Below, one piece after another: positions 1-28,418 of a stretch of DNA of 28,418 nucleotides. Positions within the stretch are counted from its first letter, which is position 1; each line of letters starts with the position of its first letter. Both the position numbers and the translations under genes were made by a program. The notes under the pieces were generated by a model. That model searched no databases. It saw only the letters and a list, made by a program, of their open reading frames with translations, and was not told where the DNA came from. The DNA is from a virus. The DNA lies in the IMG/VR virus record IMGVR_UViG_3300010157_000199, positions 1 through 28,418 of that record. One strand, given 5' to 3'.

Positions 1-92
1 GCGGCACATAAACAAAATGATAGGAATGTGATAGTACGCTTACTGCTTACTGCACCTGTGTCATCGCTTAACATACTTCTTAATGCGTTCAT
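1..92 (-). CDS. Small phage membrane protein, truncated at window start
   Basis: Minus-strand reading frame starting at 92 and running off the window. The visible 30 residues begin MNALRSMLSDDTGAVSSKR and continue into a hydrophobic stretch (TITFLSFCLCA), as expected for a short polar N-terminus followed by a membrane segment. The start is only three bases after the stop of the upstream 47-aa gene, so the two are probably translationally coupled. The pattern of a short acidic head, SSKR and a membrane helix resembles small phage inner-membrane proteins, but I cannot assign a family. The C-terminus is missing only because the window ends. Confidence 0.6.
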   Translation of the reverse strand, partial: MNALRSMLSDDTGAVSSKRTITFLSFCLCA

Positions 93-95
93 AAT

Positions 96-239
96 TTACT
101 TCCAGAAAAATAATATTGCTTTCAAACGATCAATGTACTTTTGCAAGTACTTGGTTTGAATGCTTTTTGCAAAGTCAGGTTGTGGGAAATTCCATCCTAC
201 AAATGCGCCTACGAAAATCCAAAATATTGTTTCTAACAT
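96..239 (-). CDS. 47-aa single-pass membrane protein
   Basis: Short minus-strand gene with a good ribosome binding site (AGGAG, about 6 bases upstream of the ATG). The protein starts with a hydrophobic segment (LETIFWIFVGAFVGWNF, residues 2-18), followed by a polar, basic part ending in ILFFWK. It is probably an N-terminal membrane anchor with a cytoplasmic tail. It sits in a row of small overlapping genes driven by the late promoter near 1540. Function is unknown; a lysis or membrane-remodelling accessory is possible but not shown. Confidence 0.65.
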   Translation of the reverse strand: MLETIFWIFVGAFVGWNFPQPDFAKSIQTKYLQKYIDRLKAILFFWK

Positions 240-248
240 ATAATTCTC

Positions 249-308
249 CTAATTTATTTTTTTTGGGTGCTTGCCGCCACACACTGGACAGCCTTCATCT
301 ATACTCAT
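249..308 (-). CDS. 19-aa micro-ORF with CPVCGG knuckle
   Basis: Minus-strand micro-ORF whose ATG overlaps the stop codon of the 194-aa gene before it (TAATG arrangement). Its own stop TAG leads directly into the AGGAG of the next gene. The product reads MSIDEGCPVCGGKHPKKIN and holds a CxxCG motif plus a nearby His, like half of a zinc ribbon. The start-stop overlap and the position exactly between two real genes support translation. At 19 residues it could also be a mere coupling device that carries ribosomes to the next start. Confidence 0.45.
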   Translation of the reverse strand: MSIDEGCPVCGGKHPKKIN

Positions 309-892
309 TAAAACCATAATAATGCTCCTTGTAGGCTCAGCACAATTCCTAGTCCAGCTACAACAAAACTGCCCCAGAACAATGGCATACTAACAGCAAG
401 AATACTTGCAGATAGTAAAACGATTGCTAGTTGATATGCGGTACTAGCGTAACCAATCCACGGGCTACGATTTTTAGCATCATCGCGCTCGGCTTCTAAT
501 GCTTTGGCTTTAGCCATCAAATCTTTCTTGCCGTCCTTAGGTTCGTTTTCATAACGATCAATACGTGCGGCCATATCATCAGCACGAGCTTTATCACCTG
601 ACTTTTTAGCTTCGTATAATGATTGCTCTGCTAGTGTTTGTTTTAAGCTCTTGGCTTGATAAAAACTGTAAGTGTCGTTAGCTTTGATAGTATTGTTTAA
701 TACCGTGCTAGACAACTTGCCGCCGTACCATGCGTTAACTGCTAGACATAATGCAAATACGTTAATGACCATACCGGCTTTGTCTTTGATCTTTGCTTCA
801 CGTTCAGAACGTGAACCTGCTGGGGGCTTTGGTGCATCCGGATCTTTTGGTGTTTTGTTTACTAAATTTAATACTGAATCAATTAATGCCAT
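308..892 (-). CDS. DUF4337-like membrane protein
   Basis: A 194-residue protein when started at the ATG with AGGAG about 10 bases upstream (MALIDSVLNL); the longer reading frame has no such signal. It has a proline-rich head (DPDAPKPPAG), a first membrane segment near residues 39-57, a polar middle containing NDTYSFYQAKSLKQ, a charged coiled-coil-like part, and two closely spaced hydrophobic segments at the C-terminus. The N-x-YQAKS-K motif plus this topology recalls the DUF4337 family, whose function is unknown. Its start overlaps the end of the 51-aa gene before it, so it belongs to the same late operon. Confidence 0.65.
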   Translation of the reverse strand: MALIDSVLNLVNKTPKDPDAPKPPAGSRSEREAKIKDKAGMVINVFALCLAVNAWYGGKLSSTVLNNTIKANDTYSFYQAKSLKQTLAEQSLYEAKKSGDKARADDMAARIDRYENEPKDGKKDLMAKAKALEAERDDAKNRSPWIGYASTAYQLAIVLLSASILAVSMPLFWGSFVVAGLGIVLSLQGALLWF

Positions 893-1038
893 GTTAATAC
901 TGCTCCTATTGCTAATCCTACTACAAACGAAATAGCACAAAATTTTGCTAAATCGATGTCACGCCAAATTGGCGCATTCTTTAACCAATTTTTTTGATGC
1001 TCTGGCAAACTGTCGTGCCATGCTGTCCATTTATTCAT
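883..1038 (-). CDS. 51-aa membrane-anchored protein
   Basis: Minus-strand gene overlapping both neighbours: its ATG lies inside the last codons of the 62-aa gene, and its stop falls inside the start region of the DUF4337-like gene. The product begins MNKWTAWHDSLPEHQKNW, rich in Trp, and ends in a hydrophobic helix (FCAISFVVGLAIGAVLTWH). This suggests a small C-tail-anchored inner-membrane protein. No family recognised. The compact overlaps make it hard to see as an accidental ORF. Confidence 0.55.
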   Translation of the reverse strand: MNKWTAWHDSLPEHQKNWLKNAPIWRDIDLAKFCAISFVVGLAIGAVLTWH

Positions 1039-1219
1039 TGCTTGCTCCGTCTATTAAAAACTTTTCTATCGGGTCCACTTTAACTAACATAGCCCGTCCA
1101 TCAACATTGGCGATTTTAAAATAGTCACCGGCTCGCCATCCTAATTTGTCTACGTCTAATTCTGCATCTAATAATATTCTATGTGGTTCTAAGTCCCAAT
1201 CGTAATCGTAATATTTCAT
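1031..1219 (-). CDS. 62-aa hypothetical soluble protein
   Basis: Small acidic protein (MKYYDYDWDLEPHRILLDAE...) with no membrane segment or signal peptide. The stretch LGWRAGDYFKIANVDGRAMLVKVDP has the look of a small beta-barrel, similar in rhythm to AbrB or SH3-like folds, but I cannot assign it. Its start codon uses the last base of the upstream stop (TAATG), so it is translationally coupled to the holin-like gene. Part of the late minus-strand operon. Confidence 0.6.
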   Translation of the reverse strand: MKYYDYDWDLEPHRILLDAELDVDKLGWRAGDYFKIANVDGRAMLVKVDPIEKFLIDGASNE

Positions 1220-1500
1220 TAATCTCGTCTCGCATCATTTTTACCATCAGCACGGCTAATACGATCTACGTCTGGGCGTAGGCCTAGGGCGTTTGATACA
1301 ACAGTATCAATACGAATAACGTCATGATTCATGGTTTTTACACGATTGTCTAGCGCGGTAATAATACCGGCCATACCTTTGATACTACCAAGTACACCAC
1401 CTAGTAATAGTTTGATTGTAAGGAATACAAAATAACCGCCAGCAAGCGCGGCGGCTACTGGCATACCTAAGTCTCCGATGATTTTGAAAATCTCGCCCAT
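1219..1500 (-). CDS. Holin-like small membrane protein with coiled-coil tail
   Basis: First gene of the minus-strand operon, 93 residues. An AGGAGC ribosome binding site precedes the ATG and a late-promoter octamer lies about 35 bases upstream. Residues 10-45 are strongly hydrophobic and glycine-rich (PVAAALAGGYFVFLTIKLLL). They are followed by a helical amphipathic segment (ITALDNRVKTMNHDVIRID) and a charged, basic C-terminus. Size, one or two N-terminal membrane helices and a charged tail fit a phage holin or other late membrane protein. The window's endolysin candidate lies far away near 11000, so a lysis role is only a suggestion. Confidence 0.6.
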   Translation of the reverse strand: MGEIFKIIGDLGMPVAAALAGGYFVFLTIKLLLGGVLGSIKGMAGIITALDNRVKTMNHDVIRIDTVVSNALGLRPDVDRISRADGKNDARRD

Positions 1501-1534
1501 ACTAGCTCCTTGATTATACGTCTTATTATGCTAG

Positions 1535-1542
1535 TATTTATT
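1535..1542 (-). promoter_or_regulatory. T4-type late promoter (AATAAATACT)
   Basis: On the minus strand the sequence reads AATAAATACT, one mismatch from the T4 late consensus TATAAATA and with the frequent CT extension. It lies about 35 bases upstream of the first gene (start at 1500) of the minus-strand operon. It overlaps the extreme 3' end of the glycosyltransferase-like gene. No sigma70 -35 box is apparent. Confidence 0.6.
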
Positions 1543-2737
1543 GCTTTAGGCGCTTTTTGACTTCCTCTAAGTAAGTGGGGGTTAGTTCAAATCGTCTATG
1601 ATGTCGGCTATGATTGCCGGGGTCGCGACCATTGTTTATTTGCATTAAAATGCCAGAAAAATTATCTACAAGCTCATCTACAATTAAGTCTTTAAATGTA
1701 GTGTAGAAATGATTAAAATTATATTCTAATACTTCTTGCATTTCTTGGTGCATTTGTTTGAGCAATGCTGGTGGCATGGCACATAGTTTAGCGAGCTCAA
1801 ATGTAATTTTTTCTATGCGTATATAATGATCTGGTTCTTGATCGTAACTTTCGTCTATCCAACGATCAAAGGTGCGAAATCCGTAGCTCTTTAAATACGC
1901 AAGACTACCCGGAGTACTTACTAACAAGAACGGACGTTTTGCTACAATAGGCTTAAATACTTTTTCAGTCAGATGTAACTTTGGCATAAAATATACTGTT
2001 TCAGTTACAACATGAAACAGGGCACTAGTTAGATCTTCAAATACCACATTAGCACTTAAACTGCCATTTGGTTCTGCGGTATCAATGATTAACGGTTCAG
2101 TGCGATCTTTTAACGCCTTATATATTTTAAGTCTGGCCCTGTTATCTAGCAAGTTCTCTGGATCTTCAATTGTTTCTTTCCATCCATTGTGGAATAAACT
2201 AACATGACCATATGGTAATAAGTCTTGTTCTATTAAGTTTGCTACCAAATGCAATCTATATGAACGTAATTTTGACGTTAGATGATTGTAACATATAAAT
2301 ACTTTGTCAAATCGATTAAATGAACTTGGGTTCACATACTGAAAATCTCTATACCAATCTAACGCCGCAAACCCGTGATAAAAATAATACCAATTATACA
2401 ATTTGTCTGATCGCATAATAGTATCTGTAAGTTCGGATTTATCACTGTTAGCTAATATTCTAACTTTTCTGGGCGCAAGCCGAACACGTACATCTACTAT
2501 AGACTTTTGTATAATAGGTATTGTATAATCATATAACGGTTCTTGATCAAAGAAATAACAATGAAAGAACGTTTTAGCGGCATACTCAAATCCAGGGCGG
2601 AGAGTAGCATTAGAAACATCAGACTTAATAAGTTGTTGATAAGTTCCAAATGGGTAAAAATGAAATGATTGCCCGTCGGTAAATTGCGATATTAAATTAT
2701 CGTGTAAAATATTATAGAATCTATCTAAGGAGAACAT
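1538..2737 (-). CDS. Glycosyltransferase-like protein, paralogue A
   Basis: A 399-residue protein with no signal peptide. Near its C-terminus is a block with LHLTEKVFKPIVAKRPFLLV, then PGSLAYLKSYGFRTFDRWIDESYD. A TEK...KPI...RPF arrangement followed by a GF.TF...DESYD element resembles the nucleotide-sugar binding end of fucosyltransferase-like (GT10-like) phage proteins. A second gene at 8530-9594 carries the same block, so the two are paralogues bracketing the enzyme cassette. Its start codon is two bases from the divergent UDP-sugar dehydrogenase start. Likely role: glycosylation of a virion component or of a host surface sugar. The fold assignment is inference. Confidence 0.6.
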   Translation of the reverse strand: MFSLDRFYNILHDNLISQFTDGQSFHFYPFGTYQQLIKSDVSNATLRPGFEYAAKTFFHCYFFDQEPLYDYTIPIIQKSIVDVRVRLAPRKVRILANSDKSELTDTIMRSDKLYNWYYFYHGFAALDWYRDFQYVNPSSFNRFDKVFICYNHLTSKLRSYRLHLVANLIEQDLLPYGHVSLFHNGWKETIEDPENLLDNRARLKIYKALKDRTEPLIIDTAEPNGSLSANVVFEDLTSALFHVVTETVYFMPKLHLTEKVFKPIVAKRPFLLVSTPGSLAYLKSYGFRTFDRWIDESYDQEPDHYIRIEKITFELAKLCAMPPALLKQMHQEMQEVLEYNFNHFYTTFKDLIVDELVDNFSGILMQINNGRDPGNHSRHHRRFELTPTYLEEVKKRLKQ

Positions 2738-2739
2738 TA

Positions 2740-3954
2740 ATGGAAGTAGGATTTATTGGAATAGGCAAGTTGGGCATGGCATGTGCTGAAACAATGGCAA
2801 GTAAACACACAGTGACTGGGTATGATATTTATCCACGGTCTAGCACCAAAATTAAAATTGCCACTCAATTAGAAGATGCTGTACTTGGCAAAGACCTAGT
2901 ATTCATTGCAGTACAAACACCACACGATCCTGTCTATGGCGGCGACCAACCTATTACCCATTTAAAGAACAAAGACTTTGACTATACTATAGTCAATGAC
3001 GTATTGCGTCAAGTAAATGCAGTAGCAACACCAGACCAACTAGTAGTATTAATCTCCACAGTACTCCCTGGCACTACCCGGAGAGAACTGAAGAACAACA
3101 TCACCAATGCACGTTTCATTTATAACCCCTACCTTATTGCAATGGGGTCAGTTGAATGGGACATGGTTAACCCCGAGATGGTAATCATTGGTACAGAGGA
3201 TGGTAGCGAAACAGGCGATGCCAAGTTGCTGACTGACTTCTATAATACATTAATGGAGAACAATCCACGTTACGTAGTAGGTACGTGGGATGAAGCAGAA
3301 TGCATCAAAGTATTTTACAATACATTTATCAGTGCCAAGATTGGCATTGTTAATATGATACAAGATGTAGCAATAAAACAAGGTAACATCAACGTAGACG
3401 TAGTAACAAAAGCATTGGCTGAAAGTACTATGCGTATTATGGGACCAAAGTATATGACCGCAGGAATGGGAGATGCAGGGCCGTGTCATCCACGTGATAA
3501 CATTGCCTTGCGTTACCTTGCAGAAGAATTAGATCTTGGCTACGACCTATTTGATACTATAATGAAGGCACGTGAACAACAGGCCAAGAATATGGCACGT
3601 TACATTTACAATCACCGTGCTGGCTTGCCAGTGTTTATACACGGACGAGCATACAAGCCTAATGTGGATTATTTAGAAGGCAGTTATAGTTTGCTAGTGG
3701 GCTATTATCTACAACAGATGGGCATTAAACCAATTTATATTGATCCGTTAACAGAAACAGTTAATCCTGTTAGTGTACGAGGATGTGTACTGCTAGCACA
3801 CAATCAGCAGATAACATACGGATATGCCGGTGTTGACAGCGAACAAAAATTATATTGTGAATTTGAAGCCGGTACAATAATCATTGACCCGTGGCGCAAA
3901 TATACAACAACTAACACAGATATTAAAGTTATCCACTACGGTAACACTAGATGA
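2740..3954 (+). CDS. UDP-glucose/GDP-mannose dehydrogenase-family protein
   Basis: Family members oxidise the C6 hydroxyl of a nucleotide sugar to a carboxylate with two NAD+. The 404-residue protein shows the N-terminal Rossmann loop GIGKLG (residues 7-12), STVLPGTT (107-113), E187-x-x-K190-x-x-x-N194, and the active-site Cys249 in GMGDAGPCHPRD (the usual motif is GFGGSCFPKD). The C-terminal binding region GRAYKPNVDYLEGSYS matches the family's GxAFKPxTDDxRESPS. All key residues are present, so it is probably active. AAGGAG lies 8 bases before the ATG. It overlaps the next gene by four bases. Substrate unknown. Confidence 0.85.
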   Translation: MEVGFIGIGKLGMACAETMASKHTVTGYDIYPRSSTKIKIATQLEDAVLGKDLVFIAVQTPHDPVYGGDQPITHLKNKDFDYTIVNDVLRQVNAVATPDQLVVLISTVLPGTTRRELKNNITNARFIYNPYLIAMGSVEWDMVNPEMVIIGTEDGSETGDAKLLTDFYNTLMENNPRYVVGTWDEAECIKVFYNTFISAKIGIVNMIQDVAIKQGNINVDVVTKALAESTMRIMGPKYMTAGMGDAGPCHPRDNIALRYLAEELDLGYDLFDTIMKAREQQAKNMARYIYNHRAGLPVFIHGRAYKPNVDYLEGSYSLLVGYYLQQMGIKPIYIDPLTETVNPVSVRGCVLLAHNQQITYGYAGVDSEQKLYCEFEAGTIIIDPWRKYTTTNTDIKVIHYGNTR

Positions 3955-5132
3955 TAGGTCGCAATTTTTGTCTTGCTCCTTTTACTCAAATTACGTATAG
4001 TCCGTTGGGTAGTGCTAGCCCTTGTCCTTACTTGGGTGGACAAGCGTGGAAATTTGATGATATGCCAATTGGCAATATATGGGCAAGTCAAGAACTTGAA
4101 AATTTACGCACGGCATTTCATGCAAATGAAAAGACCTCTACTTGTACACGTTGCTGGCGCGAAGAAGATCAAGGTAAACAAAGTGCTCGTAAATTAAATT
4201 TAGTAAATTACAGGTATAGAGATAACCTAGTAGGTTTAGTTGATGGTGGGTATAAAATTGGCCCACAGCAGATTAATTTACGTGTTGGTAATTTATGTAA
4301 TCTACGGTGTCGTACTTGTTTTAGTATTAGTTCCGTTACGTATGCTATTGAAGGTCGTTATTATGAACTTAAAAACGATCTTGATACGACTGTATACACA
4401 CGCTATCCTGATGTATTTGAATTCTCAGATAAACAAATAGATGAAATATTTGCTGTTAGTGGTAATCTAAGACGCCTTGAGTTCTACGGCGGTGAACCGT
4501 TGCTAGATAAACCTACTATGCGTTTATTACAATTACTAATTGACAGTGGACAAAGTAAAGACATTACGTTATTTTATAATACCAATGTTATAACAAAGCC
4601 AACAAAAAAACACATTGAGTTATGGAAGCATTTTAAGAACTTAGAATTTAATTTAAGCATTGATGGAGTTCGAGAACAATTTACTTATATTCGGCACCCG
4701 GGTAACTGGGAAACATTACTTAGTAACATTGAGTATATTAGAACAGAAGTACCTAACTTATGTAATGTACCTGTGTCGGCATTTGCTATATGTACCGTAT
4801 CTACATTTAATGTATTTTATTTGCCAGAAATTATACAGGAATTTGCTAATTTAAAACTTGATTGGTTCTTAAACATAGTTACACAGCCTGATTATTATGA
4901 TATGAAACATTTACCTGTACCAGTTAAAGAGCGAGTAATTGAAAAACTACTTACTATCAAAGACCAAACAGAAATAACTCCTATAATTAATATACTTAAA
5001 TCAGATGGTGATGCAGAACAATGGAAACAGTTTAAATTTTGGACCAAAGAAAAAGATGAGTACCGCGGAGAAACGTTTAAAAATACTTTCCCTGAATTTT
5101 ATGAGATAATTACTACATATGATCTACTATAA
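3951..5132 (+). CDS. Twitch-domain radical SAM protein
   Basis: Radical SAM enzymes cleave S-adenosylmethionine at a 4Fe-4S cluster to start radical chemistry. The cluster motif is CNLRCRTC (Cys116, 120, 123), followed by the GGEPLL motif. An additional cysteine set lies at the N-terminus (Cys7, Cys25, Cys65, Cys68 in CTRCW), as in twitch-domain relatives that bind a second cluster. At 393 residues it is full length. The start ATG overlaps the dehydrogenase stop, and its end overlaps the next gene by 14 bases. Substrate is unknown; neighbours suggest modification of a small metabolite, sugar or fibre protein. Confidence 0.85.
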   Translation: MIGRNFCLAPFTQITYSPLGSASPCPYLGGQAWKFDDMPIGNIWASQELENLRTAFHANEKTSTCTRCWREEDQGKQSARKLNLVNYRYRDNLVGLVDGGYKIGPQQINLRVGNLCNLRCRTCFSISSVTYAIEGRYYELKNDLDTTVYTRYPDVFEFSDKQIDEIFAVSGNLRRLEFYGGEPLLDKPTMRLLQLLIDSGQSKDITLFYNTNVITKPTKKHIELWKHFKNLEFNLSIDGVREQFTYIRHPGNWETLLSNIEYIRTEVPNLCNVPVSAFAICTVSTFNVFYLPEIIQEFANLKLDWFLNIVTQPDYYDMKHLPVPVKERVIEKLLTIKDQTEITPIINILKSDGDAEQWKQFKFWTKEKDEYRGETFKNTFPEFYEIITTYDLL

Positions 5133-5622
5133 TATAGACAAGTTCTGGGACGACGAGTTTAAAGCACTAGACTACATTAATGAACCATTTAACGATAACG
5201 AAAATACTCGTGCATGGATGGCATTAGGGTTTCCTGGAAAGTTTACCGGTGATATGTGTGATATGCGTAGCGCACAACCAAGTTGGAATAATCGATTCAT
5301 TGAGTTTTTTACAGCCGAAGGGTGGAAAGACATAGGTACAAGTTATTACCGGATGAGCCCCGGTACTATCCTACCAGCACACGGCGATCTATATTTAAAA
5401 TACATAGAACTGTTTAACCTACAAGGGCAAGAACAGTCAATATGTCGTGCTGTAGTTTTCTTAGAAGACTGGCAACCGGGGCATTATGCAGAATATTTAA
5501 ACACTCCATACACGAACTGGAAAGCAGGCGCTACGGTAGAATGGACCTACGATGCATTGCACTCGGCAGTCAATGTAGGATTTACTCCTCGATATACACT
5601 TCAAATAACAGGACATAAATGA
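5119..5622 (+). CDS. 2OG-Fe(II) oxygenase-like protein
   Basis: A 167-residue protein with the metal and cosubstrate signature of 2-oxoglutarate/Fe(II) oxygenases: H88-x-D90 in PAHGD, a distal H148 (LHSAV), and R158 ten residues later (PRYTLQITG), which would bind 2-oxoglutarate. Size and spacing resemble the aspartyl/asparaginyl hydroxylase branch. Such enzymes hydroxylate amino acids in proteins or small molecules. It overlaps the radical SAM gene upstream and the amidinotransferase downstream, so all are made from one message. The substrate is not evident. Confidence 0.7.
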   Translation: MIYYNIDKFWDDEFKALDYINEPFNDNENTRAWMALGFPGKFTGDMCDMRSAQPSWNNRFIEFFTAEGWKDIGTSYYRMSPGTILPAHGDLYLKYIELFNLQGQEQSICRAVVFLEDWQPGHYAEYLNTPYTNWKAGATVEWTYDALHSAVNVGFTPRYTLQITGHK

Positions 5623-6536
5623 TTAGCAGTTACAATGAATGGGATCCACTTAAATCCGTAGTAGTAGGTAGTGCCAGATACGCAAACTGGCCAAGTAGCG
5701 ATCCTGTGTTTGCACAAGAATCTGAAAAAACAACATGGAAAGAAACACCCGTCCCAGGTGGGCCAGTCCCGGATCACATCGTAGATGAAGCCGATGAAGA
5801 TTTAAATACTCTTGCTTATACCTTACATAACTTAGGAATTCAGGTCATTAGACCATCGCCACGTAATTATCCAGTAACCGGCGGAATGTATAATTATTGT
5901 CCTAGAGATCGTTTACTAATATATGGTAGTACTATTATTGATCCTGCTATGATGTATCCCTGCCGTGATCAAGAAATACTTACATTAGATGAAGTAACAC
6001 ACAAATCGCACGATATACGAGTTATGCCTAGAGATCAAGGAATGGTACTTGATGCGGCTAACGTATGTCGATTAGGTGATAAGATGTTATTCTTAGAATC
6101 GGCATCAGGCAACCGTAAAGCATACGATTGGCTTTGTGAGCAGTTCCCCGATGTTACTATAGAACTATGTAATTTCTATTCAGGTGTTCATATTGACAGT
6201 ACTATTGTGCCATTGCGACCAGGGCTAGTAATGCTAAATGGCAGTCGTGTATCTTTTGATACAGTACCTAAGGTATTTGATGGATGGCAAAAAATATGGG
6301 TCAATGATGTTGTTGCTCAAGATTTTTATCAATACCCCTATGCTAGCAAGTGGATTGCAATGAATATGTTAGTCATTGATCATACTACTGTTATTGTTGA
6401 TCGACACCAGTCTGAACTAATTAAGACATTGGAAAGTTATAAATTCACAGTTATACCATTGGAATTACGACATAGCCGAACTCTTGGCGGTGGATTCCAT
6501 TGTGTGACATTAGATTTATTGCGTACTAGCAAATAA
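5619..6536 (+). CDS. Glycine amidinotransferase-like enzyme
   Basis: Relatives move an amidino group from arginine to an amine, making guanidino compounds (arginine:glycine or inosamine-phosphate amidinotransferases). The 305-residue protein opens with the family's EWDPLKSVVVG. It has PRD (95-97), D145 in LDAANV, H191-x-D193 in GVHIDST, and the nucleophile Cys295 in GGGFHC. The usual Cys-His-Asp set is therefore complete. The start overlaps the oxygenase stop by four bases. In this context it could put a guanidino group on an amino sugar or peptide; that is inference. Confidence 0.8.
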   Translation: MISSYNEWDPLKSVVVGSARYANWPSSDPVFAQESEKTTWKETPVPGGPVPDHIVDEADEDLNTLAYTLHNLGIQVIRPSPRNYPVTGGMYNYCPRDRLLIYGSTIIDPAMMYPCRDQEILTLDEVTHKSHDIRVMPRDQGMVLDAANVCRLGDKMLFLESASGNRKAYDWLCEQFPDVTIELCNFYSGVHIDSTIVPLRPGLVMLNGSRVSFDTVPKVFDGWQKIWVNDVVAQDFYQYPYASKWIAMNMLVIDHTTVIVDRHQSELIKTLESYKFTVIPLELRHSRTLGGGFHCVTLDLLRTSK

Positions 6537-6539
6537 ATA
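6532..6539 (+). promoter_or_regulatory. T4-type late promoter (AATAAATA)
   Basis: AATAAATAG overlaps the stop codon of the amidinotransferase gene. By T4 geometry (octamer at -13 to -6) transcription would start near 6545, only three bases before the ATG at 6548, which has no ribosome binding site. The pair would give an almost leaderless mRNA. Confidence 0.5.
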
Positions 6540-6547
6540 GTATTACT

Positions 6548-7291
6548 ATGACTTTTGCCAACTATACTGACGCGGTACTATCTGCGCTAATTTTTAATCC
6601 CAAAGCTTCTGATGTTATCGCAAGAAAACAGGAGATACTCGACGGGGTATATCGCACAGAAAATCTTGAACCACAGAGCGTATTATTTGTTGGCTTTAAT
6701 CCAGCAATACTAAGTTGCCGTGCTAAAAATATATCAGTCACTGATATTAGTTCTACAGCACTAGATTTCATTAAATTAAAAAATGTAAAATTTAATTACA
6801 TTGATCCTGTTGAATTAGGTAATCACCAAAAGAAGTTCCAGTGTGTAATAGCAATGGACGAGTACTTTACATTTGCCAAAGACGATCAGGAACAGCAAGA
6901 TAAGATAGCAAATATTTGTAGTCTAGCCACAGATTTTGTGATAAGTACTGTACGCGACTACAAGAATCAAGATTTTAAAGATCGTGATTTTAGTCAGCCA
7001 ATTATGGTTAGAAATGGTAGTGATTATAAACTATACGTTGAAAACCACGATTGGGATTTAAAGGATCGTGCATTATGGACAAGTATGGTTTATGAAATTA
7101 ATGCCGCAAACGCATTGACTACATATGGCATTTTTGACCGTCGTACAATGTTTTTTAAGCAGTTAGCAAAGTTTAGTATGGACGCAGGAGCCGTGAATTT
7201 CCTCGTACATAAGAACCTAATGTATAAGAGTCTAATCAAAAAGAACTACGAGCACGTAGTTAGCATACAATTCGAAAATAATGGATATTGA
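6548..7291 (+). CDS. Rossmann-fold protein, methyltransferase-like
   Basis: A 247-residue protein with a pattern like class I SAM-dependent methyltransferases: a first strand and turn SVLFVGFNPAIL (near residues 44-55), an acidic second strand end SVTDIS, a motif FNYIDPVEL, and FQCVIAMDEYFTF in the position of motif IV. The glycine-rich loop is poor (VGFNP instead of GxGxG), so catalysis is uncertain. It has no Shine-Dalgarno sequence and begins just after a late-promoter octamer. Its stop overlaps the start of the fibre gene by 11 bases, suggesting it is made together with the fibre and perhaps acts on it. Confidence 0.5.
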   Translation: MTFANYTDAVLSALIFNPKASDVIARKQEILDGVYRTENLEPQSVLFVGFNPAILSCRAKNISVTDISSTALDFIKLKNVKFNYIDPVELGNHQKKFQCVIAMDEYFTFAKDDQEQQDKIANICSLATDFVISTVRDYKNQDFKDRDFSQPIMVRNGSDYKLYVENHDWDLKDRALWTSMVYEINAANALTTYGIFDRRTMFFKQLAKFSMDAGAVNFLVHKNLMYKSLIKKNYEHVVSIQFENNGY

Positions 7292-8540
7292 CACACACGT
7301 AAACAGTATAGTAGAACAGATAATAACAGACATAACTTCAAAAGTTCAGGCGCAGGTAGCAACAGTTATCTCGCAAAAAATTGATGAAGCATTAACAGTT
7401 ATTGACTACACTTCAATTTTAGCCGACAAGCTAAGCCAACGTCTTGACGCAAAATTAGCAACATTACCAATTGATGCTACCAGCATTCAACTTGAACTGG
7501 GCAAGCGTGTAACAGCACTGAGCGAAACATTAGCAGAGCAGGTACGTTTACGATCAATTTCAGAAATTGCCGATTCTGTTGCTCGAGAAGTCACTGGTAT
7601 TAATTTCAATGACACGTTTCAAACAACACTATTAACAGCTATTCAAAATCGTCAAGTAACATTCCCAGACCAGAGTATCTCATTTAACTCAATTGATTTT
7701 AACGGATTTAAAATCAATGGGGATATAATCTCAGGTGGCATTATCACTAAATTTGGTAGTACAGGAATAGACGATCAATCTACAGCATGTCAAGTTACAA
7801 TCCTTGATGATGTCACGGTAATTGAAAATAACCTATTAACAAAAGACCTAACAGTCAAAGGTACTGCCACAATTGAAGGCGATTTAAATGTAACTGGTAC
7901 TATTCCCGAAACAAGCCAATTATTTCAAAGTGTAGTAACTGCCGCAACCAACAACGTCATAACAAATCAATCATTGCTTACAAGTTTTGCCGGCAAAGTT
8001 GTGGCACAAATTAAAACCGATGGACTTGATCTTGCTAAAATTTTAGTTAATGGTCAAACAGCAATTGAAGGCAACAACCTAGGCGCCTTTATTACTTACA
8101 GTAACTTACAACGTGTTGGCCAATTAGCCGAATTGCAAGTAACAGGCGAATCGTTGTTTACAAATACATTATACACCACTAACAAACGTGTTGGTATCAA
8201 CACCGTCGAACCCGGGCACTCATTGGCAGTATGGGATCAAGAAGTTGAAGTCGGTATTGGCAAACAAAGCACCAATACCGGCGTCATTGAAACTCCACGT
8301 AATCATGCGTTGGTATTAAGTAGCAATCAAAAGAATAACTTAATCCTAACAACCGATGGTGCTGTTACCGTTAATAAAATTAATATGGGCAGTATGAGTT
8401 TTGCTGTTGGTAGTGTGCCACCAAACAACAATCAACCCAAGGGCAGTATTGTGTTTAACAGCAATCCGAGCCTGGGTGGACCACTGGGTTGGGTATCACT
8501 GGGTGATGCTCGATGGGCTAACTTTGGAATTATTGATTGA
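7281..8540 (+). CDS. Tail fibre / virion structural protein
   Basis: A 419-residue protein with an N-terminal helical, coiled-coil-like part (residues 1-100, rich in Val, Ile, Gln and Ser). Beta-rich segments typical of trimeric fibres follow: LTKDLTVKGTATIEGDLNVTG (near 185-210), then KRVGINTVEPGHSLAVWD, a repeat style seen in phage and bacterial beta-helical fibres. The C-terminus ends in short Gly/Asn-rich blocks (GSIVFNSNPSLGGPLGWVSL). No S74 chaperone and no cysteine-rich segment. The start codon overlaps the preceding gene. It runs convergently into the minus-strand gene at 8530, overlapping by 11 bases. Confidence 0.7.
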   Translation: MDIDTHVNSIVEQIITDITSKVQAQVATVISQKIDEALTVIDYTSILADKLSQRLDAKLATLPIDATSIQLELGKRVTALSETLAEQVRLRSISEIADSVAREVTGINFNDTFQTTLLTAIQNRQVTFPDQSISFNSIDFNGFKINGDIISGGIITKFGSTGIDDQSTACQVTILDDVTVIENNLLTKDLTVKGTATIEGDLNVTGTIPETSQLFQSVVTAATNNVITNQSLLTSFAGKVVAQIKTDGLDLAKILVNGQTAIEGNNLGAFITYSNLQRVGQLAELQVTGESLFTNTLYTTNKRVGINTVEPGHSLAVWDQEVEVGIGKQSTNTGVIETPRNHALVLSSNQKNNLILTTDGAVTVNKINMGSMSFAVGSVPPNNNQPKGSIVFNSNPSLGGPLGWVSLGDARWANFGIID

Positions 8541-9594
8541 AGTAACTAGTAAACGCCAATTTAAAATACGCATACCAATCTACCGATAACATACGATTAA
8601 AGTTATGTTCGCAGATTGGTTTTATTTTGGCTAAAATTTCTTCTTGGTCTTGTGTTTCTAAATAAGCAACTTGATCCATTGCCGATTTAAATCTATCTAT
8701 GTTGGCTTCCACTTTGTCATAGGATTCATCTATTACATCACCGAATGTATGAAATCCCATTAGGCGTAAATTATGTAGTTGATGTTGTCCGCCAAGCGTA
8801 ACAAACAAACGTCGTGCTAGAATAGGCTTAATTGATTTTTCGGTGTAGAAACTGTAGTGGTTACTGTAGTTTGTTTCTGCTACTAGAGTGTAAGCAGTTT
8901 GATTATAAATGCGTAACGGCACAATTTGACTAATGCTCATCCGATGTCCGTAATATGGTAGTCGATCCACGGTCCATTCAACAGGCTTATCAATCAACAG
9001 GCCATTGTTTTCCCATATCCACTTGGTTGGATCACTAAAGTTACAATTGATGTCACCCAAATAAGTCACAAGGTTAACGTCTGTGTTGATATGTTCTGCC
9101 GCAAAATCTCTATGTGTTTTTTTGCGACCAAGTAGTGCGTCAAAGTAGTATTGTTTTTTTGTGTAAGGAACAAGCACATCTAATGTTTCAGGGCGAACAT
9201 GTTTGTAGAAATGTGTAGTAGTTGTGAACCAATCGTAAAATTTATGTACAGGGCTAAACACTAGATCAAAGTTAAATTCGCCACATATAAAATAACTGAT
9301 TTTACGGTTATCATGGCGCTGAACTATTTCTATAGTTCTATCATGCAGTTCGCTCATTAAAATTAACACATGGTCCGAGCACGATGCCAATTCGTCGACA
9401 AGTACGTCAAATTCTGCACGTACAGGATACGGCATTTGCAAACAAGCAATTTTACTGCTATGGGTACTGCTACGGAATTGGTCTATGTCATTGTAGACCT
9501 GTATTGAATCAAGTAAACTACACTTATTAAAATGATAAAAGAAAAGGGCATCCGTTTCTTGCGTCACGAATACCCCTGTCGGGATTACTGCCAT
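8530..9594 (-). CDS. Glycosyltransferase-like protein, paralogue B
   Basis: A 354-residue protein sharing the C-terminal block of the gene at 1538-2737: FYTEKSIKPILARRLFVTLG, then a leucine-rich stretch and LMGFHTFGDVIDESYD. The conserved order TEK..KPI.A.R, GF.TF, and DESYD indicates common ancestry with paralogue A. The N-terminal two thirds differ strongly from it, which would fit different acceptors. The start at 9594 has no clear Shine-Dalgarno sequence but follows the upstream stop by five bases, so translation may be coupled. Assigned as glycosyltransferase-like only by the resemblance of the C-terminal block to GT10-type proteins. Confidence 0.55.
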   Translation of the reverse strand: MAVIPTGVFVTQETDALFFYHFNKCSLLDSIQVYNDIDQFRSSTHSSKIACLQMPYPVRAEFDVLVDELASCSDHVLILMSELHDRTIEIVQRHDNRKISYFICGEFNFDLVFSPVHKFYDWFTTTTHFYKHVRPETLDVLVPYTKKQYYFDALLGRKKTHRDFAAEHINTDVNLVTYLGDINCNFSDPTKWIWENNGLLIDKPVEWTVDRLPYYGHRMSISQIVPLRIYNQTAYTLVAETNYSNHYSFYTEKSIKPILARRLFVTLGGQHQLHNLRLMGFHTFGDVIDESYDKVEANIDRFKSAMDQVAYLETQDQEEILAKIKPICEHNFNRMLSVDWYAYFKLAFTSYFNQ

Positions 9595-9599
9595 GTAAA

Positions 9600-9860
9600 T
9601 TACTTGGCTACAGCTTTTGGTTTACGTGTTGTAGCTTTTTTAACTGCGGTAGTTGCTTTGGTAGCCGCTGCCTTGGCTTTGGTAGCAACAACTTTAACTT
9701 CAGCTTTAACTTCAGCAACTTCGGCTTTAACTTCAGCTTTAGCTTCTTCGGCAGTTACAACACCATCGTGGTTGGTGTCGGCTTTTTTAGCAAATGCTTT
9801 GTAAAAAGTATAAGCGACTACAGCTACGATTGCAATGATAACGATTGTAGAAAAATCCAT
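9600..9860 (-). CDS. Membrane-anchored EF-hand protein with Lys/Ala-rich tail
   Basis: Started at the ATG preceded by AGGAGAT, the protein has 86 residues in three parts. First comes an N-terminal membrane helix (STIVIIAIVAVVAYTFYKAF). Next is a textbook EF-hand calcium loop DTNHDGVVTAEE (near residues 28-39, with Asp, Asn, Asp, Gly and Glu at the ligand positions). Last is a long low-complexity tail of Lys, Ala, Val, Thr and Glu (EVKAEVAEVKAEVKVVATKA), similar in composition to histone H1-like proteins. The combination suggests a membrane-bound protein sensing calcium or binding nucleic acid or polyanions. No family is recognised. Confidence 0.65.
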   Translation of the reverse strand: MDFSTIVIIAIVAVVAYTFYKAFAKKADTNHDGVVTAEEAKAEVKAEVAEVKAEVKVVATKAKAAATKATTAVKKATTRKPKAVAK

Positions 9861-9951
9861 TTTAAATCTCCTATTCGAATAGATATAATATTTAGCGCAC
9901 CGGGTATTAATGTAAACTATTTTGCCCAAAACGAGTAATATTCTGTTATAA

Positions 9952-9970
9952 TATGTTGCGTTGCAACATA
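9952..9970. promoter_or_regulatory. 19-bp dyad over the -35 box of the phasin-like gene
   Basis: A perfect inverted repeat with 8-base arms, TATGTTGC-gtt-GCAACATA, overlaps the -35 element of the promoter for the gene at 10066. The core TTGC-N3-GCAA resembles the TGC/GCA-type sites described for the polyhydroxyalkanoate regulator PhaR. That match is by memory of the motif type, not by alignment. A protein bound here would block RNA polymerase. Confidence 0.45.
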
Positions 9971-9984
9971 AATAATGTTATACT
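9956..9984 (+). promoter_or_regulatory. Sigma70-type promoter for phasin-like gene
   Basis: TTGCGT, 17-base spacer, TATACT. The -10 box begins a second inverted repeat, TATACTA-gatact-TAGTATA (9979-9998), which covers the predicted transcription start. Together with the dyad over the -35 box this promoter looks designed for regulation. The leader is about 75 bases long. Confidence 0.55.
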
Positions 9985-10065
9985 AGATACTTAGTATAGC
10001 AACAAACAAGATGCTGAATAATTCGGGTCTTGTAATAACATTTCGCTTAATAAAGGAAAAATAAA

Positions 10066-10338
10066 ATGTTTACATTAGATACAACCATTGACACAGTACA
10101 ATCTGCAAAGAAACAGTTCGTTAAGACGTTTATAACAAACGAAACAATCGCTAAGGCAATGAATGAATTTGTTGATGCACAAGCCGCATACACAAAACAA
10201 GCAACTAAAGTTGGTGCAGATACATTTAACACACTAGCACAAGAATCTGTTAAGGCAGTTAAAGAAGCTTCAAAATTTGACTACACTAAGTTTGGTGAAG
10301 GCATTATGAAGGCCTACACCGCTCAAAGCAAAAAGTAA
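10066..10338 (+). CDS. Phasin-like small helical protein
   Basis: A 90-residue, highly alpha-helical, Lys- and Ala-rich protein without signal peptide or membrane segment. The pattern VQSAKKQFVKTFITNETIAKAMNEFVDAQ followed by KVGADTFNTLAQESVKAVKE resembles the amphipathic core of phasins. Phasins coat polyhydroxybutyrate granules in Proteobacteria. It is shorter than most bacterial phasins. It stands alone: own promoter with two dyads upstream, AAGGA ribosome binding site, terminator downstream. If truly a phasin, it may act on host storage granules. A generic helical phage protein is the alternative. Confidence 0.5.
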   Translation: MFTLDTTIDTVQSAKKQFVKTFITNETIAKAMNEFVDAQAAYTKQATKVGADTFNTLAQESVKAVKEASKFDYTKFGEGIMKAYTAQSKK

Positions 10339-10361
10339 TCTGTTGTATTAAAACAACACCT

Positions 10362-10387
10362 AAAACCCCACCATTGTGTGGGGTTTT
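10362..10387 (+). terminator. Rho-independent terminator after phasin-like gene
   Basis: Perfect 10-base stem AAAACCCCAC / GTGGGGTTTT around a six-base loop (CATTGT), running into a T tract (TTTTTCTTT). It isolates the phasin-like gene from the next promoter. A smaller hairpin, TGTTGT / ACAACA, lies between the stop codon and this terminator. Confidence 0.85.
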
Positions 10388-10395
10388 TCTTTGGG

Positions 10396-10424
10396 TTGAC
10401 CGTTAAATCCATTAAATGTATACT
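10396..10424 (+). promoter_or_regulatory. Sigma70 promoter, AAATCCATTAAATG spacer family
   Basis: TTGACC, 17 bases, TATACT, just after the terminator. The spacer contains AAATCCATTAAATGTATA, which recurs in the promoters near 19640 and 20155 and, degraded, near 11330 and 20005. It drives the 109-aa gene at 10456. Confidence 0.75.
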
Positions 10425-10455
10425 AGCTATATTGTAACCATGATAGGAGCTAGAA

Positions 10456-10785
10456 ATGAAAGAAAAAGAACTAGAAACAAAATCAGCAGGATACTATGCG
10501 TATGCCGCTAGCCGTGATGCTTCAATGAAATCCTATGCCGCTAGCACATCTTACACAGAAGCAGAAAAAGTAACAGCAGAACGAGTCAAGTTGGGGCTAG
10601 AAATAGTTTATTCAGCCAAGGGTGTGTATCTTACATATCGTAAAAAGTTCATCAGCATTAAATTAGATGGCGCCCGTGTCAGGGATCGTATTAATCTTAA
10701 ATTCCTTGAAGCAGAATATGAAACTAAAGGCTATACCAAGTCCTCTTCTGCACAAGGTATCATTTACCATATTCCAAAAATTTAA
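10456..10785 (+). CDS. 109-aa hypothetical protein
   Basis: Starts at an ATG preceded by TAGGAGCT. The product is soluble and basic, with Ala/Tyr/Ser-rich repeats near the N-terminus (GYYAYAASRDASMKSYAAS). The C-terminal half is predicted mixed alpha/beta (KFISIKLDGARVRDRINLKF). No recognisable motif. It is transcribed from a strong early-type promoter directly upstream and followed one base later by the endolysin gene, so the two form a unit. Confidence 0.7.
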   Translation: MKEKELETKSAGYYAYAASRDASMKSYAASTSYTEAEKVTAERVKLGLEIVYSAKGVYLTYRKKFISIKLDGARVRDRINLKFLEAEYETKGYTKSSSAQGIIYHIPKI

Positions 10786-10786
10786 C

Positions 10787-11317
10787 ATGATTTCAAATCG
10801 TACACTAACCATTATTGGTTGTGCTCTCCTTGTGGTGTTGTTAGTTCGTCAAGAAACTAGAATGGATATGCTTGAAGAAAAGCTCGACGACATTATCCAG
10901 ATCAAAGAGCGTATAAACTATACCAAACACGATTTGGATTGTTTAACTAAAAACATTTATTACGAGGCTGGCGTAGAATCTGCGGCGGGAAAGTTTGCAG
11001 TGGGTCACGTTACAGTCAACAGACTTAAAACAGGATATTGGGGTAATTCTATCTGTAAAGTAGTCTACGCAAAAAAGCAATTTAGTTGGACCATGGTTAA
11101 AAAGTTACCTAGGCCAAATAGCCAACTTTGGGCAGAGTCAGAAGAAGTGGCCCGCAGGGTACTAGATGGGCATCGGGTCCGCGGATTAACTAAAAGTTTG
11201 TTTTATCATGCCACGTACATTAAAGACCCACACTGGGTTGACCTAAAGCATGAGGCCGGCCAAATTGGTAGCCATGTATTTTATAATCGTGCCAAAGGAA
11301 GTACATTGGGCATTTGA
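10787..11317 (+). CDS. SleB-type cell wall hydrolase with N-terminal signal anchor (endolysin candidate)
   Basis: SleB-like (Hydrolase_2) enzymes cut peptidoglycan glycan strands. The domain starts near residue 50 with the conserved LTKNIYYEAGVES; Glu60 is the likely catalytic acid. FAVGHVTVNRL, QFSWT, LFYHATYIKDPHW and IGSHVFY follow, all typical of the family. Residues 7-20 form a hydrophobic helix (TIIGCALLVVLLV) without a clear cleavage site, then a coiled-coil linker. This fits a signal-anchor-release or membrane-tethered endolysin. The start at 10787 lacks a strong ribosome binding site and probably relies on coupling to the preceding gene. Its TGA stop is embedded in the next -35 box. 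Confidence 0.8.
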   Translation: MISNRTLTIIGCALLVVLLVRQETRMDMLEEKLDDIIQIKERINYTKHDLDCLTKNIYYEAGVESAAGKFAVGHVTVNRLKTGYWGNSICKVVYAKKQFSWTMVKKLPRPNSQLWAESEEVARRVLDGHRVRGLTKSLFYHATYIKDPHWVDLKHEAGQIGSHVFYNRAKGSTLGI

Positions 11318-11342
11318 CCTTTAAATGAATTTAATGTAACAT
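11314..11342 (+). promoter_or_regulatory. Sigma70-like promoter overlapping the endolysin stop
   Basis: TTGACC, 17 bases, TAACAT. The spacer TTTAAATGAATTTAATG is a diverged copy of the recurrent AAATCCATTAAATG spacer. The endolysin stop codon TGA is part of the -35 box. The -10 box is weak, so activity is less certain than at the other copies. Confidence 0.5.
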
Positions 11343-11390
11343 TGTATCAGTGGTAGAAGTTCTTGTTTAATCCAAGTAGGAGTTTACTAT

Positions 11391-11618
11391 ATGAGTATTT
11401 TAACTTTAAGGCAACGATCGCTAATTGCGTTTGATGAAACAAATCCAAAGCACCGATTAGAGTATTACAAATTTACAAAGTTTAGGACATGGGGGTACTG
11501 TCCGGTTAGATTTATGTGTGATGACGGCGTTAGTACTAACTTGGTTAGCCACGTTACTAATAAAATGTTGAATTATTATGTAAGCAAAGAGTTTAAAAAC
11601 AAAAAGGTAATCAAATGA
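11391..11618 (+). CDS. 75-aa hypothetical protein
   Basis: ATG preceded by TAGGAG at a normal distance. The protein is basic and aromatic (YYKFTKFRTWGYCPVRFMCDDG) with two cysteines, no signal peptide and no recognised domain. Its stop overlaps the start of the following 51-aa gene (ATGA). It begins a run of overlapping genes that continues through exported proteins to 12611. Confidence 0.6.
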   Translation: MSILTLRQRSLIAFDETNPKHRLEYYKFTKFRTWGYCPVRFMCDDGVSTNLVSHVTNKMLNYYVSKEFKNKKVIK

Positions 11619-11770
11619 GTAATCAAGTCGAAAATATGGCAAACCAGGCTGTGTTCCAGTTGCAGTTTAACACCCGCGATGCGGTGCGTTATGTAGTTAG
11701 GAATACGGGCATTGATCAATCTACTGCTCAACAGGCAGTTAAACGAGCAGTGACATTTCACAAACATTAA
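11615..11770 (+). CDS. 51-aa hypothetical protein
   Basis: Short gene linked to both neighbours by overlapping stop and start codons (ATGA upstream, TAATG downstream). The product is polar and helical, with Gln/Asn-rich N-terminus (MSNQVENMANQAVFQLQ) and a segment GIDQSTAQQAVKRAVTF that resembles a small helix-turn-helix-like or three-helix unit. Too short for assignment. The precise overlap on both sides supports it as a real gene. Confidence 0.55.
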   Translation: MSNQVENMANQAVFQLQFNTRDAVRYVVRNTGIDQSTAQQAVKRAVTFHKH

Positions 11771-12051
11771 TGAAACTTGTAGCTATACTTTTTGTAGGTT
11801 TATTGGCGTTGCCTGCTTACGCACAGACTCCAATGACCTACGAAGAGCTGACTCAAATCAAAGTTCATAATGATATGTGTCCCAGCATAGACAAATATGT
11901 CGATTTTCTTGAGCGTCAATTAAAATTAAAAGGGTTGGAAAATGCAACTCCGGAAAACTTAAATGATGCAGACCGTAAGTATAACGCAGAAGTTCGTATT
12001 GCCATATGGGCATTGCGAATAGGTTGCAACAATCCTAACAGGTACAAATGA
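11770..12051 (+). CDS. Exported small protein with signal peptide
   Basis: A 93-residue protein with a clear Sec signal peptide (MKLVAILFVGLLALPAYAQ, cleavage likely after AYA). The mature part is helical, contains two cysteines (DMCPSID and IGCNNP), and is likely periplasmic with one disulfide. It overlaps the next exported protein by four bases. Position downstream of the endolysin candidate would allow a lysis or superinfection role, but it has neither a lipobox nor a membrane anchor expected of spanins. Function unknown. Confidence 0.65.
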   Translation: MKLVAILFVGLLALPAYAQTPMTYEELTQIKVHNDMCPSIDKYVDFLERQLKLKGLENATPENLNDADRKYNAEVRIAIWALRIGCNNPNRYK

Positions 12052-12611
12052 AACGACTAATTATCGCCGGACTTGTACTAGTCAGCATCAATGCTGTAGC
12101 AGATTGCTATGTGCGTTCTAATGTTCGGTTATCTCGTGCCGAAATCAATGCTGGGCCAACTGACTTCCAAAAATTAGTTGTGCCAGATGTAGCAGGACAG
12201 AAGTGTGTTGTTAGGTATCGTGTTCATATTGGTGATGTATGGCACACCGCAGAGGGTTCGGGGATAGGTAAGGATGAAGGTTCTGCCTGTGCCCAAGCAA
12301 TGGATATTAGTCGTGGCCGTGTTTTGGCAGAAGTTGAGCCAAGCAGAGTTACGTCTGATACCCAAATGGTATGTAGTGATGTAACGGATATTCGAATTCG
12401 TCCAGTGCGAATTGGCGAAACGGTTTGGGAATCCGAAACTGACATGCATCGTCATGAACAAGAACGAAAGTATTTTGATTATAAGCAAACCAAATGCCGT
12501 ATGTTTACTGAACGTAATGCTAAGGACCGAAATCTTTACACTTACCAAGGTATCATATGTAAAGTTGACACTTTGCCCAATTCGAAATGGCTAGTCGTTG
12601 ACAAATATTGA
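12048..12611 (+). CDS. Exported cysteine-containing protein
   Basis: A 187-residue protein with signal peptide MKRLIIAGLVLVSINAVA, cleavage probable near ADC. The mature protein carries six cysteines (C20, KCVVRY, SACAQA, MVCSD, KCRMF and ICKVD), fitting disulfides in the periplasm, and a GSGIGKDEGSACAQAM segment. It starts within the last codon region of the gene before it. No family recognised. Together with neighbours it forms a block of three exported proteins, unusual for a phage late region and perhaps acting on the host envelope. Confidence 0.65.
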   Translation: MKRLIIAGLVLVSINAVADCYVRSNVRLSRAEINAGPTDFQKLVVPDVAGQKCVVRYRVHIGDVWHTAEGSGIGKDEGSACAQAMDISRGRVLAEVEPSRVTSDTQMVCSDVTDIRIRPVRIGETVWESETDMHRHEQERKYFDYKQTKCRMFTERNAKDRNLYTYQGIICKVDTLPNSKWLVVDKY

Positions 12612-12626
12612 TGTTTAATATAAACT
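12598..12626 (+). promoter_or_regulatory. Possible sigma70 promoter before lipoprotein gene
   Basis: TTGACA lies in the last codons of the exported protein gene. A 17-base spacer leads to TAAACT; alternatively TATAAA at 15 bases. It is about 33 bases upstream of the lipoprotein ATG, which has its own AAAGG ribosome binding site. The -35 is perfect but the -10 is weak. Confidence 0.35.
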
Positions 12627-12658
12627 GTAATTATTGTAACCAACCGAAAGGTAATGAA

Positions 12659-13342
12659 ATGAAGAAGTTAGCCCTTGCTGTAGCTGTTGCAGGTTTATTG
12701 AGTGCCTGTGGAACTACCAGTTCCAATCACGCTCAACAATACAAAGAACAGTATGATCGCCAAGAAAAGCAGGCAAAGACTGCAATCTCTGAAGCACCCG
12801 ATTGGATGAGCAAGTTGCCCAAGTCGGTTAATGCTGTTTATGAAAATGGTACTGCTACCAGCACAGATATGTCAATGGCGGACCTAAAAGCCAAGACTAT
12901 TGCTTATGCCAAGATCTGTACTGCCGCAGGCGGTAAGGTTCGTAGCCAGATGAAGATGTATCGAAACGACAATGGCGATGCCAGTGTTGAACAATCTGAG
13001 TTGACTGTTCGTAGCCTTTGTCCGGACATTGACATTACTGGTGTAGAGACTGTAGAAATGAAACACGTGGCAGACGGTAATCGTATCCGTACTTATGTGT
13101 TGGTAGCATTGCCAATTGGGCAGGCCAACATTTTGAAGTCTACTAAAGACGCCGAAAAACGTGCTCCAGAAGCATTTAGGGAATTAGACGCAGTTACTAC
13201 CGGTCGTCCTGTATCTGAAGCTACTCCTACCCAAGAACGTGGCATTACCTTAATGCCCGTAGATAACGAAGAGTATAAGCGTAAGCGTGATGAAGCACTA
13301 CAAAAGCCCGGTGCTGTGATAGGACAAGTAACAGTTCAATAA
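12659..13342 (+). CDS. Lipoprotein, LPP20-like
   Basis: Started at the ATG after AAAGG, the protein has 227 residues and a lipoprotein signal MKKLALAVAVAGLLSAC. The lipobox LSAC places the lipidated cysteine at residue 17, so it would be anchored to a membrane. The mature part begins with a Gln/Lys-rich helical region (QQYKEQYDRQEKQ). It then has SMADLKAKTIAYAKICTAAGGKV and a later RTYVLVALPIGQ strand, an arrangement like LPP20-type outer-membrane lipoproteins. Such genes are bacterial in style; a role in envelope modification or superinfection exclusion is possible. The family assignment is tentative. Confidence 0.6.
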   Translation: MKKLALAVAVAGLLSACGTTSSNHAQQYKEQYDRQEKQAKTAISEAPDWMSKLPKSVNAVYENGTATSTDMSMADLKAKTIAYAKICTAAGGKVRSQMKMYRNDNGDASVEQSELTVRSLCPDIDITGVETVEMKHVADGNRIRTYVLVALPIGQANILKSTKDAEKRAPEAFRELDAVTTGRPVSEATPTQERGITLMPVDNEEYKRKRDEALQKPGAVIGQVTVQ

Positions 13343-13374
13343 GTACGCATATTATTTGATAAACTAGTCGTTTT

Positions 13375-13414
13375 TGCCCTCCTAAGGTATATTATAAATA
13401 CCTTAGCGAGGGCA
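13375..13414 (+). promoter_or_regulatory. RBS-sequestering hairpin with embedded late promoter
   Basis: Sixteen base pairs with a single bulged C (13407): TGCCCTC and CTAAGGTAT on the 5' side (13375-13390) pair with ATACCTTAG and GAGGGCA (13398-13414), around a 7-base loop. The 3' arm contains GAGGG, the ribosome binding site 8 bases before the ATG at 13420. The loop and 3' arm contain the late promoter. In read-through transcripts the site is hidden; in late transcripts starting near 13406 it is free. Confidence 0.75.
13393..13400 (+). promoter_or_regulatory. T4-type late promoter (exact TATAAATA)
   Basis: Exact match to the T4 late consensus. By T4 geometry the start would be near 13406, inside the 3' arm of the hairpin at 13375-13414. 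Confidence 0.75.
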
Positions 13415-13419
13415 TTATC

Positions 13420-13905
13420 ATGGCTAGACCAAATCCCATTAGAGCATACATGCAAGCAGAACTCCCGGGCATTACGTATCAACGTAGGCTACAGTTTCGT
13501 CCTAGCTATTCAGAAATAAACTACGTATATAATATCTGCAATCGGTATCTGTTTGACAACCGATTAAAACAGCCAGAAATTGAGCAAGGTAGTCGACGCC
13601 AAACTTGGGGATTTTGCTCCTGGGAAGAAGTCAAACAAGCGACTGGTAGCTACTGTACTATCAAATTAAGCGATAAATGGTTTTGCCCACAGTGGTTTGT
13701 ACAAACTCTAGCACACGAAATGGTACATCAGTATCAATGGGACTTTACTCGTTTTGAAGAATACGATGGTGTTATGCCAAACTCTGGTGCCCACGGTCCT
13801 AGCTTCTTTGCACACCGCGAACGATTTGATTATTATGGTTTGCGTTTAAAAACCAGTTATGGACGCAAGCGTTGGTTCAAGCATCAAAGTTTTTATAAGT
13901 GTTGA
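13420..13905 (+). CDS. SprT-like zinc metallopeptidase
   Basis: A 161-residue protein with the zinc motif HEMVHQ (His99, Glu100, His103) and a downstream HGPSFFAHRERF, where His125 is the likely third ligand. This is the arrangement of SprT/Spartan-type proteins, which in cells degrade proteins crosslinked to DNA. No signal peptide, so it acts in the cytoplasm, or in the virion if packaged. Expression appears restricted to late times by the hairpin and late promoter at its start. Its TGA stop lies inside the -35 box of the clpP promoter. The C-terminus is basic and aromatic (GRKRWFKHQSFYKC). Confidence 0.8.
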   Translation: MARPNPIRAYMQAELPGITYQRRLQFRPSYSEINYVYNICNRYLFDNRLKQPEIEQGSRRQTWGFCSWEEVKQATGSYCTIKLSDKWFCPQWFVQTLAHEMVHQYQWDFTRFEEYDGVMPNSGAHGPSFFAHRERFDYYGLRLKTSYGRKRWFKHQSFYKC

Positions 13906-13930
13906 CATTTCCTCTATAATCCACTATAAT
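13902..13930 (+). promoter_or_regulatory. Sigma70 promoter for clpP
   Basis: Perfect TTGACA, 17-base spacer, perfect TATAAT. The stop codon of the SprT-like gene is within the -35 box. Further TATAAT copies lie nearby (within the spacer and just downstream, GCTATAAT). Confidence 0.85.
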
Positions 13931-13956
13931 TAGCTATAATTCAAACAAGGAATGTT

Positions 13957-14547
13957 ATGCCTAATTTAGTACCTATTGTTCTCGAAAAAACCGCCAATGG
14001 CGAACGTTCATACGACATCTATTCACGTTTACTTAAAGATCGTATTGTTATGCTAGATACCGAAGTAAACGAGCACACAGCAAGCCTTTTAGTGGCTCAA
14101 TTGCTGTTTTTAGAGTCCGAAGATCCCGATCGAGACATCTTATTTTACATTAATAGCCCTGGTGGCAGCGTTACAGCAGGTATGGCCATTTACGATACAA
14201 TGCAGTTTATCAAACCCGATGTAAGCACTATTGTTATGGGGCAAGCATGTAGTATGGGAAGCCTACTATCAACGGCAGGTGCCGCGGGTAAACGTCTAAT
14301 GTTACCACATGCACGTCATATGATTCATCAACCCAGCGGCGGTGCCAGAGGGCAAGCAACGGATATCCAGATACAAGCACAAGAAATCCTAAAAATGAAA
14401 GAGTACTTGACACAAATTTATGTTGATCATAATTCTGCTGGTAAAACCTTTGACCAGTTTAGTGCTGATATGGAACGTGATAACTTTATGAGTGCCAAAG
14501 AAGCACTAGCATACGGTCTTGTAGACGAGATTATATCAAAGCGATAG
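13957..14547 (+). CDS. clpP: ClpP serine protease
   Basis: Full-length ClpP (196 residues), the proteolytic subunit that forms a barrel of two seven-member rings and degrades proteins fed by a Clp ATPase. The catalytic triad is present: Ser99 in GQACSMG (bacterial enzymes usually have GxASSMG), His124 in MIHQPSGG, Asp175 in [27 protein letters not shown] is typical. No propeptide beyond a few residues. No Clp ATPase is encoded in the window, so it probably partners with host ClpX or ClpA. It has its own strong early-type promoter and an AAGGA ribosome binding site. Confidence 0.95.
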
Positions 14548-14586
14548 TACCGTCATAATAGTTTAATATTTTGTGTTGCAATACAG

Positions 14587-14594
14587 CATAAATA
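14587..14594 (+). promoter_or_regulatory. Possible late promoter (CATAAATA)
   Basis: CATAAATATCT, about 50 bases before the 56-aa gene at 14643. One mismatch to the T4 late octamer. The downstream gene has a TAGGA ribosome binding site. Confidence 0.4.
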
Positions 14595-14642
14595 TCTAAG
14601 TAGAAACCATGAGTCTCTACAAAAATATAGGAAAAACACAAA

Positions 14643-14813
14643 ATGTTATTAGAACGAATATTAGAACGTCTAGCTGAGATGTTCCCAAAACAACAGTACC
14701 AAAGCCGCTTAGAGCAGTATATCAACAGCAAGCATCCAACCAATGCGGCTGAAGTAGATTACTGGCAACGCCAATACGACACCGAAGCACAATACTGGGG
14801 TCGTGGATTATGA
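14643..14813 (+). CDS. 56-aa DUF3563-like protein
   Basis: Small helical protein MLLERILERLAEMFPKQQY followed by QSRLEQYINSKHPTNAAEVDYWQRQYD. A helix of LxRL repeats followed by LEQYIxxxxxxA-EVxYWxRxYD resembles the DUF3563 group found in Burkholderiales and related bacteria, where the motif is an LExYL segment followed by DLERRxR. Function unknown. Its stop overlaps the start of the following 26-aa gene (TTATGA). Preceded by TAGGA at the usual distance. Confidence 0.5.
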   Translation: MLLERILERLAEMFPKQQYQSRLEQYINSKHPTNAAEVDYWQRQYDTEAQYWGRGL

Positions 14814-14890
14814 TCAAGGCCATCTGGAACTTTTTAGAAGCTGTAGGCCAGGCTCGTGCCGCTTGCTATCATGCTCGTCAAGGTCGTTAG
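14810..14890 (+). CDS. 26-aa micro-protein
   Basis: Micro-ORF whose ATG overlaps the stop of the DUF3563-like gene. Product MIKAIWNFLEAVGQARAACY plus HARQGR, an amphipathic basic helix. Short peptides of this type (K.(L/I)W...EA.G.AR) accompany DUF3563-like genes in Proteobacteria as I recall them, but no alignment was possible. The overlap supports translation; no separate ribosome binding site is obvious. Confidence 0.4.
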   Translation: MIKAIWNFLEAVGQARAACYHARQGR

Positions 14891-14958
14891 AAAGACGCAC
14901 AAAAGCTGTATAAGTAATTATTGAAAATCTTCATAAGTAGTGTATACGGAGATCTTCA

Positions 14959-15669
14959 ATGAAAAAGTTTTTATTACTATTAGCCTTTGCACCTGTATTT
15001 GCATTTGCACAAATTAACCAACAATGCCCGCAGTTTACAGCCAACGGCACACCGCAGTATGCGGCACAACCGGGCGATCAAGAGATTTGCCACATGAACT
15101 ATGCGGTAATCCACCGTTGTAGTGTCAAAGCTCCAGTGGCAGTATTTGAACATTTGACAGTGGCCGCAATGACCGGCCCGGCCAAGCGCAAAGATAACTT
15201 CCACCCAGACGCAAGTGTTACACCTAATTGCTCTGCTAGTTTAGCTGACTACGCTATTGTAGGAAAAACACACGATCGTGGACATATGGCTCCGGCTGGT
15301 AACAACACACAAAATGATGCTATCATGACGGAGAGTTTTAACTTGTCAAACATGGTTGCTCAAATTGCTAATAACAATCGCGGCATTTGGAAGCAGTTAG
15401 AAACATATGAGCGTCAATGGGCAACTAATCCAAACGCAGATTTCTACATCATTTCTGGCGGCATTTTTGATCAAGGACATCCTGTAATTGGCAACGGTTT
15501 AGGAATTCCAACACGTTTGTACAAAATTATTATTGAAAAGAATAGTCGCAATGTACAAGCGTATTTAATGCCTAATGCGGCACTACCAGTACAAGATTTA
15601 CCTAAATACCAAGTACCAATGGCGGAAATTGAACACGCTACAGGAATGAAATTTAACTTAGGTCAGTAA
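14959..15669 (+). CDS. Secreted DNA/RNA non-specific endonuclease
   Basis: Beta-beta-alpha metal nuclease of the NUC (Serratia nuclease/EndoG) family, 236 residues. A Sec signal peptide (MKKFLLLLAFAPVFAFAQ) sends it to the periplasm or outside. The catalytic DRGHM motif is at residues 106-110 (His109 general base). The metal-binding region NMVAQIANNNRGIWKQLE provides Asn140 and Glu148. Six cysteines suggest disulfides. GGAGATC before the ATG lies in an imperfect inverted repeat (ATTGAAAATC / GATCTTCAAT) that could partly mask it. It may degrade DNA in the periplasm, for example competing phage DNA, or nucleic acids released at lysis. Confidence 0.85.
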   Translation: MKKFLLLLAFAPVFAFAQINQQCPQFTANGTPQYAAQPGDQEICHMNYAVIHRCSVKAPVAVFEHLTVAAMTGPAKRKDNFHPDASVTPNCSASLADYAIVGKTHDRGHMAPAGNNTQNDAIMTESFNLSNMVAQIANNNRGIWKQLETYERQWATNPNADFYIISGGIFDQGHPVIGNGLGIPTRLYKIIIEKNSRNVQAYLMPNAALPVQDLPKYQVPMAEIEHATGMKFNLGQ

Positions 15670-15680
15670 TTTAATCCATA

Positions 15681-15688
15681 GATAAATA
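15681..15688 (+). promoter_or_regulatory. T4-type late promoter (GATAAATACT)
   Basis: GATAAATACT, seven of eight matches to the late octamer plus the CT extension. The predicted start near 15694 falls within the 5' arm of the terminator hairpin at 15690-15713, so late transcripts would lack the full hairpin. Confidence 0.6.
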
Positions 15689-15689
15689 C

Positions 15690-15718
15690 TAGGGTAGTGT
15701 AACAACTACCCTATTTTT
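15690..15718 (+). terminator. Rho-independent terminator after nuclease gene
   Basis: Perfect 9-base stem TAGGGTAGT / ACTACCCTA with a six-base loop, followed by TTTTTAT. It would end transcripts from the nuclease gene. It overlaps the start region of the next late promoter. Confidence 0.7.
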
Positions 15719-15732
15719 ATGGCGGATACAAC

Positions 15733-17565
15733 ATGAGATTTTTTGAATTTAAAGAACAACAACTACTTGCTGAACGCACACTGGGCGGTTTTGCCGTCAA
15801 GACAGTACACATTGCTGATCAAGAATTAGACGAATTTGCACCAACCGGTAGCGATGACCGTGAACCCAACGAAGAAGAAATCCTGCATAAGTTGGCCGCA
15901 CAATGGTGGACCGGGGACGAAGATCCACGTGCTGAAAAAACACTAACAGCCATGGGATGGGAAATTGGCCAAGATGAAGGCTACGACAACGGCGGTGCAT
16001 TTGTTGTACGTGCCGGTGATATAAATGGCAACAGTTTTATTAGTTGGCCAGCTGAAGAACTAGAAGAATTAACCGAAACAGCCGAAACTCCCGTACATCG
16101 CATTGCGTTGACTGTGACAGATCCCAACCACCCGATGGCGAGCAAGCGCGATGAAACTATACAAAAGACTGTGCGTGTGCCTGGAGCAGATCCTGCCAAG
16201 GCCATCAATGCGGCTATTGCACACTATCGTCGCAAAGGTTACAAGGTACACGACCATCACTATGTTGGCACAGTAGACGAGCCAATCAATGAGCTAAGTC
16301 CTAAGACACTGGGTAGCTATGCAAAGAAGGCCGCAGTGGATGCCAAGTTCAAAGGGCACCAGGCCGGCGCACAGCAAGGTGATGCAATGGCACATGCCAA
16401 GCATCCAGGCGACGGAGTTGGCGCAGGAGCCGAACTAGATGACCGAGCACACAAGCGACTCAAAGGCGTTGGCCGTGCAATAGACAAACTGACTGGGACC
16501 AACGAAGCAATCAAACTAAATGCTCCACAGCGCCGTATAGATCGTGACGAATTACAAGGCTATGCTGACCGTATTAAAACTGGCACAAAAACCAAAAAAG
16601 AAAAACTAGCACCAATTATTCACGGTAGCAATATCAAAGCAATTACAAAAGATTCAGGCGAAGAATGGGACCTGGATGATCTAGCTAGACAAATTACTAC
16701 TAGACCTAGAGCTATCTTGGGAACCAATGCCAAGATGGAAAAGAGTGCTACCGAAGGTGAAATAGTATATGACTTAACACTACCTGCATTAAGCGGTATT
16801 GTGGTTGATGAAGAGTCAGGCGACTTTGTAGAAATTACCACTTGCCCAGGTGCAGGTGGTTGCCAACTATTTTGTTATGCACGTAAAGGCGGATATGTGA
16901 TGTTCCCAGCCAGCTCAATGAGTGCGGCACAGGCATTGAACTTCTTGGTCAATGATCCAGAAGGATACACAGCCGTTGTTAATAAAGAAATTAACTCTAT
17001 CAAAGGTAAAACTGACAAGCGCAATATTCAATTGGTTGTGCGGTGGCACGATGCCGGCGACTTCTTCAGTAAGGAATATTTAGATCTTGCATACGGTGTT
17101 GCAAACGCCAATCCGGATGTTAAGTTTTATGCTTATACAAAAATGGCCGATGTAGCTACCGGCAATAGTCCAAAGAATTTTATTATTAACTTTAGTTCTG
17201 GTGCAAAACGTGGTCAAGAAAAGAAAGTTGAAATACACAAAGCTCAAGGCAATGCAGTCAAGCAAGGACTTACACTTCCTAAAGATATGTTCCGTGGCTT
17301 GTTTGTGACTGATGCCAAAGGCAAATATGTCAAAGACGAAAAAGGCCGCACACAGGTCAAAGGTGATGCTGAGTGGAATCAATTCAAACAAAACTTAGCT
17401 TCCACATATAAAATTGACCCAGACACAATTATCACATACGATCAAATGCTGACTATCCCTGAAGGTCCCAAGCCCAAGTGGAACGTGGTCATATTCCCGG
17501 CAGGTCACGGAGACCGTGCGGCAAATAGACTTGACGTAGAAAACAGTTTCTTGATGTTCCATTAA
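15733..17565 (+). CDS. Late protein with C-terminal GP88-like domain and possible capsid-targeting N-terminus
   Basis: A 610-residue protein. The C-terminal half, from about residue 340, contains LTLPALSGIVVD, then CPGAGGCQLFCYARKGGYVM (around 374-393), VVRWHDAGDFFS, FYAYTKM and FPAGHGDRAANR, matching the phage gene product 88 family of unknown enzymatic function; its Cys-rich CPG..C..FCYARKG motif suggests metal binding. The N-terminus MRFFEFKEQQLLAE looks like the T4 capsid-targeting peptide (MKTYQEFIAEA), with LAE as a possible prohead-protease site. The middle (130-330) is polar, Ala/Gly/His-rich and probably flexible. Late promoter upstream; GGCGGA is the ribosome binding site. Confidence 0.65.
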   Translation: MRFFEFKEQQLLAERTLGGFAVKTVHIADQELDEFAPTGSDDREPNEEEILHKLAAQWWTGDEDPRAEKTLTAMGWEIGQDEGYDNGGAFVVRAGDINGNSFISWPAEELEELTETAETPVHRIALTVTDPNHPMASKRDETIQKTVRVPGADPAKAINAAIAHYRRKGYKVHDHHYVGTVDEPINELSPKTLGSYAKKAAVDAKFKGHQAGAQQGDAMAHAKHPGDGVGAGAELDDRAHKRLKGVGRAIDKLTGTNEAIKLNAPQRRIDRDELQGYADRIKTGTKTKKEKLAPIIHGSNIKAITKDSGEEWDLDDLARQITTRPRAILGTNAKMEKSATEGEIVYDLTLPALSGIVVDEESGDFVEITTCPGAGGCQLFCYARKGGYVMFPASSMSAAQALNFLVNDPEGYTAVVNKEINSIKGKTDKRNIQLVVRWHDAGDFFSKEYLDLAYGVANANPDVKFYAYTKMADVATGNSPKNFIINFSSGAKRGQEKKVEIHKAQGNAVKQGLTLPKDMFRGLFVTDAKGKYVKDEKGRTQVKGDAEWNQFKQNLASTYKIDPDTIITYDQMLTIPEGPKPKWNVVIFPAGHGDRAANRLDVENSFLMFH

Positions 17566-17566
17566 A

Positions 17567-18856
17567 ATGCGAGCAAAAGATTTTGTCATATCAGTTAATG
17601 AAATCAGCGACAAGCGACTACAAAGCTATTTAGGTCGTGCTGACCGTCAAGTTAGCAATAGACTAGATCGTATGAGCCAAGCACGTGAACGCCTGAATAA
17701 AGGCTACGAAATTTATGATGCCAATGAACCTACACGCATCATTGATCGATTCGAAGCCAATAGTCCGCAAGAAGCTCAACAGTATTACCAACACTACATT
17801 GATAACTATAATCCAGGTGACCAAAACTTTGAGTTTTACCTACGTCGTAGTACAGGAATTATAGAAGCATTTGATCAGCCTTACCCATCTAAATGGGAAA
17901 AAAGTGATTATGGTGACTATGATGCGTTAGCCAAGTTGCCCGATGGTACCAATTTAAGTATTATGTTCAATCACGAAGGCGACGATGAATGGCAAGTTGA
18001 ATTTTATAGAAACAACAGCCAAGAAGTCACAGGCGAAGGTGATGCACAACGAGTATTTGCTACTGTATTAAATTCAATACAACAATTCATTGAAAAACAA
18101 CATCCGGGCCGCATTCGTTTTAGTGCTACAAAAGATGATGATGGCAACAACCAAAGTAGAGCTAAACTCTACGATCGATTAGTTCGGCGTTATGCTAATT
18201 CGTGGGGATATAGTGTTGAGATTTCCGACCACGCAGGTTCTACTGTGTATGAACTGTTTAACGACCTAAATGAAGTAACAATGGTTCCCACAGTTGCTAA
18301 AAGCAAACGTGAACACCTAGATGTCATGCCCAACGATGGCCGTCCTATTCCTAAAGGTCAAGAAGCAGATTACCTAGGCAACCTAGTAGCTGATATGGGC
18401 AGTGGACTCGAACTATGGTCGTGGACCAATCGTGGCACAGTTACTTACTATGTATTTGATACTGGTACTCGCACAAGCCAATTGGGTACTACGGGACGCC
18501 CTTATAAGACAAACAGAGATAGTTTTGTCATCCAAGGTGTTTATTCTGGCCCTAAAAATACATACCGTGCGGCTGACTTATATGCCTTCCTGATTTTAAA
18601 TCAAGGCCTAACTCTAGTAAGCGATAACAAGCAAAGCACAGGCGGATATCGTGTATGGCAAGAATTAGAACAGCGTTATAAAACGATTAACGTACACGGA
18701 TTTGATACTAAAACCGATCAAGGTGTAAATGTAACCACCCAGGATGAGCCAGATACTCATGTTGACCGTGCCGATGTTAAGAAAGCAGGACCACAAATGA
18801 AAAAAGAACTAGGTAGTGTCAGTAGAGATTTAAGGTTTGTGGCAAGCGCAAAATAA
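17567..18856 (+). CDS. Late protein, possible internal capsid protein
   Basis: A 429-residue hypothetical protein starting one base after the preceding stop. The N-terminus MRAKDFVISVNEIS again resembles a T4-type capsid-targeting peptide: short, basic then hydrophobic, ending in VNE. The rest is soluble and mixed alpha/beta, with a helical Arg/Gln-rich region (RLQSYLGRADRQVSNRLDRM) and a domain containing GDAQRVFATVLNSIQQFIEK and GRIRFSATKDDD. There is no catalytic motif I recognise. It ends the operon, followed closely by a strong terminator. A protein co-injected with DNA is a reasonable guess. Confidence 0.55.
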   Translation: MRAKDFVISVNEISDKRLQSYLGRADRQVSNRLDRMSQARERLNKGYEIYDANEPTRIIDRFEANSPQEAQQYYQHYIDNYNPGDQNFEFYLRRSTGIIEAFDQPYPSKWEKSDYGDYDALAKLPDGTNLSIMFNHEGDDEWQVEFYRNNSQEVTGEGDAQRVFATVLNSIQQFIEKQHPGRIRFSATKDDDGNNQSRAKLYDRLVRRYANSWGYSVEISDHAGSTVYELFNDLNEVTMVPTVAKSKREHLDVMPNDGRPIPKGQEADYLGNLVADMGSGLELWSWTNRGTVTYYVFDTGTRTSQLGTTGRPYKTNRDSFVIQGVYSGPKNTYRAADLYAFLILNQGLTLVSDNKQSTGGYRVWQELEQRYKTINVHGFDTKTDQGVNVTTQDEPDTHVDRADVKKAGPQMKKELGSVSRDLRFVASAK

Positions 18857-18857
18857 C

Positions 18858-18880
18858 AAAACCCGCACTAGGCGGGTTTT
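18858..18880. terminator. Bidirectional rho-independent terminator
   Basis: Stem AAAACCCGC / GCGGGTTTT (9 base pairs, loop ACTAG) with TTTTTT on the plus side and AAAACAA-complement T tract on the minus side. It separates the plus-strand operon ending at 18856 from the minus-strand gene ending at 18915 and can serve both. Confidence 0.85.
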
Positions 18881-18914
18881 TTATTGATGTGTTATTGTTT
18901 TTATTTACAACTCT

Positions 18915-19493
18915 TTAGCTGACCAAAGCGTATGTAATGGTGCGGGTAACACCCTTTGAGTGTAATTGTTGTACAAATTTATTGTCTGCAAAAAAGTTAG
19001 TAGTAAAGTCTGCGCTGTTGGCATATTGATTAACTACTGTAACAGTATTGGTACCCACTGTGACCGATTGCACTTTTGGTTCTACTGCTAGAGCATTTCC
19101 AAAAATTTCTATAGTTGCTTCACCTTCGGGGAAAGTGTATACTGTGGTGCAGGTAAAAGGAGATGCAATACCAGTATTTTCAAAAAAGTTTGTTTGCGAT
19201 TCAAGCACAAAGTTGTTGGCTGTGACATGGCTGACAAATTGATTATCTAGATCAATTCCCAATGCTGTATCATATGCTGAATATGTTGCAAAATCTGCAA
19301 ATGTCAATGTTTCAGTTTGTGTCAATTCATTGTCACTAATTACAAGACTATGTGTAACTTTTCCAGCATCGCGTAGCGCCTGAGTGGCAGCCGAACCGCT
19401 GTGTGAAATACCACCAGTTTCGTTAATAAAAAATGGTACACTAGTACTTGGACGAGTTAATCGTTTGATATCTGTAATTGTTTGTACGCTCAT
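18915..19493 (-). CDS. Probable virion-associated protein
   Basis: A 192-residue Thr-, Val-, Asn- and Ser-rich protein without signal peptide (MSVQTITDIKRLTRPSTSVP). The composition and beta-rich repeats (TVGTNTVTVVNQYANSADF, EGEATIEIFGNALAV) fit a tail, head-decoration or other structural protein. Expression from a late-type promoter (CATAAATA at 19516-19523, minus strand) supports this. AAGGAT lies about 8 bases before the ATG. No closer family assignment. Confidence 0.55.
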   Translation of the reverse strand: MSVQTITDIKRLTRPSTSVPFFINETGGISHSGSAATQALRDAGKVTHSLVISDNELTQTETLTFADFATYSAYDTALGIDLDNQFVSHVTANNFVLESQTNFFENTGIASPFTCTTVYTFPEGEATIEIFGNALAVEPKVQSVTVGTNTVTVVNQYANSADFTTNFFADNKFVQQLHSKGVTRTITYALVS

Positions 19494-19515
19494 AGGTAAA
19501 ATCCTTGTTATATTG

Positions 19516-19523
19516 TATTTATG
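19516..19523 (-). promoter_or_regulatory. T4-type late promoter (CATAAATACA)
   Basis: On the minus strand CATAAATACA lies about 22 bases upstream of the gene starting at 19493, with the AAGGA ribosome binding site between them. Confidence 0.5.
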
Positions 19524-19597
19524 TCAGTTTCAAAAAGTGTTGTTAAAATACCACATCTTTATGATACTAAAATACCAGCAAAAAGTACTACTTTTTA

Positions 19598-19613
19598 GTT
19601 AGTACGTACTAAC
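19598..19613. promoter_or_regulatory. Perfect 16-bp palindrome, operator candidate
   Basis: GTTAGTACGTACTAAC is fully self-complementary and sits 11 bases before the -35 box of the GIY-YIG gene promoter. A site for a dimeric DNA-binding protein is plausible. Confidence 0.4.
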
Positions 19614-19623
19614 CAAACTTTGG

Positions 19624-19652
19624 TAGACCCTAAAATCCATTAAATGTATAAT
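19624..19652 (+). promoter_or_regulatory. Sigma70-like promoter for GIY-YIG gene
   Basis: TAGACC (weak -35), 17 bases, TATAAT. The spacer holds the recurrent AAATCCATTAAATG. A 28-base segment (19633-19660) is identical to 20148-20175. The predicted start, 19659, is the A of the likely ATG. Confidence 0.6.
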
Positions 19653-19660
19653 ACTTGTAT
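19633..19660 (+). repeat. 28-bp direct repeat, copy 1 (promoter and leader)
   Basis: Identical to 20148-20175 over 28 bases covering promoter spacer, -10 box and first transcribed bases; an 18-base core also occurs at 10405-10422. Indicates duplication of a promoter unit. Confidence 0.8.
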
Positions 19661-19985
19661 GGAACTTAAAAAGCAGTCAAGAAAACGCCGTCAAGATAGC
19701 AACCATGCTGTCTACTGTATTACAAATACAGTAACCGGCGAGCAATACATTGGTATTACCGTTTGCGGTAACCAAGTCCGTAGAGCGTTAAAGATTCGTA
19801 TTCAGAAGCACGTTCGCCGTGCATTAACTGAAAACAAAGTGTGGGATTTATGCCACAGTATCCGTAAATATGGCTCAGAAAACCATGTGTATGGCCTGTT
19901 GGAAATTGTACGTGGACGCAAGCCGGCTCATGCCCGTGAGCGTGAGTTGATCCGTGAATTTAACCCAGCTCTAAATACACACTAA
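19659..19985 (+). CDS. GIY-YIG nuclease
   Basis: A 108-residue protein with the GIY-YIG signature AVYCITNTVTGEQYIGITV near residues 17-35, and Arg and His residues downstream (RIQKHVRRAL) as in the family, which cuts DNA through a metal-dependent mechanism. A late Glu occurs in ARERELIREFNPALN. No DNA-binding appendix is visible, so it is a minimal nuclease, possibly a homing or repair endonuclease. The start ATG coincides with the predicted +1 of its promoter. A more upstream ATG lies inside the -10 region and cannot be transcribed from it. There is no ribosome binding site. Confidence 0.8.
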   Translation: MELKKQSRKRRQDSNHAVYCITNTVTGEQYIGITVCGNQVRRALKIRIQKHVRRALTENKVWDLCHSIRKYGSENHVYGLLEIVRGRKPAHARERELIREFNPALNTH

Positions 19986-19990
19986 AACGG

Positions 19991-20019
19991 TTGACCCATA
20001 AATCAATTTAATATACAAT
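19991..20019 (+). promoter_or_regulatory. Sigma70 promoter for 38-aa gene
   Basis: TTGACC, 17 bases, TACAAT. The spacer CATAAATCAATTTAATA is related to the recurrent spacer. The predicted start (20026) is exactly the A of the ATG. Confidence 0.65.
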
Positions 20020-20025
20020 CATAAC

Positions 20026-20142
20026 ATGAAAAGCAAAAAACAACCAAAAAAGACACTAGGTAAACTGTTCCGCGAGCGCATGTTTGCCCTGCCCAAAAAG
20101 CCCACACTAAACGAACGCTTGATGCATCGTTTATTTGGTTGA
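20026..20142 (+). CDS. 38-aa basic protein
   Basis: Short, very basic product (MKSKKQPKKTLGKLFRERMF then ALPKKPTLNERLMHRLFG), about one third Lys and Arg. Such small basic phage proteins often bind nucleic acid or host RNA polymerase. No ribosome binding site; the ATG is at the predicted transcription start, so the mRNA may be leaderless. Its stop TGA forms part of the following promoter's -35 box (TTGACA). Confidence 0.5.
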   Translation: MKSKKQPKKTLGKLFRERMFALPKKPTLNERLMHRLFG

Positions 20143-20167
20143 CACATAAATCCATTAAATGTATAAT
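20139..20167 (+). promoter_or_regulatory. Sigma70 promoter, AAATCCATTAAATG spacer family
   Basis: Perfect TTGACA, 17 bases, perfect TATAAT. Strongest member of the promoter family; drives the small-gene operon from 20198 to 21430. Confidence 0.85.
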
Positions 20168-20175
20168 ACTTGTAT
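20148..20175 (+). repeat. 28-bp direct repeat, copy 2
   Basis: Identical to 19633-19660. Here the following leader keeps an AAGGA ribosome binding site that is lost in copy 1 (AAAGGA against AAAGCA). Confidence 0.8.
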
Positions 20176-20197
20176 AGAAACTAAAAAGGAATCAAAA

Positions 20198-20425
20198 ATG
20201 TCAGCAGTTAACACCGTTCAGTATTTTGGTATGTTTACAGATGCCGGTAACACCGAAGTTGCTACCATTGTAGAACATGCCCGTGTTAATAACCTTACTT
20301 GGCCAGAGACTTATAATCTGCTTTGCAAATTGCAAACGGTGTCCGGGTACGGTGAGTGTACTGACACCATGGTTCGTGAAATTGTTTACGATGCTTTGAA
20401 TTTTAAAACTGCATTTTATATCTAA
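20198..20425 (+). CDS. 75-aa hypothetical protein
   Basis: Begins at the ATG after AAGGAATC; the longer frame would start inside the promoter. The soluble protein (MSAVNTVQYFGMFTDAGNTE...) has no recognised domain and contains two cysteines. First gene of an operon of short genes transcribed from the strong promoter at 20139. Probably an early host-takeover protein by position, but nothing in the sequence shows the target. Confidence 0.6.
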   Translation: MSAVNTVQYFGMFTDAGNTEVATIVEHARVNNLTWPETYNLLCKLQTVSGYGECTDTMVREIVYDALNFKTAFYI

Positions 20426-20434
20426 GGAGATATG

Positions 20435-20719
20435 ATGAAAGAACTTAGCCAAATTCTACAAATCAACCAATCTATCATGTTTGGTAATTTTACTAATACC
20501 GAGTTGTCTAGCATCATGAGTGCCGTACAGTTTGCTCGTAGCCAAATGACCAAGCAAAAGATCCGTTCGTTTGCCAAGGGTGATACTGTTAAATTTACCA
20601 GCAACCGTAATGGCATGACGTACACTGGTACCGTTGAAAAGATTGCTATCAAGTATGTGAATGTCCGCACCCATGTTGGTGTTTACCGAGTACCTGCCAA
20701 TATGTTGGAGTCTGCATAA
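20435..20719 (+). CDS. Small protein with SH3/KOW-like C-terminus
   Basis: Two ATGs follow AAGGAG; the second (20435) has better spacing. The 94-residue product has an N-terminal helical half and a C-terminal beta part, KGDTVKFTSNRNGMTYTGTV then EKIAIKYVNVRTHVGVYRVP. This has the spacing of an SH3-like or KOW-like barrel, often nucleic-acid binding. The stop overlaps the next start (TAATG). Function unknown; a role in RNA or ribosome binding is a guess. Confidence 0.6.
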   Translation: MKELSQILQINQSIMFGNFTNTELSSIMSAVQFARSQMTKQKIRSFAKGDTVKFTSNRNGMTYTGTVEKIAIKYVNVRTHVGVYRVPANMLESA

Positions 20720-20886
20720 TGGGATTCTTTAAAGATATCCATTTTGAAATCCTAGAGTGGAAAGCTCAAGGGCGTAGTGTTGAGGATACGTATATCTACT
20801 TCAAAGACTATGTTGAGATGGAAGATGTTGTTGCTATTTTTGAAGAAGAATTTGATTGCGATCCTGTAGAAGGATTGGGAAAATGA
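20719..20886 (+). CDS. 55-aa acidic protein
   Basis: Start overlaps the preceding stop (TAATG) and its own stop overlaps the next start (ATGA). Very acidic, especially at the end (VEMEDVVAIFEEEFDCDPVEG). Such proteins may mimic DNA or inhibit host factors, although the sequence gives no proof. Similar short GFFKDIHFEI-type proteins occur in phages as far as I recall, with no known function. Confidence 0.55.
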   Translation: MGFFKDIHFEILEWKAQGRSVEDTYIYFKDYVEMEDVVAIFEEEFDCDPVEGLGK

Positions 20887-20969
20887 TTATCATTGATATT
20901 GGTGCGGTGTTTATCGCTATAGGTTTGGTCATGTTGGTTATTTGTTATTTTTTATGGAGGAAGTTATGA
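20883..20969 (+). CDS. 28-aa single-pass membrane peptide
   Basis: MIIIDIGAVFIAIGLVMLVI followed by CYFLWRKL: almost entirely one membrane helix ending in basic residues. ATG overlaps the previous stop, and the stop overlaps the next start (TTATGA). Likely inserted in the inner membrane with the C-terminus inside. Confidence 0.5.
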   Translation: MIIIDIGAVFIAIGLVMLVICYFLWRKL

Positions 20970-21148
20970 ACAAGTTGATTTTGATTGTGGCTCTGGTGAT
21001 CTTTATAGTTATCATTGGTCCAATTGCTACTATTTGGGCGTTGAACACTTTGTTTCCGGCCTTGGCCATCCCGTTCACCGTTGATACCTGGCTTGCCACG
21101 GTGATCGTGGGTGGCGTGTTTAAAACTTCTATCAGTCGAAAGGACTAG
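20966..21148 (+). CDS. 60-aa membrane protein
   Basis: Started at the ATG after GGAGG. Two hydrophobic segments (LILIVALVIFIVIIGPIATI and a shorter one, TWLATVIVGGVF) joined by a loop, with a basic end SISRKD. Probably two membrane helices. Continues the overlapping small-gene operon. No family assigned. Confidence 0.6.
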   Translation: MNKLILIVALVIFIVIIGPIATIWALNTLFPALAIPFTVDTWLATVIVGGVFKTSISRKD

Positions 21149-21149
21149 T

Positions 21150-21278
21150 ATGAAAACGCTGATCGTGTTTTTGGTTGGTTTTGTAGTTGGTAGTATTGGA
21201 TTAACCGGTACTGTGAATGTAGTCCAGCATGGATTAGACAAGGTACAGTCTGTTGCAAAAGAGGCATCTGCAAAATGA
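21150..21278 (+). CDS. 42-aa membrane-anchored peptide
   Basis: MKTLIVFLVGFVVGSIGLTG is a single membrane segment or uncleaved signal. It is followed by an amphipathic helix VVQHGLDKVQSVAKEASAK. AAAGGAC precedes the ATG and the stop overlaps the next start (ATGA). Similar in form to small stress-type membrane peptides; function unknown. Confidence 0.5.
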   Translation: MKTLIVFLVGFVVGSIGLTGTVNVVQHGLDKVQSVAKEASAK

Positions 21279-21430
21279 AAGACCTACTTATCATGTGTGG
21301 AATCAAAATTGTTGTTGTTGGCCTAGCCGTTTCGGTTGTGTTGCTTTCTGGTTGCAGTACCGTTTCGGGCATTGGCAAAGATCTTTCGTCAAGTGCCGAA
21401 TGGACCAAGGAAAAGATGTCGTCCAAGTAA
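21275..21430 (+). CDS. Entericidin-like lipoprotein
   Basis: A 51-residue lipoprotein: hydrophobic signal and lipobox LLSGC (VVVGLAVSVVLLSGCS). The mature part STVSGIGKDLSSSAEWTKEK closely follows the entericidin pattern (CNTVxGxGxDI...). Entericidins A and B form a small bacterial antidote/toxin-like lipoprotein pair in the envelope. In a phage this could change the outer membrane, for instance to exclude other phages or assist lysis. The start overlaps the preceding stop. Confidence 0.65.
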   Translation: MKDLLIMCGIKIVVVGLAVSVVLLSGCSTVSGIGKDLSSSAEWTKEKMSSK

Positions 21431-21458
21431 TTTTGGGCAAAAGAATTTTGTATTGTGG

Positions 21459-21487
21459 TTGACTTTAAATTCGAATTAACCTATAAT
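21459..21487 (+). promoter_or_regulatory. Sigma70 promoter before 111-aa gene and ncRNA region
   Basis: TTGACT, 17 bases, TATAAT. It is the only strong promoter upstream of the 111-aa gene at 21548 and possibly of the structured region after it. Confidence 0.8.
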
Positions 21488-21547
21488 ATGAAATATACAG
21501 AGTGTGTCTGTATGTGTTTTAACTTAACTTAAATTGGAGTGTTTAAA

Positions 21548-21883
21548 ATGGACAAATTGTTCAAAGTTGGTGGTGTTAGCAAGACTAAAGGTCAATACAA
21601 AGTGCGTTTCGCAGGTGATATGACCCGTGTTAAAATCTTGGCCAAGACTGATAGTGATATCAATCTTGTGGAGTTGCCTAAAGCAATGTCTAAGCCAGAT
21701 TTGGTTACCTTTTTGAAGGGTACCGATTTGTATGCTAACCCATCGTATCGCGATGCCATTGATACGGCTGATGCCAAGTACAATGGTACTGTATCTGCTA
21801 AAGCAGGTAAAGTTAAGGCTACCAAGCCTTCGTTGGAAGCTATCAAGGCTCGTGCTGTAGCTAAAGACGCTGTAGCTGAGTAA
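21548..21883 (+). CDS. 111-aa hypothetical protein
   Basis: Starts at the ATG with TTGGAG eight bases upstream; an in-frame GTG nine bases earlier is less likely. The protein has a beta-rich first half (YKVRFAGDMTRVKILAK), a middle with PDLVTFLKGTDLYANPSYRD, and a Lys/Ala-rich helical tail (AKAGKVKATKPSLEAIKARA). It could bind nucleic acid by charge. It lies directly upstream of the structured non-coding region and probably shares its transcript. Confidence 0.65.
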   Translation: MDKLFKVGGVSKTKGQYKVRFAGDMTRVKILAKTDSDINLVELPKAMSKPDLVTFLKGTDLYANPSYRDAIDTADAKYNGTVSAKAGKVKATKPSLEAIKARAVAKDAVAE

Positions 21884-21888
21884 TTAGC

Positions 21889-22652
21889 ATAAGCGGTGGG
21901 CTGTAACAAGCCCCCGCTATTAGGAAAGAGTTGAAGGTTACCTAGTCCGTTAGGGGTGAACAGCAGGGATGAATAAACGGTCCCTGTAACCCATGAAGCA
22001 GGAGGGTTCTAAAGTAAGGCAAGACACCATCTAGCCCCAGGATAAGGACTATCAAACTCCAGGAAGGCGACGGATAGCTAGGAAGTAATGACTGTAGAAC
22101 CGATATGTGGTGTTGAGGTTTGAACATAGTTCCTTTAATTTTTTCCTAATAGCGGATAAGGACAAGTGCGTTCTTTTAGAGTCCCGAAAGGGTTCGCTTA
22201 ATAAAGACTCTATAAAACCCGCAAGTGAATCATGGTGCCACTTCCCAAAACCATCCATGACGAATTTGTTGTAAAGGACCCGCCCGGGTAACGCTGGGCT
22301 AGTGTGACCCGCATGAAGGAGAAACGGTGGTCGTACCCCGTGGGTGGTAGTCTTTGAACCGAAAGGCCGTTGGCAACACGAGAGCGGAACCCGTCGGGGA
22401 GTGGGTGGAGGGTGTAAGTGATGAATAGACTAGTTGGGGCAACTTGACGAAATTTCTGATACACTATAATTACCACCGGGGTTCGCAGAGCATTTTGTTT
22501 GTATAGGTAAGTATTTGAGATGGAAACATAGGTAAGTGTGCAGACGTGTACACTATACGGGCCTAACTGGCGTGGAACAGGTCCTGATATAACTAACCAT
22601 ACGCTATTGCACGGAAGCCCCGGACGCATAAATTGGTACTCAAATACTTTCC
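21889..22652 (+). ncRNA. Candidate giant structured RNA (GOLLD/ROOL-like class)
   Basis: About 760 bases with no credible gene between 21883 and 22670, higher in G and C than its neighbours and rich in complementary segments on the plus strand. Visible helices: hairpin 21892-21918 (10 pairs, bulged T); perfect 14-base long-range pairing 21914-21927 with 22142-22155; hairpin 21964-21986; TAGAGT/ACTCTA (22077-region analogue at 22177-22182 with 22207-22212) enclosing a CCC-GAAA-GGG GNRA hairpin; CCGGGGTT (22476-22483) with 22616-22623; perfect 11-base pairing 22509-22519 with 22639-22649. The last two cross, implying a pseudoknot. GGTTCGC occurs at 22191 and 22480. Length, phage setting and ornate folding fit GOLLD (about 800 nt) or ROOL; no covariance search was possible. 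Confidence 0.6.
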
Positions 22653-22654
22653 TA

Positions 22655-22662
22655 TATAAATA
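22655..22662 (+). promoter_or_regulatory. T4-type late promoter (exact TATAAATACT)
   Basis: Exact late octamer plus CT. The predicted start, 22668, is two bases before the ATG at 22670, which lacks a ribosome binding site. Confidence 0.7.
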
Positions 22663-22669
22663 CTAAACA

Positions 22670-22849
22670 ATGGATAATAAAAACCCCGTGGACTCGTATT
22701 ACTACTCCGAGCAAGAGTGGGCAAGATTAGGCTGTGGTCCATTACCTCTTGAGCGTAATAAAGAGCAACAACGCAAACAATCGCATCAAGATGCCGCGGC
22801 TAAAGGTAATCCCAAGATTGACAATAATGTAGTAAAGGGATATAATTAA
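22670..22849 (+). CDS. 59-aa hypothetical protein, late
   Basis: Hydrophilic, Gln/Asn/Lys-rich product (MDNKNPVDSYYYSEQEWARL...), probably partly disordered. The ATG follows a perfect late promoter so closely that the mRNA would have almost no leader. Followed one base later by a 27-aa gene. Function unknown; late timing suggests a virion or assembly role. Confidence 0.6.
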   Translation: MDNKNPVDSYYYSEQEWARLGCGPLPLERNKEQQRKQSHQDAAAKGNPKIDNNVVKGYN

Positions 22850-22850
22850 A

Positions 22851-22934
22851 ATGGGTTGGTTGGCGTTTTTAATAGTTGGTAGTGTTATAGTATACCTGTT
22901 GATCGAGTTAAAAGACTGGGTTGACAAGCAATAG
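22851..22934 (+). CDS. 27-aa membrane peptide
   Basis: MGWLAFLIVGSVIVYLLIEL followed by KDWVDKQ: one membrane helix and a short charged tail. Starts one base after the preceding stop; AAAGGG lies 11 bases upstream. Its role is unknown. Confidence 0.45.
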   Translation: MGWLAFLIVGSVIVYLLIELKDWVDKQ

Positions 22935-22950
22935 GTAGTTCAACGTCGTT

Positions 22951-22958
22951 GATAAATA
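22951..22958 (+). promoter_or_regulatory. T4-type late promoter (GATAAATA)
   Basis: Seven of eight matches. By T4 geometry the start is 22964, exactly the A of the fibre gene ATG. Confidence 0.6.
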
Positions 22959-22963
22959 GTTAT

Positions 22964-23626
22964 ATGACACTACCAGCATCCGGACAAATTGCACTCAGCG
23001 ACGTTTCAACAGAAACGGGACAATCAAGCCCTTCTCTAAGTTGGGTTAAAGCCAATACCAAAGACAACGTTTCAGATATGAATTCGTTGCACGGTCGTGC
23101 ATACTATCAAAACAATAACTCTGGTAACTGTAATAACGGTAATTGTACTAATAATTGTAATTGTGGAAATATTGGTGGTGACAACTGTTTTATCACTGGC
23201 GCTATAAACTGTGCTAACTGCGACGCTCAATCGTGGTTGCAGGCTAACTGTAATTGTAACTGTACTTATAACTGTACATATTCCGCATCGGCTAGCCATA
23301 ATTGTAACTGCGATTGTAACTGCGATTGCTTCTGGTCCGATGACACCCTAAAGAACCGAGAAACTGTAATTGAAAACGCACTTGACATTGTACGTCAATT
23401 AGATGGTTTTTATTATACCGGTAACGAATTGGCCGCAAGCCTAGGATTAGATACCCAACGTGATGTTGGTGTTAGCGCAAATAAAGTTAAACAGCATTTC
23501 CCTGTCGCATTGGGTACTAATTTGCCCGATACAGATATTCTAAGAGTTAGATACGAACGTTTGATTCCTTTATTGTTAGAAGCACTAAAGCAATTAGACA
23601 ACAAAGTTGAACAAATCAAAAAATAA
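22964..23626 (+). CDS. Asx-Cys-rich fibre protein with S74 chaperone domain
   Basis: A 220-residue protein in three parts. Residues 1-50 (MTLPASGQIALSDVSTETG, SLHGRAYY) match the opening of many phage virion proteins. Residues 55-124 hold 16 cysteines (56, 61, 65, 67, 75, 83, 86, 96, 98, 100, 104, 114, 116, 118, 120, 122), each preceded by Asn (14) or Asp (2). From Ser125, SDDTLK and GV-type motifs (QRDVGVSANKVKQHFP) form an S74 intramolecular chaperone, with Ser125/Lys130 as the likely self-cleavage dyad, ending in a coiled coil. Cleavage would leave the Cys-rich part as the tip, ending CDCFW. The start has no ribosome binding site. A radical SAM/SPASM gene follows seven bases later. Confidence 0.8.
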   Translation: MTLPASGQIALSDVSTETGQSSPSLSWVKANTKDNVSDMNSLHGRAYYQNNNSGNCNNGNCTNNCNCGNIGGDNCFITGAINCANCDAQSWLQANCNCNCTYNCTYSASASHNCNCDCNCDCFWSDDTLKNRETVIENALDIVRQLDGFYYTGNELAASLGLDTQRDVGVSANKVKQHFPVALGTNLPDTDILRVRYERLIPLLLEALKQLDNKVEQIKK

Positions 23627-23633
23627 GGTTACT

Positions 23634-25082
23634 ATGCAATTTGAAATTCATGCCGAGCGTAGTGCTACGGATAAGAAAGTATTCTATTACGACAACGTAA
23701 CAAATACGCTATCTACGTCTGACAATAATGTGTATGAATACCCCAAAGAAGAAAAAGAACCAGATGGTTATTACTATCCGGAAGTTCGTGCTTTTTCCAA
23801 AGACGACCCTCTACGTAAAAGCACAAAGATTGGTATCCTTAAAATACAACTTGGCCTAAGTTGCAATTACTCCTGCGATTACTGTAGTCAAAAATTTGTT
23901 GAGCGTCCAGCAGAGACCAGTAAAAAAGACATTGATGCTTTTATGACCAAGTTAGAAGTGCTTGAGTTCAGTGAAGAAAAAGGTCTGAAGATTGAATTCT
24001 GGGGCGGTGAACCATTTGTGTACTGGAAAACATTTAAACCTCTAGCCGAAGCATTGCAAGAAAAATTCAGTTCGTGGAAAAAGCGTCCACAGATGAGTGT
24101 TATTACCAACGGCAGTTTGCTAACACGAGAAATAGGATCCTGGTTATACTACATGGGATTTAATGTAAGCATCAGCCACGATGGACCAAATCAAACAGTA
24201 CGTGGCCCAGATCCTTTTACGGATCCAGCTAAGAAAAAGATTCTTATGGAATTCTACAATGTGATGAAGCCGCAAGGTCGTTTTAGTTTTAATACCATGA
24301 TGAACCGACGTAACACCAGCCGTAAAGATGTATACGATTGGTTTGTAGAATTTACCGGCGACCCAACTGTTATCATTGGCGAAGGTGCCATGGTTGACGC
24401 CTACGACGAAGATGGTTCTAACAACAGCCTAGACACACTAGAAGAACATTTTGAATATCGCAAAACATCATTCAATGACATGTACTCCACTGGCGGCCGT
24501 ATTAACTTTGCAGGTGTCACTGGCAAGATTGATGGCTTTATTCGAGATGTATTAAAGCACAAAGAATCAAAGTACGTAGGACAGAAGTGTGGAATGGACA
24601 ACGATCATACCATTGCTGTGGACTTGACTGGTAATATTGTTACTTGCCAGAACGTAAGCGTTAAAGAAACAAGTAAAAATGGCGAAAGCCACCTTGGAGG
24701 TAATCTAGACGATTACGAAAATGTTAGATTGAAATCAGTCACACATTGGTTAAATCGACCCAATTGTCAAGACTGCCCTGTGTTACACTTATGCAAGGGC
24801 AGTTGTATGTATCTAGATGGCAAGTATTGGGACATCACTTGTAACAATGCCTACAGTGATAATGTTCCGTTGTTTGCACTAGCAATTGAAAAAATGACAG
24901 GATATATTCCTGTCATGATCAAAGGTGGTAACTTGCCACCAGAGCGTGAAGACATTTGGGGTACTGTACTAACCCACCAAGAAAAGTCTAAGAAAAAGAT
25001 TATACCTATTAAGGTGATAACAGAAAAGATTGCAGTGATTGACGATATTGAAGTATACGGCCAATCTCGAGTAGAGGAATAA
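23634..25082 (+). CDS. Radical SAM/SPASM peptide-modifying enzyme
   Basis: A 482-residue enzyme, started at the ATG after AAGG. The radical SAM cluster motif is CNYSCDYC (Cys77, 81, 84), with GGEPF following. The C-terminus carries a SPASM-type cysteine set: CGMDND, TGNIVTCQN, CQDCPVLHLCKGSC and ITCN. SPASM enzymes usually modify ribosomal peptides (thioether bonds, C-C crosslinks, epimers) or enzymes (sulfatase maturation). Here the next gene upstream encodes the Asx-Cys-rich fibre, a natural candidate substrate. A C-terminal extension of about 90 residues (TGYIPVMIKGGNLPPEREDI onward) is not typical. Confidence 0.85.
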   Translation: MQFEIHAERSATDKKVFYYDNVTNTLSTSDNNVYEYPKEEKEPDGYYYPEVRAFSKDDPLRKSTKIGILKIQLGLSCNYSCDYCSQKFVERPAETSKKDIDAFMTKLEVLEFSEEKGLKIEFWGGEPFVYWKTFKPLAEALQEKFSSWKKRPQMSVITNGSLLTREIGSWLYYMGFNVSISHDGPNQTVRGPDPFTDPAKKKILMEFYNVMKPQGRFSFNTMMNRRNTSRKDVYDWFVEFTGDPTVIIGEGAMVDAYDEDGSNNSLDTLEEHFEYRKTSFNDMYSTGGRINFAGVTGKIDGFIRDVLKHKESKYVGQKCGMDNDHTIAVDLTGNIVTCQNVSVKETSKNGESHLGGNLDDYENVRLKSVTHWLNRPNCQDCPVLHLCKGSCMYLDGKYWDITCNNAYSDNVPLFALAIEKMTGYIPVMIKGGNLPPEREDIWGTVLTHQEKSKKKIIPIKVITEKIAVIDDIEVYGQSRVEE

Positions 25083-25083
25083 T

Positions 25084-25734
25084 ATGACACAATTACAAGA
25101 ATTCATTGATGCTTGCAAAAGCATTGAGGCATTTGTAGATGTAAAGGCTCAAGAGCCAACAGACGTTATGATGGCACAAATTACGCCAGCATATACATTT
25201 TCGGTGAAGCCAACACTATTTACATTTACATTTAAAGACAGTACAGGAACGCCTAGAGATATTACAATTATCGTTCCTTACGAAGTGTGGTCTGTTGCAG
25301 GACATCCCCCGGTTAGCGAATTCCGTGAAGTAGCCGACCGTTTTGCTATTGTTCCACAAACACACGTATTCTTTTTAAAACCGGATACAGTAGACAGCAT
25401 TGTTCTGCGCGGTCATAGTATTGTACCTATTGCTGATCCAGAGCCAGCATTGGCTGATGTACTTAACCGTTTACGCACCTTAGATCAGGTAACTACTGCA
25501 CAGGCCTTCTTGGTTGTAGATACTGCTATTATTGCCGAAGCTGGTAACGATGCTATCGTAATTGATTGCGGCATTAAAGATTTAACTGCTACTAGATTCC
25601 CGGGCATTGGAAATTATGTAGACGATGTAGTTCAAGTTACATTGCCTAAAAGCATTTATAGCGATCCAGAAAAACAAGATCGTATCTGTCAACTTGTGGT
25701 AGATAAGATTAATGAAAATAGAGTTATTCAGTAG
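25084..25734 (+). CDS. 216-aa hypothetical protein in modification cassette
   Basis: Starts one base after the radical SAM stop with AGAGGAA upstream. Soluble, acidic, beta-rich, no signal peptide. Segments such as PTLFTFTFKDSTGTPRDITI and PGIGNYVDDVVQVTLPKSIY show no known catalytic motif, although RDITIIVPYEVWSV is a distinctive strand. Conserved position between radical SAM and oxygenase genes suggests a carrier, chaperone or adaptor for the modified protein, but this is inference. It overlaps the next gene by 23 bases. Confidence 0.6.
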   Translation: MTQLQEFIDACKSIEAFVDVKAQEPTDVMMAQITPAYTFSVKPTLFTFTFKDSTGTPRDITIIVPYEVWSVAGHPPVSEFREVADRFAIVPQTHVFFLKPDTVDSIVLRGHSIVPIADPEPALADVLNRLRTLDQVTTAQAFLVVDTAIIAEAGNDAIVIDCGIKDLTATRFPGIGNYVDDVVQVTLPKSIYSDPEKQDRICQLVVDKINENRVIQ

Positions 25735-26317
25735 TCCACTCTGGACCTTTGATTTATCAGCGAGCCAGCCGGAACTAGCAGAGTTAGTTAGGCTCGATGG
25801 ATTAAACTTTAGTCAGCATGTCAACGAACAACAGAAGATTAATCCTGTACATACCAAGCACTATAGTTTCCTGGACTTTGCCGGTTACGGTACAAGCGCA
25901 TTAAGACAGTATACAGTAGATGCTATAGAGTCAATTGCACAAGAACGTCGATGGCCCGAGTACAATTTAGACTTACGTACCAGACATAATGTTATAGCAC
26001 CAGGTCGGTGCGATACCCCACATCACCACAGTGACCTAGACATGGTAGGAATTTACTATGTTGACTGCCCGCCTAACTCTGGAGACTTACTGCTACTTGA
26101 TGCCCGAGGTTCAGTTAATCTAGCATGGCAAGAACCCTTAGTAACAGCCGATAGCGAAGGGCGCACCGGCAGAATCTATTACCGTGTTGAGCCAAAAGTT
26201 GGAACCTTACTTATGTTTCCTAACTATCTATTCCACAGCGTTGAAACAAATCTAAGCACAGAAAATAGAATATCTGTAGTAATGGATATTAGAATCATAC
26301 ATGAAGACCAATCTTGA
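25712..26317 (+). CDS. 2OG-Fe(II) oxygenase, TIGR02466-like
   Basis: A 201-residue protein with the family's opening (ELFSSPLWTFDL), metal-binding His in DTPHHHSDLDMVGIYYV (His104/His106 region), DLLLLDARG, the distal His175 in MFPNYLFHSVETN, and Arg186 in ENRISVVMDIR, the probable 2-oxoglutarate anchor. These enzymes hydroxylate or otherwise oxidise substrates; members are common in aquatic phages, with unknown targets. Overlaps both neighbours. Within this operon the Asn/Asp residues next to Cys in the fibre are plausible targets, as in aspartyl/asparaginyl hydroxylases acting on Cys-rich domains. Confidence 0.8.
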   Translation: MKIELFSSPLWTFDLSASQPELAELVRLDGLNFSQHVNEQQKINPVHTKHYSFLDFAGYGTSALRQYTVDAIESIAQERRWPEYNLDLRTRHNVIAPGRCDTPHHHSDLDMVGIYYVDCPPNSGDLLLLDARGSVNLAWQEPLVTADSEGRTGRIYYRVEPKVGTLLMFPNYLFHSVETNLSTENRISVVMDIRIIHEDQS

Positions 26318-27458
26318 ATACGCAGTAGTTGGTGGCGGCACCGCTGGGTGGCTCACCGCACTATTTGTCAAGTCACAATTTCCCTATAGCGAAGTTACTG
26401 TAATAGCCAGCAGTGAAATTGGCATATTAGGTGCCGGCGAAGGAACCACTCCACCATTTGTAAACTTTTTAAATCAGATTGGTATTAATCCTTTAGACAT
26501 TATTGCACAGGCCCGTGGTACAGTTAAGAACGGAATACGTTTTGTAAACTGGCGTGGAGTAAATGATTATTATGATCATAATTTTTTAGCAGATTCGGGC
26601 ATGGGCGATCGAGCGTTGCATTTTGACGCTAACCTGCTGGCCAAGTTTTTACAAACACAAGGCTTAGCACGTGGTATTAAATTAATTGACAGCGAAGTTG
26701 TTGCTGTAACAGGCAGTGACACTATTACTGGTTTAGTGCTTAAAGATCAAACTACAGTCCCAGTAGATTTTGTGTTTGATTGCTCGGGTTTTGCTCGCTT
26801 AATCATTGGCAAGCATTATGCTACTAAATGGACATCGTATCAATCTATACTGCCAGTCGATCGAGCTATGCCGTTCTTTTTACCCAATGCCGGAGTGGAT
26901 TTGCCAACCTATACCGAAGCTGTAGCTATGCGCCATGGATGGATGTGGCGCATTCCTGTACAGGGACGATATGGATGCGGCTATGTTTTTGACAGCAGTT
27001 GTGCTACCGATGAACAAATACATCAAGAGTTAGAAGAGTATTACGGTCACGAGATTGTGAGCCCTAGGCAATTTAGTTTTGATGCTGGCTGTTATGATCA
27101 AACCTGGGTAGCAAATTGTGTTGCCATTGGCCTGAGCTCGGGATTTAGCGAACCGTTAGAAGCAACTAGCATTTGGGTACAAACTGCCAGTCTTAACTTG
27201 TTGGCTACAAAAATATCAGGAATACTAAACAACGACGCAGATGCTCGTAGACAATACAATCAAGCAGTCAACACAATGAACAGAGACATTGCCGACTTCT
27301 TGCATTTTCACTACTTGTCAGGACGTAACGATTCACCATTTTGGCAAGCGTTTGATCATGCCCAAGAGTTTGTAAGGCCAGCACCGGGTGTTCTAAAAAC
27401 ATTTAACGATCATAATTGGAACTCAGTTGCACAAGGAATCGGTCATGCAAGTGTATAA
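26301..27458 (+). CDS. Flavin-dependent tryptophan-halogenase-like protein
   Basis: A 385-residue FAD enzyme of the tryptophan halogenase family. Motifs: GGGTAGWL (11-18), LGAGEGTTPPF (43-53), the catalytic lysine candidate Lys76 in TVKNGIRFVNW, DCSGF (160-164), WMWRIP (214-219, the WxWxIP hallmark), and GFSEPLEATSIW. All parts expected of an active halogenase are present, but it is much shorter than bacterial enzymes (about 500 residues), as reported for phage members. It may act on a free indole or on Trp in a protein. Two Trp lie in the Cys-rich fibre (SWLQ and CFW). Starts inside the oxygenase gene. Confidence 0.85.
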   Translation: MKTNLEYAVVGGGTAGWLTALFVKSQFPYSEVTVIASSEIGILGAGEGTTPPFVNFLNQIGINPLDIIAQARGTVKNGIRFVNWRGVNDYYDHNFLADSGMGDRALHFDANLLAKFLQTQGLARGIKLIDSEVVAVTGSDTITGLVLKDQTTVPVDFVFDCSGFARLIIGKHYATKWTSYQSILPVDRAMPFFLPNAGVDLPTYTEAVAMRHGWMWRIPVQGRYGCGYVFDSSCATDEQIHQELEEYYGHEIVSPRQFSFDAGCYDQTWVANCVAIGLSSGFSEPLEATSIWVQTASLNLLATKISGILNNDADARRQYNQAVNTMNRDIADFLHFHYLSGRNDSPFWQAFDHAQEFVRPAPGVLKTFNDHNWNSVAQGIGHASV

Positions 27459-28056
27459 GCTATTTGGCCATGATATTGCAGTAGTACATTGCCCTCACCA
27501 GCACTGGTACAACAATGCTGGATTAGATCAAGGTATCCGTAACATAATGGAACTGTCTGAAGTTAAAAATCGAGATCGTGGGCAAGTTTGGGACAGCCAC
27601 TACGGCGAAGGCGAAACTAGCGAAGTTATTCCTTATCTAGGTCCAGCTAACCTTCCCGACGCACAAGATCTTTTAACCTGGATTAAGCAACAAGCAACTG
27701 AATTGTTGAAAGTCAAGTCAGTTGACGTTGATAGGTCCTGGACCAACCGAATGGAAATTAATAGCCAAGGGCGATGTCACAATCATGTAGCTACAAACAA
27801 TCAATTAACAACTCCCGATTTAGTTGCTGTGTTTTATGTTAATAACCCACCGGGCGGTAGCAGTTTGATTATTGTTGATCAAGACTGTACTGGAAAATTG
27901 CCATCGGACATAGACGAAATACACAAGGAATATATTACTCCTAGTTCGGGAGACCTGATTATGCACGGCCCAGAAGTCTGTCATGGAGTAAGCGAGCATA
28001 AGAATACAGATCCCCGGATTTGTTTTGTGTATCAATTGACTTTAACTAATAAATAA
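27445..28056 (+). CDS. 2OG-Fe(II) oxygenase-like protein
   Basis: Started at the ATG after AAGGAATC; it overlaps the halogenase stop by 14 bases. The 203-residue protein carries CHNHV (His112/His114), VAVFYVNNPPGG, SSGDLIMHGPEVCHGV (His180) and PRICFVYQ (Arg191), the HxH...H...R arrangement seen in the oxygenase at 25712. The two are distant relatives on both sides of the halogenase. The N-terminus (YKLFGHDIAVVHCPHQHWYN) is different, which suggests different substrates. Function inferred from motifs only. Confidence 0.7.
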   Translation: MQVYKLFGHDIAVVHCPHQHWYNNAGLDQGIRNIMELSEVKNRDRGQVWDSHYGEGETSEVIPYLGPANLPDAQDLLTWIKQQATELLKVKSVDVDRSWTNRMEINSQGRCHNHVATNNQLTTPDLVAVFYVNNPPGGSSLIIVDQDCTGKLPSDIDEIHKEYITPSSGDLIMHGPEVCHGVSEHKNTDPRICFVYQLTLTNK

Positions 28057-28064
28057 CATATAAT
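28036..28064 (+). promoter_or_regulatory. Sigma70 promoter for tmRNA-like element
   Basis: TTGACT, 17-base spacer, TATAAT, with the -35 box in the last codons of the oxygenase gene. The predicted start near 28071 leads straight into the tRNA-like element. No gene begins before 28159. Confidence 0.7.
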
Positions 28065-28070
28065 ATAAGT

Positions 28071-28135
28071 TATTGTTGTATGAAGCAAGCCGAAAGGCGT
28101 CTTGGACGGGGGTGCGAATCCCCCCAGGTCCACCA
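28071..28135 (+). ncRNA. Small RNA ending like a tmRNA/tRNA 3' end with encoded CCA
   Basis: From a predicted start near 28071 the RNA contains a GCC-GAAA-GGC tetraloop hairpin (28089-28098), then GGAC, a five-pair T-arm (GGGGG, loop TGCGAAT, CCCCC, 28108-28124), CAGGTCC (28125-28131), discriminator A and CCA (28133-28135). The order GGAC, T-arm, seven-base acceptor strand, ACCA is typical of tmRNA 3' ends. No 5' partner (GGACCTG-like acceptor strand, D-arm, tag) is found in the window. Options: acceptor piece of a split tmRNA, a tRNA-mimicking regulator, or a copy of a host ssrA end used as attachment site. TGGAC and GTCCA could also pair within the element. Confidence 0.5.
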
Positions 28136-28146
28136 TAAGGAATTTG

Positions 28147-28154
28147 AATAAATA
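28147..28154 (+). promoter_or_regulatory. T4-type late promoter (AATAAATACT)
   Basis: AATAAATACT, one mismatch to the consensus octamer. Predicted start 28160 against ATG at 28159; there is no ribosome binding site, so the mRNA would be leaderless or nearly so. Confidence 0.55.
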
Positions 28155-28158
28155 CTAA

Positions 28159-28418
28159 ATGCAAATTAACGAAATAATGCCTGGATTGAAAAGAGGTACT
28201 AGATTTAACGATTGGGTTAAAACTGATGCCTTTGATTTTAGATCCTTTGTTACTACACCCGGAATTCTAAATATTGAAGCGTATACGAAATCAGGTGAAA
28301 AGGTTGGTTATGCTATCTTTAGCATCACTGGGAAAAACTTAACAGCTGATAAAGTTTTGGTCGATCCTAAATTTCGTAGGCAAGGTATTGCTAGTATGAT
28401 GTACAATTATGCAAAAAA
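28159..28418 (+). CDS. GNAT-family acetyltransferase, truncated by window end
   Basis: The visible 86 residues begin MQINEIMPGLKRGTRFNDW. Near the end they show the acetyl-CoA binding pattern VDPKFRRQGIASMMYNYA (motif R-x-x-G-x-A), which identifies the GNAT fold. The N-terminus MQINE is short and ends in I-N-E, like a T4 prohead-protease site, so a virion-packaged acetyltransferase is possible. The protein starts at a late promoter without leader. The C-terminus lies beyond the window, so no substrate can be guessed. Confidence 0.75.
   Translation, partial: MQINEIMPGLKRGTRFNDWVKTDAFDFRSFVTTPGILNIEAYTKSGEKVGYAIFSITGKNLTADKVLVDPKFRRQGIASMMYNYAK

Follow-up and report, generated by a model that had tools for sequence, protein, structure and literature searches.

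Phage sugar islands are usually dismissed as LPS genes of unknown use. The islands of Synechococcus phage Bellamy and Pelagibacter phage HTVC008M hold homologues (58% and 50%) of the sugar dehydrogenase (UDH) studied here. They also carry glycosyltransferases (GTs), a methyltransferase, and NadE-like, NolO-like carbamoyltransferase and epimerase genes. Likewise, the cultured cyanophage Synechococcus phage S-SCSM2R has adjacent, overlapping oxygenase (OXY, 26%) and amidinotransferase (AMT, 36%) genes among GTs and a radical SAM gene. In the Campylobacter phages CP220 and CPt10, modules combine an AMT with genes for radical SAM enzymes and nucleotide-sugar transferase-like proteins (PMC2853527). 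Finally, the glycosyltransferases of mycobacteriophages Che8, Corndog, and Myrna act on virion proteins, as summarized in PMC12363180, which cites Freeman 2023.

The window analysed here is a 28,418-nt stretch of DNA from a large freshwater phage (IMG/VR record IMGVR_UViG_3300010157_000199). Its enzyme block consists of six ORFs on the + strand (2740-8540), exactly placed and confirmed as real. Compared with Bellamy and HTVC008M, where UDH goes with NadE-like and NolO-like genes and no amidinotransferase is annotated, UDH is found here with OXY-AMT. Carbamoyltransferases like those of the two islands also occur in relatives of this window. In S-SCSM2R, however, UDH lies elsewhere in the genome and is only 27% identical, and the pair has no fibre neighbour. 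The AMT of CP220 and CPt10 is only 22-23% identical, UDH-OXY is not annotated in these phages, and their radical SAM genes number five. The way in which Che8, Corndog, and Myrna glycosylate their virions is a model for how a modification of the fibre would work here; the account of these phages in PMC12363180 mentions no amidino-sugar cassette.

The initial annotation described genes that overlap in series up to a fibre gene. This is true for every junction except one. Successive + strand ORFs overlap by 4, 14, 4, and 11 nt, but AMT and the methyltransferase-like gene (MT) are separated by a gap of 11 nt, the sole non-overlapping join. Two opposite-strand glycosyltransferase-like paralogues flank the block, as had been proposed (BLASTP 6e-10, 28% over 117 aa). 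GTa (1538-2737, - strand, 399 aa) is divergent from UDH, with start codons 2 nt apart. At the other end, GTb (8530-9594, - strand, 354 aa) converges with the fibre-like gene FIB and overlaps it by 11 nt. A promoter scan gave no excess over shuffles.

In the viral collection, 376 relatives of AMT were matched, and 80 related viral loci have a homologous gene order. Their conserved unit is GTa/UDH-OXY-AMT. OXY adjoins AMT in 76 of the 80, and the other four have an inserted gene between them. UDH is present in 74. MT-FIB behaves as a second module, found in about 40% of the loci. So, the block is not the single cassette first supposed: it joins a conserved core, a second module MT-FIB-GTb, and an occasional insert, the radical SAM gene (rSAM). 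The search for the same gene order in other phages, proposed by the initial annotation, finds the core kept and rSAM and MT-FIB-GTb variable. We also estimated pN/pS against four relatives, with values of 0.14-0.50 for seven genes (all except rSAM). By these ratios, the genes of the UDH-OXY-AMT order are under purifying selection. Because of these values and the homologous orders in 80 viral loci, the block is not a product of chance.

AMT also occurs with GTs in other settings. A second AMT lies beside two GTs in two of the genomes (G002 and G008). In a Bdellovibrionota contig, OXY-AMT is followed by a GT. Another contig has AMT together with GTs; we rejected it as a Chloroflexi locus, since its gene content looks like that of a phage contig in a MAG.

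For AMT (5619-6536, + strand, 305 aa), the profile matches the solved structures of StrB (1BWD, 1.6e-87), HsvA (8.6e-57), and AGAT, the glycine amidinotransferase (4e-51), with 297 bits against StrB and 177 against AGAT. The StrB alignment is near full-length (profile 2-303 on 1BWD 4-340). The catalytic Asp-His-Cys triad of AGAT consists of D254, H303, and C407 (PMC3684758). These residues align with D145, H191, and C295 of AMT, which are invariant in 27 sequences, and with StrB. At the substrate-site positions Asn300 and Met302 of AGAT (PMC4887976), AMT has S188 and V190, and StrB has alanine and threonine. By its sequence, AMT is therefore classed as StrB-like (inosamine-phosphate amidinotransferase) rather than AGAT-like, with a predicted L-arginine:amine amidino transfer activity. 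We considered creatine-type metabolism (raised by PMC11360552) and rejected it, given a StrB-like AMT accompanied by UDH and a GT in viral loci.

UDH (2740-3954, + strand, 404 aa) matches the Pfam family UDPG_MGDP_dh (2.5e-15; N domain 2.7e-15), phrog_9148 (6e-98), and UGDH in the PDB (profile, 1.9e-30). The catalytic residues K190, N194, C249, and D253 are invariant in 25 sequences, presumably with the same spacing as in streptococcal UGDH. Its scores are under the cut-off of TIGR03026, the NCBIfam nucleotide-sugar dehydrogenase (141.8 vs 189.8 bits), and weak for the UDP-binding C-terminal Pfam domain (18.4 vs 30). It means that the substrate of UDH could differ. We filed it by sequence as a member of the UDP-glucose/GDP-mannose dehydrogenase superfamily, not as a UDP-glucose dehydrogenase proper.

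OXY (5119-5622, + strand, 167 aa) is probably a small Fe(II)/2-oxoglutarate-type oxygenase. H88, D90, H148, and R158 (HxD...H...R) are invariant in 26 sequences, 7 of which match Asp_Arg_Hydrox weakly (best 0.0047), and the Bdellovibrionota homologue matches PhyH at 5e-4, under the cut-off. rSAM (3951-5132, + strand, 393 aa) scores 297.8 bits against NF033640, the twitch-domain radical SAM family (cut-off 170), and carries the CX3CX2C cluster motif as CNLRCRTC. Only this locus and one other have it within the core; in the other, it lies between OXY and AMT. A scan of viral contigs for rSAM gave 3 loci only, all distant. We rejected rSAM as an essential step, the core being without it in nearly all loci.

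For MT (6548-7291, + strand, 247 aa), a search for relatives among named phages gave no match, and a profile search of solved structures by sequence gave nothing significant. Its AF2 model (pLDDT 91.1) shows a seven-stranded Rossmann-like class I fold (best Foldseek match 5e-11). More precisely, this predicted fold resembles TDP-aminosugar N-methyltransferases, among the top matches of a second look: TylM1 (Z 18.8 over 223 aa), CalS10 (18.5), and DesVI (18.2). Where the SAM-binding GxGxG was examined, the motif I region reads LFVGFNPAIL and only G49 is invariant.

GTa has no family in Pfam, no tblastn match against named phages, and nothing significant in a profile search of solved structures by sequence. 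Its AF2 model (pLDDT 86.7, pTM 0.88) has two Rossmann-like domains in a GT-B arrangement and aligns near full-length with many GT-B enzymes. Foldseek gave WaaG (7.9e-4), with low TM-scores of about 0.37. In the second look, the matches included T4 beta-glucosyltransferase (Z 11.8) and alpha-1,3-fucosyltransferase (Z 10.5). The family has conserved ET and TEK motifs. From the modelled fold, GTa is glycosyltransferase-like, with predicted binding and transfer of a nucleotide sugar. The relatives' genomes hold 1-14 GTs of the GTa/GTb family, plus SGNH-like and carbamoyltransferase genes. Altogether, these features confirm three enzyme names of the initial annotation, the sugar dehydrogenase (Pfam), the amidinotransferase (StrB profile), and the radical SAM enzyme (NF033640). 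They support the oxygenase (invariant residues, weak family matches), and the methyltransferase and glycosyltransferase assignments follow from predicted folds.

FIB (7281-8540, + strand, 419 aa) is likely a tail-fibre-like protein, as first annotated. Its C-terminal 88 aa have 23 weak phage matches (E 2e-3 to 1), 20 of them to annotated fibres or tail fibres, and one family member matches phrog_8215 at 4e-4. A full-length search among named phages had no match, and a profile search of solved structures by sequence had nothing significant. BLASTP shows no relation between FIB and a second fibre ORF of the window. A convergent GT lies downstream of FIB in 18 of 20 testable FIB-bearing loci, and in 0 of 18 loci without FIB. 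Nevertheless, this association represents only 2-3 independent events, and therefore it is no proof of function. The initial annotation had counted enzymes scattered in relatives without a fibre or a glycosyltransferase against its own proposal. The upstream opposite-strand GT is kept in 73 of the 80 loci, but FIB is missing downstream in 32 of the 64 with enough sequence. Three sizeable core-bearing records are also without any FIB homologue. For these reasons, the general function of the core is not attachment to this fibre.

No aminotransferase was recognised inside the cassette. In 6 of 6 large relatives searched, a DegT sugar aminotransferase lies beside an epimerase-family SDR, elsewhere in the genome. 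The SDR tested has its best matches with UDP-GlcA 4-epimerase structures (6ZL6/6ZLJ), and it also matches dTDP-glucose 4,6-dehydratases and GalE.

We propose that the block encodes some of the steps by which the phage makes a guanidinylated nucleotide sugar of amino or uronic type, together with GT-B transferases that use it. We put the probability of this reading at roughly one half. The uronic or guanidino sugar first suggested for this block is thus favoured by the StrB-like AMT, the catalytic residues of UDH, the MT fold, and the aminotransferase and SDR of the relatives. UDH would form a UDP-uronic acid by oxidizing a host UDP-sugar at C6. An amine could then be installed by the SDR and the DegT-type aminotransferase, from genes in another part of the phage genome (as seen in relatives, outside this contig). 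AMT would transfer the amidino group of L-arginine to this amine. OXY may hydroxylate, and MT, plus rSAM in this phage, may tailor the sugar or the aglycone further. GTa, and GTb where a fibre is present, would transfer the product. Its acceptor most probably lies on an outward-facing surface, either the fibre that is co-inherited in MT-FIB lineages or some other glycan of the virion or host surface. We infer the substrates, the step order, the single shared product, and the acceptor. The recurrence of the core in about 80 related viral loci suggests that these viruses add an exotic sugar either to their fibres or to the surface of the host.

Alternatively, the phage might use the sugar to alter the envelope of the infected host (its LPS or capsule), for instance to block superinfection, with the fibre as a mere neighbour. 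We consider this possible, though somewhat unlikely. The fibre-less half of the testable loci would fit it, as would the number of GT, SGNH-like, and carbamoyltransferase genes per genome and the resemblance of the UDH relatives' islands to those termed LPS clusters in cyanophages (PMC3037559). However, the cassette has no recognisable flippase, polymerase, or nucleotidyltransferase gene, 6 relatives have no NTP_transferase, and the FIB-GTb association favours the virion. A narrower form of the guanidino-sugar pathway is more tentative, and we regard it as unlikely in full. A family of freshwater jumbo phages would guanidinylate an amino-uronic or aminopentose nucleotide sugar through a multi-enzyme pathway of their own, and a dedicated GTb would put it on the adsorption fibres, so that the glycan tips of the virion would be positively charged.

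The product could also be a hydroxylated, amidinated, methylated amino acid or peptide, such as homoarginine-like virion residues or a RiPP-like compound. Twitch/SPASM radical SAM enzymes often target peptides, and OXY is distantly similar to Asp/Asn hydroxylases. The amidinotransferases AGAT and AmtA act on amino acids (PMC4887976), and CP220 and CPt10 pair AMT with their radical SAM genes (PMC2853527). In the Bdellovibrionota contig, AMT and the GT are separated by an ORF resembling class I/II aminotransferases. Conversely, AMT is not AGAT-like, OXY-AMT is almost always found with UDH and a GT-B protein, and the relatives encode a sugar aminotransferase and an SDR. This makes such a product quite improbable.

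Sugar on modified phage bases, as T4 has with glucose, seems very improbable. T4 beta-glucosyltransferase leads the second-look structural matches of GTa, and T4 alpha-glucosyltransferase is also listed. Yet the GT-B fold recurs in a large number of transferases that are not related, the fucosyltransferase follows at a Z gap near 1, and GTa has no Pfam match to the T4 glucosyltransferases. Moreover, 7 of 10 relatives (records that may be incomplete) have no gene of the thymidylate-synthase family, to which the T4 dCMP hydroxymethylase belongs, and the remaining 3 match thymidylate synthase proper (about 350 bits). The nucleotide alternative of the initial annotation is therefore disfavoured in its T4-type form; other routes to modified bases exist. 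Lastly, unlinked cargo, adjacent by accident and with no joint product, would suit the variable rSAM, the missing MT-FIB, and the numerous metabolic genes of jumbo phages, but it is hardly credible for an order kept under purifying selection across 80 retrieved loci and an OXY-AMT pair shared with a cultured cyanophage and a Bdellovibrionota contig.

If the guanidino-sugar pathway is true, a positively charged sugar on the fibre or host surface could influence adsorption or superinfection, and its enzymes would be new biocatalysts for sugar guanidinylation. It makes testable the nature of a virus-made guanidino sugar and the chemical modification of receptor-binding fibres by phages.

Known biosynthetic routes are also among the closest systems. 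AMT is like StrB1 of the streptomycin pathway in its profile match, its Asp-His-Cys triad, and its small substrate-site residues. However, it is without about 20-30 StrB residues preceding the DAAN motif, and it adjoins UDH, OXY, and GT genes instead. Calicheamicin and Ara4N-type aminopentose routes use UDH, a UDP-GlcA SDR, a DegT aminotransferase, and the N-methyltransferase CalS10, which we take to be the same enzyme classes as those of this phage family. MT has CalS10 as one of its best structural matches. In the phages, the SDR and aminotransferase genes lie far off in another island, and an amidinotransferase and an oxygenase are added. Phage-borne sugar islands were already known. The new variation is the guanidine-transferring core: a compact unit of three enzymes, kept in order in about 80 loci and accompanied by a transferase. 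In one large lineage, it is joined by a fibre module.

Six + strand genes lie where the initial annotation had placed them: UDH (UDP-sugar dehydrogenase family), rSAM (radical SAM), OXY (Fe(II)/2OG-type oxygenase), AMT (StrB-type amidinotransferase), MT (class I methyltransferase fold) and FIB (fibre-like protein). They were said to overlap in series. This is correct for four junctions (4, 14, 4 and 11 nt); between AMT and MT there is a gap of 11 nt. Two - strand glycosyltransferase-like genes, GTa (1538-2737) and GTb (8530-9594), flank the block and are indeed paralogous. Only 2 nt separate the start codons of the divergent GTa and UDH, and the convergent FIB and GTb overlap by 11 nt. The arrangement of enzyme block, fibre gene and flanking paralogues is confirmed.

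For the proposed pathway, the data show gene content and order, catalytic residues and predicted folds. UDH presents Pfam dehydrogenase domains, matches PHROG 9148 (6e-98) and keeps K190, N194, C249 and D253 invariant; its score falls short of the NCBIfam nucleotide-sugar dehydrogenase cut-off. The rSAM protein matches NF033640 far above the cut-off. OXY reaches no family at curated thresholds, and its similarity to Asp/Asn hydroxylases and PhyH is weak. Its residues H88xD90...H148...R158 are invariant across 26 sequences. Among the solved relatives of AMT, StrB scores best, with a lead of about 100 bits. The Asp-His-Cys triad of AMT is invariant. In AGAT, Asn300 and Met302 matter for substrate binding (PMC4887976). 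The equivalent positions are Ser/Val in the phage AMT and Ala/Thr in StrB.

MT gives a confident predicted class I methyltransferase model. Its best second-look matches include the TDP-aminosugar N-methyltransferases TylM1, DesVI and CalS10, with further methyltransferases tied to within 1 Z. The predicted GTa model is confidently GT-B-like and aligns best with T4 beta-glucosyltransferase and fucosyltransferases; no sequence family was found for it. The similarity of FIB in named phages is weak and limited to the C-terminal 88 residues, where 20 of 23 matches carry a fibre annotation, nearly all in T4-like cyanophages.

Compared with four relatives, seven block genes (rSAM left out) show pN/pS values of 0.14-0.50. 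Constraint is strongest in UDH and AMT and weakest in FIB and GTb. GTb shares 70% identity with locus L006 and just 44-45% with L004, L005 and L007, despite neighbouring genes that are about equally close in all four, which suggests allele swapping.

Gene order was counted in the best 80 viral loci of 376 matching AMT. OXY adjoins AMT in 76 of these 80, and in the other four a GT or radical SAM gene is inserted between them. UDH is present in 74. An opposite-strand GT lies upstream in 73, so the proposed association of a glycosyltransferase with the enzymes holds in relatives. A radical SAM gene inside the core occurs, besides the window, only in L079 and at a different position; several other loci place one after FIB. 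The rSAM of the window is thus exceptional.

The fibre does not behave as a general partner of the core. Among the same 80 loci, FIB is found in 32 of the 64 with at least 2.1 kb of downstream sequence, and it accompanies MT in all 28 loci with that gene. A convergent GT within 9 kb downstream occurs in 18 of 20 testable loci with FIB and in 0 of 18 without it. The AMT tree requires at least 4-5 changes of the FIB label, but for an association of FIB with GTb it offers just 2-3 informative independent pairs, so this association is suggestive only. On either side of the core, near the cassette, relatives among loci L002-L081 also carry ORFs that by sequence motifs resemble CHASE2/adenylate cyclase (a cluster of 78), ClpS, small heat-shock protein, ClpX, UV damage endonuclease, fatty-acid desaturase and phosphate-binding protein.

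In the relatives the system is wider. Each one searched has 1-14 members of the GTa family. Many of these members lie in islands that hold twitch-type radical SAM-like and SGNH-like ORFs (recognized by motifs), NodU/NolO-type carbamoyltransferases, an OXY of divergent sequence and, in G002 and G008, a second AMT adjoining two GTs. In the islands of about 15-20 kb in G002, G004 and G008 (L134, L135, L137), several twitch-type ORFs alternate with GTa-family genes, beside SGNH-like ORFs and a NodU/NolO carbamoyltransferase.

A DegT sugar aminotransferase adjoins an epimerase-family SDR in all six large relatives examined. At L143, the aminotransferase has sugar aminotransferase matches up to 2e-55, and the closest solved relatives of the SDR are 6ZL6 and 6ZLJ. 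The structures 6ZLJ, 6ZLD and 6ZLL are of a UDP-glucuronic acid 4-epimerase (PMC11519531), an activity that MoeE5 (6KV9) also has (PMC7984243). Slightly weaker matches to dTDP-glucose 4,6-dehydratase and UDP-glucuronate decarboxylase follow closely, so 4-epimerase is one candidate activity of the SDR among these. This pair would supply an amine source for AMT in related genomes, rather than on the window contig, and there closes the main gap in the initial proposal of an unusual uronic or guanidino product. NTP_transferase was not found in the relatives searched; the starting UDP-sugar would therefore come from the host.

A phage-encoded guanidino-sugar route, from UDH through GTa/GTb, is the best account of these data. 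We infer its substrates, step order and acceptor. UDH would convert a UDP-sugar to a UDP-uronic acid, and the SDR and aminotransferase would put on an amine. AMT would add an amidino group from arginine, OXY would hydroxylate, MT might optionally methylate and rSAM would perform radical tailoring. GTa/GTb would make the final transfer. In MT-FIB lineages GTb could reasonably use the fibre as its acceptor; across the loci as a whole, the acceptor may be a different glycan on the virion or the host surface. DNA as the sugar target is disfavoured. The initial interpretation is partly supported: the proposed chemistry is strengthened, and the fibre as general target is weakened.

The window spans one entire IMG/VR record (28,418 bases), part of a bigger viral genome, and encodes a ClpP-like head maturation protease. 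Relatives sharing the cassette lie on contigs as long as 364 kb. One of them, G006, has a terminase with 54% identity to its counterpart in Pseudomonas phage PA5oct; the jumbo phages Phosso and Atu_ph07 come next. The virus is therefore of the jumbo myophage type. Its habitat is presumably freshwater, judging by the character of the data set. The window also encodes a DUF4337 protein (308-940; Pfam 3.4e-31), which has counterparts close to the cassette in 13 of the related loci.

On L120 (509-4890), a Bdellovibrionota MAG contig that also has a UvrC-like ORF, genes for OXY, AMT and a GTa-family protein adjoin one another together with an aminotransferase-like ORF. This contig may represent a bacterial home of the same chemistry, a reading to be taken with caution given its origin in a MAG. 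L096 and L100, filed under Bacteroidetes and Chloroflexi genomes, show GT-OXY-AMT or AMT-GT in a phage-like context. Both are probably of viral origin and ended up in MAG bins.

In the phage collection, OXY occurs in one record only, Synechococcus phage S-SCSM2R. As in the window, its OXY and AMT overlap, here inside a glycosyltransferase island; a PrnA gene is nearby. A second cassette of the window (22949-28056) comprises a tail-fibre end (PHROG 1e-14), a radical SAM gene (phrog_1802, 1e-58), two unknown ORFs, a tryptophan-halogenase-like gene (phrog_2928, 3e-97) and another ORF. Bellamy and HTVC008M carry UDH within sugar islands, alongside NadE-like and carbamoyltransferase genes. The literature searched holds no prior description of a conserved core with a guanidino step. 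Phage sugar-modification islands are of a kind already known, to which this guanidino step and conserved core are added here.
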